Positions 1 through 64,000 of a stretch of 64,000 nucleotides of DNA are shown here, piece after piece. The notes below the pieces were generated by a model that did not search any database, was not told the origin of the DNA, and saw only the letters and a program-made list of their open reading frames with translations. Numbering within the stretch: position 1 is the first letter of the stretch; every line of letters starts with the position of its first letter. A program made the position numbers and the translations under genes. The stretch is from Gemmatimonadota bacterium (GTDB lineage: Bacteria; Gemmatimonadota; Gemmatimonadetes; Gemmatimonadales; Gemmatimonadaceae): NCBI GenBank assembly GCA_028287235.1, contig JAQBQB010000010.1, positions 248,001-312,000 on the forward strand, read 5' to 3'.

Positions 1-30
1 ATTGAGCTCTCGACGCGCAAAGTCGCTGCG

Positions 31-2619
31 CTAATTTCCGATCGGCCCACCTCGAATCCGCATCAACTGCTCGGGCGTCCCGACGAACAATCCCTCCGGA
101 TACCGCTTGTACTGCAGCATCTGGCTGTAGATGCCGGCCTGATCGTACACGTTGAGCCCCAGGCCCGCGAGATACTGCAGGCGCAGGTTGCGGTCGTGGT
201 TGATCTGGGCGTCGGCCAGCCACGGACGCAGCATTGGCTCGTTGCCGGCGAACGTCGCGAACAGCTCGGTCGCGGAGTTGAAGCCGATGTCGCGCAGCGA
301 CTGCGCCACGCCCGCGTACTCCGGCTGCGCGAGGCGCTTCTCGATGGCGTCGACGTCGATCTTCATGGTGCCGAGCTGCCCCACGAGCACGAGGTCGTAG
401 CCGCCGCCGTTGTTCGTGTTGCCGAAGACCACCCCGTTCGGGAACGCGTTGAAGAACGTCGCGACTTCGCTCTTCACCGCTTCGGTGTTGCTCTCGTACA
501 GCTGCACGAAGAGCGTGACGACGCCGCCGGGATTGAGGTGCGTCTTCACGACGTTGAAGAACTCTTCGGTGTACAACGTCGCCGCGCCCTTCACCCAAGG
601 ATCGAGCGGATCGGAGGTCACGGCGTCGAACTTCTGGTCGGTCGTCAGGATGAAGTGGCGCGCGTCGTCGATCTGCACGTGCACCTTCGGATTGTCGACG
701 ACGTTGAAATTGTGCGCGCCGAAATACTTCGACACCACCTTCGGCACGAGCGGCTCGATCTCGGCGATGGTCTCGCTCTTGAGCGCCGGGTCGATGCTCA
801 CCGCGCCCGCCGTGACGCCGGCGCCGCAGCCGATGACGAGCACCGAATACGGGTGTGGCGGCAGCAGCGTGGTCAGATGTCCGAGCATGCGCTGCAGCCG
901 CATGTCCTGCGGCTCGCTCGACGCCTGCACCTTGCCCGCGTTGTGATAGTTGAGCACTCCGTTCGCCAGCTTCGACACCGCGACGGACGACACCATGCCT
1001 TCACCCACGTAGATGAAGTCGTTCTCGTTCTGCAAGCGGCTGGCAAACCAGCGGCCGTAGCCCACCAGCAGCGGCGGCACCGCGGGCACCGACATCATGA
1101 AGAAGACCGTGACGATCCCCGTGACGAGCCCCCAGCTGAACCCGCGCTTCTTCGACGCGCCCGCGACCGCCGGTTCGGCGAGCATGGTCATGAACGCGAC
1201 GAGCGCGCTGATGCCGGCAACGGCGATGAGGATGCGCTGCGCCCACTGCGTGCCGAGCCATGCGATGATCAGCAGGCTGCCGAACAGCGCGCCCACGATG
1301 CCGCCGACGGTGTTCGCGGCGTACACGGTTCCGACGAGGCGGCCCGGATCCTTCTCGTCGCGGCCCACCGCCGCGAGGGCGAGCGGAAAGCTCGCGCCCC
1401 AGAGACAGGCGGCGGGCAGCACGGTCCACAGACAGCGTACGAGATCGATCTGAAACGTGGCGCCCGGGCTGTTCGCGAGTTGCGGGTTGATCGGCCAGTA
1501 CGGGAGCAGGCGCGTCATGGAATACGCGGCCCAGGCGATCGCGGCGGTCAGCAGAAATTGGCAGACGCCGAGCGCCGTCTTGGGATTCGCGACGGTCCTC
1601 GACAACACCGAGCCGACGCTGCTGCCGATGCCGAGTCCCACGAGGAACGCGGCGAGGATGAGCGAAAAGGTGTACGTCGTGGCACCCAGCAGCAGCGACA
1701 GGAGCCGCGTCCACACCGCCTCGGCGGCGAGCGCGGTGGCGCCCGAGAGACCGATGGTGAGGTACACCGGCCAGGTACCCGGTGGAATGAGCGGTCGTTT
1801 CACCAGATGTTCGTCGGTTACCACGACGTCGTCGACCGCCTCGTGATGCGTGAAGCGCGCGAGCGCGAGGCTCGCCGCCGCGACCGCGACGTCGATGGCC
1901 ACAGCGACGTACGTCGCGTAGGCCATGTCGTGCACGCGGAGGAGATAGAAGCCGGCGAGCAGACAGCCGAACACCGCGCCGGCGATGTTGCCGCCGTAGA
2001 AGAAGCCGAGCCACGCCACACCTTCGGACGTGTTCTCGACCCAGCGCGCGATGGCCGGAAGCGTTGCGCCCATGAGCAGCGTGGGCGGCAGCAGGCAGAG
2101 CGCGCAGAACAGTCCGCGCAGGAACAGGCCGCTCATCCCATGGACGGCGATGGCGAAGTACAGTCCACCGGCGTACGGGAGCCCCCAGAGCACGAGGAGA
2201 CCGAACACCGCGATCGCCCCCTCGAGCATTGCGTACACGCGCAGCGGATGCTGCCTGCGCGAGATGTACTTCGACAGAAACAGACTGCCGACGCACATGC
2301 CGCCCATGAAGGTGCCGAGCAGCACGCCCATCGAGATCGCCGACGAGCCGATGATGAGGCTGAGCAGCTGGAACCAAACGATCTCGTAGATGAGTGCCGC
2401 GCAGCCGCTGCCGATGAACAGCAGCACGAGCAGCGGAAGATGGCGATTGCGGACCGGCGCCGATTCGACGAGCGGCGCGGCGGCGGCGTAGGCCTGGGTG
2501 CGGCGGGAGGGCTTGGTGGGGGGCACTGAATGGCGGGAAGGGGGAAGCGGGACGGGAAAAGGGGGCCGCTTGGCGTCTAACTTGGCGCTCACCGCGCGTG
2601 CCGTCCAGCTATAGGACAC
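31..2619 (-). CDS. Membrane-fused spermidine synthase-like protein
   Basis: 862-residue protein with an N-terminal half of many hydrophobic helices (about residues 60-520, MFS-like) and a C-terminal Rossmann methyltransferase-fold domain resembling spermidine synthase. The SAM-type loop reads VIGCGAGVTAG near residue 595, followed by an acidic DDARHF and the VTSDP strand end. These fused transporter/SpeE-like proteins are common in Gemmatimonadota and Acidobacteria; the aminopropyl or methyl substrate is unknown. The GTG at 2619 is chosen because GGGAGG lies 5-10 bases upstream. A longer reading to 2973 would run through the upstream small gene and gives a low-complexity Arg/Ala-rich extension. 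Aminopropyltransferase activity is not proven, since the usual active-site D-x-x-D pattern is not clear. Confidence 0.85.
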   Translation of the reverse strand: MSYSWTARAVSAKLDAKRPPFPVPLPPSRHSVPPTKPSRRTQAYAAAAPLVESAPVRNRHLPLLVLLFIGSGCAALIYEIVWFQLLSLIIGSSAISMGVLLGTFMGGMCVGSLFLSKYISRRQHPLRVYAMLEGAIAVFGLLVLWGLPYAGGLYFAIAVHGMSGLFLRGLFCALCLLPPTLLMGATLPAIARWVENTSEGVAWLGFFYGGNIAGAVFGCLLAGFYLLRVHDMAYATYVAVAIDVAVAAASLALARFTHHEAVDDVVVTDEHLVKRPLIPPGTWPVYLTIGLSGATALAAEAVWTRLLSLLLGATTYTFSLILAAFLVGLGIGSSVGSVLSRTVANPKTALGVCQFLLTAAIAWAAYSMTRLLPYWPINPQLANSPGATFQIDLVRCLWTVLPAACLWGASFPLALAAVGRDEKDPGRLVGTVYAANTVGGIVGALFGSLLIIAWLGTQWAQRILIAVAGISALVAFMTMLAEPAVAGASKKRGFSWGLVTGIVTVFFMMSVPAVPPLLVGYGRWFASRLQNENDFIYVGEGMVSSVAVSKLANGVLNYHNAGKVQASSEPQDMRLQRMLGHLTTLLPPHPYSVLVIGCGAGVTAGAVSIDPALKSETIAEIEPLVPKVVSKYFGAHNFNVVDNPKVHVQIDDARHFILTTDQKFDAVTSDPLDPWVKGAATLYTEEFFNVVKTHLNPGGVVTLFVQLYESNTEAVKSEVATFFNAFPNGVVFGNTNNGGGYDLVLVGQLGTMKIDVDAIEKRLAQPEYAGVAQSLRDIGFNSATELFATFAGNEPMLRPWLADAQINHDRNLRLQYLAGLGLNVYDQAGIYSQMLQYKRYPEGLFVGTPEQLMRIRGGPIGN

Positions 2620-2744
2620 GCTTTCCTCCCTTCCCCCTCCCTCGTCTTCCGACGTGCGCCCGGCGCTCGGCGCGACGCGACTGTTGAGCAAACTCTTATT
2701 CGACGTGACGCCGGCCGGTCCGGCGACCTCCGCCGCGGCGACGC

Positions 2745-3041
2745 TCAGTGCGGCGTGTTGATCCGCGGCGGCGTGGCAGGGGCCGAAGTGGGGAGCGCCT
2801 GGGTTCGGTCCGACAGCAGCTTCGTCAGGAAGCGCTGGCCTTCGCCGACGCGCTCCATCTCGACGGCGATCGCCTCGAGCGATTGCTCGACGCGCTCGAG
2901 GCGTGCTTCGATGGCCGGCGTGGACTCCAACGGCCGCCCCAGGCCCGCCATTTTCTCCTGATGCCGGAACCACATCCGGATGACGATGACCGCCGACGGG
3001 AGGGCGAAGACGATTGGGACGATGATCATCTCTGGCGGCAT
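2745..3041 (-). CDS. Small PspB-like membrane protein with coiled coil
   Basis: 98 residues: one N-terminal membrane helix (about 5-21), then an RMWFRHQEKM juxtamembrane stretch and a heptad-like region (about 45-75, ARLERVEQSLEAIAVEMERV) that should form a coiled coil. The layout resembles phage-shock protein B, but similarity is only topological and the function is unknown. AGGAG lies about 10 bases before the ATG. It precedes the spermidine synthase-like gene on the same strand by 125 bases and is divergent from the flavin oxidoreductase gene. Confidence 0.7.
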   Translation of the reverse strand: MPPEMIIVPIVFALPSAVIVIRMWFRHQEKMAGLGRPLESTPAIEARLERVEQSLEAIAVEMERVGEGQRFLTKLLSDRTQALPTSAPATPPRINTPH

Positions 3042-3152
3042 GGACCTGCGAGCTCCTGAGCGAAAGTGGACCGAGGCAAGACGAACATATGTCTACGCCC
3101 GTCGCGGTGAAATAGTGTCAGCCGCGGGCCGGAGCTTCCCCCCGGGGGATAG

Positions 3153-4257
<1,105 letters not shown>

Positions 4258-4345
4258 GCCCTGAACCTTGCTGATTCTCTTATGCGCGCGGCGGGCGGGT
4301 GTAGCACGACGGGCCGGCAGTCGTAGCTCGCCGCTGGTAGCTCGA

Positions 4346-4440
4346 GGCTCATGGCTCGCTGCTGGGGCTCGGGCTGCGGGTCGCGTAGCATGAATGGCCA
4401 CGAGATCGTTACGGCGAGCCCCAGCAGCGAGCTATGAGCC
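4346..4440. repeat. Long inverted repeat (26-bp arms)
   Basis: Arms at 4346-4371 and 4415-4440 are reverse complements at 25 of 26 positions, separated by 43 bases. The RNA could form a long hairpin between the flavin oxidoreductase and rmuC genes. There is no T-tract, so it is not a classical intrinsic terminator. Confidence 0.85.
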
Positions 4441-4500
4441 TGCGAGCTATGAGCCTGCGAGCTAATAGCTTCGAGCCTCTGAGCTTCGAGCTACATTATC
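4426..4500. repeat. 15-bp imperfect tandem repeat, 5 units
   Basis: Units start at 4426, 4441, 4456, 4471 and 4486 and share the core GCGAGCTATGAGCC, with drift in later units. The array overlaps the right arm of the inverted repeat and runs to 5 bases before the rmuC start. Confidence 0.8.
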
Positions 4501-4504
4501 GCCC

Positions 4505-5665
4505 ATGCTCCCCCTCCCCCTCTCCCTCCTCCTCGCGCTCATAGCCGCCCTGCAAGTCGTGGCGATCGTCGTGCTCGTCGTGCTGGCACGCCGGCGGGCG
4601 ACGATCGATCTCGGCCCGATTGTCGCGCGGCTCGAGTCGGCCGAGCGGCTTCAGGAGCGCCTCGAGCGCGGCTTCCGCGACGACCTCGCGCGGCAGCGCA
4701 CCGAGTCGACCGTCGCGTCGCAGCAGCTTCGCGACGAGATGCGGCAGCAGCTCGCCGCCATTCGGACGACCGTCGACGAGCAGCTACAAGGCACGCTCGA
4801 GCGGCGACTCGGCGAGAGCTTCAGCCTCGTGAGCTCGCAGCTCGAGCAGGTGCACAAGGGGCTCGGCGAGATGCAGTCGCTCGCGGCGGGAGTCGGCGAT
4901 CTCAAACGCGTGCTCTCGAACGTCAAGATTCGCGGCACGTGGGGCGAGGTGCAGCTCGGCAACCTGCTCGAGCAAATTCTCACGCCGGCGCAGTACGCGC
5001 AGAACGTCTGCACGAAGGGCGAAGGGAATGAGCGGGTGGAGTACGCGATTCGGTTGCCCGGGCGCTCGAACGAAACGGAGCAGGTGTGGCTGCCGATCGA
5101 CGCGAAGTTTCCGCAGGAGGACTACGCGCGGCTCGTGGACGCGCTCGAGGCGGGCGACGGGCCCGGTGCCGAGCTGGCGTCGAAGCAGCTCGACGTGCGT
5201 GTGCGGCAGTGCGCGCGCGACATCGCCGACAAGTATCTCGCGCCGCCGGCGACCACCGATTTCGGCATCATGTTCTTGCCGACGGAAGGGCTGTTCGCCG
5301 AAGTGATTCGGCGGCCCGGGTTGGCCGATTCGCTGCAGCGCGACCTGCGCATCGCCGTGGCCGGTCCGACCACGCTGGCGGCGCTACTCAACAGTTTGCA
5401 GATGGGCTTCCGAACGCTCGCCATCGAGAAGCGGTCGAGCGAGGTATGGACAGTGCTCGGCGACGCGAAGACCGAGTTCCGGCGGTACGGCGACGTCCTC
5501 GACAAGATCAAGAATAAGTTGCAAGAAGCTACTAATGCGGTCGACACCGCGGCGGTGCGCACGCGGGCGATCGAGCGGAAGCTGCGCGGCGTGGAGGAAA
5601 CTCCGTCGGTCGATCCCATGGTGCTCGGCGCGATTCCGCTCGCCCTCTCGTCGGACGCCGACTGA
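4505..5665 (+). CDS. rmuC: DNA recombination protein RmuC
   Basis: 386 residues: an N-terminal membrane helix (about 3-26), a charged coiled-coil region (about 38-125) and the RmuC nuclease-like core. GTWGEVQLGNLLE (about 148-160), a LPIDAKFPQEDYARL segment and IMFLPTEGLFAEV are hallmark RmuC motifs. RmuC limits inversions at short inverted repeats in E. coli; the fold is related to restriction endonucleases. The gene is apparently single. A TACATTAT sequence (4492-4499) ends 5 bases before the ATG and no Shine-Dalgarno is present, so the mRNA may be leaderless. An inverted repeat and tandem array lie immediately upstream. Confidence 0.95.
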   Translation: MLPLPLSLLLALIAALQVVAIVVLVVLARRRATIDLGPIVARLESAERLQERLERGFRDDLARQRTESTVASQQLRDEMRQQLAAIRTTVDEQLQGTLERRLGESFSLVSSQLEQVHKGLGEMQSLAAGVGDLKRVLSNVKIRGTWGEVQLGNLLEQILTPAQYAQNVCTKGEGNERVEYAIRLPGRSNETEQVWLPIDAKFPQEDYARLVDALEAGDGPGAELASKQLDVRVRQCARDIADKYLAPPATTDFGIMFLPTEGLFAEVIRRPGLADSLQRDLRIAVAGPTTLAALLNSLQMGFRTLAIEKRSSEVWTVLGDAKTEFRRYGDVLDKIKNKLQEATNAVDTAAVRTRAIERKLRGVEETPSVDPMVLGAIPLALSSDAD

Positions 5666-5809
5666 GCCTGTAAGCCAGTTGTAAGGGAAACCATCGGGGT
5701 AGCAGGCCGTAAACCCTTTCGAGCATGCCCGGGTCCAACCGGGTGAGTTCGAAGTCGCGGTTCCGGCATGGCATGCTGTTCCCTCCCCACTCCAGCTCAA
5801 GGTCGTTCC

Positions 5810-8800
5810 GTGAGTCTTCGCCGACTGCTGTTTTTCGTTGCCGCCCTGTTCGTCGCGGCACTCGCGCGTCCCCTCACCCTGCACGCGCAGAGCGACATCA
5901 TTCGCGGGCGCGTCATCGGCCCCGACAGCGTGCCGGTGGAGCGCGCGACGGTCACGGTGACGTCGCTCAACGGCAACATCACCCGCAACGCGCGCACCGA
6001 CAAGAACGGGCGCTACACCATCACCTTCCCCGGCGACGAAGGCGACTACATGGTGAGCGTCGCCGCCTTCGGCTTCGGCGCGAAGAAGTTCGAGATCAAG
6101 CGCACGAGCGACCAGGAAATTCTCATCGCCGACGCCAAGCTCGCGCGGTCGGCCACGCAGCTCGACGCGGTGAAAGTGAACGCCTCGCGCGAGAAGGCGA
6201 CGCGCGACGACCTCCGCCCCGACATCGGCGGCAGCGAGCGAGCGATCAACAACGGCATGGTCTCGGCCGACCAGCTCGGCGATCTCGCGGCGCTCGCCGC
6301 ATCGATGCCCGGCGTGCAATTCGTGCCGAGCGCCGACGGCGGGCCGGGCGGGTTCTCGGTGCTGGGCCTCGGCGCCGACCAGAACCTGACCACGCTCAAC
6401 GGCATGAACATGGGCGGCGGCAACATTCCGCGCGATGCCAACGTCTCGACCTCGCTGGCGACGTCTCCCTACGACGTAGCGCGGGGCAACTTCAGCGGCG
6501 GCGTGCTGAACGTCCGCACCGGCCGCGCGTCGAACTACATCGTACGTTCGACGAGCGCCAACATCGACGCGCCGCAAATGCAGTGGACCGACCGCGTGGG
6601 CCGCGCGACGGGCCAGCAGTTCGGCAACCTCTCGGTGGGCGGGCTGTTCGCCGGTCCGATTCAGTCGGACAAGTCGTTCTTCAACTTCGCGTACCAGGCC
6701 GGCCGCCGGCAGAGCGACATTCAGAGTTTGCTCAACACCGATCCGCTCGGCCTGCAGAACGCCGGCCTCTCGGCCGATTCCGTGTCGCGGCTCCTCTCGA
6801 TTCTCGGCCGCATCCACGTGCCGACCACGATCTCGGGGATTCCGACGGCGCGCTACACCGACCAGGCGCTCATCCTCGGCAGCTTCGACTTCACTCCGCC
6901 GTCGTCGACCACCGGGCAAGCGTTCAACCTGACGTACAACGCCGGGTGGAACCGCTTCACGGCGCTCACGGTCACTCCCACCGAGCTGCCCGAGCACAGC
7001 GGCGACCGCACGAGCTGGAACGCCGGCCTGTCGGGCAAGCACACGAACTACTTCGGCTTCGGCATCCTGAGCGAGACCTCGGTGGGCTTGAGCCAGAACC
7101 GCAACTTCGGCACGCCATACCTCGACCTGCCGAGCGGCTCGGTGCGGGTCAACTCGACGTTCGCCGACGGTACGCCGAGCGTGCAGAGCGTGGGCTTCGG
7201 CGGCAACCCGTTCATGAACACGAGCGTCACGACGACCACGGCGCAGCTGAACAATTTCCTGTCGTGGTTCAGCGAGAACAACAAGCACAAGATCAAGTTC
7301 GGCACCGAGCTGCGGCGCGACAACTACGGCCAGGACCTCACGACCAATCAGCTCGGCAGCTTCACCTTCAACTCGCTCGGCGAGCTCGAAGCGGGGCGTC
7401 CCGCGTACTTTTCGCGGCAGCTGTCGCCGCGCACGCGCAGCGAGAGCGAATACGTCGGCGCGCTGTCGCTCGGCGATTCGTACCGGCCCACCTCCGACGT
7501 GCAGATCCAGTACGGCGTGCGCCTCGACGGCAACCGGTTCAACTCCGAGCCCACGCTCAATCCCGACGTCGAGCGGCTGTTGGGCGCCGACAACTCGCAC
7601 GTGCCGAACCGGCTGTATCTGAGCCCGCGCATCGGCTTCTCGTGGACGTACGGCGAGGCCGCGCAGATCGGCGGCTTCGAGGGCGCGTTCCGCGGACCGC
7701 GCGCCGTGGTGCGCGGCGGCATCGGCGTCTTCCAGGGCACGCCGAACGTTTCGTCGATCGGTGCGGCGATGGACAACACCGGCCTGGCGTCGGCCGTGCA
7801 GCAGCTGTCGTGCATCGGCGTCGCGGCTCCGTCGCCCGACTGGTCGGCGTACATGTCGAGCGTCGGCAGCGTTCCCACGCAGTGTGCCGACGGCACCGCG
7901 GGCACCGTCTTCGCGAGCAGCGCGCCGAACGTGACGCTGTTCGACAAGGCCTATTCGTCGCCGCGATCGCTGCGGTCGAATCTTCAGTGGAGCGGTCCCA
8001 CGCTCGGCAACCGGTTCAGCACGACGATCGACGCGACGTACTCGCTCAACATGAACCAGGCGAGCACGTTCGACCTGAACTTCAATCCGCTGCAGCGCTT
8101 CACGCTCGGCAACGAGGGCAACCGCCCGGTGTACGCGCAGGCGACGAGCATCGTGCCGAACAGCGGCGCCATCGCGAGCGGCGAGGCACGGGTGACGAAC
8201 GAGTTCACGCACGTGAGCGAGCTTCGGTCCGACGTGAAGTCGGAGGCGAAGCAGGTGACGGTGAGTCTTTCACCCGTATCGTTCAACACCACCTTCGGCT
8301 GGGGATTGTCGTACGTCTACGCGAACACGCGCGAGCAGTATCGCGGATTCGCCAGCACCGCCGGCAACCCGCTCGACCTGTCCTGGGGCCGCTCGCCGTT
8401 CGACTCGCGCCATCAGCTGCAGTATCGTCTCACGTACAACGCGTTCGACTGGGTGCGTCTCGGCTGGTTCGGCAGCTTCCGGTCGGGCACCCCGTACACG
8501 CCGCTCGTCGTGGGCGACATCAACGGCGACGGCTACAACAACGATCGCGCGTTCGTGTTTGATCCGTCGAAGACCACTGATCCGGCGGTCGCTGCGGGCA
8601 TGCAGTCGCTGCTGGCAACCGGCTCGGCGCAAGCCAAGGATTGCCTGCGCAGCCAGCTCGGCCAGGTCGCGGCGCGCAACAGCTGCCAGGGACCGTGGAC
8701 GACCCAGGCGAACCTCAACTTCTCGTTCAACCCGATCAAGGTCCGGATGCCGCAGCGCGCGACGCTGTCGTTCCAGATCTCGAATCCCCTCGTGGCCGCC

Positions 8801-9553
8801 GACATGCTGCTCCACGGCGAGAACAATCTGCGCGGCTGGGGACAGGCGGCGATTCCGCAGAGCTCCCTGCTCTACGTGCGCGGATTCGACCCGCTCACGC
8901 AGCGGTACAAGTACGAGGTGAACCAGCGGTTCGGTGCCACGGCGGTCGGCGCCACGGCGCTGCGCAGCCCGGTCACGCTCACAACGCGCCTCCAGTTCGA
9001 CGTCGGCCCCACGCGCGAGCGGCAGGCATTGACGCAGCTGCTCGACCGCGGCCGCACGCTCTCGGGTACGAAAGCGCCGGAGCAAATGCTCAAGATCTTC
9101 GGACCCATCGGCATCACGAACCCCATGGCGACGATCCTGCGTCAGGCTGACACACTGCAGCTGACGTCGCAGCAGGCCGACAGCATCGCGGTGCTCAACC
9201 GCGCGTTCACGATCAGGCTCGACTCCATCTGGTCGCCGATGGCGAAGTATCTGGCGGCGTTGCCCGACAAGTACGACCAGGGCGAGGCGTACGACCGGTA
9301 TCGGTCGTCGCGCGAGATGTCGGTGGACGCGCTGATCAAGATCGCGCCCACGGTCCGGGCGCTGTTGACGGCGGATCAGCTGCGAAGGCTGCCCACGTTC
9401 ATCACGCCGTTCCTCGACAAGCGGTATCTCGCGTCGGTGCGGTCGGGAACGTCGGGCACGGGGCTCGGCATGATCATGGGCGGCGGCATGGCGATGCCCA
9501 TGGGTGCGGGCGGCGATGGTGGGCGGGTCATGATTCGGATGGGCACGCCGTGA
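5810..9553 (+). CDS. TonB-dependent receptor with carboxypeptidase-regulatory domain and Spy-like tail
   Basis: 1247-residue outer-membrane protein. A signal peptide (about residues 1-27, ending HAQS) is followed by a CarboxypepD_reg/CnaB-like beta-sandwich (about 30-115), a plug domain (about 130-250, with the AALAASMPGVQF box) and a long beta barrel up to about residue 1070. The last ~170 residues are helical rather than barrel-like, with LQLTSQQADSI and LLTADQLRRLP segments recalling the LTxxQ motif of Spy/CpxP, then a Gly/Met-rich tail. No TonB box could be assigned. Substrate unknown. GTG 5810 gives a compact signal peptide; an ATG at 5768 would add 14 residues. A 29-bp tandem repeat follows the gene. 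Confidence 0.88.
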   Translation: MSLRRLLFFVAALFVAALARPLTLHAQSDIIRGRVIGPDSVPVERATVTVTSLNGNITRNARTDKNGRYTITFPGDEGDYMVSVAAFGFGAKKFEIKRTSDQEILIADAKLARSATQLDAVKVNASREKATRDDLRPDIGGSERAINNGMVSADQLGDLAALAASMPGVQFVPSADGGPGGFSVLGLGADQNLTTLNGMNMGGGNIPRDANVSTSLATSPYDVARGNFSGGVLNVRTGRASNYIVRSTSANIDAPQMQWTDRVGRATGQQFGNLSVGGLFAGPIQSDKSFFNFAYQAGRRQSDIQSLLNTDPLGLQNAGLSADSVSRLLSILGRIHVPTTISGIPTARYTDQALILGSFDFTPPSSTTGQAFNLTYNAGWNRFTALTVTPTELPEHSGDRTSWNAGLSGKHTNYFGFGILSETSVGLSQNRNFGTPYLDLPSGSVRVNSTFADGTPSVQSVGFGGNPFMNTSVTTTTAQLNNFLSWFSENNKHKIKFGTELRRDNYGQDLTTNQLGSFTFNSLGELEAGRPAYFSRQLSPRTRSESEYVGALSLGDSYRPTSDVQIQYGVRLDGNRFNSEPTLNPDVERLLGADNSHVPNRLYLSPRIGFSWTYGEAAQIGGFEGAFRGPRAVVRGGIGVFQGTPNVSSIGAAMDNTGLASAVQQLSCIGVAAPSPDWSAYMSSVGSVPTQCADGTAGTVFASSAPNVTLFDKAYSSPRSLRSNLQWSGPTLGNRFSTTIDATYSLNMNQASTFDLNFNPLQRFTLGNEGNRPVYAQATSIVPNSGAIASGEARVTNEFTHVSELRSDVKSEAKQVTVSLSPVSFNTTFGWGLSYVYANTREQYRGFASTAGNPLDLSWGRSPFDSRHQLQYRLTYNAFDWVRLGWFGSFRSGTPYTPLVVGDINGDGYNNDRAFVFDPSKTTDPAVAAGMQSLLATGSAQAKDCLRSQLGQVAARNSCQGPWTTQANLNFSFNPIKVRMPQRATLSFQISNPLVAADMLLHGENNLRGWGQAAIPQSSLLYVRGFDPLTQRYKYEVNQRFGATAVGATALRSPVTLTTRLQFDVGPTRERQALTQLLDRGRTLSGTKAPEQMLKIFGPIGITNPMATILRQADTLQLTSQQADSIAVLNRAFTIRLDSIWSPMAKYLAALPDKYDQGEAYDRYRSSREMSVDALIKIAPTVRALLTADQLRRLPTFITPFLDKRYLASVRSGTSGTGLGMIMGGGMAMPMGAGGDGGRVMIRMGTP

Positions 9554-9572
9554 GCTCACTCGCCGCAACCAG

Positions 9573-9690
9573 ATGTCATCCTGAGGAGCAAAGCGACCCC
9601 AATGTCATCCTGAGGAGCGAAGCGACTCCAATGTCATCCTGAGGAGCAAAGCGACTCCAATGTCATCCTGAGGAGCGAAGCGACGAAGGA
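9573..9690. repeat. 29-bp tandem repeat, 4 copies
   Basis: Near-identical units begin at 9573, 9602, 9631 and 9660, each starting ATGTCATCCTGAGGAGC. Copies differ at only a few positions, including an alternating A/G. A partly inverted relative (CGCTTGGGATGACA) lies at 9744-9757. There are no spacers between units, so this is not a CRISPR array. It sits between two same-strand genes. Confidence 0.9.
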
Positions 9691-9792
9691 TCTCGCATCC
9701 CCGCTCACGGCGAGCCATTATCACAGTATGCTAAATCCCTCGCTCCGCTTGGGATGACACCTCTTCCAACTTTCACCAACCACAGAGCTCAT

Positions 9793-11070
9793 ATGCGCCT
9801 CACTTCTCTCTCGCTCGCTCTGCTCGCCGCGACGGCGCCGCTGGGTGCGCAGCAGGCCCTGCCCATCCGTCTCATCGCCACGCCCGACGCCGCGTCGAAG
9901 CAAACGCTGGGACTCGTCGCCGCGGTGCGGCAGCTGCCGAACGGCAGCGTACTGGTCAACGATGCGGCGAAGCGGCAGCTGTTGATGTTCGATCGCTCGC
10001 TCGCCACGGCCACCGTGATCGCGGACTCGACGAGCGGCGGCGCGAACTCGTACGGGCCGGCGGCGGGAGCGATCATCGGGTACGCCGCCGACTCCACGTT
10101 GTTCGTCGATCCGCGCGACCTCTCGATGTTCGTCATCGATCCCGCGGGCAACATCGCGCGCGTCGCCGCGGTGCCGCGCTCGCAGGACGCCGGCATGCTC
10201 GGCTCCAACACCGTCGGGTCGCCCGCGTTCGACGGCAAGGGCCGGCTCGTCTACCGCGCGGGACTCGGCTTCCGGATGCCGCCGATGACCGCGAAAGGCC
10301 CCGCGGCCGCGCCGGAATTTCCGGATTCGTCGGCGATCGTTCGCGTCGACCTCGTGTCGCGCAAGCTCGACACCGCGGGATTCTACAAGATCGCCAAGCA
10401 GAAGATGACGATGACGCAGAACGAAGGCCGCATGTCGATCACCACCGAGATCAACCCCATGCCGATCGTCGACGAGTGGGCGGTGCTGGCCAACGGCTCG
10501 ATCGCAGTCGTGCGCGGCCGCGACTATCACGTGGACCTGATCACCGCCGACGGCAACGTCGCGGCGGCGGCGAAGATGCCGTTCGAGTGGCAGCGGCTGA
10601 CCGACGAGGACAAAGTGGCCGTCATCGACTCGGCCAAGGCGGCGATGGAACGCGCTCGCACAGCGGCACAAAACGGAGGCGGCGCGCCGGGAGAGGCCGG
10701 TGCGCGCTCCGTCGTGATGAACTTCAGCATGGGCGGCGACGGACCGGCGCGCTCGACGACGATGTCCGCCGGCGCGCTGCCGCCGCTGAGCTTCATCAGC
10801 CCGAGCGAGCTGCCCGACTACCGTCCGGCGTTCACGCTGGGTGCCGCGAAAGCGGATCTCGACGGAAATCTCTGGTTGCGTACAACCTTCACCCGCGCCG
10901 GCGCGGTAGCGGCCGGTCCGATTTACGACGTGATCGACAGCAAGGGCGAGCTCGTCGACCGCGTGCAGGTGCCGGCGGGACGCACGATCGTCGGCTTCGG
11001 CAAGGGCGGCGTGGTCTACATGATGGCCCGCGACGACAAGGGCGCGTGGATCGAGCGCACCCATAAATAG
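9793..11070 (+). CDS. Secreted six-bladed beta-propeller-like protein
   Basis: 425 residues with a signal peptide (about 1-19, cleavage after LGAQQ). The body contains repeated short beta-strand blocks with D-G/N turns (VDPRDLSMFVIDPAGNIARV; ADLDGNLWLRT), as in the NHL/six-bladed propeller proteins common in Gemmatimonadota. A glycine/alanine-rich insert with GGGAPGEAGA and MGGDGPARS interrupts the fold near residues 295-335. No catalytic motif is recognised and the function is unknown. ATG 9793 is preferred to 9754 because the signal peptide starts there. Confidence 0.7.
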   Translation: MRLTSLSLALLAATAPLGAQQALPIRLIATPDAASKQTLGLVAAVRQLPNGSVLVNDAAKRQLLMFDRSLATATVIADSTSGGANSYGPAAGAIIGYAADSTLFVDPRDLSMFVIDPAGNIARVAAVPRSQDAGMLGSNTVGSPAFDGKGRLVYRAGLGFRMPPMTAKGPAAAPEFPDSSAIVRVDLVSRKLDTAGFYKIAKQKMTMTQNEGRMSITTEINPMPIVDEWAVLANGSIAVVRGRDYHVDLITADGNVAAAAKMPFEWQRLTDEDKVAVIDSAKAAMERARTAAQNGGGAPGEAGARSVVMNFSMGGDGPARSTTMSAGALPPLSFISPSELPDYRPAFTLGAAKADLDGNLWLRTTFTRAGAVAAGPIYDVIDSKGELVDRVQVPAGRTIVGFGKGGVVYMMARDDKGAWIERTHK

Positions 11071-11159
11071 CCACCTCAATCCGTTCAAACCGCCCGAGGC
11101 AAGAAGACGCTAGCATTCACGGAACCGCCGGTGCGTCCATTGCACTTGAACCCGTGATC

Positions 11160-12344
11160 ATGACCTCCCGAACACGTCTTTCTCTTTCGCTGGGCCTGCT
11201 CGCCTTGGTCGCATGCAGCGACAAGGCGCCCGCACCTGGAAAGCCGGCGACCCCGCCGCCAGTGGACTCGTTGGCCGGGTCGTTGGCCGGGTCGTTGGCC
11301 GGGTCGTTGGCCGGCACAGCTGCGGCCGAGACGGTGCATGCGGCCCCGGCCGCGCCCGCGCCTGCATCCGCCGCTGGGGACACCGCCAAGAAGACCGGAT
11401 CGAAGCGCGCGGCGCCCGACTCGGCGATCATGCTGGCCGTCGCCACGCAGCCGAAGCACCGGTCTCAGAACGACAGCATCTCGCTCGTCGCGGCGATCCG
11501 CGCCGGGCTCAACGGGGGCAAGTGGCCGGTGAGCGGACCCGCGCCGCTCGCCGGATCGGTGTTGCCGCAGAAGCGCATCGTCGCCTTCTACGGCAATCCC
11601 CTCTCGAAGAAAATGGGAATTCTGGGCGAGATCCCATACGACCAGATGCTCGCCAAGCTCGACACCGTGGTGGGTTGGTGGCGCACCGCGGACCCCGCGA
11701 CGCCAGTCCAGCCGGCGCTGCATCTCATCGTCTCCGTCGCGCAGGGCGCGCCGGGGAAAGACAGCATGTATCGCCAGCGGTCGGATCCCGATCTGATCGA
11801 GAAGATCTACGGCTTCGCCAAGGCCAAAGGCGCGATCACGATTCTCGACATCCAGACGGGCAAGAGCACGCTGCAACAGGAGATTCCGCAGCTCATTCCA
11901 TTTCTCTCACGGTCCGACGTGCACCTCGGCATCGACCCCGAGTTCAACATGCACTACAGCCGCGAGGGACGCGTGCCGGGATCGAAGATCGGCACCTTCG
12001 ACGCGAAGGACGTCAACTACGCGATCGACCAGCTCGCGGCGCTCGTGACGAAGTACCACCTGCCGCCCAAGGTGCTCATCGTCCACCGCTTCACGACGAA
12101 CATGCTGCAGCACGCCGACCAGATCAAACGCGATCCTCGCGTGCAGGTGGTGATCAACATGGACGGCTGGGGCCAGCCGTGGCTCAAGTTCGACACCTAC
12201 CGCACGAGCGAAGTGGCCGAACCGGTGCAATACACCGGGTTCAAGCTCTTTTTTCACAACGACACGAGGAAGGGCGACCCAATACTCACGCCGCGCGAGG
12301 TGTTGGCGCTCCGTCCCCGGCCGATCTACATCCAGTATCAGTAA
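11160..12344 (+). CDS. Lipoprotein of unknown function with SLAG repeats
   Basis: 394 residues. The N-terminus has a lipoprotein signal ending LALVAC (lipobox), so the mature protein is probably lipid-anchored. A Pro/Ala-rich linker (about 20-85) contains four consecutive SLAG tetrapeptides encoded by a 12-bp repeat. The globular part (about 110-394) has alternating strands and helices, with acidic segments GIDPEFNMHY and INMDGWGQPW that resemble TIM-barrel glycosidase surroundings, but I do not recognise the family. A GTG two codons upstream (11154) is an alternative start. It faces the next gene tail to tail. Confidence 0.75.
   Translation: MTSRTRLSLSLGLLALVACSDKAPAPGKPATPPPVDSLAGSLAGSLAGSLAGTAAAETVHAAPAAPAPASAAGDTAKKTGSKRAAPDSAIMLAVATQPKHRSQNDSISLVAAIRAGLNGGKWPVSGPAPLAGSVLPQKRIVAFYGNPLSKKMGILGEIPYDQMLAKLDTVVGWWRTADPATPVQPALHLIVSVAQGAPGKDSMYRQRSDPDLIEKIYGFAKAKGAITILDIQTGKSTLQQEIPQLIPFLSRSDVHLGIDPEFNMHYSREGRVPGSKIGTFDAKDVNYAIDQLAALVTKYHLPPKVLIVHRFTTNMLQHADQIKRDPRVQVVINMDGWGQPWLKFDTYRTSEVAEPVQYTGFKLFFHNDTRKGDPILTPREVLALRPRPIYIQYQ
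11268..11315 (+). repeat. 12-bp in-frame tandem repeat, 4 copies
   Basis: Four copies of TCGTTGGCCGGG (the last ends in C) at 11268, 11280, 11292 and 11304 encode SLAG four times in the linker of the lipoprotein gene. Copy-number change would keep the reading frame. Confidence 0.95.
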
Positions 12345-12404
12345 GAGGTTCAGTAAGAGGCTTGGCCCAGCCTCACAGCTGAACGTCCGTGATGGCGGCG
12401 CTGC

Positions 12405-12968
12405 CTAGTGCCGAATCTCGTGGTACAGATTGATCAGGGCGCCGATTGCGAGCGACGTCGTGCCGTTCACGAGGCCCACACGCCAGACGCTGTTCGCCGT
12501 CGCCGGCCGCCACGCCGCCTGCGCAAAGCTGCCGGTATACGCGCCCACGATGCGCGGAATCGCTAGTGCGTGCGATCCGTCGGGCAACTGATCGAAGATG
12601 GCGCCGCGGGCGGCATTCACGACTCGATCGCCGAACTCCGGGCAGTGACAGGGCTTGTAGTCGAGTGGCCGGTTCATGGCCGCGGCGAGTCCCTCCGTCA
12701 CGAGCTCCTGGATGTAGAACTCGCCGAGGTTCGACGCGACGCGCTTGCCATAGCCAGGCCAGCCCTTCCCCCACTCCGGCGGGTCGTTGCGGAGCTGGTC
12801 GACCGCGGAGAACGCGAGGCCCTCGGCCGTCCCGTAAACGAGGTCGCGCCCAAGACGGGTGAGCCGCGTCGCCGAGTCGGTGCCGACGCGCGCCTGAGCG
12901 TGTGCACTGGACGCGCCGACCACGAGCGTAGTGAAGGCGAGGAATACGATGCGTTTCGTTCCGTGCAT
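12405..12968 (-). CDS. Secreted protein of unknown function
   Basis: 187 residues with a signal peptide (about 1-22, ending SSAHAQA). The mature part is helical with hydrophobic stretches, a PCHCPEFGDRVVNAARGA segment with two Cys, and a glycine-rich C-terminal half. It resembles hypothetical proteins seen in Acidobacteria and Gemmatimonadota, but no domain is recognised. An ATG at 13016 would add 16 residues before the same signal peptide. The upstream gap contains alternative small hairpins. Confidence 0.6.
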   Translation of the reverse strand: MHGTKRIVFLAFTTLVVGASSAHAQARVGTDSATRLTRLGRDLVYGTAEGLAFSAVDQLRNDPPEWGKGWPGYGKRVASNLGEFYIQELVTEGLAAAMNRPLDYKPCHCPEFGDRVVNAARGAIFDQLPDGSHALAIPRIVGAYTGSFAQAAWRPATANSVWRVGLVNGTTSLAIGALINLYHEIRH

Positions 12969-13014
12969 GGGTCCGGTCGATGAAGTTGGCGACAGGAGCG
13001 GCAAGGCCCGAGCC

Positions 13015-13047
13015 ATGACAGCGGATTGTCATCTCGAGGGGATGACA
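13015..13047. repeat. Overlapping palindromes of the GGATGACA type
   Basis: ATGACA (13015-13020), TGTCAT (13027-13032) and GATGACA (13041-13047) form two mutually exclusive hairpins, with the middle arm TGTCATC pairing to either side. The site lies just after the stop of the upstream hydrolase gene and before the secreted-protein gene. Confidence 0.6.
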
Positions 13048-13049
13048 GC

Positions 13050-13964
13050 TTAGGGCGCCGCCCTGACAATGTCGGCGCACGCCGACGGTGCCCTCGTCGC
13101 AAAGGCGGCGCACCAGCCGCCCAGCACCGCCTTGGCGGTGGCGCTGTTCTCGAGGTAGCCGACCATCTCGTGAGGGTCAGTTTCGCCCGGCGCGGGAGCA
13201 ACCAACGTGTCGCGGCCGACCGACAACGGAACGGCCAGCTGGTCGCCGTCCTGCCGGATGTTGATCCAGCTCGCCACGCTCTTCGGAACCGCGAGCGTGT
13301 CGGTCGAGTCGCCGCCGATCAGCAACCGGCGAAGCTCCGCCGACCCGACCATCGACCCGAGGGTGACGAGACGCCGCACCGCCGCGCTGTCGGGACGCGT
13401 CGAGAGGTAGTCATAGGCGACGAGCGATCCGAGACTATGCGCCACGACGATGACCGGCCGCCCCTCGCGCGCTGCCTGGTCGACCGCGTCGGCGAGCCGC
13501 TGCTCGGCACCGCACCGCTTGCGCGCGTCGCTCAGAAAGGACGCGTCGGCCGCGAGTGAGCGAAGCTCCGATCCGGAGGCGCTGTCGCCCGCGAGACTGT
13601 TGATCGCGCTGAGGAAGCCGCCGATCAGCGAGACCACGGTCTTGAGCGTGGGATCGACCGCGGCGTCGCGCGTCGCACGCCGGTCGCCGCGCGCGTAGTC
13701 GCATCCGGCGCTCGACCGCGGGTCGAGAACGTCGGCGTACCAGACGAGGCGCACGTCGCGTTCGGCGAGCGGCGAATCGCGCGCAATCGCCTTGGCCCGG
13801 TCGTTCAACGCGGAGAACCAGAGGCGGCGCAGGTCGGCCGTATCGCGATCGAGCAGCCCGCGGCCATGCACCATGAGAATCACCGGACGCCCTCGATCGT
13901 CGGGAGCTGGTGCGCCGAGGGTGGCGGCGAGCGCGAAGGCTGCGAGGAGGCGATACATGGCCAT
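13050..13964 (-). CDS. Exported alpha/beta hydrolase
   Basis: 304 residues with an N-terminal signal peptide (about 1-20). VILMVHGRG is the oxyanion-side HG strand turn, and VVAHSLGSLVAYDYL places the nucleophile at Ser177. A downstream DPHEMVGYL segment probably carries the His. The fold resembles lipase/esterase or PGAP1-like hydrolases; the substrate is unknown. The large helical insert between strand 3 and the nucleophile may be a lid. It is divergent from the S9 peptidase gene, with an 81-base shared promoter region. The longer open frame to 14651 is antisense to that peptidase and is rejected. Confidence 0.8.
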   Translation of the reverse strand: MAMYRLLAAFALAATLGAPAPDDRGRPVILMVHGRGLLDRDTADLRRLWFSALNDRAKAIARDSPLAERDVRLVWYADVLDPRSSAGCDYARGDRRATRDAAVDPTLKTVVSLIGGFLSAINSLAGDSASGSELRSLAADASFLSDARKRCGAEQRLADAVDQAAREGRPVIVVAHSLGSLVAYDYLSTRPDSAAVRRLVTLGSMVGSAELRRLLIGGDSTDTLAVPKSVASWINIRQDGDQLAVPLSVGRDTLVAPAPGETDPHEMVGYLENSATAKAVLGGWCAAFATRAPSACADIVRAAP

Positions 13965-13989
13965 GTGATAGTGCCTACGCGGCTGGTGA

Positions 13990-14019
13990 TTGTCGAGTTC
14001 CAGTCGGGCGCCGTATCTT
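13990..14019 (+). promoter_or_regulatory. Candidate sigma-70-like promoter for the S9 peptidase
   Basis: TTGTCG (13990-13995) and TATCTT (14014-14019) are spaced by 18 bases and lie 26 bases before the ATG at 14046. This is motif reading only, with no known consensus for this lineage. Confidence 0.3.
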
Positions 14020-14045
14020 CCCGCTCCCCCATTCGCACCGTGCCC

Positions 14046-16103
14046 ATGCGTAAAATCGCGTTCGCGCTCCTGCTCGCCCCGTTCGCTGCCCTGGCTCACG
14101 CACAATCGACCGCACAGCGCGGCATCACCGCCGAGGACTACTTCCAGTTCGAGCTCGTCTCCGACCCGCGTGTCTCGCCCGACGGATCGCAGGTGACGTA
14201 CGTCGTCGCGCGCGTCGACCGCGCCCAGAATCGCCGCGTTCCGTCGATCTGGATCGCGCCGACCAACGGCAGCCGCGCGCCGCGCGTGCTGGTCGACGAA
14301 AGCTGGTCGCCGAGCGCGCCGCGTTGGGCGCCGGACGGCGTGACGGTCGGCTTCATCTCGGCGCGCGCGCCGAGCGATACGGGCAGCACCGCGGCACGGC
14401 GCGCCCCTGCCCCGCGCGCACAGCTCTGGACCGTGGCCACGACGGGCGGTACGCCGCGGCGCGTGACGAGCGTGGGCAACGGCGTGTCGAACTGCGCCTG
14501 GTCGCCCGATGGCGCGCGCGCCGTGTGTCTCGTGCGCACGGGCCCGAGCGACGCGCTCCCCGCGGGCAAGGAGCGAAGCGACGTTCGGCACTACACGCAG
14601 AGCAACTACAAGTTCAACGACACCGGCTGGTTCGACGACCGGCGCTCGCATCTCTGGGTGGTGGACGTCGCCACCGGCGCGGCGAGGCAGATCACCCAGG
14701 GCGACGCGTGGAACGATACAGACCCGCAGTGGTCACCCGACGGAACGCGCATCGCGTTCGTGTCCGATCGCAGCGGCCATGAGTTCGACGACGCGGGTCG
14801 CAACCCCGATGTATGGGTGATTCCGGCAGGCGGCGGCACACTTACGCGCATCTCGACGGCGCAGGGCCCCGACAACTCGCCGCGCTGGTCGCCCGACGGC
14901 AAGTCGATCGCGTTCGTGACCTCGCCCGGCGACGAGCAACCGCAGCAGATCATGATCGCTCCGGCAACGGGTGGAACGGCGACGACGGCCGTGCCCGACT
15001 TCGATCTGTTGCCGACCGACCTGCAGTGGGGCGAGGGCGGCAAGTCGCTCTTCTTCGACACGGGCGTGAAGGGGGAGAGCCAGGTCTTCCGCATCGACGT
15101 AGCCGCGCGCCGCATGACGCAGGTGACGAAGGGCCCGCGCGGCGTCCACTCGGTGTCGGTCGCGCCGAATGCGGCTACGATCGTCTACACGTCGAACGAC
15201 TTCACGCACCTGGACGACGTGGACGCGGCGAACGTGGACGGATCGCAGGAGCGCAAGCTGTCGAACCACAACGCGGCGCTCTGGTCGCAGCTCTCGCTGA
15301 TGCCTGTGGAGCGCATGACGTACAAGGGCGCCGACGGCTGGGACGTCGACGGCTTCCTCGTGAAGCCGCTCGGCTGGCAGCCGGGTCGTAAGTATCCACT
15401 GATTCTCAGCATCCACGGCGGTCCCGCCGGCCAGTACGGCGTGGACTGGTTTCACGAGTTCCAGATGTACGCGGCGCACGGCTGGGGCGTGTTCTTCACG
15501 AACCCGCGCGGCTCGACGGGATACGGCCGCAAGTTCGCGCGCGGCATCGAGAACGAGTGGGGCGGCAAGGACTACGTCGACATCATGAACGGCGTGAACG
15601 CGGCGATCGCGGCGAACAGCTGGATCGACACGACGAAGCTCGGCGTGACGGGCGGCAGCTACGGCGGCTACATGACGAACTGGATCGTGGGCCACACCAA
15701 CCGCTTCAAGGCAGCGGTCACGCTGCGCAGCATCTCGAACTTCATCAGCGACGACGCCACGCGCGACGGCGCCTACGGCCACAAGGACGACTTCGGCGGC
15801 GACATCTTCCAGAAGCAGGATCTCTACTGGGACCGCTCGCCGATCAAGTACGTGCAGAACGTCACGACGCCGATTTTGATCCTGCACTCCGACAACGATT
15901 TCCGCGTGCCGATCGAGCAAGGCGAGCAGTGGTTCCGCGGGCTCAAGCATTTCGGCAAGACGGCCGAGATCGTGTTCTTTCCGCGAGAGAATCACAATCT
16001 GACGCGGACCGGCGAGCCAAAGCACATCGTCGAAAGCTTGAGCTGGCAGTTGTACTGGTTCGACAGGTATCTGGAGGGGCGGGCCGCGGAGCCGCCGGCG
16101 TGA
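14046..16103 (+). CDS. S9 family prolyl oligopeptidase-type peptidase
   Basis: 685 residues: signal peptide (about 1-19, ending AHAQS), an N-terminal WD40-like TolB/DPP-type beta propeller (about 35-400, with repeated WSPDG(T/K) blades) and a C-terminal alpha/beta hydrolase domain. The catalytic triad is visible: Ser538 in GGSYGGYMTNW, Asp618 in HSDNDFRVP and His650 in ENHNL. This matches acylaminoacyl-peptidase/dipeptidyl-peptidase-like S9 enzymes that cleave short peptides, here probably in the periplasm. Start chosen from the signal peptide; the open frame upstream is antisense to the divergent hydrolase. Confidence 0.95.
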   Translation: MRKIAFALLLAPFAALAHAQSTAQRGITAEDYFQFELVSDPRVSPDGSQVTYVVARVDRAQNRRVPSIWIAPTNGSRAPRVLVDESWSPSAPRWAPDGVTVGFISARAPSDTGSTAARRAPAPRAQLWTVATTGGTPRRVTSVGNGVSNCAWSPDGARAVCLVRTGPSDALPAGKERSDVRHYTQSNYKFNDTGWFDDRRSHLWVVDVATGAARQITQGDAWNDTDPQWSPDGTRIAFVSDRSGHEFDDAGRNPDVWVIPAGGGTLTRISTAQGPDNSPRWSPDGKSIAFVTSPGDEQPQQIMIAPATGGTATTAVPDFDLLPTDLQWGEGGKSLFFDTGVKGESQVFRIDVAARRMTQVTKGPRGVHSVSVAPNAATIVYTSNDFTHLDDVDAANVDGSQERKLSNHNAALWSQLSLMPVERMTYKGADGWDVDGFLVKPLGWQPGRKYPLILSIHGGPAGQYGVDWFHEFQMYAAHGWGVFFTNPRGSTGYGRKFARGIENEWGGKDYVDIMNGVNAAIAANSWIDTTKLGVTGGSYGGYMTNWIVGHTNRFKAAVTLRSISNFISDDATRDGAYGHKDDFGGDIFQKQDLYWDRSPIKYVQNVTTPILILHSDNDFRVPIEQGEQWFRGLKHFGKTAEIVFFPRENHNLTRTGEPKHIVESLSWQLYWFDRYLEGRAAEPPA

Positions 16104-16124
16104 GCGCCAAGCAGTCGGGCAGCG

Positions 16125-18479
16125 CTACAGCCGGAACAAATAGCTCAACTTCACGAAGAAGTAATCCGCACTCCGCACCAACGGCTGATAGTTGAAACGC
16201 TCGAGTGGATCGGGATTCGCGTTGGCCTGGCTGCCGTAGCCGAGAAAGAGCACGGTGCCGGGATTCGGCTGGTAGGAGAAGAGCCAGTCGCCGTGCACGG
16301 CGGCGGTGCGCGTCGCGAGCGCCTTCTGACCGTTGATGATCAGCGGAAAGAAGGTGCGGGTCTCATCGCGCAGGTCGTCGTGCTCCGCAAGGTCGTACTC
16401 ACCGACCATGCGGAGAAAGATCGAGCGAGTGAACTGGTATTCGACTTTCACTCGCGGAATCATGTTGCGGCCGGCGAGGCTGCCGTCGCTGCGGCGCCAG
16501 TAGTCCTGGTAGCTGAGCGTGCCGTTCACACGGAGCTGGTCGGTGGGACGAACATTGGCCGACACGGTGAGATAATCGATGTTCGCCTGGGCCCATTCGA
16601 AGAAGTTCTCGTCCTGCCCGCCGACGTAGAGAAGCGACGCGTCGAAGCGCGACCACTGCGGCGTGGAGATGCTGGCGACGTAATCGCGGTTGGGGATACG
16701 TCCCACACCGACGAAGGGCACGGTGTCCACCGTCGCGCCGATCGTGCGCTGAATCCGATAGTTGCCGTAGAGTTGGCTGTCGTAGCCGAACGTCTCCCAA
16801 TAGACGCCGGCGCCGAGCGTCCATCCGCCGCGGAGACCCGCGCTGGTGCTGAGATGGAATTTCTTGTCCTGCGCGTCGCCGCGGTGCACGAAATGGGAAT
16901 ACTGCCAGGTGTCGTCGAGGAGGATGTCTCCGGTGAGCGTCTGCAGCACGTTGCCGCGCTCGCCGAACCAGGTCGCGCGGTGATCGAGCGACGCGTGCGC
17001 GATGCCCGGACGCGAGATGAAGCCGCTCAGCGCACGGAAGTTTTCGTCGATGCCGTTGATCAGGTAGCGGAATCCGAAGCGCTTGCCGTTGCGGGCGAGA
17101 ATCCCTTCCCAGAGCGGCGCGTTTCGCACGAGACCGCGCGTCTTGTCGTAGGACTGTGCGTACTGGAACGATCCGGAGTAGACGTCGCCGAAGAGAATGC
17201 GCCCGTCGATGTCGGCAACGCGGTTGTAGTCGGCGCCGACGACGCGATCGGTGTAGGCCATGCCGATGCGCGAGCGGCCGCCCACGTCGCGCTGGGCACG
17301 CACGATGTTGTAGACGGTGGAGTAGCGTCCGTTGGCCGCGAGGCTCGGGTCGTCGTTCGCCGACAGGAAGCCGATGTTCGTGCCGGCCATCTTGCCGGTG
17401 AGCTTGATCGCCTCCTCGGGCTTCGCGATGCGCCGGGTGTAGATGAGGTTGTGCGGAACGGTGAATTGCTCGAGACCGTCGAGGAAGAACGGGCGCTTCT
17501 CGGGAAAGAAGAGCGCCTGCCGCGGATCGATCACGAACTGTCCGGCGTCGGATTCCACCTCGGCGAAGTCGGGATGGACCGTGCCGTTGAGCGTGAGGTT
17601 GTTCGTTACGCCCCAGCGCGCGTTGCCGCCGAACTGCGGCGTGGGATGCGCATACGCCCAGCCGTTGGGACCGGGCCCGCCGCTCGCCTTGCGGGTGACC
17701 ACCGGGTTGAGGTCGAGCACCAGCCCGCGCTCGAAGCCGCCGAGCCCGTCGATCGTGCCCGCCTGGCTCAGGAACGATGCGTTCGAGCGCTTGGCCGGCG
17801 CCCAGCTGTCCTCGAAGCCGGAGTGCTGCACCTGCCGCACGATGTTGACGTCCCAGCTCTGGTCGTTAGAGGATTGATATTTGAGACTTTTAAATGGAAT
17901 CCGCAGCTCGACCTCGTAGCCGTAGTCGGTCAGCCGCCCCTTGGAGGCATAGACGAAGTCCTGGCTCAGATCGGGCGCGGCGCGGCCGGAGAGCGTCGGC
18001 GTCCAGCCGCCGGTGTTCGTCTGGCCATTCTCCACGATCGTGCCGTCCATCTGAACGCCGAACGGGTTGACCGCGAAGACGTACGCCTGCCGCTGGTCGT
18101 GGAAGGTGCCAAGCAGGAGCTGGACGTTGTCGTCGGCAGAGATCTTGTCGCGGTCGGCGAGCGTGGCGTGGACGGCGCCGTGCTTCTCGTACGCGCGAAT
18201 GCCGACGTACAGCGCCGTCGGCGAGTACCAGAGCAATACCTCGGTGGAGTCGGCGGCGGGGACGCCGTCGAGCGGCGAGAACTGCGAGAAGCCCGTGAGC
18301 AGGGCGGCCTGTCGCCAGACCGGCTCGTCGAGCATTCCGTCGATCGTCGCCACTCCGGCGGCGCCGTCGATACGTGGAATGCGGACGTGCAGCTGGTTGT
18401 CCCGGCCGATATATGTCGCGGCGGGCGCCGGCGGCCGAAGGAGCGACGCCGCGAGGCAGAGCAGGTGGCAGGTGTTCAT
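16125..18479 (-). CDS. DUF5916 outer-membrane protein with CBM9-like N-domain
   Basis: 784 residues. After a signal sequence, residues about 35-225 form a carbohydrate-binding family 9-like beta sandwich (IDGMLDEPVWRQAALLTGF, then VQLLLGTFHDQRQAYVFAVNPFG). The rest is a DUF5916 beta-barrel-like region with alternating strands ending in YLFRL, the hydrophobic terminus expected for outer-membrane insertion. The family often lies beside peptidases or TonB systems in Gemmatimonadota and Bacteroidota; its molecular role is unknown. ATG 18479 was chosen; a GTG lies two codons upstream. It is downstream of the M28 peptidase gene on the same strand. Confidence 0.88.
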   Translation of the reverse strand: MNTCHLLCLAASLLRPPAPAATYIGRDNQLHVRIPRIDGAAGVATIDGMLDEPVWRQAALLTGFSQFSPLDGVPAADSTEVLLWYSPTALYVGIRAYEKHGAVHATLADRDKISADDNVQLLLGTFHDQRQAYVFAVNPFGVQMDGTIVENGQTNTGGWTPTLSGRAAPDLSQDFVYASKGRLTDYGYEVELRIPFKSLKYQSSNDQSWDVNIVRQVQHSGFEDSWAPAKRSNASFLSQAGTIDGLGGFERGLVLDLNPVVTRKASGGPGPNGWAYAHPTPQFGGNARWGVTNNLTLNGTVHPDFAEVESDAGQFVIDPRQALFFPEKRPFFLDGLEQFTVPHNLIYTRRIAKPEEAIKLTGKMAGTNIGFLSANDDPSLAANGRYSTVYNIVRAQRDVGGRSRIGMAYTDRVVGADYNRVADIDGRILFGDVYSGSFQYAQSYDKTRGLVRNAPLWEGILARNGKRFGFRYLINGIDENFRALSGFISRPGIAHASLDHRATWFGERGNVLQTLTGDILLDDTWQYSHFVHRGDAQDKKFHLSTSAGLRGGWTLGAGVYWETFGYDSQLYGNYRIQRTIGATVDTVPFVGVGRIPNRDYVASISTPQWSRFDASLLYVGGQDENFFEWAQANIDYLTVSANVRPTDQLRVNGTLSYQDYWRRSDGSLAGRNMIPRVKVEYQFTRSIFLRMVGEYDLAEHDDLRDETRTFFPLIINGQKALATRTAAVHGDWLFSYQPNPGTVLFLGYGSQANANPDPLERFNYQPLVRSADYFFVKLSYLFRL

Positions 18480-18565
18480 GGACACAACAATGCGCTAGGG
18501 CGAGGCATCGCGCTCAAGGGACGCCGTCCGAATCTTGTAAGGAAACGGACGGATGAATTGAAGAC

Positions 18566-18588
18566 TGAACCGCAACGGTCGCGGTTCA
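18566..18588 (-). terminator. Possible weak terminator after the M28 gene
   Basis: TGAACCGC and GCGGTTCA are perfect 8-bp arms around a 7-base loop, just past the stop codon of the M28 peptidase gene. Reading the minus strand, only a short T-containing tract follows, so termination is uncertain. Confidence 0.35.
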
Positions 18589-18595
18589 ACTGCTG

Positions 18596-20800
18596 TCAGA
18601 ACGTCATTTTCTTGTAGACGACGCTCACGTCGCCCTGTTGACTCGGCACGATGTACGACGGCCGCGGTGGAATCGTCACGCCGGGAATCGACGGAAGCCC
18701 CGGGCGGCGCGCGGCCATCTCGAAGTCCACCGTTGCGCCGGCGGCAACCGACAGCGCCACGATCGCACCGGTGTCGGGAACCGCCCAATACTGCATGACC
18801 CATTGCGGCGAGCGGCTGCGATAGCGAGTCGTGTCGACGATGCGGCCGTCGATCGACGACGTCAACACCTTTGTGCCGGCAACGCGCATGACGAGTCCGG
18901 TCGTGCCGCTGGGCGCCGTAACGCGGAGGACCACGCGGCGCGCGCCGTTGAGCAGCGTGTCGCGCACCAGCGTGGCACGCGGTGCCTCGAGCGAAATGCG
19001 ATCGACGCGATGGCCGACAGGATCCGCTCCCCTCCCGAGCAGGCCCCTGGCCCACGCCGGCGGCGAGGCACGCGTGCCGACGATGGATCGAGCCCACGCG
19101 TCCGTCGTGGGTCCGAGCACGCCGAGCCACGCCGCGGACGAATCGGCATTCTCCGCATACACCACGGCGCTGCGAATCGGATGCTCCGAATTCGGCCGCA
19201 CCGTGAGCACCGCGATCGCGAGCGCGACCACCGCCGCGCCCGCGATCCACGGTGCACCAGACCACCGCGCATGCGCGGCGATGAGCTCGACCTGCGGAAT
19301 GAGCAGCAGCGTCACGAGCGACACGACCAGCGCGAGCGCGATCGCGCCAATGCCGGTGAGGCCGAGCATCAACACCGTTGCGCCGTAGATGAAGCCGGAA
19401 AAGAGCAGCAGCAGAACGGCGGCGGCAATCCACTCTCCGATCTCGGGCCGGCGCGTGAACAGCGCCGCCCCGGCCGCGAAGATGACGGGCCAGACGAACA
19501 GGTATGCCGTGCCGGGCGCCGCGGCGCTGGTGACGAGCGCGAGCACCAGCCAGATCACCATCGCGCCGGCGTACGCGCCCCGTGTCGTGGTCCAGCGCTT
19601 CGCCATGGAGTAACACGCGAGGGTGATCGCCACCGCGAGCAGCGCGATGGCGGATGCGTACCACCCGCTCCACATCGCGCTGCCGCGCAGCCTGCCGCCG
19701 GCGAGCTGTCCGGCGCCCGCCGACAGCGCGGGGGCCACGATCGCCAGCGCGATTCCAACGAGCACCCCGCGCCGATCGCGCACGAGGACCAGGACGACGA
19801 GCACCAGCGCGACGATCGCCAGCGGAAGCGCGAGCGCGGCGGGATACACCACGAGACCAACGAGCGGCAGATCGAAGAACACCGCGTCGCCGGTGACGGA
19901 GCGAGGAAGCGGACCGTTGCCAATCAGCTTGGTGAGCGCAAGCATCTCACCTCCGTGATGCTGCAGGCTGCCAGGATCGAGATGCGCAACGTCGTCGCGC
20001 GTCGTGTGGTACCGCTCGACGCCGTCGACGAACGCGAAGTTGAGCGCGGGCAGCCCGAGCGTGGCGAGCTCCGACAGATCGGTGTCGTTCGGCAGCAGGC
20101 GATAGATCGTGGTGTAGACCGAGGCCGCCGACGCACCGCCCGCGGCGCGCAGCACCCGAACCGCGTCGAGATTTCCCGGACCCGTCTCGAACATCATCGA
20201 GCGGCCGCCGGTTCCTCGCGCCTCGAAGTTGAGAACCATGGCCACGTCCTTCGCCCACCGATGCTCGCGCACGAATGCAGCGGCGCCGAGGAGCCCGGCC
20301 TCCTCGCCGTCGGTAAAGAGCAGGATGACGTCGTGCGCGAGCGGCTGCTTACGCGCACGGAGCGCACGCGCCGTTTCGAGGAGTGCCGCCGCTCCCGCGC
20401 CGTCGTCGGATGCGGCCGGGCCGGCTTCCACGCCGTCGTAGTGCGCCATGAGCAGCACCGCCTTGCCGTTCGGATCGCTCCCCGGCAGGGAGGCGAGCAC
20501 GTTCTGGACGCGCCCTACGTCCTCATATCGCGTTCCGACCCCGGTGGCCTGCTGGAGCTGCGAGCGGACGCCCATGGCCGTGAGCTGGGCGACGATGTAG
20601 TCGCGCACCCGGTCGTGGTCGGCCGTGCCCATCGCATGCGGCCGCTGTGCGATCTGCTCGACGTGACGCAGCGCACGCTCCGCGGAGAACACCGTGTCGG
20701 GCGCCGTCGCGGGAACGGGCGCGGGTGGACGGGAGACGCGAAGGATGGAGATCGCGCAGAGGACCAGCAGTCCGAGTGCCGCACCAATTCGCTTGAGCAT
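18596..20800 (-). CDS. Membrane-bound M28 family metallopeptidase
   Basis: 734 residues. A signal anchor (about 5-21) precedes an M28 peptidase domain (about 40-310) with the co-catalytic zinc set: His120 in AHYDG, the SDDGAG Asp near 132, Glu166/167 in DGEEAG, an ENFEARG-type Glu region, and His in YHTTRDD. Eight or so further membrane helices (about 320-600) and a beta-rich C-terminal domain (about 610-734) follow, the same order as in ERMP1/Pff1-like membrane M28 proteins. It probably removes N-terminal residues from peptides on the outer face of the inner membrane. ATG 20842 is an alternative start. It is divergent from a response regulator gene. Confidence 0.92.
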   Translation of the reverse strand: MLKRIGAALGLLVLCAISILRVSRPPAPVPATAPDTVFSAERALRHVEQIAQRPHAMGTADHDRVRDYIVAQLTAMGVRSQLQQATGVGTRYEDVGRVQNVLASLPGSDPNGKAVLLMAHYDGVEAGPAASDDGAGAAALLETARALRARKQPLAHDVILLFTDGEEAGLLGAAAFVREHRWAKDVAMVLNFEARGTGGRSMMFETGPGNLDAVRVLRAAGGASAASVYTTIYRLLPNDTDLSELATLGLPALNFAFVDGVERYHTTRDDVAHLDPGSLQHHGGEMLALTKLIGNGPLPRSVTGDAVFFDLPLVGLVVYPAALALPLAIVALVLVVLVLVRDRRGVLVGIALAIVAPALSAGAGQLAGGRLRGSAMWSGWYASAIALLAVAITLACYSMAKRWTTTRGAYAGAMVIWLVLALVTSAAAPGTAYLFVWPVIFAAGAALFTRRPEIGEWIAAAVLLLLFSGFIYGATVLMLGLTGIGAIALALVVSLVTLLLIPQVELIAAHARWSGAPWIAGAAVVALAIAVLTVRPNSEHPIRSAVVYAENADSSAAWLGVLGPTTDAWARSIVGTRASPPAWARGLLGRGADPVGHRVDRISLEAPRATLVRDTLLNGARRVVLRVTAPSGTTGLVMRVAGTKVLTSSIDGRIVDTTRYRSRSPQWVMQYWAVPDTGAIVALSVAAGATVDFEMAARRPGLPSIPGVTIPPRPSYIVPSQQGDVSVVYKKMTF

Positions 20801-20907
20801 CGGCAGAACATACAGGCCCTCGGCGCGGCTGATAAGCGCCATAGCCTTGCGTTCGGTCGTCGGACAGCCATTCTACAAGGAGCACCTTTCCCAGCATTGG
20901 AGCAGGC

Positions 20908-21315
20908 ATGCCCGAAGCGACGCCAATCGGCGCTGGCAAGACCGTTCTGGTCGTGGACGACGAAGACAACACTCGGCAGACGATCGCCCGGATGCTCGAG
21001 GCGGGGGGATTCACCGTGGTCACCGCGACGAACGGCGCCGAGGCGCTGGATCGGCTGGCGATCGACAGTGAGGACATCGACATCGTGCTGTCCGACGTGA
21101 CGATGCCGGAGATGAACGGCATCGACCTGTCGTATCACATCCGCGACCGCTATCCGACGATGCCCGTGGCGATCGTGTCGGGCGACGTGAGCGAGTTGGA
21201 GAAGACGATCATCGGCCGCGCCGACGTGCCGTTCATCAAGAAGCCGTTTCACGCCGAGTCACTGTACAGCGCCGTGCGTGAGGCGATGCGGCGGCAGTCG
21301 GGAGGGGCGGAGTAG
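20908..21315 (+). CDS. Single-domain CheY-like response regulator
   Basis: 135 residues comprising one receiver domain and no output domain. The acidic pocket is VVDDED (Asp17-18), the phospho-acceptor is Asp63 in LSDVTMPEMNG and the conserved Lys is in IKKPF (about 112). GGAG lies 8 bases before the ATG. No histidine kinase adjoins it, so its partner is unknown. It is tail to tail with the lipoprotein gene, 12 bases apart. Confidence 0.93.
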   Translation: MPEATPIGAGKTVLVVDDEDNTRQTIARMLEAGGFTVVTATNGAEALDRLAIDSEDIDIVLSDVTMPEMNGIDLSYHIRDRYPTMPVAIVSGDVSELEKTIIGRADVPFIKKPFHAESLYSAVREAMRRQSGGAE

Positions 21316-21327
21316 TTGTCGCCCGCT

Positions 21328-22551
21328 CTACCGCTTGAAGTCGAACGCCGCGCCGGTGAACGTCCACGGCTGGCCGGCCGCGCAGTCGAGTAATCCGGTA
21401 CTGCGCGATTCGAGACGCAGCGTGCTCGCGTCGATGACCTGGAGCAGCAACACCCACGCGCCGGGCGACTCGAAACAGTAGATGGTTCCGTCGGCCGTGA
21501 TCTGCGACGGACTGCGGTTGACCTTCCCCGCCGTCACAGGCGCGAACGACACCCAGCCGCGGTTCCAGCCGGGCAGTGAGAGCCCCACCGAAAAATCGAT
21601 GCGCGACGGATCGACGTTGTCGGGCGCAATCGCGAGGTGCGGCGTTTCCGGATACGTGGGCTGTGACGGATTGAACCAGAATCCCATCGCGGTGCCCGAC
21701 ACGTCTACACCGATCGTGCCGCCCACGGGTGCGGCGGTGCGCACGGCCTTTCCATCGTACGAGCCGAGGCGCGCGGCAACCTGCGATCGCAACGGCTCGG
21801 CGAAGTAGTCGCTCGCCGGCACGACGTGAAACTGGTCGAAGCGATCGTTCGACGCGGGCCAGTGCGCGGGATTGGCGAAGGTCAGCGCCGCAACGCGCGC
21901 GTCCCAGAGCGAAAAGTCGAGCGCCAGGGAATGCGGATTGGCGCCGCCCGCCGTGCCGATGAGTGCTCCGGCCGACACGGGGACCGCGACCACCTTGGTC
22001 TGGCAGGTGCTCACCGTTGCGCCGGGTGCCGGTGAATAGGTGTTGCAATCCTGATCGAACGCGCCGAGCTGCGAGAGCAGCGCCGGCGCAATGGTGAGCA
22101 CATGCCCGAACTGCGCATACGTCTCGGCGCAGGGAGAGAACTCGAGCGTGTAGTCGGTGACGGCACCCGGATTGGTCGTGCCGAGATGGGCGCGCGTGAC
22201 GACGATGTTTCCCGGTGCGACGAGGTTCACCTCGCGCCGCGGCGTGACGCCGTTGGCGTCGCTCACGTACAAATACTGATGATCGGTTGGAAAGGTGTGT
22301 CCCGAGGGCGCCATGTTGCCGAGGGGCACCCATCCCACGACGTCGCTCAGCGCCACGGGCGAGACGGAGAAGATCGCCTTGGACGTGCCGCACGAGACCG
22401 CGCCCGCGGGCGAGCGTGTGTCGGGCGACGAGGTCTGGGCGGGCGACGCGACGCCGTCGCCGCCACAGGCGACTCCGGCGACCACGGCCGAGACGATCGC
22501 CAACGCGGCGATCGCGCGGACGAGATTGGACCTGCGTTGTGAGAAGGACAT
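21328..22551 (-). CDS. Lipoprotein of unknown function
   Basis: 407 residues with a lipoprotein signal ending VVAGVAC, so lipid attachment is likely. The mature protein is beta-rich, with several Cys (CGTSKA, FSPCAETY, DQDCNTY, STCQTK, IYCFES, LLDCAAG) that may form disulfides after export. SGTAMGFWFNP and GTIGVDVSG recall peptidase M23-like or jelly-roll repeats, but no active-site set is visible. It is divergent from the padR gene by 126 bases. Confidence 0.7.
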   Translation of the reverse strand: MSFSQRRSNLVRAIAALAIVSAVVAGVACGGDGVASPAQTSSPDTRSPAGAVSCGTSKAIFSVSPVALSDVVGWVPLGNMAPSGHTFPTDHQYLYVSDANGVTPRREVNLVAPGNIVVTRAHLGTTNPGAVTDYTLEFSPCAETYAQFGHVLTIAPALLSQLGAFDQDCNTYSPAPGATVSTCQTKVVAVPVSAGALIGTAGGANPHSLALDFSLWDARVAALTFANPAHWPASNDRFDQFHVVPASDYFAEPLRSQVAARLGSYDGKAVRTAAPVGGTIGVDVSGTAMGFWFNPSQPTYPETPHLAIAPDNVDPSRIDFSVGLSLPGWNRGWVSFAPVTAGKVNRSPSQITADGTIYCFESPGAWVLLLQVIDASTLRLESRSTGLLDCAAGQPWTFTGAAFDFKR

Positions 22552-22659
22552 GAGCGGCGAAAGTGACAACCACACCGCAGCGCTCGGCAAGGGGCTACGG
22601 CCAGCCGCGGCCGGGTCGTCCCGCTTTGATTGCGGCCATGGCTCAAACCTTCATATTCC

Positions 22660-22671
22660 AGACAATGTCTA
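22660..22671. promoter_or_regulatory. Probable PadR operator, padR-ADOP operon 1
   Basis: The perfect palindrome AGACAATGTCT (22660-22670) lies 8 bases before the padR start and shares the core AATGTCTA with the palindrome at the second padR gene in this window. PadR regulators commonly autoregulate through palindromes in their own promoters. A possible -10 (CATATT, 22652-22657) overlaps its left flank. Confidence 0.5.
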
Positions 22672-22677
22672 ACAAAC

Positions 22678-23004
22678 ATGTCGCCCATGCTCGGTGAGCT
22701 CGAACAGGTGGTCCTCCTCGCGGTGCTGCGCGTGGGCAAGGATGCGTACGGCGTGCCCGTGCACGACGAGATCCAGACGCGCGCGGGCCGCGACCTCACG
22801 CTCGGCACGATCTACAAGACGCTCACGCGCCTGGAGGACAAGGGGCTGGTCGTCTCGCACATCGGCGAGCCGACGGCTGCTCGCGGCGGGCGGCGCACGC
22901 GCTGCTACGTCGTGACCGCGGCCGGAAAGCGCTCGCTCGCCGCGACGTTCAAGACGCTCCGTCACATGGCGGCGGGGCTCGACGTGGGGCTGGAGCCGAC
23001 GTGA
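22678..23004 (+). CDS. PadR family transcriptional regulator
   Basis: 108-residue PadR-type winged-helix protein: GELEQVVLLAVLRVGKDAYGVPVHDEI (helices 1-2), LTLGTIYKTLTRLEDKGLV (recognition helix) and the GGRRTRCYVVTAAGKRSL wing. The short C-terminus is the usual dimerisation helix of the small PadR subgroup. It overlaps the next gene by GTGA, so the permease is translationally coupled. An ATG 9 bases downstream (22687) is an alternative start. Effector unknown. Confidence 0.9.
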   Translation: MSPMLGELEQVVLLAVLRVGKDAYGVPVHDEIQTRAGRDLTLGTIYKTLTRLEDKGLVVSHIGEPTAARGGRRTRCYVVTAAGKRSLAATFKTLRHMAAGLDVGLEPT

Positions 23005-25607
23005 CGCAGGACGCCACGCGCCGAGTGACGCACGTCTGCATCCGCCTGCTCGAGCGGTCGCTGCGCCCCGACGTCGCGGTGCACGTCGCCGGCGATCTCG
23101 CGGAGCAACAGGAGCGCGGCGCGCTCTGGACGCTTCGCGAAACGTTGTTCGCGCTCGTTCACCTGCATGCCCGCCCACACACAGGAGACGGTCTCATGTC
23201 GACCTTTCTCGCCGACCTGCGCATCGCAGCGCGTCTGCTGCGGCGCTCGCCGGCGTTCGCAATCGTCGCGGTGCTCACGCTCGGCCTGGCCATCGGCGCG
23301 ACCACGGCAATCTTCAGCGTGATCGAGCCCGTGCTCCTGCGTCCTCTGCCCTACCCCGATCCGGAGCGGCTGACGTTCGTCTGGGAGCGCGACCGCGACG
23401 GCGGACGGAGCAACATCGGCTACGCGACGTTCCGCGACGTCGTCGATCAGTCGCGCACGATCGAGCGTGCCGCGGCGATCGGCTCGTGGCAGCCGACCAT
23501 CTCCGGAACCGGCGACCCTGAGCGCGTGAACGGCGACCGTGTCTCGTGGACGTTCTTCCGCACGCTCGGCGTGCACCCGGCACTCGGGCGCGACTTCACC
23601 GCGAGCGAGGACGTGCCGGGAAGCAACCAGGTGGTGATCCTCAGCTACGGCCTATGGCAGCGAAAGTACGGCGGTGATCCCGCCATCGTCGGCCGAACGG
23701 TCTCCGTCAACGACGGGCCGATGACCGTGGTGGGCGTGATGCCGGCGTCGTTCGACAACGTCGTGTCGCCCGGGACGCAGATCTGGCGCGCGCTCGGGTA
23801 CGCGAATCAATCGTTCGCCTGCCGCACCTGTCGTCATTTACGAATGCTGGCGCGCATCAAGCCGGGCGTCGGCATGGCGTCGGCCGCGACGGAGCTCGAC
23901 CAGATCCACCGGCGCATCGAGAAGCAGTTTCCCGACCAATACGCGTCGGTCGGCGCGTCGGTGGTGAGCGTGCAGGACCAGGCAACGCTTCCGTTCCGGC
24001 CCGCGCTGCTCGCACTCAGCGGCGCGGTGGTGCTCGTGCTGTTGATCGCGGTGGCGAACGTCGTGAACTTGCAGCTCGCCCGCGCCGTGCGGCGTGAAGA
24101 AGAGTTCGCGATTCGCACCGCGCTCGGCGCGGCGCGGTCGCGGCTCCTGCGGCAGCTCATCACCGAAGGACTCCTGCTGGCGACACTCGGCGGTGCGGCT
24201 GGTCTTCTCGTGGCGCGCATCTCAATTCCGATACTCGTCGGACGCCTCCCGCAGGGAATGCCCCGACTCGCGGCCATCCAACTCGACGTCCGGGCGCTCC
24301 TCGCAGTCGCGGCGTTGGTGTTGGTGCTCGCCATCCTGATGGGACTCGCGCCGGCTCGGTCGCGCCGCGGAGACCTCGGCGCCACGCTGCGCTCGGGACG
24401 GCGGCTCTCGAGCACCGGCAACCACCTGACACGCGCCGCGCTCGTCGTGGGCGAAGTAGCGCTCGCCGTGATGCTCCTCGTGAGCGCCGGCCTCGTGGCG
24501 CGCAGTCTCGTGCGGCTGCTCGCCGTCGACGCGGGCTTCGACGCCTCGCACCTGCTCACGCTCGAGGTCAACTCGATCGGAACCAAGTATCCCACCAACG
24601 CGAGCGTCGTCGCGTATCACGACCGCGTCCGGAGCGCGGTGGCTGCGCTCCCCGGCGTCACCAGCGTGGCGGTGGCCAATCAGCTTCCGCTCGGCGGCAA
24701 CGCGGACAGCTACGGCGTGATCGACGCCGACAACATCCCGGCGAATCCAGAGCTGGCGCCGAACGGCGACCGCTACGTGGTGTCGCCCGGATATTTCTCG
24801 ACGATGCGCGTTCCGATACTGCGCGGCCGGACGTTCACGGCTGCGGAAGCAGCGGACACGGTGAACAACGTTGCGCTCGTGAGTGCGGCACTCGCCGACC
24901 GCATGTGGCCGGGACAGAACCCCCTCGGCAAGCGCATCGTGCTCGGCGGGCCCAAGGGTGCGCCGCGAACGGTGATCGGCGTCGCCGGCAACGTGCGGCA
25001 TGGCGGGCTCGATGCGGCGACGACCCTGCAATGGTACACACCGGAAGCACAGTGGCTCTTCGCCGACAATCAGGAAGTGCTCGTGGTGCGCACGAGCGGC
25101 GATCCCGCCGCGCTGGCGAACGCCGTGCGCCGTGCGATTGCGGCGATCGATCCGGCGCAGCCGATCGTGAAGATCGCGACGATGGATCAGGTCATCGCCA
25201 TGTCGACGACACAACGCCATCTCGCGCTGGTGCTGTTCGGCGCGTTCGCCGTGGCGGCGCTGCTGCTCGCGGTCGCGGGCATCTATGGTGTGCTCGCCGG
25301 GAGCGTGGCGGAGCGGACGCGAGAGATTGGCGTTCGCAGCGCCTTGGGCGCGACGCCGAGCGACATCGTGGCGTTGGTGGTCGGCCAGGGCGGAAGGCTC
25401 GCGGTGGCGGGGATCGTGTTCGGTCTCGCCGGGTCGTTCGCGCTCACCCGCTTTCTCCGCACGCTGCTCTTCGGCATCGGACCGAACGATCCGGTGACAC
25501 TCGGCGGCGTCGTGGCGCTGTTGTCGCTCGTGACGCTGGCGGCGTGTCTCATTCCCGCGATGCGCGCGGCGCGGGTGGATCCGAGTTGGGCGCTGCGAAG
25601 CGAGTGA
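23001..25607 (+). CDS. ADOP-type ABC permease (FtsX/MacB family), copy 1
   Basis: 868 residues: an N-terminal soluble prefix of about 65 residues, then two tandem MacB periplasmic-core plus FtsX units. The first helix is AFAIVAVLTLGLAIGATTAIF (about 85-105). The first FtsX block is near 340-450 and ends with the amphipathic GLAPARSRRGDLGATLRSGRR. The second ends REIGVRSALGATPSDIV and RFLRTLLFGI, typical FtsX loops. ADOP permeases lack an adjacent ATPase, and their substrates are unknown. The gene is coupled to padR through GTGA and followed by a strong bidirectional terminator. Confidence 0.92.
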   Translation: MTQDATRRVTHVCIRLLERSLRPDVAVHVAGDLAEQQERGALWTLRETLFALVHLHARPHTGDGLMSTFLADLRIAARLLRRSPAFAIVAVLTLGLAIGATTAIFSVIEPVLLRPLPYPDPERLTFVWERDRDGGRSNIGYATFRDVVDQSRTIERAAAIGSWQPTISGTGDPERVNGDRVSWTFFRTLGVHPALGRDFTASEDVPGSNQVVILSYGLWQRKYGGDPAIVGRTVSVNDGPMTVVGVMPASFDNVVSPGTQIWRALGYANQSFACRTCRHLRMLARIKPGVGMASAATELDQIHRRIEKQFPDQYASVGASVVSVQDQATLPFRPALLALSGAVVLVLLIAVANVVNLQLARAVRREEEFAIRTALGAARSRLLRQLITEGLLLATLGGAAGLLVARISIPILVGRLPQGMPRLAAIQLDVRALLAVAALVLVLAILMGLAPARSRRGDLGATLRSGRRLSSTGNHLTRAALVVGEVALAVMLLVSAGLVARSLVRLLAVDAGFDASHLLTLEVNSIGTKYPTNASVVAYHDRVRSAVAALPGVTSVAVANQLPLGGNADSYGVIDADNIPANPELAPNGDRYVVSPGYFSTMRVPILRGRTFTAAEAADTVNNVALVSAALADRMWPGQNPLGKRIVLGGPKGAPRTVIGVAGNVRHGGLDAATTLQWYTPEAQWLFADNQEVLVVRTSGDPAALANAVRRAIAAIDPAQPIVKIATMDQVIAMSTTQRHLALVLFGAFAVAALLLAVAGIYGVLAGSVAERTREIGVRSALGATPSDIVALVVGQGGRLAVAGIVFGLAGSFALTRFLRTLLFGIGPNDPVTLGGVVALLSLVTLAACLIPAMRAARVDPSWALRSE

Positions 25608-25612
25608 ACAAA

Positions 25613-25644
25613 AAAAGGCCGGCGCACGAAGCGCCGGCCTTTTC
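25613..25644. terminator. Bidirectional intrinsic terminator
   Basis: AAAAGGCCGGCGC and GCGCCGGCCTTTTC flank a 5-base ACGAA loop. The GC-rich stem is perfect, with an A-run on one side and a T-run on the other. It lies between the convergent permease and lipocalin-like genes and can serve both. Confidence 0.9.
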
Positions 25645-25658
25645 TCGCATACCAGAAC

Positions 25659-26138
25659 TTACGACTTTTTGAATGCCAACTTGACTGCCATGCTCTGTCC
25701 GGCGATGCTGGCGCTCCGCTGCATGTTCAACGTCTTGCCGTCCGCGTCGAGCGAATAGCGATCGACCTGCTCGAGCGGCTGGCCCTGAATGTCGGCCTTG
25801 GTCGTGATGACGAGCGTCGGGCCGTCCCAAGCGCTCGTCGACGTAAGCGCGAGCGCCATACCCTGCGCGTCCACGGTGTTCTTCGTCGCCGTGCCGTCGA
25901 GGCTCACGGTCTGGTTGGCCTTCTGGTCGCCCATCGCGGTGCTGGCCGCGCTCTCGAGCTTGATCGTCTTCGCGTCCTGCACCACGACGATCGTCATCGC
26001 GGTCGGAGCCATGGCGCCCTGTGCGCTCGCGGGGTCCAGCACCCACTTGCCGGTGAAGTCGGGATGGGTGCCCTGCGCCGCCAACGGCGAGGCAACAGCG
26101 GCGAGTGCGAAAGCGAGTGAAACGAAGCGGCGCATCAT
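25659..26138 (-). CDS. Secreted protein of unknown function
   Basis: 159 residues with a signal peptide (about 1-22, ending PLAAQG). The mature part begins HPDFTGKWVLDPASA, a strand-turn pattern of small secreted beta-sandwich proteins, and continues as alternating strands (VQDAKTIKLES; TLVITTKADI; RYSLDADGKTLNM). No catalytic residues are recognised. GGAG lies 5 bases before the first of two adjacent ATGs. It lies 22 bases downstream of the FecR-type gene and is probably co-transcribed with it. Confidence 0.65.
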   Translation of the reverse strand: MMRRFVSLAFALAAVASPLAAQGTHPDFTGKWVLDPASAQGAMAPTAMTIVVVQDAKTIKLESAASTAMGDQKANQTVSLDGTATKNTVDAQGMALALTSTSAWDGPTLVITTKADIQGQPLEQVDRYSLDADGKTLNMQRSASIAGQSMAVKLAFKKS

Positions 26139-26160
26139 GTCTCCAATCGAGTGAGTGTTG

Positions 26161-27444
26161 TTATTTTTTCGCCATCGCATCCCGGAAGACTTTGCTGTCG
26201 CCTTCATAGGTGAACTTCACGTTGCCGCTCTTCTCCACCTGGGCGATTGCCGCCCGAGACGAGTCGAGTGAGACGTTGAAGCCAGCCTCGCGGTCGAGCA
26301 GTTTGAGATCCGGAACCTTGATGTCGAGGTTGAACCAACGCGCCAACTGCGCGACGACCGCTCGCAGTTGTTTGTGCTCCACCGCGATACGTCCCTCGGG
26401 CCAGCCGAACGCCTGAGCCCGTTCATCGTCCGTCGGCGCTCGCATTGTCGTACGGTCGATGAACAACATTTGATTCGCCGTAACGGTACTGGACTGCTTG
26501 CCCGACTTCACCGTCACGCTCCCGTCGCGCACCTGCACCAGCACCGAACTGTCGCCCGAATACGCATACACGACGAAGTTGGTACCCGTAGCGATGAGAT
26601 GGGTTCGATTGGCGACGACGCGGAAGGGGATCGGCTGCCCTTTGGCCACGTCGAATTCCGCCGTGCCGTCGACCTTGATCGCGCGGATCTTCGTCGGGAA
26701 TTCGTCTGGAATGAACACCTTGGTATCGGGACCGATGCGCATCTTCGTCCCGTCGCGCAGCGTCAGCGTGCCGATCTGGCCCGGGCTCGACGCGATGGGC
26801 TGGATGGAGGCGTTGCTGGTGGCGGACACCATGGCGTCGTCTTCGCCAAGCCGGCTGGTGTAGATCACGGCGACTACCGAGATAGCGAGCGCGGCAACAC
26901 CGATCAGGACGGGCACGACCCACGACTGTCCCTTGCCAACGCTCTTCATGTGTGCGGCGGCCTCGTGCCGGCCGACTTCGGCCGCGGCGAGGTGCGCCTG
27001 ATCGTTTTCGCTGCCGCCCTCGGTATTGATGGCGTGTGTGATCTGTTCCCACGAACGTTCGGCGTTCGCCTCGTCCGACGCCGCGGCGTGTGAACCGGTG
27101 TTGCCGGTATCGCGCCCGCCGTGCGTTCCGAACCGATGCGCCGCGGCGCGCCGGCTCAGCGCGCGCGAGGCACCATGGTGAACGTCACTCGCGAGAAATG
27201 CCCTGACCTGCTCGGCGTCGTGCAGCGTGGGGCGGTGCGCCCAGGCGCTGATGAAGGCCGATTCGACGACGCGTGGTGCTTGGGACGCGGCGTCGCCGAG
27301 CTGGCTCTTCGCACTCAGTACGAGCGCGCTGTACTCGGCGTCGAATATTCGCCGCAGCGCCGATTCGTCGGCGAGGAAAGGGGTGAGAGAATTGACCGAT
27401 CCGGACAGGGCACCGCCGTCGCGTGGTGGAACACTCGTCGACAT
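26161..27444 (-). CDS. FecR-type transmembrane protein with sigma-region-2-like N-terminus
   Basis: 427 residues. Residues about 28-106 read like ECF sigma region 2 (RRIFDAEYSALVLSAKSQLG, then an ESAFISAWAHRP helix and SRALSRRAAAHR), but the acidic core motif is degenerate and region 4 is absent. A charged linker, one membrane helix (about 175-196) and a periplasmic FecR domain (about 220-330, with TLRDGTKMRIGPDTKV and FDVAKGQPIPFRV) follow. The C-terminal ~70 residues match the DUF4974/STN-like module seen in Bacteroidota FecR proteins. FecR proteins normally sense TonB receptors and control an ECF sigma factor; none adjoins here. GGAGG precedes the ATG. Confidence 0.85.
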   Translation of the reverse strand: MSTSVPPRDGGALSGSVNSLTPFLADESALRRIFDAEYSALVLSAKSQLGDAASQAPRVVESAFISAWAHRPTLHDAEQVRAFLASDVHHGASRALSRRAAAHRFGTHGGRDTGNTGSHAAASDEANAERSWEQITHAINTEGGSENDQAHLAAAEVGRHEAAAHMKSVGKGQSWVVPVLIGVAALAISVVAVIYTSRLGEDDAMVSATSNASIQPIASSPGQIGTLTLRDGTKMRIGPDTKVFIPDEFPTKIRAIKVDGTAEFDVAKGQPIPFRVVANRTHLIATGTNFVVYAYSGDSSVLVQVRDGSVTVKSGKQSSTVTANQMLFIDRTTMRAPTDDERAQAFGWPEGRIAVEHKQLRAVVAQLARWFNLDIKVPDLKLLDREAGFNVSLDSSRAAIAQVEKSGNVKFTYEGDSKVFRDAMAKK

Positions 27445-27560
27445 GCAGCCTCCAGGGCTCTCAGTTGTGCCTATATCATGGCACGGGAGCCGGGAGGTGC
27501 AAGGGGCGGACTACGCCTTTCTATCCGTGCGTCCGGCGCACTCGACGAAGGCCGCGACGC

Positions 27561-29687
27561 CTACGGAGTTTCACCCGGTCGATAGCGCTTGATCGTTTGC
27601 GCATCGATGTCGCGATCGTTCCACGCGATTGGCTTGAGCTGGCCGCGCGAGAACATCTCGGCCTGGTCGCTGAAATACGGCGAGGTCGGCTTCGGACTTT
27701 CGCCGTAGGCGAGCACGGAGTAGCCGCGCGGCTCGTCGCCGAACTCGACGGCGAGAATCCAGCCGTCGGAGCCGGTGGCCACGCGCTTGCCGTCGGCGTC
27801 GTCGCGGTACGTGAGCACGCGAAAGCATCCGAGATCGCTGGCGCATCCGCCCACGGGAACGTCCACGGCGCCACGGCGCACACGGTGGACGTCGCCCCAC
27901 GGCGGATCGAAGCGTCCGTAGCGTTTCGTCGTCTCACCCACGGCCCACGCGAACGCCTCGGCGGCGCGCGCCGGTGCGCGGAGCCCGCGCGGTGTGGACG
28001 TGGGCGCCGACGCGCTCCACGGCTGCGCGTACGCCGAATCCGCCGCGGCGGCGCCGCCGCGTCCGAGGTAGCGGCGCCACCACGACTCGAAGAGTGTGCC
28101 GCCGCGGCTATCGGGCGACACGGTCTTGTCCCACGCCGCGATCATGTCGATCGCCTTCGCAACGTCGCCCGTTGGATTCGCGGCGCGCACCGCGGATACG
28201 AGATCGTCGCGCACGCGGTCGGCGAGGAGCATGCGATACGAGTGCTTGAGGGCAACGACGTCCTCGAGGCTCATCTTGCGGTCGTTGTCGATCAGATCGA
28301 TCGCGAGCTGGCTGCGCAGCCCGAGGCGCGGCACCGGGAAGTACGCGGGGTAGCGCGCCGGGTCGAGCGGCTCGCGCATGTTCGTGTAGTAGGGCGCGTC
28401 ATTCTCGTTGTGGACGTAGCCGCCCTTCGGGTTGAGCACCTGCGGCAGCGAGTCGAGGGGGACGAAGTGCGTCCACACCTCGGACGTGCGACGCGCGGGA
28501 ATGGCAGTGGTGTCTCCGCCGCTCGGATGCGGCAGCGACGGGATGGCCGCGTTCCACAGATAGAAGATGTTCCCCGCCCGATCGGCATATGTGAAGCTCG
28601 AGTTCAGCCGCGCGCGAATGCGCATCGCGTCCTTCCACTCGGCGAGCGACTTCGCGCGCATCATGTGGAGGAACTGCTCGCCGGCACGGTACTCCCCGTC
28701 GTCGGCCGCGCGGAACACATAGACCTTTCCGTTGGCGCGCGCGATGACGGGACCGAGCGACGTCCGGTAAGTCTCGCGCGTCTCGCTGGAGAGCGCGGCA
28801 CCGTCCTTGAACGTGACGGTCACCGGCTCGCGCTGGAGTGCCAGCGACGCGCCGTCGAGCAGATAGTGGTCGGGTTGCGCGGGGTCGGCATCGAGCGCGT
28901 AGATCTGCCAGAGGAGCGCGTCGTTGTTCGTCGTCGCCCAGCCGAGATCGTGGTTGAAGCCGCCGATCACGCCGAACGGGCCGCCGATGCGCATGTCGCC
29001 GTAGAAGTCGAGCACGCCCGGCACGACGACGTGCGCCTCGTAGTAGCCGGCGGTCCAGGTGAGGTGCGGGTTACGCAGCAGGATTGCGTGTTTCGATTTC
29101 GTGCGGACGGGCGCGAAGGCCCAGGCGTTGGAGCCGTCGTTGGGATCGCCGGGCGCCGGCGCTCGAACGCGCGAGGCAGAATCGGTGCGGGCAAGGAACT
29201 TCGCCGACTGGGCGAGCGGCGGGAGCTCGACGTCTTTGGCAAGCACGTCGTACCCGGTGAAGTGCGGCACGAACCCGGCCGGAAATTCCTCGGGATGCAG
29301 CTCGATGTAGCGATTCACGCCGACGGCGAATCCGTCGTAGACGTCGCGCGTGGGCTGCTCGAGGAGCGGATACGATTGCACGGCGCGCGTGTACGCCAGG
29401 TGATTGACGAAATCCTCATTGATGCTGTCGCGGCCGAACCAGCGGGCCATTTCGCCTCGGGCGCGGAGGAGGCTCAGCGCGACGCGCGGGCCGTAGTCCT
29501 CCGATTGGACGTACGCCGAGGCGTAGGCGGCGGCGGCGAGGTTCTCGGCTTTGATGTGTGGCACACCGTGAGCGGTGCGGCGAACTTCGACCTGGCGTGC
29601 GAGCGTGGCTGCCGACGGCTGGGCGTGGGCGGCGCCGGCGAACACGGCGAGGGAAAAGGCGATTCGGAAAAAGGCATGTCTGAGCAT
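27561..29687 (-). CDS. Penicillin acylase family (Ntn) hydrolase
   Basis: 708 residues with a signal peptide (about 1-22). DGSNAWAFAP puts the N-terminal nucleophile at Ser186 after an autocleavage site at Gly185, giving alpha (about 23-185) and beta (186-708) chains, the usual order in aculeacin-A acylase/PvdQ-type and penicillin acylases. GVPHIKAENLAAAAYASAYVQSEDYGPR is a family alpha-chain signature. It hydrolyses amide bonds, possibly of acyl-peptides or N-acyl-homoserine lactones, in the periplasm; the substrate cannot be decided from sequence. A GGATGAC half-element follows the upstream permease gene. Confidence 0.93.
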   Translation of the reverse strand: MLRHAFFRIAFSLAVFAGAAHAQPSAATLARQVEVRRTAHGVPHIKAENLAAAAYASAYVQSEDYGPRVALSLLRARGEMARWFGRDSINEDFVNHLAYTRAVQSYPLLEQPTRDVYDGFAVGVNRYIELHPEEFPAGFVPHFTGYDVLAKDVELPPLAQSAKFLARTDSASRVRAPAPGDPNDGSNAWAFAPVRTKSKHAILLRNPHLTWTAGYYEAHVVVPGVLDFYGDMRIGGPFGVIGGFNHDLGWATTNNDALLWQIYALDADPAQPDHYLLDGASLALQREPVTVTFKDGAALSSETRETYRTSLGPVIARANGKVYVFRAADDGEYRAGEQFLHMMRAKSLAEWKDAMRIRARLNSSFTYADRAGNIFYLWNAAIPSLPHPSGGDTTAIPARRTSEVWTHFVPLDSLPQVLNPKGGYVHNENDAPYYTNMREPLDPARYPAYFPVPRLGLRSQLAIDLIDNDRKMSLEDVVALKHSYRMLLADRVRDDLVSAVRAANPTGDVAKAIDMIAAWDKTVSPDSRGGTLFESWWRRYLGRGGAAAADSAYAQPWSASAPTSTPRGLRAPARAAEAFAWAVGETTKRYGRFDPPWGDVHRVRRGAVDVPVGGCASDLGCFRVLTYRDDADGKRVATGSDGWILAVEFGDEPRGYSVLAYGESPKPTSPYFSDQAEMFSRGQLKPIAWNDRDIDAQTIKRYRPGETP

Positions 29688-29750
29688 CCAGCGAAATTGG
29701 CGTCAGTGCGGCGCGTATGCCAGTCGACCCCGCTCGGGATGACCGCGAAT

Positions 29751-32351
29751 TCAGTCCCGCAACGCCACCGCCGGATTCACCCGCGCCGCGCGCCACGCGG
29801 GAATGAGCGCCGCCGCGATCGCCACGCCGAGCAGCGCCGCCGCGACAGCGAGGGGAATTCGCGGGTCGCTCGCCGTCACGCCGTAGAGAATGGAGCGGAG
29901 CAGCTGCGCGAAGGCGAACGCACCGGCACCCCCGAGCAGGATGCCCATGCAGGTGAGGCGAATCGCGCCGCCGGCCACCTGCGAGAGAATGTCGCGGCCG
30001 CGCGCGCCGAGGGCGATGCGCACACCGATCTCGCGCGTGCGCTGCGCCACGCCGTACGCGATCACGCCATAGAGACCCACGACGGCGATGACCATCGTGA
30101 TCGCCGCGAACACGCCCACGAGTCCGGCCATCAGCTTGAACGCCGAGACATGGCGCGCCTCGAGATCTCGCATCGTCATGACGCCGCCGATGGCCGCGGC
30201 CGGATTGGCGAGCCCGATCGTACGCCGAACGACGTCGCGCATGGCGTCCGGATCGCCGTCGGCCCAGACCTCGAGGTCCATGGTACGCGACATCGCCTGC
30301 GGCAGCGAGCGATACAGCTCGTCGAACAGCGGCTCGTCGAAGCCGCCGTGCCGCACGTCAGTGACGACGCCCACGATGGTCCAGGGCAGCGAGTCGATGA
30401 GCACAGTGCGTCCCACCGCTTCGCGCCCCGGCCAGAAATGTTCGGCGGTGTGATGGCTGATCACGACGACGCGAGGAGCGCTTGCGTCGTCGCGCGCTTC
30501 GATGCCGCGTCCGGCGACGACATGAATGCCCATCGCGCGAAAGTAGCCCGGCGTAACGCGCTGGTCGGTGGCGGACAACCGCCGGTCGCCCGGAAGCGGC
30601 GTGCGGCCGGGAACGTCGAAGGCCGTGCCCCACCGAGTGTTGCTGAGCGGTGTCGTGGTGGTGAGCCCTGCGCCCCGAATGCCGGGCTGCGCCATGAGGC
30701 GTTCGTCGAGCCGCACCATGAAATCGCGCGCGGCGCTGTCCGGAACCGTGCGTGGAACGGACAGATGCATCGACAACACGTGGTCGAGTCGTACGCCCGG
30801 GTCGCCGTTCATCATGTTGTGCACACTGCGCGCGAGCAGCGCCGCACCGGTCAACAGCACCAGCGCGACGCTCACCTCGGTGACGACGAGGCACGCGCGG
30901 AGGCGCGTGCCGCTCACGCCGGCGCTCGCGCGTCCTCCGTCGGAGAGGACGCTGGACAGGTTCACTCGCGTGGCACGAAGCGTAGGGAGTAGCGCGAAGA
31001 CGAGCGTCGTGGCCACGGAGACGACGAGCGTGAACAGGAGCGCCCGGCCGTCGACGTGTACGAACGCCCACCCGGGAACGAACGCGCCGAGCGACGGGGG
31101 AACGACGTCGCGCATCACCGAAACGCCCCAGACGGCGAGCACGGCACCCAGCGCCCCGCCCGCGAGCGATACGAGGAACGCCTCGACGAGGAGATGCCGC
31201 ACGAGCCGCGTGCGACGACCGCCGAGCGCGGCGCGCAACGCCAGCTCGCGCCCGCGCGCGGCGGTGCGAGCCAGCGCGAGATTGGCGACGCTCACGCACG
31301 CGGCGAGCAGCACGAGCGCCACGGCGACCGCGACGATCTCGACGAGCAGCGCGACGTCCTCGGTGTGAAACGCCGCGACGGGGCGCGCCACGAGCCGCCA
31401 ACCTTCTTCGGTCTTCGGTGAAGCCTGCGCGAGACTGTGACTGACGCGATCGGCGTCGCGCCGCGCGTCGGCGATCGTGGCGCCGTCGGCCAACCGGCCG
31501 AAGACGTAGAGATAGCGCGAGCCGTAGTTCTGCGCGTCGGAGGGCCGCGTCACCAGCGGCGCGTAGACGTCGGCGCGGGTGGGAAAGACGACGTCTTTCG
31601 CCAGCACGCCCACGACGCGCTGTGCCTTGCCGCTGAGGGTGATCGCTGAGTCGAGCACGCCGCGGCTGCCGCCAAAGCGGGATTGCCAGAAATCATATGA
31701 GAGAACCGTCACGGGCTCCGCGCTCGCCTCGTCTTCGCCCGTCGCGAAGCCGCGGCCCAGCGCAAACGGCGCGGAGACCGCCGAGAAGAGGTTGGCCGAG
31801 ACGAGAAACCCTTCGACGAGCTCGCTGCCTTCGGCGCCGCGAAGTGCGGTGCGCCAGCTGGACGTCGCCGCCACGGCGGCCATCGACGGCGCGCCGACGC
31901 GCAGCGCGAGGAACGCGGCGGGGGACACGTCCTCGCAGGCGGGACAATCGGCCGAGCGCTGTCCGATGGAGACGAGACGCTCTTGCGGTAGCAGCGGAAA
32001 TGGGCGCCGCAATACGGGATCGGTGAGACTGAACACGGCGGTCGTCGCACCAATGCCGAGCGCGAGGGTGATCGTGGCGGCGATCGCGTAGACGGGACTG
32101 CGCCGCAGCCCGCGCAGGCCGTGGCGAACATCCTGGCCGAGCTGCTCGAGCCAGCTCCATCGCCACACCCCGCGGACTGATTCCAGGACCAGCGTGCGAT
32201 TTCCGAAGCGGCGACGCGCTTCGAGCGCCGGGCTGTCCGTGCCGCCGCGCGCCGCGATCTCTTCCGCCTCGAGGTCCAGATGATCGCGAAGCTCACGCTC
32301 GATCTCGGCGTCGCGCGAGCGACGCGCACCGCCGAACAGTCGCCGCCACAT
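29751..32351 (-). CDS. ADOP-type ABC permease (FtsX/MacB family), copy 2
   Basis: 866 residues. An N-terminal cytoplasmic prefix (about 1-60, RRSRDAEIERELRDHLDLEAEEIAARG) is the ADOP permease prefix domain 1 type and differs from copy 1. Helix one is YAIAATITLALGIGATTAVF, then two MacB-core/FtsX units with closing REIGVRIALGARGRDILSQV. Two Cys pairs (CPAC) lie in the first periplasmic core. No adjacent ATPase is present. The start is 3 bases after the padR stop, so the two genes form one operon. Confidence 0.92.
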   Translation of the reverse strand: MWRRLFGGARRSRDAEIERELRDHLDLEAEEIAARGGTDSPALEARRRFGNRTLVLESVRGVWRWSWLEQLGQDVRHGLRGLRRSPVYAIAATITLALGIGATTAVFSLTDPVLRRPFPLLPQERLVSIGQRSADCPACEDVSPAAFLALRVGAPSMAAVAATSSWRTALRGAEGSELVEGFLVSANLFSAVSAPFALGRGFATGEDEASAEPVTVLSYDFWQSRFGGSRGVLDSAITLSGKAQRVVGVLAKDVVFPTRADVYAPLVTRPSDAQNYGSRYLYVFGRLADGATIADARRDADRVSHSLAQASPKTEEGWRLVARPVAAFHTEDVALLVEIVAVAVALVLLAACVSVANLALARTAARGRELALRAALGGRRTRLVRHLLVEAFLVSLAGGALGAVLAVWGVSVMRDVVPPSLGAFVPGWAFVHVDGRALLFTLVVSVATTLVFALLPTLRATRVNLSSVLSDGGRASAGVSGTRLRACLVVTEVSVALVLLTGAALLARSVHNMMNGDPGVRLDHVLSMHLSVPRTVPDSAARDFMVRLDERLMAQPGIRGAGLTTTTPLSNTRWGTAFDVPGRTPLPGDRRLSATDQRVTPGYFRAMGIHVVAGRGIEARDDASAPRVVVISHHTAEHFWPGREAVGRTVLIDSLPWTIVGVVTDVRHGGFDEPLFDELYRSLPQAMSRTMDLEVWADGDPDAMRDVVRRTIGLANPAAAIGGVMTMRDLEARHVSAFKLMAGLVGVFAAITMVIAVVGLYGVIAYGVAQRTREIGVRIALGARGRDILSQVAGGAIRLTCMGILLGGAGAFAFAQLLRSILYGVTASDPRIPLAVAAALLGVAIAAALIPAWRAARVNPAVALRD

Positions 32352-32354
32352 GGC

Positions 32355-32708
32355 TCATCCCTCCGTTGCGGGTTGCATCACGCGCCCAATCGCGCGCACG
32401 AGCTCGTCCCACTTCGACTGCTGCGCCAACAGCTGCTTTCGTCCCGCCGCCGTGAGCCGGTAGAACTTGAACTCGCGGTTGCCGTCGGGCGGCTTGTCCC
32501 ATTTCGCGGCGACGGCGCCTTTCTTCTCGAGCCGGTGCAGCGCCGGGTAGAGCGACCCGTGCTCCACGGTGAGCACGTCGCGCGTGGTCTGTTGGATGTG
32601 CTTTGCGATCCCGTGCCCATGCGCGGGACCGAAAAGCAGCGTCTTGAGGATCAGCATGTCGAGCGTGCCCTGGAGCAGCTCGACACGGTCGTCGGATGAT
32701 TTCGCCAT
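32355..32708 (-). CDS. PadR family transcriptional regulator
   Basis: 117 residues: LLQGTLDMLILKTLLFGPAHGHGIAKHI and GSLYPALHRLEKKGAVAAKW are the winged-helix segments of the ADOP-associated PadR subgroup, and KFYRLTAAGRKQLL is the wing. It is the first gene of the operon with ADOP permease 2. A perfect palindrome lies 6-20 bases before its start, suggesting autoregulation. Confidence 0.93.
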   Translation of the reverse strand: MAKSSDDRVELLQGTLDMLILKTLLFGPAHGHGIAKHIQQTTRDVLTVEHGSLYPALHRLEKKGAVAAKWDKPPDGNREFKFYRLTAAGRKQLLAQQSKWDELVRAIGRVMQPATEG

Positions 32709-32713
32709 GTGAT

Positions 32714-32728
32714 GGTAGAATGTCTACC
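32714..32728. promoter_or_regulatory. Probable PadR operator, padR-ADOP operon 2
   Basis: GGTAGA and TCTACC are perfect arms around ATG. The AATGTCTA core matches that in front of the other padR gene. The palindrome would overlap the ribosome-binding region of padR and lies 40 bases or more from the divergent histidine kinase gene, so it might affect both. Confidence 0.55.
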
Positions 32729-32768
32729 CTGGTGGTCTCTACGATTGTACGGATCCTGCGTTTCGTCA

Positions 32769-33941
32769 ATGGCCGGACTTGCTTTGGCTGCGCACCGCGG
32801 GCATCCTGTCGGCGGTATGCCACCAACTCCCGCCCCAACTCCCGCCGCCGCACGTGCCCCCTCGCGACACGGCGCGCTCACGCCCACAACGCTCTTCGCC
32901 ATTTGGAGCGTACCGACGCTGCTCTCCACCTTCGAGACAGTGATGTTCTCGCGGATGGGCGGCCGGCCCATTCCCGCCTGGCGCGCCTTCGCCGCCGAAG
33001 CGCCGCAGTGGTACGGCTGGGCGCTGCTCACGCCGGTGATCATCCGTCTCGGCGAGCGCTTTCCGCTTCAGCGTCCGCTGCGTGCCAGGAACGTGACCGT
33101 GCACGCGCTCGCGAGCCTCGGCGCGAGCGCGCTGGTCGCATTCGGCGACGCGCTCGTCAACTTGTGGGTGCGGCCGGGGCGGTTGAGTCTTTGGCAATCG
33201 GCCGGGAGCTGGTTCATCTCCGGCCTGCCGGCGATGACCGTCGCCTACTTCGCCATTCTTGGACTCAGCTACGCAGTGAACGGCGCGGCGCGGCTTCGCG
33301 AGCGCGAACGGAAGGAAGCGGAGCTGGAGGCGCAGCTACGCGACGCGCAGCTCGCCGCGCTGCGCATGCAGCTCCAGCCGCACTTCCTGTTCAACAGCCT
33401 CAACGCCGTCATGGCGCTCGTGCGCGATCAGGACACGGCGCGCGCCGTGCGCGCGCTCGCGCTGCTCAGCGACGTGCTCCGTGCCACGATCAACGCCGGC
33501 GACGCGCACGAGACGACTCTCGCGCAGGAGCTCGACTTCGTCCAACGCTACCTCGAGATCGAGCACGTGCGCTTCGGCGATCGCCTGCGCGTGACGATCG
33601 ACGTACCTAACCATCTGGCCGGCGCACGCGTGCCCACGTTCATCCTCCAGCCGTTCGTCGAGAATTCGCTCAAGCACGGCGTGCTGCGCGAGCGCGCCGG
33701 CAACGAGATCAGCATTCACGCCAGCGTCGTGGGGTCGGCGCTGCGTCTCGCGGTGCGCGACGACGGACGAGGACTCCCCGCGGCGGGCATGCCGCCCACC
33801 GGCGTGGGCATCGAGAACGCACGGGCGCGGCTGGCGCAGATGTACGGCGACGGCGCGGCGCTGTCGGTGCGGAACGCGACCGATGGCCCGGGCGTGTCCG
33901 TCGAGATTACCCTGCCGCTGGCGTCGTGCCCCGCGTCGTGA
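32769..33941 (+). CDS. LytS/YehU-type sensor histidine kinase
   Basis: 390 residues: a short Pro/Ala-rich cytoplasmic start, four membrane helices (about 41-170) and no separate sensor domain, then a His_kinase domain with the acceptor His205 in QLQPHFLFNSLN. The ATPase part has the N-box PFVENSLKHGV and DDGRG(L)P. This family phosphorylates LytTR regulators such as the one encoded next. ATG 32817 is an alternative start; no Shine-Dalgarno decides between them. It is divergent from the padR gene. Confidence 0.9.
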   Translation: MAGLALAAHRGHPVGGMPPTPAPTPAAARAPSRHGALTPTTLFAIWSVPTLLSTFETVMFSRMGGRPIPAWRAFAAEAPQWYGWALLTPVIIRLGERFPLQRPLRARNVTVHALASLGASALVAFGDALVNLWVRPGRLSLWQSAGSWFISGLPAMTVAYFAILGLSYAVNGAARLRERERKEAELEAQLRDAQLAALRMQLQPHFLFNSLNAVMALVRDQDTARAVRALALLSDVLRATINAGDAHETTLAQELDFVQRYLEIEHVRFGDRLRVTIDVPNHLAGARVPTFILQPFVENSLKHGVLRERAGNEISIHASVVGSALRLAVRDDGRGLPAAGMPPTGVGIENARARLAQMYGDGAALSVRNATDGPGVSVEITLPLASCPAS

Positions 33942-33946
33942 CTCGC

Positions 33947-34678
33947 ATGATCCGTGCGCTGATCGCCGACGATGAGGCGCTCTCGCGCCGGCTCGTACAT
34001 CAACTGCTCGAGCGGCACGCCGACGTCGCCGTCGTCGCCGAGTGCACCGACGGCGAAGAGGCGCGCGAGGCGATCGCCGCGCTCGAGCCCGACGTCGTCT
34101 TCCTCGACGTGCGCATGCCGGTCGAATCAGGCCTCGACGTGGCGCGCGGACGCGAGCCGCGCAGCGGACCCCTCGTGGTGTTCGTCACCGCCTACGACAA
34201 GTTCGCGCTCCCCGCGTTCGAGACCGACGCGGTGGACTATCTCACCAAGCCGCTCACCGAGGAGCGCTTCGACGCCGCGCTCGACCGGGTGCGCGACCGG
34301 CTGCGGCTGCGGCGCATCGCCGACACGCTCGAGGAGGAAGAGCCGCACGACCTCTCGCATCTCGTCGCCCGCGTCGGCGTGCGCGACGTGATCATTCCAC
34401 TCGAGACGATCGACTACATCGAGGCCGACGACGTCTACGCCGCCGTCATCGCGCGCGGGCGGCGGCTTCTCGTGCGCACGCCGCTCGACGCTCTCGAGCG
34501 CACGCTCGATCCGGCGGTGTTCGCGCGCATCCACCGTTCGTACATCGTGCGGCTCGCCCGGGTGACCGAGGTGCGCCGCGAGCGCATGGAGGTCGTGTTG
34601 GCGGGCGGCGTCACGCTGCCCGTGAGCCGGCGCCGCCGTGGCGCGTTGGACCGGCTGCTCAAGCCGCTGGCGACATAG
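33947..34678 (+). CDS. LytTR family response regulator
   Basis: 243 residues: receiver domain (about 1-115, acidic ADDE at 7-10, phospho-acceptor Asp54 in FLDVRMP, Lys in YLTKPL) and a C-terminal LytTR DNA-binding domain (about 140-240, IDYIEADDVYAAVIARGRR, FARIHRSYIVRLARV). It forms a two-component pair with the upstream kinase. ATG 33947 gives the normal MIRALIADDE start and lies 6 bases past the kinase stop; a GTG at 33938 overlapping that stop is possible. Confidence 0.93.
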   Translation: MIRALIADDEALSRRLVHQLLERHADVAVVAECTDGEEAREAIAALEPDVVFLDVRMPVESGLDVARGREPRSGPLVVFVTAYDKFALPAFETDAVDYLTKPLTEERFDAALDRVRDRLRLRRIADTLEEEEPHDLSHLVARVGVRDVIIPLETIDYIEADDVYAAVIARGRRLLVRTPLDALERTLDPAVFARIHRSYIVRLARVTEVRRERMEVVLAGGVTLPVSRRRRGALDRLLKPLAT

Positions 34679-34722
34679 AGCGTGCCGTTGGCGACAGGGC
34701 CGTGGTGAACATTCCTGCCCGC

Positions 34723-34761
34723 GTGTCATCCTTCGGTCGCGCTGCCTCCCCAGGATGACAC
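34723..34761 (+). promoter_or_regulatory. Hairpin covering the ribosome-binding site
   Basis: GTGTCATCCT (34723-34732) and AGGATGACAC (34752-34761) are perfect 10-bp arms around a 19-base loop. The right arm ends one base before the ATG at 34763 and contains AGGA, the only Shine-Dalgarno-like sequence. It belongs to the GGATGAC element family of this window. Confidence 0.65.
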
Positions 34762-34762
34762 A

Positions 34763-36244
34763 ATGAGACTTCTTGCACTTCTTCTCGCCGTCACACCCCC
34801 CGACCCCCACGCCCTCGTCGACGGCGCCATCGCCGCCATGCAGCGCAACACGTCGCTTGGAGACATCCGCTCGGTGCGCCTCGCCGGCGCGCAGCACGAC
34901 TGGATCCTCGGAAACGCCGAGCGCGCCGAAGGACCGTGGCGCGTGGGCTATAGCCAGTTCAGCGAGCTGCACGACATTCGGAACGCCAGCCTCCGCCGCA
35001 CCGCGCAGAGCGTACTTCCCACAGGCGCCAAGTCAGCCGACCGCATCACGATCCTCGTCGATTCCGTGGTGGCCAATCGCACAGGCAACCGAGAGATCGG
35101 CGCATCGAAATCGTTCTACGAGGACGTCATCGACCGCGTCGACGGCTCGCCGATTCGCGCGCTCTTGCTCGCGTCGCGGTCGCCGGCGTTGAAGTACGAG
35201 CGCGTGGTGAAGCACTACGGCGTGACCTTCGACGTCGTCTCCTTTCCCTGGCGGAACGGACGCATGGAGCTCGAGCTCAATCGCGACTCGCATCTACCGG
35301 GTGCGGTGGAGATCGTGCGTCCCTATTCCGACAACTTCCGCTGGGCGCCGTTCGGCGACGTGCACATGCGCGCCGACTACGTCGACTGGAACGTGCAGCC
35401 GTCGGGCGCCTACTGGCCCATGCAGGTGAAGGTGTCGCTCAACGGCGAGCCGCTGCGCGACGTCACGTTCGCGACCGTCGCGCTCGACACCGCCGCGCCG
35501 GCCGCCGATTCATTCGCCGTCTCCGACTCGGCGCGCCTGCAATCGGTTGCCGCATCGAAGCTCGACTTCTCGCGCTTCCGCCTCGGCATGCGCGGCCAAC
35601 CGACGGAGCTCGAGCCCGGCATCGTCCGCGTGCCCGACCAGTGGACGCAGACGCTCGTCAGGCAGCCCGACGGTGTCGTGATCTTCGAGGCACACATCAG
35701 TGGGCAGTACCTGATGGACGTGATCGGCGAGGCGCACAAGCGTTGGCCGGGCGCACCGATCAAGGCGCTCGTCATGACGTCGGACCCCTGGGCACACCTG
35801 GGCGGCGTGCGCCAGGCGATGGCACTCGGCATCCCGATCTACGTGAGCTCGGGCAGCGTTCCCTTCCTCACCGCGCTCGCGAAGATGCCGCACACCATGG
35901 AGCCGGACTCGCTGGCCAAGGTGCCGCGCGCGCCGAAGTTCATTCCGGTCGTTGGCAAAACGGTGATCGGGCGCGGCGAAAACCAGATCGAGCTCTATCC
36001 GGTGGGCGGCGAGTACGGTGAGAGAATGCTCATGGCGTATTTTCCCGGCCACAAGGTGCTCTACGGCGCGGACCTCGTCTTTCCGAATCGCGGACCGGAC
36101 GGCAAGGTCGACAAAGGTTTCTTCGAGACGTCGGCCGTGGACCTGCGGCGCGCCGTGGCTCGCGAAAAGCTCGCCGTCGATTCGCTCTTCTGCGTCCAGG
36201 CCTCTCCCATCATGGCCTGGGACGCGTTCTCAGTCACTCCGTAG
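34763..36244 (+). CDS. Metallo-beta-lactamase-fold protein lacking metal ligands
   Basis: 493 residues. The C-terminal half (about 290-490) follows the MBL order seen in SoxH-like or secreted MBL proteins, but the zinc-binding HxHxDH motif is replaced: the equivalent stretch reads VMTSDPWAHLGGV (about 335-347) with only the last His left. The second zinc region is VGGEYGERMLMAYFPGHKV and the usual GDL is ADL. It is therefore likely non-catalytic or binds metal differently. The N-terminal half (about 1-270) is beta-rich, and the first ~12 residues may be a short signal sequence. Its 3' end overlaps the convergent ADOP permease by 15 bases. Confidence 0.75.
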   Translation: MRLLALLLAVTPPDPHALVDGAIAAMQRNTSLGDIRSVRLAGAQHDWILGNAERAEGPWRVGYSQFSELHDIRNASLRRTAQSVLPTGAKSADRITILVDSVVANRTGNREIGASKSFYEDVIDRVDGSPIRALLLASRSPALKYERVVKHYGVTFDVVSFPWRNGRMELELNRDSHLPGAVEIVRPYSDNFRWAPFGDVHMRADYVDWNVQPSGAYWPMQVKVSLNGEPLRDVTFATVALDTAAPAADSFAVSDSARLQSVAASKLDFSRFRLGMRGQPTELEPGIVRVPDQWTQTLVRQPDGVVIFEAHISGQYLMDVIGEAHKRWPGAPIKALVMTSDPWAHLGGVRQAMALGIPIYVSSGSVPFLTALAKMPHTMEPDSLAKVPRAPKFIPVVGKTVIGRGENQIELYPVGGEYGERMLMAYFPGHKVLYGADLVFPNRGPDGKVDKGFFETSAVDLRRAVAREKLAVDSLFCVQASPIMAWDAFSVTP

Positions 36245-38695
36245 CGCGACCGACGGATCGACGGCGGCGGCACGGCGCGCCGGCAGCCAACTGGCCACGA
36301 GCGCGACGGCCAGCAGCAGCACGCACGTGCCGCCGAGGGCGATCGGATCGGTGGAGCTCACGTTGTAGAGCAAGCGGCCCATGAAGCGCGTGAGCCCGAG
36401 GGCCGCGAGCAATCCGATACCGACGCCCACCGCCGCGAGCCCGAGGCCCTGCCGCGAGATCATTCGGCTCACGTCGGCGGGGCGTGCGCCGAGCGCCATG
36501 CGCACGCCGATCTCACGTTGGCGAAGGCTCACGCCGTACGCCATGACGCCATAGATGCCCACCGCGCCGAGCGTGAGGGCCACGACGCCGGCGACGCCGA
36601 GCAACACCATCGTGAAGCGCGTCCTCGCCGACGCGTCGGTGAGGACGCGCGACATCGGCTGCTCGTGAAAGGTCGGCAACGTGGAATCGAGACGATGCAC
36701 CGCCTCGCGCACCGCGGCCGTGAGCCGCGACGGATCGCCCTGGGTGCGCACGACGAGCGACACGCCCCCGTCCACGCTCACCCCCGAATCGTGCGCCGGC
36801 GTCACCTGCGCGAAATACGCGGCATCGTCAGCCGGCCTTTCGAGTGACTCGATGTGGACGTCGCCCACCACGCCCACGATCGTGAACCACGGCCCGTCGA
36901 TCCCCGGGCGAATGCGCTTGCCGAGCGGGTTGCCGTCCTTCCAGTACCGGTTCGCGAAGGCACGGCTGACGATCGCTTCCAGCGACGGACGCGCAGCATC
37001 CTGCGCACCGAAAGAACGGCCCGACAGCATCGGGATTCCCATCGCCTTGAAGTACTCGGCGCTCACCCACACCTGGTCGTGCACGGCCGGCACCGTGTTC
37101 TTGAGCGGCATGTGATCTTCCACGCCGAGCGCACCGTTGTCGTGGCCGTCGCCCAATGGCAACCAGGTGGTGAAGCCGGCGGCGTCGACGCCGGGAATGG
37201 CTCGAACGGCGTCGGCGAGCGCGTTGAAGTACTGCATCCGCGCCACGGCATTCGGATACTTCGCGTCGGGAAGAGAGATGCGCATGGTGAGCACGCGATC
37301 GGCGTCGAACCCCGGCGTCACGGCACGCAGGCGCGCGAAACTGCGGAGCATGAGGCCCGAGCCGGCGACGAGGACCAGCGCCAGCGCGACCTGCACGACG
37401 ACGAGCACGTTGCGCGAGTGCTGCTTCGCGACGCCCGACGTCGCAGCGCGGCCGGAGTCCTTGAGGACGGTGGAGAGCGGAATCTTGCGCGCGCGCAGCA
37501 TCGGGATCAGACTCACCGCGAACGCCGCCAGCAGTGTCGCCGCCACGGCAAAGGCGATGACGCGCGCGTCGACGGCAACCTCACCGAGCCTCGGGAGCGA
37601 GATGCCTTCCGGCAACGTGCCGAGTGCGCGAACCGCCATGGCGGCGATCGCCAACCCGATCGCTCCCCCGAGCGCGGCGAGCAGCAGCGCCTCGCTGAGA
37701 TACTGCGCGAGAATCGTCCCGCGGCTCGCGCCGAGCGCGGTCCGCACGGCAAGCTCGCGGTGGCGCGCTTCGCCGCGGACCAGAAAGAGATTCGCCACGT
37801 TCGCGCAGGCGATGAGCAGCACCAGCCCGCCGGTACCGAAGAGGATCCAGAGCAGCGGACCGACGTCGCCGATGACCACGTCGCGGAGCGGACGGATGAG
37901 CGACCGAAGATGCACCTTCTCGAACATCGCCGGCGGAATGTCGCTCGGGAATTCATCGAGCATGCGCGGCAGGATGCGATTCAGGTCGGCGGCGGCAGCA
38001 TCGCGGCTCACGCCCGGCTTGAGCCGCGCGACGACCTGATAGTTGAAGCTCCCCGGCGCGCTGTGCTCCGGATCGAAGTGCGTGGGATACCAGAGCTCCG
38101 CGGACGCGCGCGGAAACTGAAAGCGCGCCGGCATGATGCCGATGATCTGGTTTGGTCTGCCGTCGATCAGCACGCGCGAGCCGACGACGTGCAGATCGCC
38201 GCCGAATTTCTTCTCCCACAGTCCCTGCGAGAGGAGCACCACGCCCGGCACATTGGTGCGGTCTTCGCCTGGCGCGAAGGTGCGGCCGGCGAGCGGGGTC
38301 ACGCCGAGCGTAGGCAGCAGGCTCGCGCTCACGCCCACGGCACTCACCCGCTCGGCGTCGGCGCCGTTGCCCGTGCCCGACGCCAGATTGACTTCGTCGT
38401 CGCGGTAGGAGCCGATGCCGTCGAAGACGGTGTTATGCCGTTGGTACAGCAGGAACGTCGCGTCGGACTGATCGACTTGGTTGATCCCGGGCACGACGAT
38501 GCTGTGCGCGAGGCTGACGAGCCGCTCCGGATCGGCATATGGTAGCGGCCGCAGCAGCACGCCGTTCACGATGCTGAACAACGCCGTCGTCGCGCCGATT
38601 CCCAACGCCAGCACGAGCAGCGTGGTGAGGCTGAACAGCGGAGCGCGGCGCAGACGGCGCCAGGCGTGGCGTAGCTCGTGGAACGGGCCTGTCAT
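36230..38695 (-). CDS. ADOP-type ABC permease (FtsX/MacB family), copy 3
   Basis: 821 residues starting almost directly with the first helix (FSLTTLLVLALGIGATTALF, about 20-39), so there is no N-terminal prefix domain, unlike the two other copies. Two MacB-core/FtsX units follow; RHRELAVRTALGASRGTI and REIGVRMALGARPADV are the conserved cytoplasmic loops. No padR or ATPase adjoins. Its stop overlaps the stop region of the MBL-fold gene on the opposite strand. It is divergent from the pyrophosphatase gene with only about 19 bases between start codons. Confidence 0.92.
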   Translation of the reverse strand: MTGPFHELRHAWRRLRRAPLFSLTTLLVLALGIGATTALFSIVNGVLLRPLPYADPERLVSLAHSIVVPGINQVDQSDATFLLYQRHNTVFDGIGSYRDDEVNLASGTGNGADAERVSAVGVSASLLPTLGVTPLAGRTFAPGEDRTNVPGVVLLSQGLWEKKFGGDLHVVGSRVLIDGRPNQIIGIMPARFQFPRASAELWYPTHFDPEHSAPGSFNYQVVARLKPGVSRDAAAADLNRILPRMLDEFPSDIPPAMFEKVHLRSLIRPLRDVVIGDVGPLLWILFGTGGLVLLIACANVANLFLVRGEARHRELAVRTALGASRGTILAQYLSEALLLAALGGAIGLAIAAMAVRALGTLPEGISLPRLGEVAVDARVIAFAVAATLLAAFAVSLIPMLRARKIPLSTVLKDSGRAATSGVAKQHSRNVLVVVQVALALVLVAGSGLMLRSFARLRAVTPGFDADRVLTMRISLPDAKYPNAVARMQYFNALADAVRAIPGVDAAGFTTWLPLGDGHDNGALGVEDHMPLKNTVPAVHDQVWVSAEYFKAMGIPMLSGRSFGAQDAARPSLEAIVSRAFANRYWKDGNPLGKRIRPGIDGPWFTIVGVVGDVHIESLERPADDAAYFAQVTPAHDSGVSVDGGVSLVVRTQGDPSRLTAAVREAVHRLDSTLPTFHEQPMSRVLTDASARTRFTMVLLGVAGVVALTLGAVGIYGVMAYGVSLRQREIGVRMALGARPADVSRMISRQGLGLAAVGVGIGLLAALGLTRFMGRLLYNVSSTDPIALGGTCVLLLAVALVASWLPARRAAAVDPSVALRSD

Positions 38696-38714
38696 GATGC
38701 CATCGGAGTGTGGG

Positions 38715-39290
38715 ATGCGAAAGCTACGACACCTGACCAGATTCCGTTACATGCCGCGCCGCTCCGTGCCTATCGGTCAGAGCCGTCTTCCCGCGTTCGA
38801 TCGGCAGTCGGGCGATCTGAATGCCGTAGTCGAAGCCGTTCGCGGAAGCCGGAACAAGTTCACCTTCGACCGTGGCTACGGTCACTTCACGTTGACCGGG
38901 GTGCTCACCGCCGGAGCGAGCTTTCCCTTCGACTTCGGATTCATTCCCTCCACGACGGGCGAAGACGGCGATCCGCTCGACGTGCTGGTGCTGATGGACG
39001 AACCCGCGTTCGTCGGCGCGGTGGTGCCCAGCCGGTTGATCGGCGCGATCGAAGCGGAGCAGACGGAGGAGTCCGGCGAGACGGTGCGCAACGACCGGTT
39101 GATCGCCGTCGCGTGCAAGTCGCATCAATACGGAGACGCGAAGTCCCTCGACGATCTGCCGAGCAATCTGGTGCGCGAAATCGAGCACTTCTTCATTTCG
39201 TACAACGAAGTGAAGGGCGTGACGTTCACGCCGATCGGTCGCGCTGGGCCGCGGCGCGCGGCGAACCTGGTGCGCGCCGCGAAAGGTTAG
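38715..39290 (+). CDS. Inorganic pyrophosphatase (family I-like)
   Basis: 191 residues. DGDPLDV matches the family I signature with its metal-binding aspartates, and the preceding FPFDFGFIPSTTGEDGDP is the usual lead-in. FDRGYGHFTLTGVL and AVACKSHQYGDAKSLDDLP fit later family segments. It hydrolyses pyrophosphate to phosphate in the cytoplasm. The N-terminus is basic and slightly longer than usual. ATG 38715 is chosen because GGAG lies 6 bases upstream; ATG 38751 would remove the basic tail. Divergent from ADOP permease 3. Confidence 0.85.
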   Translation: MRKLRHLTRFRYMPRRSVPIGQSRLPAFDRQSGDLNAVVEAVRGSRNKFTFDRGYGHFTLTGVLTAGASFPFDFGFIPSTTGEDGDPLDVLVLMDEPAFVGAVVPSRLIGAIEAEQTEESGETVRNDRLIAVACKSHQYGDAKSLDDLPSNLVREIEHFFISYNEVKGVTFTPIGRAGPRRAANLVRAAKG

Positions 39291-39309
39291 CCACGGGCTG
39301 AACGCCATC

Positions 39310-39900
39310 TCACGACAGCAGTCGCGACAGCGCGTCGGGATGAATGTGCAGGCCGAGCAAGCCGGCGAGTCCCATGAGGAACCCCAGCCCCGTGGGCACC
39401 ATCGCGATCCAATAGAGCCATCGCTTGTGCGTGAGCGACGTGAGGGCGAGCAGCGAGATGGCGAGTGCGACGAGCGTGTCGGAGAGATCGAACTGATCGT
39501 CGCGATAGTTCAGCGAGTCGTACGTCGTCGACGCGGCCACCGCCAGCGCGCGCACCGAATCCTTCTTGGTCGCCTGATCGGCAACGAGCGCCTTGTAGCG
39601 CGCGATCGCCGAATCGATCGCCGGCCGCTGGGCCGGAGTGGCCGCGCTTCGCGCGATCAAGAGCTGCGTGAGCTCGGCTTGGCCAATTTCCTGGCGGATG
39701 TTCCGCGCCTGGTAGAAGCTCCAGTTGTCGATCTTGTCGGCCTGCGCCTGCTGCATGGCCTGGACGATGTTGTCGTCCTTCACCTTGCAGATGCCCATGA
39801 AGGTCGCGAGCAGCGCGACGGTGATGGCGACCCAGGTGTTGAGACGGGCGTGCGCGGGATTGGCGGCTGCTTCGGCGGGCTCGATCGGATCGATTTCCAT
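39310..39900 (-). CDS. DUF4337 membrane protein
   Basis: 196 residues with an N-terminal helix (WVAITVALLATFMGICKV, about 23-40), then the family-defining KVKDDNIVQAMQQAQADKIDNW and FYQARNIRQ, a helical soluble middle (about 60-135) and two C-terminal membrane helices. DUF4337 has no established function; predicted topology puts the helical middle on one side of the inner membrane. It is tail to tail with the pyrophosphatase gene and divergent from the next small gene. Confidence 0.88.
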   Translation of the reverse strand: MEIDPIEPAEAAANPAHARLNTWVAITVALLATFMGICKVKDDNIVQAMQQAQADKIDNWSFYQARNIRQEIGQAELTQLLIARSAATPAQRPAIDSAIARYKALVADQATKKDSVRALAVAASTTYDSLNYRDDQFDLSDTLVALAISLLALTSLTHKRWLYWIAMVPTGLGFLMGLAGLLGLHIHPDALSRLLS

Positions 39901-40003
39901 AGCCAGGAAAGGTAGGAATTGCCGATTCAGTGTCCTACGACAATTTTCTTAGTCGCCGGAGCTATGTTCCGTGAGCTCGGCTACCACGCCCTTCCGACAG
40001 GTC

Positions 40004-40396
40004 ATGCCTCTTCCCGGCTTCATCCGCCGCCACGCGCTCGCCCTGAGCCTCGCCGCGGTGATCCTTCTGCCGATCATCGTCTTCACGCTGTGGACGGCGA
40101 TCACGTTGAGCTACAGCTATTCCAAGGGCGAGCGCGCCGGCTTCCTGCAGAAAGTCTCGAAGCGCGGGTGGCTGTGCAAGACCTGGGAGGGCGAGCTGCA
40201 GATGACGGCGATTCCGGGATCGACGCCGGAGAAGTTCATCTTCAGCACCCGGTCGGATTCGATCGCGGCCGAGTTGAACAAGGTGAGCGGCGAACGAGTG
40301 GTTCTCGACTACGAGCAGCACAAGGGTGTGCCCGGATCGTGCTTCGGGGACACCGAATACTTCATCACCGGCGTCCGGAAAGTCACCACGCCGTAA
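40004..40396 (+). CDS. Conserved small membrane protein
   Basis: 130 residues with one N-terminal helix (about 10-32) and a conserved extramembrane segment: SYSKGERAGFLQKVSKRGWLCKTWEGELQM, then LDYEQHKGVPGSCFGDTEYFITGV. Homologues in Proteobacteria and Bacteroidota are often misnamed 6-phosphogluconate dehydrogenase, but no such domain is present. Two Cys (in WLCKTW and GSCFGD) might pair. Function unknown. ATG 40004 has ACAGG just upstream; a GTG at 39971 is possible. It is 17 bases before the dipeptidase gene, so co-transcription is likely. Confidence 0.75.
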   Translation: MPLPGFIRRHALALSLAAVILLPIIVFTLWTAITLSYSYSKGERAGFLQKVSKRGWLCKTWEGELQMTAIPGSTPEKFIFSTRSDSIAAELNKVSGERVVLDYEQHKGVPGSCFGDTEYFITGVRKVTTP

Positions 40397-40413
40397 CACA
40401 CCTCGAGTCCTTC

Positions 40414-41676
40414 ATGCGCGCACATTCCGCCATCGTGTTGCTCCTCGCCGCCGCGGCGCCGCTCACGGCGCAGACCACGAACGCGCCCGTCACCGATCCA
40501 TACATGGCGCGCGCGCTTCGCGTGCTCGCCAAGTCGCCGGTGATCGACGGGCACAACGACCTTCCGTGGCGCATCCGCGAAGACACCGTGCATCCCCACG
40601 ACGTGGAAGCGTACGACCTGCGCAAGCGCACGCCGGGCATGACCGATCTCGCGCGCCTGGCGAAGGGACATGTCGGCGGGCAGTTCTGGTCGATCTACAT
40701 CCCGGGCGAGCCGGGTGATTCGGCGTATGCGCCGAAGGGCAAGGTCGCGAGCACGCCGGGCTACGCCCGCGTGCAACTCGAGCAGATCGACATCGCGCGC
40801 AAGGTGATCGCGAAGTATCCGGAGCTCGAGTGGGCGCTCACCGCCGACGCGGTCCGCGCGTCGTTCGGGCATCACAAGGTGGGATCGCTACTCGGCCTCG
40901 AGGGCGGCCACGCGATCGAGAACTCGCTGCCGCTGCTGCAGACCTACTACGACCTCGGCGCGCGGTACATGACGTTGACGCACAACGTGACGCTCGACTG
41001 GGCCGACGCGGCGCTCGACGCGCCGAAACACGGCGGCCTCACGCCGTTCGGCCGCGAGGTAGTGCGCGAGATGAACCGGATGGGCATGCTCGTCGACCTG
41101 TCGCACGTGTCGCCGGGCACGATGAGCGCGGCGCTCGACGTCACGGAGGCGCCGGTGATCTTCTCGCACTCCGCGTCGCGCGCGCTCGTCAATCACCGGC
41201 GCAACGTGCCCGACTCCATCCTCGCTCGCCTGCCGAAGAACGGCGGCGTGGTGATGGTGCCGTTCGTGAACTCCTTCGTGTCGGCCGCCGTGCTGGCCGA
41301 CGACGACTCGCTGGCGAAGCATCCGAACTGGCGCGCGACGCATCCGCGTCCCACCGCGAGCGTGGCCGACGTGGCGGACCACATCGAGCACGTGCGCAAA
41401 GTCGCCGGCGTCGACCACGTGGGCATCGGCTCGGACTTCGACGGCATCACCGAGAACGTCGTGGGCCTGGAAGACGTCTCGACGTTTCCAGTCATCTTCG
41501 CCGAGCTCGCGCGCCGCGGTTGGAGCGACGCCGACCTCGCGAAGCTGGCGAGCGGAAATGTGTTGAGAGCTCTCAAACAGGCCGAGGCGGTCTCGGCGCG
41601 CCTCAAGAAGCAGCGCAAGCCGTCGACGGCAACGATCGAGCAGCTCGACGGGTTGAAGGGAAAGACGATTCCCTGA
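40414..41676 (+). CDS. M19 family membrane dipeptidase
   Basis: 420 residues with a signal peptide (about 1-19). VIDGHNDLPWR carries the first zinc HxD; GLEGGHAIENS, VDLSHVSPGT and VIFSHSASRAL supply the bridging Glu and further His ligands, and HVGIGSDFDGIT the terminal Asp. This is the renal-dipeptidase type, which tolerates a D-residue at the C-terminal side and can split L,D- or D-containing dipeptides. It is convergent with the M55 D-aminopeptidase gene 35 bases away, which suggests D-peptide scavenging. The extra open frame upstream overlaps the small membrane gene and is not used. Confidence 0.95.
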   Translation: MRAHSAIVLLLAAAAPLTAQTTNAPVTDPYMARALRVLAKSPVIDGHNDLPWRIREDTVHPHDVEAYDLRKRTPGMTDLARLAKGHVGGQFWSIYIPGEPGDSAYAPKGKVASTPGYARVQLEQIDIARKVIAKYPELEWALTADAVRASFGHHKVGSLLGLEGGHAIENSLPLLQTYYDLGARYMTLTHNVTLDWADAALDAPKHGGLTPFGREVVREMNRMGMLVDLSHVSPGTMSAALDVTEAPVIFSHSASRALVNHRRNVPDSILARLPKNGGVVMVPFVNSFVSAAVLADDDSLAKHPNWRATHPRPTASVADVADHIEHVRKVAGVDHVGIGSDFDGITENVVGLEDVSTFPVIFAELARRGWSDADLAKLASGNVLRALKQAEAVSARLKKQRKPSTATIEQLDGLKGKTIP

Positions 41677-41711
41677 GCTCGACCCGTTTGAAAAGATCTC
41701 GGGATGACGGC

Positions 41712-42614
41712 TTACGGCGTCATCGTCGGATCATAGCTCGTCACGAACTCGAGGAACTTCGACACCTCGATCATGTCGCGCCCGACGAGCCGCGCGGTAT
41801 GGGCATCGACGCGTTGGACGCTCGTGAGATAGCCGAGCAGCTCCACCGGGCGGTAGTTCTTGAACGAGACGTCGACGGTGACGGGCTTCGTCATCACGTA
41901 CGGCTTCATCTCCGCGCGGCGGCCCACCGCGATCTTCGCGTGGTCGCGGATGAGACCCTGCGCCACCGCCGGCAACATCGTCGCCGCCGAGTGAAAGCCG
42001 ATCGCGTGCTTCACCGCCACACCTTCGATGTTGCCCAACCGCTGCTTCGTCTCGCCCACGATCGCGTCGTCGCCGGTGATCATGACGACGGGCACGCCGA
42101 AGTGCGCCGCGATCGCCGCGTTGATGCCGGCCTCCGACTGCGGCGTGCCGTTCAGCGCGATCCGCGTGAGCAGCGCGCTCGACATGGTGTGCGCACGCAC
42201 GCCGGTGGTGCTCGTCGTTGCCGCGTGGTAGCCGATGAAGATCACCGCCGCGAAGCTCGAGTCGATCCCTTCCATCATGCCGAGCGGACGCGGAAAGGAG
42301 CGAACGACAGTGATCGGCACCGTCGTCGGCAAGTCGTCGATGAGCAGCGATTCACCGTTGCCATGCGAGTCGCTGATCACGAATTCCGTGGCGCCGGCGT
42401 CGCGCGCGCCCTGGATGGCGGCGTTCACCTCCGCCGTCATCCACTTGCGCGCCTGCCCGTACTCGAAGCTCGCGGGCGACAGTTGATCGGCGGAGGCGAC
42501 GCCGGTGATGCCCTCCATGTCCACGGAGATGTAGACCTTGAGGGGACGTTGCGCGGACACGAGCGACGCGGCGGCGCAGAGCGCGAGGGCCGCGAAAGAG
42601 AGAGTGCGATTCAT
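41712..42614 (-). CDS. M55 family D-aminopeptidase (DppA-like)
   Basis: 300 residues with a signal peptide (about 1-21), so it is exported, whereas B. subtilis DppA is cytoplasmic. YISVDMEGITGV has the metal Asp-x-Glu pair, ISDSHGNGESL the SHG motif, and IFIGYHAATTS and NGTPQSEAGINA continue the family pattern. DppA-type enzymes release N-terminal D-amino acids such as D-Ala. It is convergent with the M19 dipeptidase gene. Confidence 0.93.
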   Translation of the reverse strand: MNRTLSFAALALCAAASLVSAQRPLKVYISVDMEGITGVASADQLSPASFEYGQARKWMTAEVNAAIQGARDAGATEFVISDSHGNGESLLIDDLPTTVPITVVRSFPRPLGMMEGIDSSFAAVIFIGYHAATTSTTGVRAHTMSSALLTRIALNGTPQSEAGINAAIAAHFGVPVVMITGDDAIVGETKQRLGNIEGVAVKHAIGFHSAATMLPAVAQGLIRDHAKIAVGRRAEMKPYVMTKPVTVDVSFKNYRPVELLGYLTSVQRVDAHTARLVGRDMIEVSKFLEFVTSYDPTMTP

Positions 42615-42651
42615 GGACCCAACGATGGGGCGCCCGGAGGAAAACAGCTAG

Positions 42652-42677
42652 TTGGACACCCGTGCGAGCTCTAAATT
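42652..42677 (+). promoter_or_regulatory. Candidate promoter elements before the esterase gene
   Basis: TTGGAC (42652-42657) and TAAATT (42672-42677) resemble -35 and -10 boxes, but the 14-base spacing is short. They lie in the divergent gap between the M55 and alpha/beta hydrolase genes. Confidence 0.2.
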
Positions 42678-42710
42678 GCCCCGCATCTCCGCCGCCGCGC
42701 AGGAACACCG

Positions 42711-43511
42711 ATGAAACGCCGCTCCTTTGTCACAACCAGCGCCGCGCTGCTCGGGGGCGCGGCGCTTCCGGCCGAATCGCAGCCGCGGGCCGCGGAGCCC
42801 AAGACCTACGTGCTCGTCGCCGGCGCGTGGTTCGGCGGCTGGTTCTACGGGCCCGTCGCGCAGCGGCTCCGCGCGCTCGGCCACCGCGTCTACACACCGA
42901 CGCAGACCGGCCTCGGCGACCGCCGGCATCTGCTGTCGCGCGACATCACCATCGACACCTTCGTCACCGACGTGACGAACCTGATTGAATTCGAGGAGCT
43001 GCGCGACGTGATCCTCGTGGGGCACGGCAGCGGTGGCGCGACGGTATCGGGTGTCGCCGACCGGCTGGGAGACCAGATCCACCATCTCGTGTTCCTCGAT
43101 GCGTTGCTGCTCCGCAGCGGCCAAAGCGTGTTCGACATCCTTCCCCCCGCCATTCGAGGGGAGCGCGAGCAGCTCGCGACCGACCGGTTCGACGGCGTGG
43201 CCTTCCCGCCGCCGGAGAGCTACGACGACATGGGCGTATCGCGGGGACCAGTCTCCGACTGGCTGCGCCGGCACGCGACGCCGCATCCCCTCGGCGCGTT
43301 CGAGAGTCCGTTGCGCATGACGCATCCGGTGGGCAACCGGCGGCCGGTGACGTATGTATCGTTCACGTCGCCGCCGCTGCCGACGATCGAGGCGAGCAGA
43401 CGGCTGGCGCGGTCGCAGCCGGGCTGGAAGTGGTTGGAGATCGGCGCGGGACACGCGGCGCCGGTGACCGCGCCCGATGACGTGGCACGCCTGCTCGCGA
43501 ATGTCATCTAG
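42711..43511 (+). CDS. Exported alpha/beta hydrolase (EstC/salicylate esterase type)
   Basis: 266 residues with a Tat-like signal (MKRRSFVTTSAALLGGAAL). YVLVAGAWFGGWFYGPVAQRLRALGH is the family start, VGHGSGG places the nucleophile at Ser107, and EIGAGHAAPVTAPDDVA carries the catalytic His. This belongs to the alpha/beta hydrolase group of plant methylesterases and bacterial EstC. Substrate unknown. AGGAACACCG before the ATG provides a ribosome-binding site. Confidence 0.88.
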   Translation: MKRRSFVTTSAALLGGAALPAESQPRAAEPKTYVLVAGAWFGGWFYGPVAQRLRALGHRVYTPTQTGLGDRRHLLSRDITIDTFVTDVTNLIEFEELRDVILVGHGSGGATVSGVADRLGDQIHHLVFLDALLLRSGQSVFDILPPAIRGEREQLATDRFDGVAFPPPESYDDMGVSRGPVSDWLRRHATPHPLGAFESPLRMTHPVGNRRPVTYVSFTSPPLPTIEASRRLARSQPGWKWLEIGAGHAAPVTAPDDVARLLANVI

Positions 43512-43636
43512 CCGACAGCACTAAACTCCCGACTCAACGGCTTGGGATTTCCTCGCGCGCCCCGGCACGGAAGATGACTTGCTGAGCCGGAAACCTCCCA
43601 CGCGATCCCGTCTCATGGTTTCCGCACCACTCGTTC

Positions 43637-45349
43637 GTGTCCCGTAAGTCGCTCGCGATCGCCGCCCTTCTCGGCGCGGCAGGAATGGCGCACGCCCAGA
43701 CGCCGGCACAAACGCCCGCGAGCGCATCGTGTAACGGTCAAACGATCTCGCGGATCACCGTCGATGCCGGCCGGCCGCCCTTCGAGGGCTCGGCGCGGAA
43801 GTGGCGCGCCATGGCGCGTGCCGTCGGGCTGCACCACGCGACCACGCGCGCGTCGGTCATTCGCACCTATCTCGTGCTGCGCGAAGGCGACGTCTGCACC
43901 GATGAGCGGCGCGCCGAGTCGGAGCGCATCCTGCGCGCGCTTCCCTTCCTGGCTGACGCGTCGGTGCGCGCGCTTCCCGACTCGGCGGGAGGCGTTCGTC
44001 TGCACATCGTCACGACCGACGAAATTCCGGTGCTCGTGTCGGGCGCGATTCGGCGCGGCGGACCGTCGGCGCTGTCGCTCGGCAACTCGAACATCAGCGG
44101 GTTGGGCATCCGCGCCTTCGCCGGCGTCGAGCGGGGATACACCTACCGCAACGGCGCGCACCTCGAGGCATCGCAGTACGCAGCGTTTGGCCATCCGCTC
44201 GTCTCGATGATCGATCTCTCGAAAGATCCATTGGGCGGGCACGTCGAGCTCGGCCTGTCGCATCCCTTTCTCACCGACCTCCAGCGCGGATCGTTCCAGG
44301 CGACCTTTCGCCGGGCGTACGACTATCCCACTCTGCTGCGTCCCGCCGGCGACAACGTCGCGTTGGGCGTCAATCACGAACGCTGGTCAGTTGGCGGCGT
44401 GGCGCGAACGGAGATCGGCGGGCTGGTCGCGCTGCTGGGTGGCGCCGCGATGGGTACGCGCATCACGCCGGGCTCGCAGGCGGTGTTCGTTACCGATTCG
44501 GGGATCGTGCCCGATCCGGACACCGCGATTCGTCGCCGCTATCCGGGCTTCAACTCGACGCGGCTCGGCGGTCTGGTCGGCGTGAGGCGGATCAGCTACT
44601 CGACGGTGACCGGCTATGACGCGCTCTTCGCGTCGCAGGACATCATGACCGGCATTCAGATCGGCACGCTCGCTGCGCCCGGAATGGTGATGCCGGGGCG
44701 CGGCGACGTGCTGGTGGCGAACAGCGCCTATGCCGGCGCCGTGATCGGACGCTCGATGTTCGGCGCGCAGTTCGAGAGCGAGGCGCGCCGCGACTTCACC
44801 GGCGGGCTGTGGGATTCGATGATGGGCAGCGGCCGGGTCGCGTGGTATCTCAAGACGTCGCCGGGCGTCCTGTTCAACATCGCCGACGAAGTGTCGGTTG
44901 CCCGGCGCAGCCGGCTCCCGACGCAGCTCACCTTCTCCGATCCGAACGGCGGCGTGCGCGGCTACGCGGCGTCGCGACTCGCCGGCGAGGAACGAAACGT
45001 GGTGCGCGCCGAGCTGCGGTGGGCGCATCCGGCGTTGATCCGCCACTCCGACGCCGGCATCGCGCTCTTCGCCGATGCGGGAACGCTCTGGGCGGGCGAG
45101 GTGCCGTACGGGAGCAACGCGTCGCGGCAGAGCGTGGGCTTGAGCATTCTCGCCGCGTATCCGACGCAGTCGAAGCGGCTCTACCGCGTCGACTTCGCCA
45201 TACCCGTCCAGCGCAGCAACGTTCGCGGTATCGAGATTCGGTTCAGCAGCGGCGATCCCACGTCGGCGTTCTGGACCGAGCCCGACGACGTCACGCGCTC
45301 GCGGTTGGCGCCCGTACCGTCCTCGCTGTTCGCCTGGCCGGCGCGGTGA
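43637..45349 (+). CDS. Omp85/TamA-like outer-membrane protein
   Basis: 570 residues: signal peptide (about 1-21, AHAQT), one POTRA-like domain (about 35-125: SRITVDAGRPPFEG, then GVRLHIVTTDEIPVL) and a C-terminal 16-strand-type barrel. GGVRGYAASRLAGEERNVVRAELR is the Omp85 loop-6 RGY motif region. It is shorter than BamA and carries few POTRA domains, so it is nearer to patatin-associated or TamA-type members. Translation starts at a GTG. The alpha/beta hydrolase gene begins 11 bases downstream, so both may form an operon. Confidence 0.85.
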   Translation: MSRKSLAIAALLGAAGMAHAQTPAQTPASASCNGQTISRITVDAGRPPFEGSARKWRAMARAVGLHHATTRASVIRTYLVLREGDVCTDERRAESERILRALPFLADASVRALPDSAGGVRLHIVTTDEIPVLVSGAIRRGGPSALSLGNSNISGLGIRAFAGVERGYTYRNGAHLEASQYAAFGHPLVSMIDLSKDPLGGHVELGLSHPFLTDLQRGSFQATFRRAYDYPTLLRPAGDNVALGVNHERWSVGGVARTEIGGLVALLGGAAMGTRITPGSQAVFVTDSGIVPDPDTAIRRRYPGFNSTRLGGLVGVRRISYSTVTGYDALFASQDIMTGIQIGTLAAPGMVMPGRGDVLVANSAYAGAVIGRSMFGAQFESEARRDFTGGLWDSMMGSGRVAWYLKTSPGVLFNIADEVSVARRSRLPTQLTFSDPNGGVRGYAASRLAGEERNVVRAELRWAHPALIRHSDAGIALFADAGTLWAGEVPYGSNASRQSVGLSILAAYPTQSKRLYRVDFAIPVQRSNVRGIEIRFSSGDPTSAFWTEPDDVTRSRLAPVPSSLFAWPAR

Positions 45350-45359
45350 TCGACGCGTG

Positions 45360-46115
45360 ATGACGAGTCGTTGGACGTTGCTGGGCGCGTTGCGCATGCA
45401 CGCGCGCGTCTGGGCGTCCGCGCCGGCGGCGCACGCCCAGCCGCCGATCGTGCTCGTGCACGGCCTTGGCGTCTCGAGCCGCTACATGATCCCCACGGGC
45501 GAGCGACTGGCCGCCACGCATCGCGTGTTCGCGCCCGATCTGCCGGGTATCGGCCGAAGCGACGCGCCGCGCCGGCCGTATTCCATCGCCGAGAATGCGC
45601 GCGCGCTCGGCGACTGGATGCACGAGTGCGGCCTCGTGAATCCGGTGCTCGTCGGCAACTCGTACGGCTGTCAGGTGATCGCCGAGCTCCTCATCCAACG
45701 GCCCGCATGCGCGGCGGCGCTCGTGCTGAGCTCTCCGACGATCGAAAACACGAGGCGCTCCGCGATCGGCGAGTCGAGGCGACTGCTCACCGACGCACCG
45801 TTCGAGCGCCTGGCGCTCGTTCCCGTCGTGGTCGGCGATTACTTGCGCGCCGGCCCCCGCACGATTCTCTCGACGCTGCGCGACGCGATCGCCGACCGCA
45901 TCGAGGACAAGTTGCCGCGGATCGCGCAGCCGACGCTGCTGGTTCGCGGGGCGCGCGACACCATCGTGTCGCAGGAGTGGATCGCGTATCTGGCGGGGAT
46001 GATGCCGCGCGCAGCGATCGCGACGTTGGAGGGCGCCGCGCACGCGGTGAACTTCAGCGCCTCCGAGGCGTTTGTGGCTGCGATCCTGCACTTTACACGG
46101 AACGAGCTCATGTGA
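45360..46115 (+). CDS. Alpha/beta hydrolase
   Basis: 251 residues: PIVLVHGLGVSSRYM (HG oxyanion strand), PGIGRSD, and VLVGNSYGCQVIAEL with nucleophile Ser101. Asp is probably in VRGARDTIVS and His in EGAAHAVNFS. It resembles epoxide hydrolase/C-C hydrolase family members; substrate unknown. No signal peptide is obvious. ATG 45360 directly follows an in-frame GTG. It lies just after the Omp85 gene. Confidence 0.85.
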   Translation: MTSRWTLLGALRMHARVWASAPAAHAQPPIVLVHGLGVSSRYMIPTGERLAATHRVFAPDLPGIGRSDAPRRPYSIAENARALGDWMHECGLVNPVLVGNSYGCQVIAELLIQRPACAAALVLSSPTIENTRRSAIGESRRLLTDAPFERLALVPVVVGDYLRAGPRTILSTLRDAIADRIEDKLPRIAQPTLLVRGARDTIVSQEWIAYLAGMMPRAAIATLEGAAHAVNFSASEAFVAAILHFTRNELM

Positions 46116-46181
46116 AGAAATCTTGGCGGCGAATATCGGCGGGCTGGCCGGGAATTCGCCCGCGCGGTGGGCAACCTCTCG

Positions 46182-47209
<1,028 letters not shown>

Positions 47210-47213
<4 letters not shown>

Positions 47214-48028
47214 GCACCGCCGCACTGTGGGCACGCCGCTACGGCGCGTTGATCCGCGCCGCGTGGCTCGTCGATCTGCAGTATCGCGCCGACATCGCGC
47301 TCTGGCTGCTCTGGGGCATCATCGAACCGGCGGTGGCGCTCGGCATCTGGTGGTCGATCGCGTCGGCGGCGGGCGGCGACGTGGACGGATTCACCCAGCT
47401 CGATTTCGCGCGGTACTTCTTCGCGGTAACGCTGATCAACCAGCTCACGCAGGCCTGGGACGCGTGGTCGATCGACCATTGGGTGGCCGAGGGCGAGATG
47501 AACTATCGGCTCGCGCGCCCGCTCAATCCCGTGCACGAAGCGATCGCCGACAATCTCGCGTACAAGGCGCGCACCGGCACGATCGTGCTGCTCGTCTGGC
47601 TCCTCGCGGCCTGGTTCTGGCCCATCGTGCGACTGCCGGTGCATCCGCGGCGCTGGCTGCTCGCGGCGGTGGCGATCGTGCTCGGCGCGGCGATTCGCTT
47701 TTTCAATGGCTTCGCGATCGGACTGCTCGCGTTCTGGACGACGCGCGCCACGTCGCTCATCGAGCTCCAGATGGCGCTCGGCGTCTTTCTCTCCGGACAG
47801 ATCGCGCCGCTGGATCTGCTGCCGCATCCGGTCGCGGTGATCGCGCACTATCTCTGGTTTCCGTACGTCATCGCCTTCCCGGTGTCGTTGCTGACCGGCG
47901 TGGGCGATTCGGCGTCGAGCGTCGCGCACGGCTTCATCGGCCAGATCGTGTGGCTCGTCGTGTGGTGGGGAGCCTACCGGCTCGTGTGGCGGCGCGGACT
48001 CGTACGCTATGGTGCCGTCGGTGGCTGA
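47210..48028 (+). CDS. ABC-2 family permease, DUF990 type, subunit 1
   Basis: 272 residues with about six membrane helices. RYGALIRAAWLVDLQYRADIALWLL and WIIEPAVALGIWW-like N-terminal helices match DUF990 (ABC2_membrane_6). It overlaps the ATPase gene (ATGA) and the second permease gene (48009-48028), so the three are one translationally coupled unit. Confidence 0.9.
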
Positions 48029-48836
48029 CGCGGCTGAGCCGCGGCTCGAGCTGAACACGTGGGCGGTGCTCCGCGCGCTCATACGGCTGAGCGCGACGCT
48101 CGAGCTGCAGTATCCCGCGAACTTCTTCGCCAGCATGTTCGGCACGCTGTTCTGGCTGACGATGGCGGTGCTCACCGTAGCGCTCTTCTATAGCCACACC
48201 ACGCACCTCGGCGGCTGGAGCTTCTGGGAGACGGTCGCGCTGCTCGGCGTATTCAACGCGCTCGTCGGTGTCGTCGAAGGCGTGTTCCGCCCAGGAATCG
48301 GCAGCTTGGCCGAGCAGATCCGGCATGGCTCGTTCGACCTGGTGCTCACGCGCCCGGTGGACGCGCAGCTGTATCTCACGTTTCGCGAGCTGGACCTGTG
48401 GCGCATCGCGGACTTCGTGCTCGGGTTGTCGCTCGCCGGGTACGCGATGCACAAGCTCGGCCGGCCGCTCGACGCGGCGCATGCGCTCGCGTTCTTCATC
48501 ACCTTTGCGTCGGCCATCGCGGTCCTCTACTCCGTCTGGCTCGCGCTGATGTGTCTCGCGTTCTGGCTCGTCGCGATCGAGAATCTGCCGACGGTGTTCG
48601 ACGCACTGTTCGAGGCAGCACGCTATCCCGCCTCGGCGTATCCCAAGGCGCTGCGTCTCGTGTTCGTCTACCTGCTGCCCGTGGCGTGGACGACGACGAT
48701 CCCCGCCTCGGCGCTGGTGGGCCGGTTGTCGATGCTCGGAGTCGTGGAGTCGGTCGGCGTGGGGTGCGCGGCGCTGCTGGTCAGTCGTCTCGTGTGGCGA
48801 GCGGCGCTTCGACGATACACGAGCGCCGGGGGCTGA
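48009..48836 (+). CDS. ABC-2 family permease, DUF990 type, subunit 2
   Basis: 275 residues with about six membrane helices. SATLELQYPANFFASMFGTLFW and GSLAEQIRHGSFDLVLTRPVDAQLYL are DUF990 signatures, the latter similar to NYRLARPLNPVHEA of its partner. It begins 20 bases inside the preceding gene. The pair is expected to form a heterodimeric pore for the ATPase. Confidence 0.9.
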   Translation: MVPSVADAAEPRLELNTWAVLRALIRLSATLELQYPANFFASMFGTLFWLTMAVLTVALFYSHTTHLGGWSFWETVALLGVFNALVGVVEGVFRPGIGSLAEQIRHGSFDLVLTRPVDAQLYLTFRELDLWRIADFVLGLSLAGYAMHKLGRPLDAAHALAFFITFASAIAVLYSVWLALMCLAFWLVAIENLPTVFDALFEAARYPASAYPKALRLVFVYLLPVAWTTTIPASALVGRLSMLGVVESVGVGCAALLVSRLVWRAALRRYTSAGG

Positions 48837-48915
48837 CGACCTCCAGTCTCGCTCGGGATGACAAGCGGCCCCGCGGACGGTATGATGTCCCTTCTCTTCT
48901 TCCCTGGAGCTCGGC

Positions 48916-49056
48916 ATGCTGCTGATCATCGGCTGTGTTCTCGTCGTCATGTGGCTGCTGGGCATGACGGTGTTCAAGATCACGAAGGGTGTGATCCATC
49001 TCGTGCTCGTGATCGCCATCATCGCGATCGTCGTGCATTTCGTCAGTGGAGTGTAG
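48916..49056 (+). CDS. 46-residue membrane protein, Lmo0937/DUF5670 family
   Basis: A 46-codon frame: MLLIIGCVLVVMWLLGMTV, then KITKGVIH and a second hydrophobic stretch ending FVSGV. Two helices around a short charged turn with a G-x-IH centre match the small lmo0937 family, which appears in many bacteria and has no known function. GGAG lies 8 bases before the ATG. The frame ends one base before the next gene's GTG, so translation may be coupled. Confidence 0.75.
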   Translation: MLLIIGCVLVVMWLLGMTVFKITKGVIHLVLVIAIIAIVVHFVSGV

Positions 49057-49057
49057 C

Positions 49058-50155
49058 GTGCGCCACCGTCGCCCGGCCGTCGCACTGTTGGCGGCGTGCG
49101 TGGTCGTCGTATCGCCGGTCTCCGCCCAGCGCGTGGACCGCGCCGAGCATCGCCAGTTTGCCATCGAGAATTTCAAGACGGAGAGCGGCGTCGTGCTGCC
49201 GAAGGCGATCGTCGTCTACGGCACGTATGGGCATCTCAACGCGGCGCGCGACAACGCGGTGCTGCTGCCGTCGCACTACATGGCCAACCATCACGGGTAC
49301 GAGTGGTTGATCGGGCCCGGGCGCGCGCTCGACACGGCGCAGTTGTACCTCGTGGCGACGGAGCTGTTCGGGAACGGAAGCTCGTCGTCGCCGAGCAACA
49401 CGGCGGAGCCCTATCACGGCCCGCGCTTTCCGGTGACGACGATCCGCGACAACGTGGAGGCCGGGCACCGGTTGCTGACGCAGGATTTAAAGATTACTCA
49501 TCTGCGCGCCGTGATCGGCTTCTCGATGGGCGCGCAGCAGGCCTTTCAGTGGGCGGTGAGCTATCCCGATTTCGCCGACCGCGTCGTCGCCACGTCGGGC
49601 ACGGCAAAGACGTACGGCCACGGCGTGGTGCGCCTCGAGGGGCAGATCGCGGCGTTGACCGCCGACCCCACGTTCAACGGCGGCGACTACACGACGCCGC
49701 CCAAGAAGGGCCTCGAGGCTTTTGGGATGGTCTGGGCCGGATGGCTCTACTCGCAGGAGTGGTGGCGCCGCGAGCTGTGGAAGACCACCGCGCCCCCGGG
49801 CACGACCCTCGAGCAGTACATGGAGCGCTTCCGCAATTTCATTCCCGGGGCCGACGCCAACGACATGGTCCTGCAGGCGCGCACCTGGGAACGACACGAC
49901 GTGGGTGCGACACCGGGCTTCGGCGGCGACGTGGAGAAGGCGCTGCGGTCGATCAAGGTACCGTTTCTCTACATGCCGTCGGAAACGGATCTCTACTTCC
50001 CCGTCGGCGACGCGCGCTACGAAGCCGGATTCATGTCGACGGTGTCGCTCGTCCCCATCCCGTCGCTCTGGGGACATCCGGCCGGCGCGGGGGGAAGCCC
50101 CGCTGACCGCACATTCTTGAACGAAACGATCTCGAAATTCCTCGCCGGCAAATGA
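49058..50155 (+). CDS. Exported MetX-fold alpha/beta hydrolase
   Basis: 365 residues with a signal peptide (about 1-23, VSAQ). The fold is homoserine O-acetyltransferase-like: VVYGTYGHLNAARDNAVLLPSHY, GPGRALDTAQLYLVATELFGNG, and VIGFSMGAQQAFQWA with nucleophile Ser156. MetX proper is cytoplasmic; export and the divergent motifs suggest a different esterase or transacylase. GTG 49058 is preferred since it starts right after the preceding stop with GGAG upstream. It overlaps the P1 peptidase gene by ATGA. Confidence 0.85.
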   Translation: MRHRRPAVALLAACVVVVSPVSAQRVDRAEHRQFAIENFKTESGVVLPKAIVVYGTYGHLNAARDNAVLLPSHYMANHHGYEWLIGPGRALDTAQLYLVATELFGNGSSSSPSNTAEPYHGPRFPVTTIRDNVEAGHRLLTQDLKITHLRAVIGFSMGAQQAFQWAVSYPDFADRVVATSGTAKTYGHGVVRLEGQIAALTADPTFNGGDYTTPPKKGLEAFGMVWAGWLYSQEWWRRELWKTTAPPGTTLEQYMERFRNFIPGADANDMVLQARTWERHDVGATPGFGGDVEKALRSIKVPFLYMPSETDLYFPVGDARYEAGFMSTVSLVPIPSLWGHPAGAGGSPADRTFLNETISKFLAGK

Positions 50156-51369
50156 CCACGAACCTTCGTACGCCCGCCCTGCTCGCGCTCCTCGCCGTCT
50201 CGTCGCTCTCACTCGGCGCGCAGTCGCCGACGAAGCCGCGCGCCCGCGATCTTGGACTCTCGGACAAGATCGGCGGCACCGCCGGGGCGTTCGACGCGAT
50301 CACCGACGTCGCCGGTGTCGAAGTGGGCCACACGACGCTGATCTCCGGAAGCGGCAAGCTCATCGTCGGCCAAGGTCCGGTGCGCACCGGTGTGACCGTC
50401 GTGCACCCGCGCGGCAAGTCGAATCCCGACCCGGTGATGGGTGCGTGGTTCGCGCTGAACGGCAACGGCGAGATGACGGGCACCACGTGGCTGCAGGAAT
50501 CCGGCTTCCTCGAGGGACCGATCGCCATCACGAACACGCACTCCGTGGGCGTCGTGCGCGACGCGATTCTCCAATGGCAGGTCAAACGTCCCGGGCTCCA
50601 GCCGTGGGGCCTGCCCGTGGTGGCCGAGACTTTTGATGGTTCTCTAAATGACATCAACGGGTTTCACGTGACGGCCGCGCACACGATTGCCGCTCTCGAC
50701 GGCGCGAAGGGTGGACCGGTGCAGGAAGGCGCCGTGGGCGGCGGCACGGGCATGGTGTGCCACGGATTCAAGGGCGGCATCGGCACGGCCTCGCGCAAGA
50801 TCACGGTCGCCGGCCGCGGCTATACGGTCGGCGTGCTCGTGCAGTGCAACTATGGACAGCGCCGGGAGCTGCGCGTCGCGGGCGTTCCGGTCGGCGAGGA
50901 GATCACGGATCTCGTCCGCTGCAACGCGTCGACCGATCCGAGCGTCGCGTCGAACGCCCAGCGCTGCGGAGCGCCGCATCCCGGCGGCGAGGACGACGGC
51001 GCGGGATCGATCATCATCGTCGTCGCCACCGATGCGCCGCTGCTGCCCCACCAGCTCAAGCGTCTGGTGACGCGCGCCGCGCTCGGCGTCGGACGAATGG
51101 GCGGCAAGGGTGAGAACAGCTCGGGCGACATCTTCGTCGCCTTCTCGACGGCCAACGCCCACGCCGCAGCGGACACGGGCGTCGCGCACGTCGACATGGT
51201 GCCGAACGCGAGCATCAACCCGCTGTTCACCGCGACCGTACAGGCGACAGAGGAAGCCATCCTCAACGCGCTTCTTGCGGCGGAGACCATGACCGGCGCG
51301 AACGACACGCGAGTCTACGCGCTGCCGGTCGACCGGTTGATGGCGATCATGAAGAGGTACGGGCGGTAG
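50152..51369 (+). CDS. P1 family peptidase (DmpA/BapA type, Ntn hydrolase)
   Basis: 405 residues with a signal peptide (about 1-23). GSGKLIVGQGPVRTGVTVV, TNTHSVGVVRDA and GGGTGMVCHGFKGGIGTASR follow the DmpA/BapA pattern. KGENSSGDIFVAFST holds the autocleavage site, so Ser324 becomes the N-terminal nucleophile of the small chain. These enzymes remove N-terminal D- or beta-amino acids or L-residues from short peptides and amides. It is translationally coupled to the MetX-fold gene. Confidence 0.93.
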   Translation: MTTNLRTPALLALLAVSSLSLGAQSPTKPRARDLGLSDKIGGTAGAFDAITDVAGVEVGHTTLISGSGKLIVGQGPVRTGVTVVHPRGKSNPDPVMGAWFALNGNGEMTGTTWLQESGFLEGPIAITNTHSVGVVRDAILQWQVKRPGLQPWGLPVVAETFDGSLNDINGFHVTAAHTIAALDGAKGGPVQEGAVGGGTGMVCHGFKGGIGTASRKITVAGRGYTVGVLVQCNYGQRRELRVAGVPVGEEITDLVRCNASTDPSVASNAQRCGAPHPGGEDDGAGSIIIVVATDAPLLPHQLKRLVTRAALGVGRMGGKGENSSGDIFVAFSTANAHAAADTGVAHVDMVPNASINPLFTATVQATEEAILNALLAAETMTGANDTRVYALPVDRLMAIMKRYGR

Positions 51370-51446
51370 GCGCCGCCGGAAAACTCACAACGGAAAACGG
51401 CAGCCTGTGCGCGCCGAGTAGCACACGAATTGCGCCGACGGGCCGT

Positions 51447-52445
51447 ATGCAACCGCCCAACATCGGCGACATCGCCCCAGATTTCGTCCTCTCGACCGGC
51501 CGTTGGCTCTCCGACGTCCGCGGCGCGCCCGTCATCCTCGCGTTCCACGAGCCCGGATGGGATCCGGCGCGCGCCGATGAGATCGAGGGTTACAGGCATC
51601 TGATTCAAGCCGGTGAAGAGCCGCAGCGCGTCCTCGTCAGCAACGACGAGCCCGCCGCCGCGCTCTACGGCGCGGCGCGCGAGTCGGCGGTGTTCGTGCT
51701 CGACGGCCGCGGCCGTATCGCGTGGCGGCACGTGGCTGGTATCGACCCGGTGGAGAGCGCCGCCGAGATCGCTGCTCTCGGGCTGCAAACAAACGGCGAC
51801 GGCGTACGTACCGCATGGTCGCGACGCGGCTTCGTTGCCACCGCGATCGGCGCCGCCGTCGCACTCACGCTCGAGCCTACGTTCGGACGAGCCCAGACCG
51901 CCGCGGCGCAACTGCCGAGCGGCGGAACGACAACCGGCGCCGCGGTCGGCGACGCCGTGCCGGTTACGCTCAACGTCAACGGACAGACGATCACGCTCAA
52001 CCTCGAGCCGCGCGTCACGTTGCTCGACGCGTTGCGCGAGTACGCCGGCCTCACCGGCAGCAAGAAGGGCTGCGATCATGGGCAGTGCGGCGCGTGCACC
52101 GTGCACATCGACCGGCGGCGCACCCTTTCCTGTTTGACGTTCGCGGTGATGCAGCAGGACAAGAAGATCACGACCATCGAGGGCCTCGCGGCGAGCGCCG
52201 GTGCGACCGGCGACTCGCTGCATCCGATGCAGCAGGCGTTCATCGAGCACGATGGCTTCCAGTGCGGCTACTGCACCTCGGGCCAGATCATGTCCGCCAC
52301 CGCGATGGTGGGCGAACCGTGGGGACCGGGCGACGACGACGTGCGCGAAGCGATGAGCGGCAACATCTGTCGCTGCGGCGCGTACCCGGGCATCGTCGCC
52401 GCCGTGCAGGAAGTGCGGCGCAATGGCGGAGGACAGGGGCGATGA
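51447..52445 (+). CDS. paoA: 2Fe-2S subunit of aldehyde oxidase, fused to a peroxiredoxin-like domain
   Basis: 332 residues. Residues 1-112 have a thioredoxin/AhpC fold pattern (IGDIAPDFVLSTGRW, APVILAFHEPGWDPARADEI, AVFVLDGRGRIAW) but no cysteine where the peroxidatic one sits. An internal Tat-like segment (WSRRGFVATAIGAAVAL, 124-140) follows, then the xanthine dehydrogenase-type small subunit. Its plant-type cluster ligands are Cys209, 214, 217 and 229 and its helical-domain ligands Cys273, 276, 308 and 310. It carries electrons from the molybdenum centre. The gene is first of a three-gene operon coupled by ATGA overlaps. Confidence 0.9.
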   Translation: MQPPNIGDIAPDFVLSTGRWLSDVRGAPVILAFHEPGWDPARADEIEGYRHLIQAGEEPQRVLVSNDEPAAALYGAARESAVFVLDGRGRIAWRHVAGIDPVESAAEIAALGLQTNGDGVRTAWSRRGFVATAIGAAVALTLEPTFGRAQTAAAQLPSGGTTTGAAVGDAVPVTLNVNGQTITLNLEPRVTLLDALREYAGLTGSKKGCDHGQCGACTVHIDRRRTLSCLTFAVMQQDKKITTIEGLAASAGATGDSLHPMQQAFIEHDGFQCGYCTSGQIMSATAMVGEPWGPGDDDVREAMSGNICRCGAYPGIVAAVQEVRRNGGGQGR

Positions 52446-53431
52446 TCTCCTTCGACTACATCAGCGCCGCCGACGTCGAGAGCGCCCTGCGCGCGGCGTC
52501 CACCCCGTCGTCGAAATTCATCGCCGGGGGCACGACGCTCATCGACCTCATGAAGCTCGACGTCGAGCGGCCCACCACCGTTGTCGACGTGACGACGCTC
52601 GCGCGCCGCGACGCCTCGCTCGCCGCGGTGAGCGAGCTGCCGGGCGGCGGACTGCGCCTCGGCGCGCTCGCGCACATGAGCGACGTAGCCTGGGACCCGC
52701 GTGTGCGTGACCGATATCCGCTCGTGAGCCAGTCGCTGCTCCTCGCCGCGTCGGGCCAGCTGCGGAACATGGCGACGATGGGCGGCAACATCCTCCAGCG
52801 CACGCGCTGCTCGTACTTCCGCGACACGGCGACGCCGTGCAACAAACGCGACCCGGGCTCCGGCTGCTCGGCGATCGGCGGGTTCAATCGCACCCACGCC
52901 ATCCTCGGCACCAGCGAGCACTGCATCGCGACGCATCCGTCGGATCTGGCGGTCGCGCTCGCGGCGCTCGACACGACGGTTCAGGTGCGCGGCACCGCGC
53001 CGCGCTCGATTCCCTTCGCCGACTTTCATCTGTTGCCCGGGGCACACCCGGAGGTTGAGACAACGCTCAGGCCGGGCGAGCTGATCACGTCGATCGACCT
53101 GCCTGCCGTGTCGTTCGCGAAGCGGTCGCTCTATCTGAAGGTGCGCGACCGTGCGAGCTACGCGTTCGCGTTGGCTGCGGCCGCCGTCGCCGTGGACCTC
53201 CAAGGCGGAGCGATTCGCGGAGCGCGCGTTGCGCTCGGCGGCGTGGGAACCAAGCCATGGCGGTCGCATGAAGCAGAGGCGGTACTCGTCGGCAAGCGGG
53301 CGACCGAGGCGACCTTCCGCGCCGCCGCTAACGCCGCGCTCGCCGGCGCGCGCCCGCACAAGGACAACGCATTCAAAGTCGAGCTGGCGAAGCGCACGCT
53401 CGTGCGCGCACTGACGGAGGTGTCGGCATGA
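52442..53431 (+). CDS. paoB: FAD-binding subunit of aldehyde oxidase (PaoB-like)
   Basis: 329 residues: N-terminal FAD-binding domain (KFIAGGTTLIDLMKLDVERP, GQLRNMATMGGNILQRTRCSYFRD) and a CO-dehydrogenase flavoprotein C-terminal domain (about 225-329). The segment TRCSYFRDTATPCNKR, with further Cys in GSGCSAI and SEHCIAT, matches the extra [4Fe-4S] cluster insert of E. coli PaoB and distinguishes it from ordinary xanthine dehydrogenase medium subunits. It starts at ATGA on the preceding stop and overlaps the next gene the same way. Confidence 0.93.
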   Translation: MISFDYISAADVESALRAASTPSSKFIAGGTTLIDLMKLDVERPTTVVDVTTLARRDASLAAVSELPGGGLRLGALAHMSDVAWDPRVRDRYPLVSQSLLLAASGQLRNMATMGGNILQRTRCSYFRDTATPCNKRDPGSGCSAIGGFNRTHAILGTSEHCIATHPSDLAVALAALDTTVQVRGTAPRSIPFADFHLLPGAHPEVETTLRPGELITSIDLPAVSFAKRSLYLKVRDRASYAFALAAAAVAVDLQGGAIRGARVALGGVGTKPWRSHEAEAVLVGKRATEATFRAAANAALAGARPHKDNAFKVELAKRTLVRALTEVSA

Positions 53432-55599
53432 GCGACGGGAGAGCGCCGAGCGTCGGCGCGCCGCTGAACCGCGTCGATGGACGGCTCAAGGTCACGGGCG
53501 GCGCGCGCTACGCCGCCGAGTATCCGCTGCCGAACGTCGCGTACGCGGTGATCGTCACCAGCACGATCGCGAAAGGACACGTGAAGCAGATGGACACGTC
53601 CGCGGCCGAGCGAGCCCCAGGCGTGCTTGCGGTGCTCACGCCGCAGAACGCGCAGCGCCTGCCCGGCTATGGCGGCAACACGTCCGGTACCGCGGTGCCG
53701 AACGCCTACGGCCCGCCGGCGATGCGAGTGCCGACGCTATTACAGAATGATGAAGTGCACTACAACGGGCAGCCGATCGGCGTGGTGGTCGCCGACACCT
53801 TCGAGCACGCCACGGCGGCGGCACAGATGGTAAAGGCGACTTATACAGAAGACAAGCCGGTGCTCGACATACACAGCGCGCCGAAGAATCCGCCCGAGAC
53901 GGTGAAGCCGCTCGGCGGCGAGCGCACGAGCAAGCACGGCGACGTGGCTTCCGGACTCGCCGCCGCCACGGTGAAGGTCGACCAGACGTACACGACGCCG
54001 CTCGAGAATCACAATCCCATGGAGATGCACAGCACGATCGCCGCCTGGGACGGCGACTCGCTCACGCTCTACGAATCGACGCAGGGCATCACGAGCGTGC
54101 GCAACACCGTGGCGAAGAGCTTGGGCCTCACACCGGACAAGGTGAAGGTCGTGGCCTACTTCACCGGCGGGGGGTTCGGCAGCAAGGGCGGTCCGTGGTC
54201 GCACGAGACGCTCGCCGCCATGGCCGCGAAGCGCGTAAATCGTCCCGTGAAGCTCGTGCTCTCACGCCAACAGATGTTCGGTCCGGTGGGCGGACGTCCG
54301 CACACCATCCAGCATGTCACGCTCGGCGCCAGGCCCGACGGCGCGCTCACGGCCGTTCGGCACGAGAGCACGTCGAACACGTCGACGCTCGAGAACTGGG
54401 TCGAGTCCGCGGCGGCGCAGACGCGAATGCTCTACGCGAGCCCGAACATCGAGACGCAGTACGATCTCATCAAGCTCAACGTCGGCTCACCAACCTTCAT
54501 GCGCGGACCCGGCGAGTCGAGCGGCACCTTCGCGCTCGAGAGCGCGATGGACGAGCTGGCGTACGCGCTGAAGATGGATCCGGTGGCGCTGCGGTTGAAG
54601 AACTACGCGGAGACGGATCCGGAGAGCGGCAAGCCGTGGTCGAGCAAATCGCTCCGCGAGTGCTATGCGACGGGCGCCGCGGCGTTCGGCTGGGACAAGC
54701 GCAACGCCGTGCCGCGCTCGATGCGCGACGGCCGGTTGCTCGTGGGCTGGGGCATGGCGACGGCAACCTATCCGGCGCGTCGGCAAGCGGCGGGCACCAC
54801 CGCGCGCCTTCTACCCGACGGCACGATCGACGTGCGCGCCGGCACGCAGGAGATCGGGTGCGGCACCTACACGGTGATGAGCCAGATTGCCGCCGACGCG
54901 CTCGGCGTGCCGGTGAGCCGCGTGCGCTTCGAGCTCGGCAACACGGACATGCCGGAGAATCCCGCGTCGACCGGGTCGGTGACCGCGGCGTCGACGGGCA
55001 GCGCCGTGAACGAGGCCGCGCTGGCGCTCAAAGCGAAGATCGAGCAGCTCGCGCCGGGCGGTCTGGCGAGCAACTCGGCGGCCGACATCGTGGCCAAGAA
55101 CGGCGGGCAGCCGGTGGAAGTGACGGTCACCTCGAAGCCAGGCGCCGAGCAGCAGCAGTATTCGATGCACTCGTTCGGCGCGGTGTTCACCGAGGTGCAC
55201 GTCGATCCCGATCTGGCGATCATTCGCGTGCCGCGCGTCGTCACCGCGCACGGCGTGGGCAAGGTGCTCAACGCGAAGACCGCGCGCAGTCAGCTCCAGG
55301 GCGGCGTGGTCTGGGGCATCGGCATGGCGCTGCTCGAGGAGACGCACGTCGACATGCGCTCGGGCCGGTACCTCAATGCCGATCTCGCCGAGTATCACGT
55401 TCCCGTGAATGCCGACGTCGGCACGATCGACGTGCACTTCGTGGAGGAGAACGATCCGCACGTGAATCCGATCGGCGTGAAGGGCGCGGGTGAGATCGGC
55501 ATCACGGGCGTGGCGGCGTCCATCGCGAACGCCGTGTATCACGCCACCGGGAAGCGCGTGCGCGATCTGCCGATTCGGTTGGAGCGGGTGATGGCTTGA
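53428..55599 (+). CDS. paoC: Molybdopterin-binding subunit of aldehyde oxidase (PaoC-like)
   Basis: 723 residues: the N-terminal aldehyde oxidase a/b hammerhead domain (about 20-130) and large molybdopterin domains. FTGGGFGSKGGPWSHE, FMRGPGESSGTFALESAMDELA and GTQEIGCGTYTVMSQI are cofactor-binding segments. Glu689 in VKGAGEIG is the catalytic base; E. coli PaoC has Glu692 at the same place. It has no signal of its own, so export would be by hitchhiking on the Tat-like segment of the small subunit. It oxidises aldehydes to carboxylates. Confidence 0.94.
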   Translation: MSDGRAPSVGAPLNRVDGRLKVTGGARYAAEYPLPNVAYAVIVTSTIAKGHVKQMDTSAAERAPGVLAVLTPQNAQRLPGYGGNTSGTAVPNAYGPPAMRVPTLLQNDEVHYNGQPIGVVVADTFEHATAAAQMVKATYTEDKPVLDIHSAPKNPPETVKPLGGERTSKHGDVASGLAAATVKVDQTYTTPLENHNPMEMHSTIAAWDGDSLTLYESTQGITSVRNTVAKSLGLTPDKVKVVAYFTGGGFGSKGGPWSHETLAAMAAKRVNRPVKLVLSRQQMFGPVGGRPHTIQHVTLGARPDGALTAVRHESTSNTSTLENWVESAAAQTRMLYASPNIETQYDLIKLNVGSPTFMRGPGESSGTFALESAMDELAYALKMDPVALRLKNYAETDPESGKPWSSKSLRECYATGAAAFGWDKRNAVPRSMRDGRLLVGWGMATATYPARRQAAGTTARLLPDGTIDVRAGTQEIGCGTYTVMSQIAADALGVPVSRVRFELGNTDMPENPASTGSVTAASTGSAVNEAALALKAKIEQLAPGGLASNSAADIVAKNGGQPVEVTVTSKPGAEQQQYSMHSFGAVFTEVHVDPDLAIIRVPRVVTAHGVGKVLNAKTARSQLQGGVVWGIGMALLEETHVDMRSGRYLNADLAEYHVPVNADVGTIDVHFVEENDPHVNPIGVKGAGEIGITGVAASIANAVYHATGKRVRDLPIRLERVMA

Positions 55600-55623
55600 G
55601 CGGATGAACGCGCAGCGGCAGCC

Positions 55624-56388
55624 CTAATACTCCTGCTCTGTCGGCCGGATCAGCATCTCGTTCACCGCGACCCGACGCTGGCGCGTCACGATGTACACGA
55701 TCGCGTCGGCGATGTCTTCCGCTTCCAGCCGCTCGAAATGCGAAAAGCGCTCGAGGATGCCCTCGCGCACGCCGCTGCGCACATGATCCACGAGTTCGGT
55801 CTTCACGGCGCCCGGTTCCACGAGCGCCACGCGTACGTGCTGCTTCGTCACCTCCTGCCGCAGCGCTTCGCTGAAGGCGCCTACGCCGAACTTGGTCAGG
55901 TTGTAGACCGCCGTACCGGCGCGCGGAACGCGGCCCGCCGTCGAGCTGATGTTCACCATGTCGGCCACGCCGCGCGGCCCATTCGCGGCGGCGCTCACGA
56001 GATGCGGCAGACCGGCGTGCGCGCAGTAGAGCAGGCCTTTGAGGTTGACGTCGATCATCCGGTCCCACTCTTCGACCGGCGCATCCGCCGCGGGACCGAG
56101 CAGCATGACGCCGGCGTTGTTGACCAGAATGTCGAGACGCGCGAATTGCTTCACCGCTTGCGCGACCGCCGCCTCGGCCTGCTCACGCCGGCTCACGTCG
56201 CCTTCGATCGCGATCGCTCGGCCGCCGAGCGTCGTGATCTCCTTCACGAGTTGGTCCAGCCGCTCCTTGCGGCGCGCCACGAGCGCCACGGCCGCCCCCT
56301 CGGCCACGAGCGCCATCGCCGTGGCCGCACCGATTCCGCTGCTCGCACCCGTGACGAGTGCGACCGTGCCATCGAGTCGTTGGATCAT
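55624..56388 (-). CDS. Short-chain dehydrogenase/reductase
   Basis: 254 residues, classical SDR: TGASSGIG (13-20), NNAG (90-93), Ser148/149, Tyr162 and Lys166 in YNLTK. ARRKER after strand 2 favours NADP(H). EPGAVKTELVDH is typical of the clavulanate dehydrogenase/YdfG-like group. Substrate unknown. The ATG lies one base after the stop of the upstream hydrolase gene, so the two are coupled. Confidence 0.92.
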   Translation of the reverse strand: MIQRLDGTVALVTGASSGIGAATAMALVAEGAAVALVARRKERLDQLVKEITTLGGRAIAIEGDVSRREQAEAAVAQAVKQFARLDILVNNAGVMLLGPAADAPVEEWDRMIDVNLKGLLYCAHAGLPHLVSAAANGPRGVADMVNISSTAGRVPRAGTAVYNLTKFGVGAFSEALRQEVTKQHVRVALVEPGAVKTELVDHVRSGVREGILERFSHFERLEAEDIADAIVYIVTRQRRVAVNEMLIRPTEQEY

Positions 56389-56389
56389 G

Positions 56390-57283
56390 TCAGTCCTTGT
56401 CGCCCAGGTCGCGCGCGTCGAACCGCAGCGTCGCTACGCCTGGCATTGGTTGCGTCAACAGTCGCGCATCACCCGAGCCGCGGACGTAAAGGTCGAGGAA
56501 AGCCGCGGCGTACGCCAGCATTGCGTCGTGCGCGCCGTTCGGCCTGTTGCCCCAACTCGAGTGGCGCGCTCCGTTGAACTCGACGAGGTACTTCGGGCCG
56601 CCCGTCTTGTCGTAGACACCGCCGCGCTTTCGCAGCGCTTCCGTGATGCCGGCGTCGAGCGCGCCACCCTGATACATCACGGGCACCGCGAGGCCCGACA
56701 GCGTTCCGTGCACCAGGAAGGGCTCCGCGTACGGCGCAAGCGCGAGCACCGCGCGCACCGACGGCGCTTTCGACGACGGCCATCCGCCGCCGAGCACGAG
56801 GGCGGTGTACCCGCCGAGCGAATGTCCCGAGACCGCGAGCCGCGAGAGATCGACGTGGTCGCTCCAGGGCGCGGCGGACAATGCCGCGATCACCGCGCGC
56901 ACGTCGTCGGCGCGGTTGGCGAAGGTCCGATCGTTCCACCGCGCCGGTTCGCTGAACGGCAGTGGTGTGCGCGCGGTCGGTCCGGGCTTCCCACACCCGG
57001 CGTCGCGATGAAAGGGCGCGAACACCCAATAGCCGCGCGCGGACAGCCCCTCGGTCATGAAGCGCGATTGAGTCGGACATCCGCCGAGTCCGTGCGAGAA
57101 GATAACGATCGGCTGCGGACCCGGCGAAACGTTCCGAGGCCGCCACACGACTACTTCGCGGCCGCCGAGCGTCACGGTGTCTTCCTGGGCTGGAACGTCG
57201 GAAGCGGCCGTGACGGTCGTAGCCACCGCAAGGGCGGCGGGCAGCACGAGTTTCGTGAGGTAGCGTCGGAAAAAAGTTGGCAT
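56390..57283 (-). CDS. Exported alpha/beta hydrolase (dienelactone hydrolase/PAF-acetylhydrolase-like)
   Basis: 297 residues with a signal peptide (about 1-30). IVIFSHGLGGCPTQS is the oxyanion loop, VSGHSLGGYTAL carries Ser155, a VPVMYQGGALDAG segment probably the Asp, and NGARHSSWGN the His. Overall it resembles secreted PAF-acetylhydrolase/cutinase-like esterases; substrate unknown. It is coupled to the SDR gene downstream and divergent from the DUF4442 gene with a 72-base gap. Confidence 0.88.
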   Translation of the reverse strand: MPTFFRRYLTKLVLPAALAVATTVTAASDVPAQEDTVTLGGREVVVWRPRNVSPGPQPIVIFSHGLGGCPTQSRFMTEGLSARGYWVFAPFHRDAGCGKPGPTARTPLPFSEPARWNDRTFANRADDVRAVIAALSAAPWSDHVDLSRLAVSGHSLGGYTALVLGGGWPSSKAPSVRAVLALAPYAEPFLVHGTLSGLAVPVMYQGGALDAGITEALRKRGGVYDKTGGPKYLVEFNGARHSSWGNRPNGAHDAMLAYAAAFLDLYVRGSGDARLLTQPMPGVATLRFDARDLGDKD

Positions 57284-57355
57284 GTGCGCGAGTTCTCCCA
57301 CCTGCCATATACGCAAGAACGGGGCACGGCATGCCTCGCGAACGGGCTGCCGCCG

Positions 57356-57859
57356 ATGCATGTTTTCCGAGTGAAATCCTTCGACGCTCCGGGCGGCGCA
57401 ATCGCCAAATGGTGGGCCCGCCTCTCGCCGCTCCCCGGCGGCAAGGCGCTGTTCAGCGTTCTGATCGGACGTATGGCGCCATACACGGGCACGCTCGGCG
57501 CTCGCGTGCAGGAGCTCGGCCCCGGCTACGCGCGCTGGACGCTGCGCGACCGGAAGCGCGTCCGCAATCACCTCAACTCGATTCACGCGATCGCGCTCGT
57601 CAACCTCGCCGAGGTCACGAGCGGAACGGCGATGCTCATGGCGCTGCCACGCGGCGTGCGCGGCATCGTGACCAGCCTCTCGATCGAATACCTCAAGAAG
57701 GCGCGAGGCACGTTGACCGCGGAGTGTCGGTGCGACGTACCGCCGATCACCGCCGAGACGTCGATGGACGTGCATGCCGACGTGCGCGACGCAGCCGGCG
57801 ACGTCGTCGCTCGCGCGACCGTTACGTGGCGCCTCTCGCCGCAGCAAGATTCCCGGTAG
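57356..57859 (+). CDS. DUF4442 hotdog-fold thioesterase-like protein
   Basis: 167 residues: KWWARLSPLPGGKALFSVLIGRMAPYTG, then GYARWTLRDRKRVRNHLNSIHAIALVNLAEVTSG with the hotdog central helix, and VTSLSIEYLKKARGTLTAECRC. DUF4442 proteins are hotdog-fold relatives of acyl-CoA thioesterases; activity here is inferred only. It is 29 bases before the Tat-exported epimerase gene on the same strand. Confidence 0.85.
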   Translation: MHVFRVKSFDAPGGAIAKWWARLSPLPGGKALFSVLIGRMAPYTGTLGARVQELGPGYARWTLRDRKRVRNHLNSIHAIALVNLAEVTSGTAMLMALPRGVRGIVTSLSIEYLKKARGTLTAECRCDVPPITAETSMDVHADVRDAAGDVVARATVTWRLSPQQDSR

Positions 57860-57888
57860 CTCCCTTCACCTATCCCTTCAGGATTCCC

Positions 57889-59082
57889 ATGTCCAACCGG
57901 CGCACCTTTCTCAAGTGGACCGCCGCCGTCGGCGGCGCCCTCGGTCTCACACCGCTGTCGTCGCTCCCGCTCGGCGCTGAACCAGTTGCGCCAGACGCCT
58001 CGCGCAAGGCGCGTCGTGTCGAGCGCGCGGCCGTTCCGCTCAACATTCTCATCCTCGGCGGCACCGGCTTCACCGGCCCGGAGCAGGTGGACTACGCGAT
58101 CGCGCGCGGCCATCGCGTCACGCTGTTCAACCGCGGCAAGACGCGGCCCGGCTCCTTCAAGGGGAAGGTGGCCGAGGAGCTGATCGGCGATTTGGGCGGC
58201 GACACCAGCGCGCTGGACGGGAAAAAGTTTGACGTCGTGATCGACAATCCCACAACTCACCCGGCCTGGGTGCGCAACGCGGCGAAGTACCTCAAGGGCA
58301 ACACCAAGCACTACATCTTCGTCTCGACCACGTCGGTGTATCGGGATCAGAGCCAGATCGGCATCAACGAAGACAGCCCCACGACACCGATGCCGGCCGA
58401 CCTCGATCCGTACACGCTCGACGCGGCCGCCGCGGGCAAGTATTACGGGGCGCTCAAGACGCGCGCCGAGCAGGAAGTGCAGACGCAGTATCCCGGCATC
58501 AACACCGTGATCCGCCCCTGCCTCATCGTGGGACCACTCGACCGCACCGACCGCTTCACGTATTGGCCGGCGCGCATCGATCAGGGCGGCGAGGTGTTGG
58601 CGCCCGACAAGCCGGACGATCCCTGTCAGTTCATCGACTCGCGCGATCTCGCCGAATGGACGGTTCGCGTGGCCGAGAACCATGAGCTTGGGCTGTTCAA
58701 CGCCATTGGGCCGGCGCACCCGATGACGATCTCCGAGATGCTGTACGGCGTGAAGGCGATCACCACGGCGGGCGCGCACTTCACGTGGGTGCCGTGGGAA
58801 TTCCTGCAGACGCAGGACGTGAAGCCATGGCGGAACATGACCGTCTGGCAGCCACCTGTCGGCCGGACTGCCGGCTATCAGCGGCGCAGCGCAGCCAAGG
58901 CGATCGCGAAGGGACTCACCTTCCGGCCGCTCGCCGTTACCGCCAAGGACACGCTGGACTGGCACAAGACGCGTCCGCAGAAGGAGCAGGAGGCGACGTT
59001 GAACGGCGAGATCAACGGGCTGTCGATGAAGCGGGAGGCCGAAGTGCTCGCGGCGTGGAAGGCGAAGCAGGCGGCGGGGTGA
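57889..59082 (+). CDS. Tat-exported NAD(P)-dependent epimerase/dehydratase family protein
   Basis: 397 residues. NRRTFLKWTAAVGGALGL at the N-terminus is a twin-arginine signal. After it, LILGGTGFTGPEQVD is the extended-SDR Rossmann loop, VVIDNPTTHP and STTSVYRD continue the fold, and YGALK contains the Tyr-x3-Lys pair. Extended SDRs normally act in the cytoplasm; Tat export lets the folded protein carry its bound dinucleotide out. Substrate unknown. AGGA lies 7 bases before the ATG. A long palindrome follows the gene. Confidence 0.88.
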   Translation: MSNRRTFLKWTAAVGGALGLTPLSSLPLGAEPVAPDASRKARRVERAAVPLNILILGGTGFTGPEQVDYAIARGHRVTLFNRGKTRPGSFKGKVAEELIGDLGGDTSALDGKKFDVVIDNPTTHPAWVRNAAKYLKGNTKHYIFVSTTSVYRDQSQIGINEDSPTTPMPADLDPYTLDAAAAGKYYGALKTRAEQEVQTQYPGINTVIRPCLIVGPLDRTDRFTYWPARIDQGGEVLAPDKPDDPCQFIDSRDLAEWTVRVAENHELGLFNAIGPAHPMTISEMLYGVKAITTAGAHFTWVPWEFLQTQDVKPWRNMTVWQPPVGRTAGYQRRSAAKAIAKGLTFRPLAVTAKDTLDWHKTRPQKEQEATLNGEINGLSMKREAEVLAAWKAKQAAG

Positions 59083-59086
59083 GATA

Positions 59087-59129
59087 GCAGGGAGTCATCC
59101 CAAGCGAGCGCTCGGGATGACTCCCCTGC
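59087..59129. terminator. Long palindrome between convergent genes
   Basis: GGAGTCATCCCAAGCG and its near-perfect complement up to 59124 give about 16 bp (one mismatch) with a 2-base loop, extendable to 59087-59129 with one bulge. It contains the GGATGAC element in both orientations. There is no T-run, but it could stop transcription from both sides. Confidence 0.6.
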
Positions 59130-59132
59130 CGG

Positions 59133-59537
59133 TCAGCTGGTCTTGCGCCCTTCGACGCTCCACTCGTTCCGCCCCTGGACGATGGATCCGGCAACGCCGT
59201 TGCCAATGAACTGCAGCGATACCTTGGCCGCGCCGGTCGACAGCTTGAGGTTGCCCTTGAGCGTGTCGCCGCTCAGCGAGAGGCCGTCGATGATCGCCGG
59301 GCCGGCGTCGTCGGTGATGAACGTCGCTTCGAGACAGCCTTCAATATTCTCTAATAGCACGAGCCCGAGGCCGAGCGCGGTGCCGCCCGCCTTCTTGGTG
59401 ATGACGCGAAACGTGCCGGTGCGATCGGCGGAAACGCACGTCTTTGCCGGCTCGGCGGAGACGGCGCGCGGAGCGGTGGTCGGTTTCGGATCGCTGCCGA
59501 GAAGGCTGAGCGCGAGGAAAGTCGCTGAGATCGTCAT
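59133..59537 (-). CDS. Secreted protein of unknown function
   Basis: 134 residues with an N-terminal hydrophobic signal (MTISATFLALSLLGS) and a beta-rich mature part: KTCVSADRTGTFRVITKK, GCLEATFITDDAGPAI, LKGNLKLSTGAAKVSLQF, VQGRNEWSVEG. Two Cys may form a disulfide. The family is not recognised. GGAG lies about 10 bases before the ATG. The ATG at 59603 would add a His-rich stretch without support. Confidence 0.6.
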   Translation of the reverse strand: MTISATFLALSLLGSDPKPTTAPRAVSAEPAKTCVSADRTGTFRVITKKAGGTALGLGLVLLENIEGCLEATFITDDAGPAIIDGLSLSGDTLKGNLKLSTGAAKVSLQFIGNGVAGSIVQGRNEWSVEGRKTS

Positions 59538-59816
59538 GGTCGGTACTCCGGTGGTTGCTGACGCCGTGCAGTGGTCGTGTGCGTGCTCTACGACGTGAGA
59601 CACCGCGAAGTTTCGGAACGTCGTGTTCGGATTCTGTCGGCGGCGTGTGAGCGATCATGAGTAAATTCATATAACGCCCGCTCGCGGCACGTCGAGGCCG
59701 TGCGACCCCAGATCCCCGCCCGCTCGACGTTCATCCGGCCCCTTGCCCGATCGTCCCACCGACCACAGCTTCGAGGACGCTCTGCTTCGCTCGCGTCTTC
59801 ATCCAAGGCGGACGGC

Positions 59817-62800
59817 ATGCGGCTATCGTGGACCGGCAAGTCGAAGGCCGCGTACAACGGCCCGTGGGAGCTCTTCGAGGTTCTCTACGACGAGTTTCGC
59901 CAGATCGACCCGGCGCTCGCGGTCGACTACTCCACGGTGTGGCGCGTCCAGCCCGCCGACATCGTCGATGAGCAAACTGTAAAACTCCGCATCGAGGAGC
60001 TCGAGCTCATCCCGCGCTGGCCGCGAGGGAGTGCCGGCCTGTTCGCGCAGGCCGCAGCGCGGGCCGTGGAATTGACGCAGAAGCTCGTCCGGTCGCTCAC
60101 CGCGACCCGCGGCGCGATGCGCGTCGAGCCGGCTGCCTCAGCCCAGGCGGCCGCGGTGCCGCCGGACCCCGCCACAGTTCCGCCACTGCCCAGCGACCCC
60201 GCCGCCACGATTCTCGACCGCGCGCTCGCGCTCCCACCCAACGAGCTCGTCGAGATCTGCTGGCGCTACCTCTCCGCCGACCGCGGGCGCGCGCTCCGCG
60301 ACAACGTGCCCGACCTCACGGCGCTCGACGAGCCGAACGCCGTGCGCGAACGCTTCAACCGCCAGGTGTTGGAGGTCGCGTTCAACGGATTGCTCCGGCC
60401 AGCGGCGCATCGCGCGACCGCCGAGCTCTATCGCGCCGCCGATCTCCGCGAAAAGGAGCGCAAGGACGGCGGCACGCCACGCGCGCGTTGGGCACTCTGT
60501 CTTTCCGGCGGCGGTATTCGCAGCGCCTCCTTCTCCCTCGGCGTCATCCAGGGACTCGCGCGGCAGCGCGTCCTCCGCCGCGTGGATTATCTCTCCACCG
60601 TCTCCGGCGGCGGCTACATCGGCTCGTGGCTCACGGCGTGGATGGCCCGCTCGGGACGCGACGCCGTGCTCGCGGCGCTCGACGAGCCAAAGCCGGGCGG
60701 CGACCCGAGCCAGCGCGCGCCAAAATCTCCGCTCGATCCCGATCCTCCGGCAATCCGCCACCTGCGCGCCTTCTCCAACTATCTCGCGCCGCGCAAAGGC
60801 CTCCTTGCCGCCGACGTCTGGACGCTCGGCGCCACGGTCGCGCGCAATCTGCTGCTGAACTGGCTCGTCGTGCTCCCGGTGCTCATCGCCGGCCTCATGG
60901 TGCCGCTCGTCGCGGCGGCGTTCGTCGCCAACCCGCCGTCGATCGGACTGTTCACCTGGATCGCCGCGCTCACGCTGATCGGCCTCGTCGGCGCGGTGAT
61001 GGGCGTCTACTTCGTCCACACCCGCCGGCCCGACGGCACCGACGAAGTGCTGGCGTGCAACGCGCCCTCACCAGAGGCCGAGGCAGCGCGGCTGGTGCGC
61101 AAGGCGCGGAGCGAGCGCGCGTTTCTCGCGCGCTGCCTGCTGCCCATCGTCGTCGGCGCCGTCGCGCTGAACACGGCATGGTCGTGGCTCAACCACGCGT
61201 ACCACACAGGCGAACCACTGCCGCGCCTCTTCACCGTCGCCTTTCCCGTCGAGCGCTCGTGGATGCTGCTCGTCGCGTTCGGCGTCGTCGCGCATCTCGG
61301 CGGATGGCTCATGGCGAAGGCGGCGCTGCAGGCGAGCGGCCGAAGCTCGCGCGCCGAGCTGACGCGCGAGCTCGTCGCCATCGTCGGCACGGGCGCGGTG
61401 GTCGGACTCGGCATCTTCTTTTTGTCCGGCTGGATCGTCACCGGCAGCACGAAGCTGGCCGAGGTTGCGGGTGACCGGCTGTCGATGTTGATCGCGGCCA
61501 TCTCCGGTCTGCCGCTCGATTCCGTCTCGACGCGCCCCGAGTTCTCGCTCTATCCGCAGACCGCCGTCTACGCGATGCTCGCGCTTCCCGCGTTCATCAC
61601 GAGCCTCGTGGTTGCGGGCTTTCTCTACGTTGGCCTCACGAGCCGCGACCGCTTCGACGAAGAGCGCGAGTGGTCGTCGCGCTACAGCGCATGGCTGCTG
61701 CTCGTCGCCGGCGTCTGGCTCGCGCTGTCGAGCATCTCGGTGCTCGGCGGCTGGCTCCTTGGGTCCATCCCGCGCCTGCTCGCCGGCGCGGGTATCGGCG
61801 GCGCGACGGGCTGGATCGCGGCGCTGTTGGGCAAGAGCGCGCACACGCCCGACGAGAACAAGCCGTCGCCTCCACCGATGGCGACGGCGATCAACGTCCT
61901 GAGCAAGGTCGCGCTCGCGCTGGCCGCGCCCGTCGGAGTGGTGCTCATGCTCATGGCGCTCGCCGCGACGGCGGCGCACGTGACGGTCGCCGCGAATGAA
62001 CGACTGTCCGCCATGCGGCTGCACGCCGACCCGCAGTGGGTGCTGGTGGCGCTGCTCGTGCTCTTCATCGCGGCGGGCGCGCTGTTCTCGCTCTACATCG
62101 ACGTCAACAAGTTCTCGCTGCACGCCATGTACCGCGCGCGGCTCATTCGCGCCTACCTCGGCGCGTCGCGGCGTGCCGGCACGCGCGTGCCGAACCCGTT
62201 CACCGGCTTCGATCCGGCGGACAACATGGCGATGCACTGCCTGTGCGACGCCGTGCCGACTGGTCTCGCGAAGCCGCCGATTCACATCCTGAATCTCGCG
62301 CTCAACCTCACGGCGGTGAACAATCTTGAGTGGCAGGATCGCAAGGCGCGTTCATTCACCGTGTCGCAGTATCACGCCGGCGCCTGGGGACTTGGCTACC
62401 GGCGCACGCATCTCGAGGCGAACGGCACGGCCAACGACTATTACGGCGGAACGGAGCAAGGCATCTCGCTGGGAACGGCCATGGCGATCTCCGGCGCCGC
62501 GGCGAGTCCCAACATGGGGTATCACTCCTCGCCCGCCGTCACGTTCCTCATGGCGCTGTTCAACGCGCGGCTCGGATGGTGGCTCGGCAATCCCGGCTGG
62601 GCGGGACGCAAAACGTTCAACTCGGCCAACCCGCGGCGGCTCATCTCGCCGATCTTCGCCGAGCTGCTCGGACTCACGACCGACAGCGAGCCGCTCGTGT
62701 ATCTGTCCGACGGCGGCCACTTCGAGAATCTCGCGCTGTACGAGATGGTCGTGCGCCGCTGCCGGCTCATCATCGCCGTCGATGCATCGTGCGACGAGCG

Positions 62801-63284
62801 CTGTACCTTCGACGACCTCGGGAACGCGATCCGAAAGATCCGCGTGGATTTGGGCGTGCCCGTCGCCTTCGACACCGACCCGTTCGACATCAAGCCGCGC
62901 AGTGAAGACGGCACCGTGCAAAAGGACGGCGGTCACGTCGCCTTCGGACGCGTGCGGTACAGCGCGGTCGATCCGCTCGCCGAGGATGGGCACATCATCT
63001 ACCTCAAGCCCGCACTCACCGGCGACGAGCCGCGCGACGTGTTGGCGTACGCCGAAGCGAGCAAGAGCTTTCCGCACGAGTCGACGTCGGATCAGTTCTT
63101 CAGCGAGCTGCAACTGGAGAGCTATCGCGCGCTCGGCGAGCACTCGGTGACGAAGGTGCTCAACGCCTTCACGCCGCTTGGCGTGGTGCCGGGACCCGAC
63201 GGGCCGGTCGGAGGCGGTGTGCAAGCAGCCGCCGCGACGTACCTCTCGCCCGTCGTTCCGAGCGAGCGCAGCGAGTCGCGGTGA
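59817..63284 (+). CDS. Giant membrane patatin-like phospholipase
   Basis: 1155 residues. A soluble N-terminal region (about 1-220) leads to the patatin start: LSGGGIRSASFSLG (oxyanion loop, about 229-242) and STVSGGGYIGSW with nucleophile Ser263. About ten membrane helices (roughly 340-765) then interrupt the patatin fold. The C-terminal part (about 780-1155) resumes with the catalytic Asp965 in LSDGGHFENLALYEM and an IIAVDASCD strand. Expected activity is lipid acyl hydrolysis at the inner membrane. ATG 59817 has AAGG 9 bases upstream; a GTG at 59700 would add a low-complexity leader. No other patatin-cluster gene adjoins. Confidence 0.88.
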   Translation: MRLSWTGKSKAAYNGPWELFEVLYDEFRQIDPALAVDYSTVWRVQPADIVDEQTVKLRIEELELIPRWPRGSAGLFAQAAARAVELTQKLVRSLTATRGAMRVEPAASAQAAAVPPDPATVPPLPSDPAATILDRALALPPNELVEICWRYLSADRGRALRDNVPDLTALDEPNAVRERFNRQVLEVAFNGLLRPAAHRATAELYRAADLREKERKDGGTPRARWALCLSGGGIRSASFSLGVIQGLARQRVLRRVDYLSTVSGGGYIGSWLTAWMARSGRDAVLAALDEPKPGGDPSQRAPKSPLDPDPPAIRHLRAFSNYLAPRKGLLAADVWTLGATVARNLLLNWLVVLPVLIAGLMVPLVAAAFVANPPSIGLFTWIAALTLIGLVGAVMGVYFVHTRRPDGTDEVLACNAPSPEAEAARLVRKARSERAFLARCLLPIVVGAVALNTAWSWLNHAYHTGEPLPRLFTVAFPVERSWMLLVAFGVVAHLGGWLMAKAALQASGRSSRAELTRELVAIVGTGAVVGLGIFFLSGWIVTGSTKLAEVAGDRLSMLIAAISGLPLDSVSTRPEFSLYPQTAVYAMLALPAFITSLVVAGFLYVGLTSRDRFDEEREWSSRYSAWLLLVAGVWLALSSISVLGGWLLGSIPRLLAGAGIGGATGWIAALLGKSAHTPDENKPSPPPMATAINVLSKVALALAAPVGVVLMLMALAATAAHVTVAANERLSAMRLHADPQWVLVALLVLFIAAGALFSLYIDVNKFSLHAMYRARLIRAYLGASRRAGTRVPNPFTGFDPADNMAMHCLCDAVPTGLAKPPIHILNLALNLTAVNNLEWQDRKARSFTVSQYHAGAWGLGYRRTHLEANGTANDYYGGTEQGISLGTAMAISGAAASPNMGYHSSPAVTFLMALFNARLGWWLGNPGWAGRKTFNSANPRRLISPIFAELLGLTTDSEPLVYLSDGGHFENLALYEMVVRRCRLIIAVDASCDERCTFDDLGNAIRKIRVDLGVPVAFDTDPFDIKPRSEDGTVQKDGGHVAFGRVRYSAVDPLAEDGHIIYLKPALTGDEPRDVLAYAEASKSFPHESTSDQFFSELQLESYRALGEHSVTKVLNAFTPLGVVPGPDGPVGGGVQAAAATYLSPVVPSERSESR

Positions 63285-63350
63285 CAATCGGCGGAGCCAG
63301 GCAAGCAGCTTGCATTTCCCCCGGTTCCGAACTCATCACGGAGCCTCTGC

Positions 63351-64000
63351 ATCCGCGCCCACGACGAAAAGCCCCGCCGCTGGCCTGAACGTCTCTGGAT
63401 CGTCCGCCACGGAGAAAGCGCCGGCAACATCGCGCGCGACGCCGCCACCGCGGCGGGCATTCACGTCATCGACATCGCCGAGCGCGACGTCGACGTTCCA
63501 TTGAGCCCGCTCGGCCACGAACAGTCGGTCGCGCTCGGCAACTGGTTCGCCGGCATGGACCCCGGCTGCCGTCCGACGGCGGTCATCACGTCGACATACC
63601 TGCGTGCGCGCCAGACCGCGGCGCACATCGGCAAGGTCGGCGGCGTCCATCCCGATGCGCGCTTCATCGTCGACGAGCGGCTGCGCGAGCGCGAGTTCGG
63701 CATCCTCGACCGGCTCACGCGCGCCGGCATCGAGCAGCGCTTCCCCGACCAGGCGGCGCTGCGCACGCGCCTCGGCAAGTTCTATCACCGTCCGCCGGGC
63801 GGCGAGAGCTGGTGCGACGTGATCCTTCGCCTGCGCAGCGTGCTCGATACCGTGAGCCTGCACCATAGCCGCCCCGGTTCGCGCGTCCTCATCGTGGCGC
63901 ACCAGGTCGTCGTGCTCTGCCTGCGCTACCTGATCGAGGAGATGACCGAAGAACAGATTCTCGCGATCGACGCCGAAGGCGAGGTCGCGAACTGCGGCGT
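63351..64000 (+). CDS. Histidine phosphatase family protein (partial, runs off the window)
   Basis: At least 216 codons, continuing past the window end. LWIVRHGESAGN is the phosphoglycerate mutase-type RHG motif, with the acceptor His encoded at 63408-63410. Further motifs are STYLRARQTAAHI, DERLREREFGILD and, with the second His, VLIVAHQVVVLCLRYL. No ATG, GTG or TTG occurs in frame between the preceding in-frame stop (63282-63284) and the RHG motif. The start given is an ATC with GGAG 7 bases upstream and is provisional; a frameshift is the alternative. Substrate unknown; cytoplasmic. Confidence 0.75.
   Translation, partial: MRAHDEKPRRWPERLWIVRHGESAGNIARDAATAAGIHVIDIAERDVDVPLSPLGHEQSVALGNWFAGMDPGCRPTAVITSTYLRARQTAAHIGKVGGVHPDARFIVDERLREREFGILDRLTRAGIEQRFPDQAALRTRLGKFYHRPPGGESWCDVILRLRSVLDTVSLHHSRPGSRVLIVAHQVVVLCLRYLIEEMTEEQILAIDAEGEVANCG

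Follow-up and report, generated by a model that had tools for sequence, protein, structure and literature searches.

To our knowledge, sigma domains have hardly been described other than as subunits of RNA polymerase or as soluble mimics such as PhyR. The acidic motif of sigma region 2.2 contacts beta', and the soluble PhyR acts on NepR as an anti-anti-sigma factor. In class I anti-sigma domains, sigma4 is held by helices 1 to 3 and sigma2 by helix 4 (PMC7406223). IutY, a cell-surface signalling protein of Pseudomonas putida, joins a cytoplasmic ECF sigma part, one transmembrane (TM) helix, and a periplasmic FecR-like part in one polypeptide; its sigma2 and sigma4 are complete (PMC9249621), and it is released by RseP and active. 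ECF43 sigmas (EcfP/EcfK) lack the acidic motif and are intrinsically inactive until phosphorylated (PMC8999054), which takes place on a Thr that replaces the motif.

The window analysed here, a 64,000-nt stretch of DNA from a Gemmatimonadota bacterium, encodes a protein that resembles these systems in part (Table 1). Like IutY, it carries a sigma part, one TM helix, and a FecR part in a single polypeptide, but it has no sigma4 and lacks the core-binding acidic residues. With the FecI/FecR and PupI/PupR pairs, it shares the FecR/PupR signalling-domain fold and a sigma2 part that groups with FecR-paired sigmas, whereas it has no separate sigma partner, no anti-sigma-domain helices 1 to 3, and no adjacent TonB-dependent transducer. 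The acidic motif of region 2.2 is missing as in ECF43, but Pro-Lys/Arg stands at the phosphorylation site, region 4 is absent, and no Ser/Thr kinase was found among the ten neighbouring genes scanned. With Pro-Lys/Arg at that site, phosphorylation cannot rescue activity. As in PhyR, the sigma-like domain is not that of a working sigma; PhyR is a soluble response regulator, whereas the window protein is membrane-bound and has region 2 alone, attached to a FecR sensor.

Table 1. Features of the gene and its protein (window positions)
Feature	Positions	Strand	Basis
Whole gene, 427 aa: sigma2-like domain, linker, TM helix, periplasmic FecR	26161..27444	-	ORF and domain profiles
Sigma-region-2-derived domain, residues 24-106	27127..27375	-	TIGR02985, own-genome ECF HMM, PDB profile, AF2/VIA, tree
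Rewritten core-binding segment, residues 57-63, PRVVESA	27256..27276	-	Residue comparison with sigmas (EDLVQEx)
Helix 128-142 (D/E..W..I...LH), probable remnant of helix 4 of the FecR anti-sigma domain	27019..27063	-	Conservation, shared motif, pLDDT
Juxtamembrane RHxAAxH motif, residues 158-166, family-specific	26947..26973	-	H160 and H165 conservation
Single TM helix, residues ~175-197	26854..26922	-	Hydrophobic run in alignment; AF2 helix 176-209
Periplasmic FecR domain, residues 217-310	26515..26796	-	PF04773 and Foldseek
FecR_C domain, residues 356-417	26194..26379	-	PF16344, weak
Upstream block TTGCAC-16-CATGAT, possible own promoter	27475..27502	-	Conserved in 4 congeneric species

Sigma region 2 homology and protein layout

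The gene starts with ATG, 5 nt downstream of a GGAGG sequence. A sigma-70 consensus scan upstream of it found nothing and did not pick up the conserved TTGCAC-16-CATGAT block. The sequence-only reading had called the product FecR-like, and its periplasmic part does belong to the FecR family: PF04773 matched at E 1.4e-11 (45.1 bits against a cut-off of 24), and Foldseek of the periplasmic part returned 4m0h (6e-18) and the PupR signalling domain 6ovk (1e-12). The PF16344 (FecR_C) match in the window protein (E 5.9e-4) lies below the cut-off; the model is matched by 27 of 33 relatives. On the cytoplasmic side, residues 107 to 172 form a short linker and two helices ahead of the one TM helix (alignment, AF2). 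Sigma region 4, which the same reading had reported missing, was found neither by Pfam and NCBIfam nor in the alignment and the AF2 model, and only about 70 residues lie between region 2 and the TM helix. The anti-sigma helices 1 to 3 of FecR are also absent, and the sigma2-derived domain sits in their place; the canonical FecRs of the phylum have a different N-terminus at this position.

Residues 24 to 106 are homologous to ECF sigma region 2. This resemblance had been proposed for residues 28 to 106, with a Sigma70_r2 profile search and structure prediction as checks. The Pfam Sigma70_r2 model did not report the window protein and gave weak matches in only 5 of 33 relatives. As a sole test it is too weak for this family, and NCBIfam, our own HMMs, and a PDB profile were used instead. 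The NCBIfam ECF model TIGR02985 matched residues 30 to 106 with an E value of 2.8e-5 for the full-length protein and 4.1e-6 for the N-terminal 110 aa, and it matched 44 of 55 relatives (best, 2.2e-8). In a search restricted to 33 relatives, a region 2 HMM built from the ECF sigmas of the same genome recognized 30 of them above threshold. When a profile of the cytoplasmic module was run against all PDB sequences, two chains were found at E<=1, both of them sigma factors (RpoE of 9n9q, 3.3e-5; SigL, 0.003). The proposed profile match was thus obtained with the NCBIfam ECF model and not with the Pfam model.

Structure prediction agreed. AF2 modelled residues 27 to 106 with a pLDDT of 91 to 98, and in a VIA re-alignment sigma region 2 filled the first 26 rows (Z 9.5 to 5.0), except that row 26 was the sigma-like domain of PhyR (3t0y, Z 5.0), after which Z fell to 3.7; since VIA scores below 13 are only supportive for helical bundles, the claim of sigma homology is carried by the sequence evidence. 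Foldseek of the N-terminal module returned nothing at E<=0.001, the best match (E 0.034) being a sigma. A maximum-likelihood tree recovers the family as monophyletic (support 100), consistent with its single origin, and joins it to the FecR-paired (FecI-type) sigmas in one clade (99) that excludes 22 other ECFs. Within its own genome, the three sigmas adjoining canonical fecR genes take the top three places in the ranking by the module HMM. Because the PDB matches are sigma-only and the tree places the family with FecR-paired sigmas, chance helical similarity is rejected. The kinship with sigma/FecR fusions suggested earlier is upheld.

The simplest history would be that sigma and fecR genes lying side by side were joined by an in-frame deletion. 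The ancestor would then be a fusion of a FecI-type sigma gene with the fecR gene beside it, and sigma region 4 would have been lost along with the anti-sigma helices 1 to 3 that bind it. Such a deletion would have removed sigma4 with its binder and left sigma2 with its own, helix 4. What remained would be region 2 of the sigma, followed by what is probably helix 4 of the anti-sigma domain and then by the TM helix and periplasmic part of FecR.

Core-binding motif and juxtamembrane segments

The sequence-only reading had described the core-binding motif as worn. The motif is indeed altered, but the alteration follows a consistent pattern. Residue 58 is Asp or Glu in all 36 compared sigmas and Lys or Arg in 52 of 55 family members, and Q61 is found in 35 of the 36 sigmas compared to 3 of the 55 family members. 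The net charge of residues 54 to 63 is +0.33 in the family, compared to -3.4 and -3.7 in sigmas, and N90 of sigmas is lost, so that both core-binding and melting residues are gone. W68 and R71, which mark FecR-paired sigmas, are kept in 53 and 55 of the 55 members, respectively, and residue 98, at the basic helix end, is Arg or Lys in all 55. Because these substitutions are family-wide and the domain is under purifying selection (see below), the motif is systematically rewritten, and the domain apparently re-purposed, rather than worn. Judging from these residues, the region 2 domain probably does not bind RNA polymerase.

Two further segments lie between this domain and the membrane. In the helix at residues 128 to 142 (pLDDT of about 94), W132 is conserved in 52 and H140 in 46 of 55 members. 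A D..W..[LIV] motif that matches this helix occurs ahead of the TM helix in 15 of 23 canonical FecRs of the phylum, compared to a mean of 1.7 and a maximum of 7 in 2,000 shuffles, although few single canonical FecRs exceed the shuffles when taken one by one. On the basis of this short motif, the helix is probably a remnant of anti-sigma helix 4. In the RHxAAxH motif, H160 is present in 49 and H165 in 54 of the 55 members, and a His-rich stretch persists in orthologues without the sigma domain. None of the canonical FecRs examined showed the motif; it may be a metal or ligand site.

Distribution, selection, and genomic context

The protein is common to many Gemmatimonadota, and the half of a sigma factor that it retains lies on the inner side of the membrane. 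Relatives at E<=1e-30 were found in 83 of 148 genomes of the same GTDB family, representing 24 of 35 genera; relatives were also taken from three records named Gemmatimonadetes, Gemmatimonadota, or bacterium. When the full-length profile was run across the phylum, full-length matches were confined to the protein's own family, and matches outside it covered just the FecR part and little ahead of it. A search with the cytoplasmic module, which covered Gemmatimonadota genomes, found it in 61 of 298 genomes from 20 genera, all in the same GTDB family and in one copy each, except for one genome with a second copy at a contig end. Given its single copies in 20 genera of this family only, the module is a defined, single-copy family trait.

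The sigma2 part is under purifying selection, with a dN/dS of 0.06 to 0.32 over 14 pairs, which rules out decay or a pseudogene. Such strong constraint on the fold is not in itself proof of signalling. In one genus, three same-locus orthologues (L120, L121, and L122; compare L123) have no sigma2 domain and keep the TM helix and FecR part. An assembly error was rejected as the cause, as no sigma2 ORF was present in any frame of the three loci. Since these orthologues have lost all of the sigma2 part, it is dispensable in some lineages.

A scan of the neighbouring genes found no adjoining sigma gene, as had been stated earlier, and hence no cognate ECF sigma next to the window gene. No neighbouring gene is conserved among the relatives, and neighbourhoods differ between genera. 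In 8 of 13 near-complete genomes, the family member is the sole FecR protein and no FecI-type sigma scores over the TIGR02985 cut-off; among the 13, such sigmas occur only in three genomes that also have high-scoring canonical FecRs. The STN domain of TonB transducers was not detected in three genomes carrying the gene. Given these absences, the family protein is independent of the FecI/FecR pair and apparently does not need a classical TonB transducer. The same 8 genomes rule out a FecR decoy as the general role. The earlier proposal that the protein titrates another anti-sigma factor may hold, but its target cannot in general be a canonical FecR. Among the papers searched, none mentions Gemmatimonas together with FecR.

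Directly downstream of the gene, positions 25659 to 26138 (- strand) encode a small, putatively secreted protein without a Pfam match, which is conserved only within the genus (window, L075, and L076). The gene is flanked by pairs of a PadR regulator and a large permease on opposite strands, at 22630 to 25607 (+) and 29751 to 32708 (-). PadR was confirmed on both sides and MacB/FtsX for the second pair, while the permease of the first was recognized by eye. Adjoining the second PadR/MacB pair, at 32709 to 34678 (+), a histidine kinase gene (His_kinase/HATPase) overlaps a LytTR response regulator gene.

Possible modes of action

The reading we favor, to which we give an even chance, is that an old sigma-FecR fusion now serves as an RNA polymerase-incompetent, membrane-tethered protein-binding module that couples the periplasmic FecR sensor to a cytoplasmic partner. 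The polymerase-gripping charges are rewritten across the family, which suggests that an old gene fusion was put to a new use no longer dependent on RNA polymerase. The region 2 domain would have been rebuilt to neither bind polymerase nor melt promoters, and it would probably be docked in cis on the protein's own helix 4. A periplasmic signal would then reach the cytoplasmic partner through protein-protein contact and not through transcription initiation. The leading candidate for that partner is an ECF/anti-sigma component other than FecI/FecR. More tentatively, and with the odds against it, the family may represent a new class of one-protein transmembrane signalling, in which a domesticated region 2 acts as a polymerase-free sigma mimic that switches other ECF/anti-sigma pairs, or another partner, via the periplasmic FecR sensor. 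A selected, RNA polymerase-incompetent region 2 fixed family-wide on a membrane sensor would illustrate how the genes for a sigma and its anti-sigma can merge into one signalling protein that does not act through transcription.

The main rival, which we regard as unlikely, is a membrane-tethered anti-anti-sigma factor whose sigma2 mimic binds the helix-4-like part of the anti-sigmas of other ECFs and frees their sigmas under periplasmic control. The fold is that of sigma2 and, more weakly, of the PhyR sigma-like domain (3t0y), anti-sigma helix 4 does bind sigma2 (PMC7406223), the tested genomes keep 10 to 33 ECF-like sigmas, and ASDI-linked ECFs are over-abundant in Gemmatimonadetes (PMC7406223). 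However, the surface recognized by helix 4 overlaps the charge-reversed residues, and any such binding would face competition from the helix-4-like segment of the protein itself. Where a genome has no other FecR, as in 8 of 13, the target cannot be a FecR-type anti-sigma.

The basic helix end at R98 and a topology shared with IutY (PMC5411451, PMC9249621) would suit intramembrane proteolysis that frees the cytoplasmic part to act on DNA or transcription. We consider this quite improbable, as region 4, the core-binding motif, and N90 are all gone, whereas IutY itself has complete sigma2 and sigma4 (PMC9249621). The sequence-only reading had preferred titration by the tethered region 2, with core RNA polymerase as one target. 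Although the region 2 fold is retained, the residues for beta' contact are Lys or Arg in nearly all members, the local charge is reversed, and ECF43 EcfP loses activity without this motif (PMC8999054); of the explanations considered, this one is the least probable. It is also improbable, to much the same degree as proteolytic release, that the cytoplasmic part is a relic, a mere folded anchor for a function residing in the periplasmic FecR part. The orthologues without sigma2 are what a relic would predict, but elsewhere the sigma2 part matches or exceeds the FecR part in its approximate degree of conservation, carries specific family-wide substitutions, and is kept across 20 genera.

Follow-up and report, generated by a model that had tools for sequence, protein, structure and literature searches.

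The window, that is, the whole stretch of 64,000 nucleotides analysed here, carries on its plus strand a gene for a membrane histidine kinase, a gene for a LytTR response regulator, and a gene for a 493-aa protein in which a LolA-like domain precedes a metallo-beta-lactamase (MBL) fold lacking the zinc-ligand set. The features are listed below; row counts refer to the family alignment described in the next section.

32709..33941, + strand: membrane histidine kinase, PF06580 plus HATPase_c (Pfam, hydrophobic stretches); the start is probably downstream, e.g., ATG 32817
33926..34678, + strand: response regulator, receiver plus LytTR domain (PF00072, PF04397); ATG 33947 is also in frame
34664..34696, + strand: period-21 direct repeat CCGCTGGCGACA-N9-CCGTTGGCGACA, a putative LytTR binding site (spacer reading, scans)
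34763..36244, + strand: gene for the LolA-like plus zinc-less MBL-fold protein (open reading frame, homologues, dN/dS of relatives)
34793..35527, + strand: LolA-like domain, residues 11-255 (alignment to 3bk5: Z 17.8, rmsd 3.7, 208 aligned)
35582..36241, + strand: MBL-fold domain, residues 274-493 (alignment to 2nze_A: Z 18.6, rmsd 2.9, 195 aligned)
35780..35797, + strand: former HxHxDH motif, reading SDPWAH (residues 340-345), H345 alone kept (alignment)
36014..36016, + strand: Y418, third-His position (subclade Y 7/8, A 1/8; zinc-type H 31/34)
36071..36073, + strand: D437, bridging-Asp position, kept (D in 8/8 subclade, 28/30 sister, and 34/34 zinc-type rows)
36197..36199, + strand: Q479, last-His position (Q in 8/8 subclade rows; H in 29/30 sister rows)

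The module is flanked by large open reading frames on the opposite strand (29751-32708, 866 aa; 36230-38695, 821 aa), which resemble duplicated MacB-type permeases, and by an open reading frame that is presumably PadR-like.

The frame of the zinc-less gene is open over its full length. A Pfam search with the protein returned no family at E <= 1, PF00753 not reaching its cut-off, and the NCBIfam class-B core model gave a sub-threshold 15.5 bits (cut-off 100). The first-pass annotation had recognised an MBL fold in conserved segments and proposed structure prediction as a check. The segments are in place, and a model built from 30 sequences (pLDDT 91.1) yielded an MBL fold that aligned to the B. 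cereus metallo-beta-lactamase 2nze_A; the mono-zinc enzyme CphA (1x8g; Z 17.6, rmsd 4.4, 200 aligned) was among the structural matches. The N-terminal domain adopted a LolA-like fold in this model, with just 6% identity to 3bk5 in the structural alignment. Since the N-terminus is hydrophobic and signal-like N-termini occur in relatives (e.g., L042 and L050), the protein probably acts in the envelope, in the periplasm. A protein search of its own genome returned no second copy (second match, E 0.11), and in a plasmid collection three records matched at E <= 1e-10, each covering about 30% of the query.

The zinc site across the family

When the genome collection was scanned, the single protein as query retrieved 0 relatives, and an alignment as query retrieved 24. 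The loci from the alignment scan fell in Gemmatimonadota, Bacteroidota, Acidobacteriota, Pseudomonadota, Armatimonadota, and Eremiobacterota, many of them in MAGs and some in isolates (Massilia, Rufibacter, Sabulibacter, Edaphobacter, and Pontibacter). The spread is patchy: strong matches, as judged from the tables, occurred in 10 of 179 genomes of the window's own family, 7 of 396 in the phylum of G406 (Acidobacteriaceae), 4 of 245 in the family of G403 (Massilia), and 1 of 291 in the order of G399 (Sabulibacter). From 106 pieces we obtained 86 alignment rows, dropping those with <62% of columns filled and those nearly identical to others. We took the ligand positions to be those of the MBL superfamily at large, and the zinc-type rows bear this assumption out, with His1, His3, Asp5, and the bridging Asp each present in 34/34.

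Aligned with its relatives, the window protein has S340 at His1, P342 at His3, A344 at Asp5, H345 at His6, Y418 at the third His, D437 at the bridging Asp, and Q479 at the last His. It therefore keeps two of the seven ligands (H345 and D437), and the complete set of HxHxDH plus later ligands is absent. As first described, the HxHxDH position reads SDPWAH and the later His positions are changed; the Asp ligand had also been called changed, and this is wrong, as the bridging Asp D437 (in LLYGADLV) is present, as is the last His of the motif, H345. A family alignment had been proposed to see whether the loss is fixed. In the window's subclade, S340, P342, A344, H345, R421, D437, and Q479 were each found in 8/8 rows, and the loss reached well beyond the subclade. 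In none of the sister rows (n = 30) with an SDxWPH motif was position 340 or 342 occupied by His, or position 344 by Asp, while H345 was His in 29/30. Over all 38 SDxWPH-type rows, the window's subclade included, His1, His3, and the motif Asp were missing from every row, and the third His from every row but L160, which has His at 418. Two new residues were nearly constant: R421 in 35/38 rows (27/30 sister, 8/8 subclade) and D341 in 34/38 (26/30 sister, 8/8 subclade). The earlier description of a scaffold without metal therefore stands as regards a conserved scaffold without the zinc-ligand set; its second half, the absence of metal, is presumptive and follows from the residues at these positions.

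In a tree of the 86 rows built without the ligand columns, one branch (SH-aLRT 95) parted 34 zinc-type rows, counting L186 and L177, which were classed by their first motif despite missing one or more other ligands, from 52 zinc-less rows. A more careful tree, from which three long rows (L023, L177, and L057) and the ligand columns were removed, separated 32 zinc-type from 51 zinc-less rows with support of 99/97 and in 200/200 bootstrap trees. The first-pass annotation held that homologues with the full ligand set would point to a local mutation. Such homologues were found, but they sit across the dividing branch, and the nearest relatives share the loss, so the argument for a local mutation fails; the loss is common to the whole subclade, which rules this cause out. 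The zinc site was apparently lost in one old event: the tree is unrooted, and the wide occurrence of zinc ligands across the MBL superfamily argues for loss rather than gain. Separately, L177 has the first motif with THWHYDT and Arg in place of the last His, and L186 has the first motif with Gln in place of the third His, possibly as further partial losses.

The zinc-less side comprised three kinds: SDxWPH, to which the window protein belongs, DxAWPH, and a more eroded kind. A DxAWPH protein was modelled with pLDDT 78.8, and its MBL fold aligned to 3knr_B (Z 20.4, rmsd 2.9, 190 aligned). When Pfam was run on 10 proteins, six zinc-less proteins matched no family at E <= 0.1 and four zinc-type proteins matched PF00753. 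The zinc-type LolA-like plus MBL proteins (e.g., L015 and L069) align over nearly the full length and are the nearest relatives with full ligands; unlike the window protein, they retain HxHxDH together with the later His, and they match PF00753. At an Eremiobacterota locus (L055:3676-8961), a single zinc-less protein and a double one (1029 aa, two full copies) are encoded in tandem.

The kinase/LytTR pair and the period-21 repeat

The kinase and LytTR genes immediately precede the zinc-less gene and share its strand. The PF06580 region of the kinase scored 84.5 bits against a cut-off of 25.2. Besides PF06580, HATPase_c, and one sub-threshold match, the kinase matched no family, PF07694 (5TM-5TMR_LYT) included, at E <= 1. 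The PF07694 domain defines LytS in the strict sense, as described in PMC5552118. The two genes had been named a LytS/LytTR pair; a PF06580 kinase and a LytTR regulator are indeed present, whereas a kinase without PF07694 is not LytS in that strict sense. The top NCBIfam match of the regulator was the BtsR model, below its cut-off (160 versus 246 bits). The genome, at 5.73 Mb, has just eight LytTR matches, from which we estimate a chance adjacency of about 0.5%.

The order kinase-LytTR-zinc-less gene was found in Gemmatimonadota, Bacteroidota, and Acidobacteriota; cultured bacteria that have it are Sabulibacter ruber and Rufibacter psychrotolerans (L042/L043). Among loci longer than 5 kb and flanked by 2.5 kb or more on either side, both partners lay within 1.5 kb of the gene in 7/25 SDxWPH, 2/10 DxAWPH, 2/4 eroded, and 2/27 zinc-type loci, and more linked cases were found near contig ends (L039, L041, L164, L059, and L096). 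The pairing is not obligatory, since 18 of the 25 well-flanked SDxWPH members have no adjacent pair. No common theme emerged from the genes beside ten members (FlhC, methyltransferase, flavin reductase, M28 peptidase, SDR, amidohydrolase, WD40, and others). At one locus from the Acidobacteriota search (L165:6153-7787, G704), a PF00450 serine carboxypeptidase-like gene, encoded on the same strand as the zinc-less gene, overlaps the latter's end.

Between the LytTR gene and the zinc-less gene, ending 66 bp upstream of the ATG, is the period-21 direct repeat. LytTR sites are described as two repeats of 9 to 11 nt with 11 to 13 nt between them (PMC4847170), and the window repeat, which can be read as a 9-mer plus 12 or a 12-mer plus 9, has this layout. 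In the window and in G003, the first half reaches into the final codons of the LytTR gene; in G030 and L039, by distance, both halves follow the LytTR stop, and the repeat can therefore not be put down to coding constraint. In the eight promoters of the subclade, period 21 gave the best self-match of 28 periods (mean 9.25/12, z 5.3); in 14 promoters outside the subclade, no signal at period 21 came out of the 12-mer self-match (rank 21/28). In its own genome, the window's site was the one site with 0 mismatches, followed by two at 3 mismatches with none between, and the reversed control gave four sites at up to 3 mismatches. A matrix scan, the background counts of which include windows overlapping the site itself, returned no strong site in L036, L037, L040, L042, L043, L164, L165, and others, in some of which the core motif did find one.

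This core motif, CCGYTSGCnRC, was scored against mononucleotide shuffles, with p <= 0.02 as a pass; the start codons of L193 and L191 are uncertain in this test. Passes were obtained for 13 of 15 TCS-linked zinc-less genes, most of these promoters having been seen before the core was set and so not being independent, for none of the four TCS-linked zinc-type genes, which in this differ from the zinc-less ones, and for 3 of 34 unlinked genes (L036 and L040 of the window's subclade, and L201). Among the 13 are one DxAWPH member, two eroded ones, and members from Bacteroidota and Acidobacteriota, in which the period is 20; besides the four zinc-type genes, L041 and L197 were the linked members without a box in this test. 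Scanning 395 genomes of the phylum for the pattern, without mismatches, gave 40 sites in 33 genomes, a total close to that of the reversed control (about 37, by our own sum). Neighbours were inspected for every one of the 34 sites lying outside G019 and for one of the six within it. Nine inspected sites adjoin a kinase/LytTR pair, and only these stand out. Six are at zinc-less family genes (G000, G030, G025, G369, G165, and G367), the last three of which were not known to be TCS-linked when the scan found their sites; none is at a zinc-type gene. The other three (G160, G253, and G145) come from loci that encode an HGSNAT_cat membrane acyltransferase, so members of the zinc-less family are not alone in having the box. 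Together, the gene order kept in three phyla and the repeat carry the link between the zinc-less protein and the pair, which had been proposed from position, beyond adjacency.

In those three loci (L263, L264, and L265), HGSNAT_cat (PF07786) takes the place of the zinc-less MBL protein beside the box and the pair; possibly the two are exchangeable cargo of one kind of regulator. Upstream of the zinc-less gene, a search for a sigma-70-like promoter found none. Just before the ATG (window 34723-34761) there is a 10-bp inverted repeat, GTGTCATCCT...AGGATGACAC, the 3' arm of which spans the likely ribosome-binding site; the RNA fold predicted across the start is a weak hairpin (-23.7 kcal/mol, z -2.15). 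Elsewhere in the window (9573-9684), about four 29-bp copies (ATGTCATCCTGAGGAGCAAAGCGACTCCA) have the core TGTCATCCT in common with the repeat before the gene.

A proposed role and its alternatives

On balance, we favour the reading that the gene encodes a zinc-less, ligand-binding envelope protein serving as the dedicated output of the PF06580/LytTR pair through the period-21 repeat. Fold, loss and fixation of ligand residues, selection in relatives, gene order, and the repeat with its co-occurrence were computed; export, metal absence, LytTR binding, ligand class, and lack of catalysis are inferred. In this scheme, the zinc site of an exported LolA-like plus MBL-fold protein would have disappeared in an old event, and selection would have maintained the protein since. 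The kinase/LytTR pair would sense an envelope cue, and the regulator would drive the zinc-less gene, its dedicated and probably only target, through the putative box at 34664-34696; the zinc-less protein looks like a regulated target of the pair. It would then bind an amphiphilic envelope ligand through the LolA-like cavity and the remodelled MBL pocket, without zinc hydrolysis. By analogy with RseB/MucB (PMC7400510), the LolA-like domain hints at a lipid or amphiphile as ligand, and the pocket, having lost the first-metal His and gained nearly fixed D341 and R421, is probably a binding site. More tentatively, one old zinc-site loss may have turned an exported enzyme into a non-catalytic binder, with this lineage, and not its zinc-type sisters, coming under the control of one-target PF06580/LytTR systems, which in several phyla would carry either it or an HGSNAT-type acyltransferase as exchangeable cargo.

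Single-target LytTR systems have precedents. E. coli BtsR and YpdB are each described as having one target gene, the targets being yjiY and yhjX (PMC5552118), and BtsS/BtsR and YpdA/YpdB resemble the window's system in having a LytTR regulator, repeat sites (PMC4847170), and, in the accounts cited, a single target; however, BtsS and YpdA carry the 5TM-5TMR_LYT domain, for which the window kinase gave no match, and yjiY and yhjX are genes other than the zinc-less gene. The metal-less MBL folds that we found in print are the eukaryotic RNA-processing subunits INTS9 and CPSF100, MBL/beta-CASP pseudo-nucleases described as unable to hold catalytic ions and as working by binding (PMC7980224). They share with the window protein an MBL fold without catalytic-ion binding; unlike it, they have a beta-CASP domain and no LolA-like domain, and the losses in the two families were presumably independent. 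Titles and abstracts, with subscription journals mostly outside the search, yielded nothing on the family described here or on a LytTR-controlled MBL-fold protein. New here is the period-21 direct repeat, laid out like a LytTR binding site, before a zinc-less gene. The family itself is a bacterial MBL-fold family with an old, fixed zinc-site loss and no Pfam name, and the kinase, the regulator, and the putative binding site provide a regulatory handle beside it. Two matters thereby become testable at one locus: the role of a zinc-less MBL pocket and the cue of PF06580/LytTR systems without a known sensor domain.

Somewhat unlikely, in our view, is that the protein is an accessory sensor, binding a ligand in the envelope and acting back on a kinase without a Pfam-recognised sensor domain. 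The conserved arrangement of the three genes would fit, as would a kinase above cut-off for PF06580 and HATPase_c only, and a precedent exists in RseB/MucB, described as sensing lipids through a LolA/LolB-like domain and controlling signalling (PMC7400510). RseB/MucB resemble the window protein in this domain, their envelope location, and the tie to signalling, but they act on an anti-sigma factor and have no MBL fold. Many members, however, have no adjacent kinase, and the HGSNAT_cat genes with the same boxes in three loci fit a plain output.

That the protein is still a metalloenzyme is unlikely. A single zinc suffices for class B2 enzymes, CphA is one of the structural matches, and the sister rows keep H345 (29/30), D437 (28/30), and the last His (29/30), three possible ligands that could hold one metal in the sister clade, with the window's subclade swapping His for Gln. 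Against this, the motif Asp is missing in 38/38 rows, and the subclade is without the last His in 8/8, leaving one His and one Asp of the seven ligands.

A chance repeat in GC-rich DNA is an improbable source of the period-21 signal; the total of the 395-genome scan about equals its reversed control, but the expectation in the window is 0.01, period 21 ranks first of 28 in the subclade promoters, and 6 of the 40 scan sites adjoin zinc-less family genes that have a TCS next to them.

A decaying pseudogene, the zinc site of which simply drifted away, can be set aside as very improbable: the G129 copy (G129:C44:5297-6028) has an in-frame TGA stop and the Edaphobacter copy (L056:5893-7475) is split across two frames, but the window frame is open at full length, the lost ligand positions hold fixed replacements, and dN/dS is well below 1 in three close pairs of relatives. 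By the Nei-Gojobori method, applied to close pairs, dN/dS was 0.070/0.462 for the two G034 copies, 0.021/0.122 for two Massilia, and 0.020/0.208 for Sabulibacter/Rufibacter, low values that argue against decay; for two more pairs, including the window protein with its nearest relative, dS was about 1 or above. The MBL domain had a lower dN than the N-terminal part in each of the three pairs (G034, 0.044 versus 0.069; Massilia, 0.002 versus 0.039; Sabulibacter/Rufibacter, 0.008 versus 0.027), so that, of the two parts, it is the zinc-less domain that has been better conserved in these relatives.
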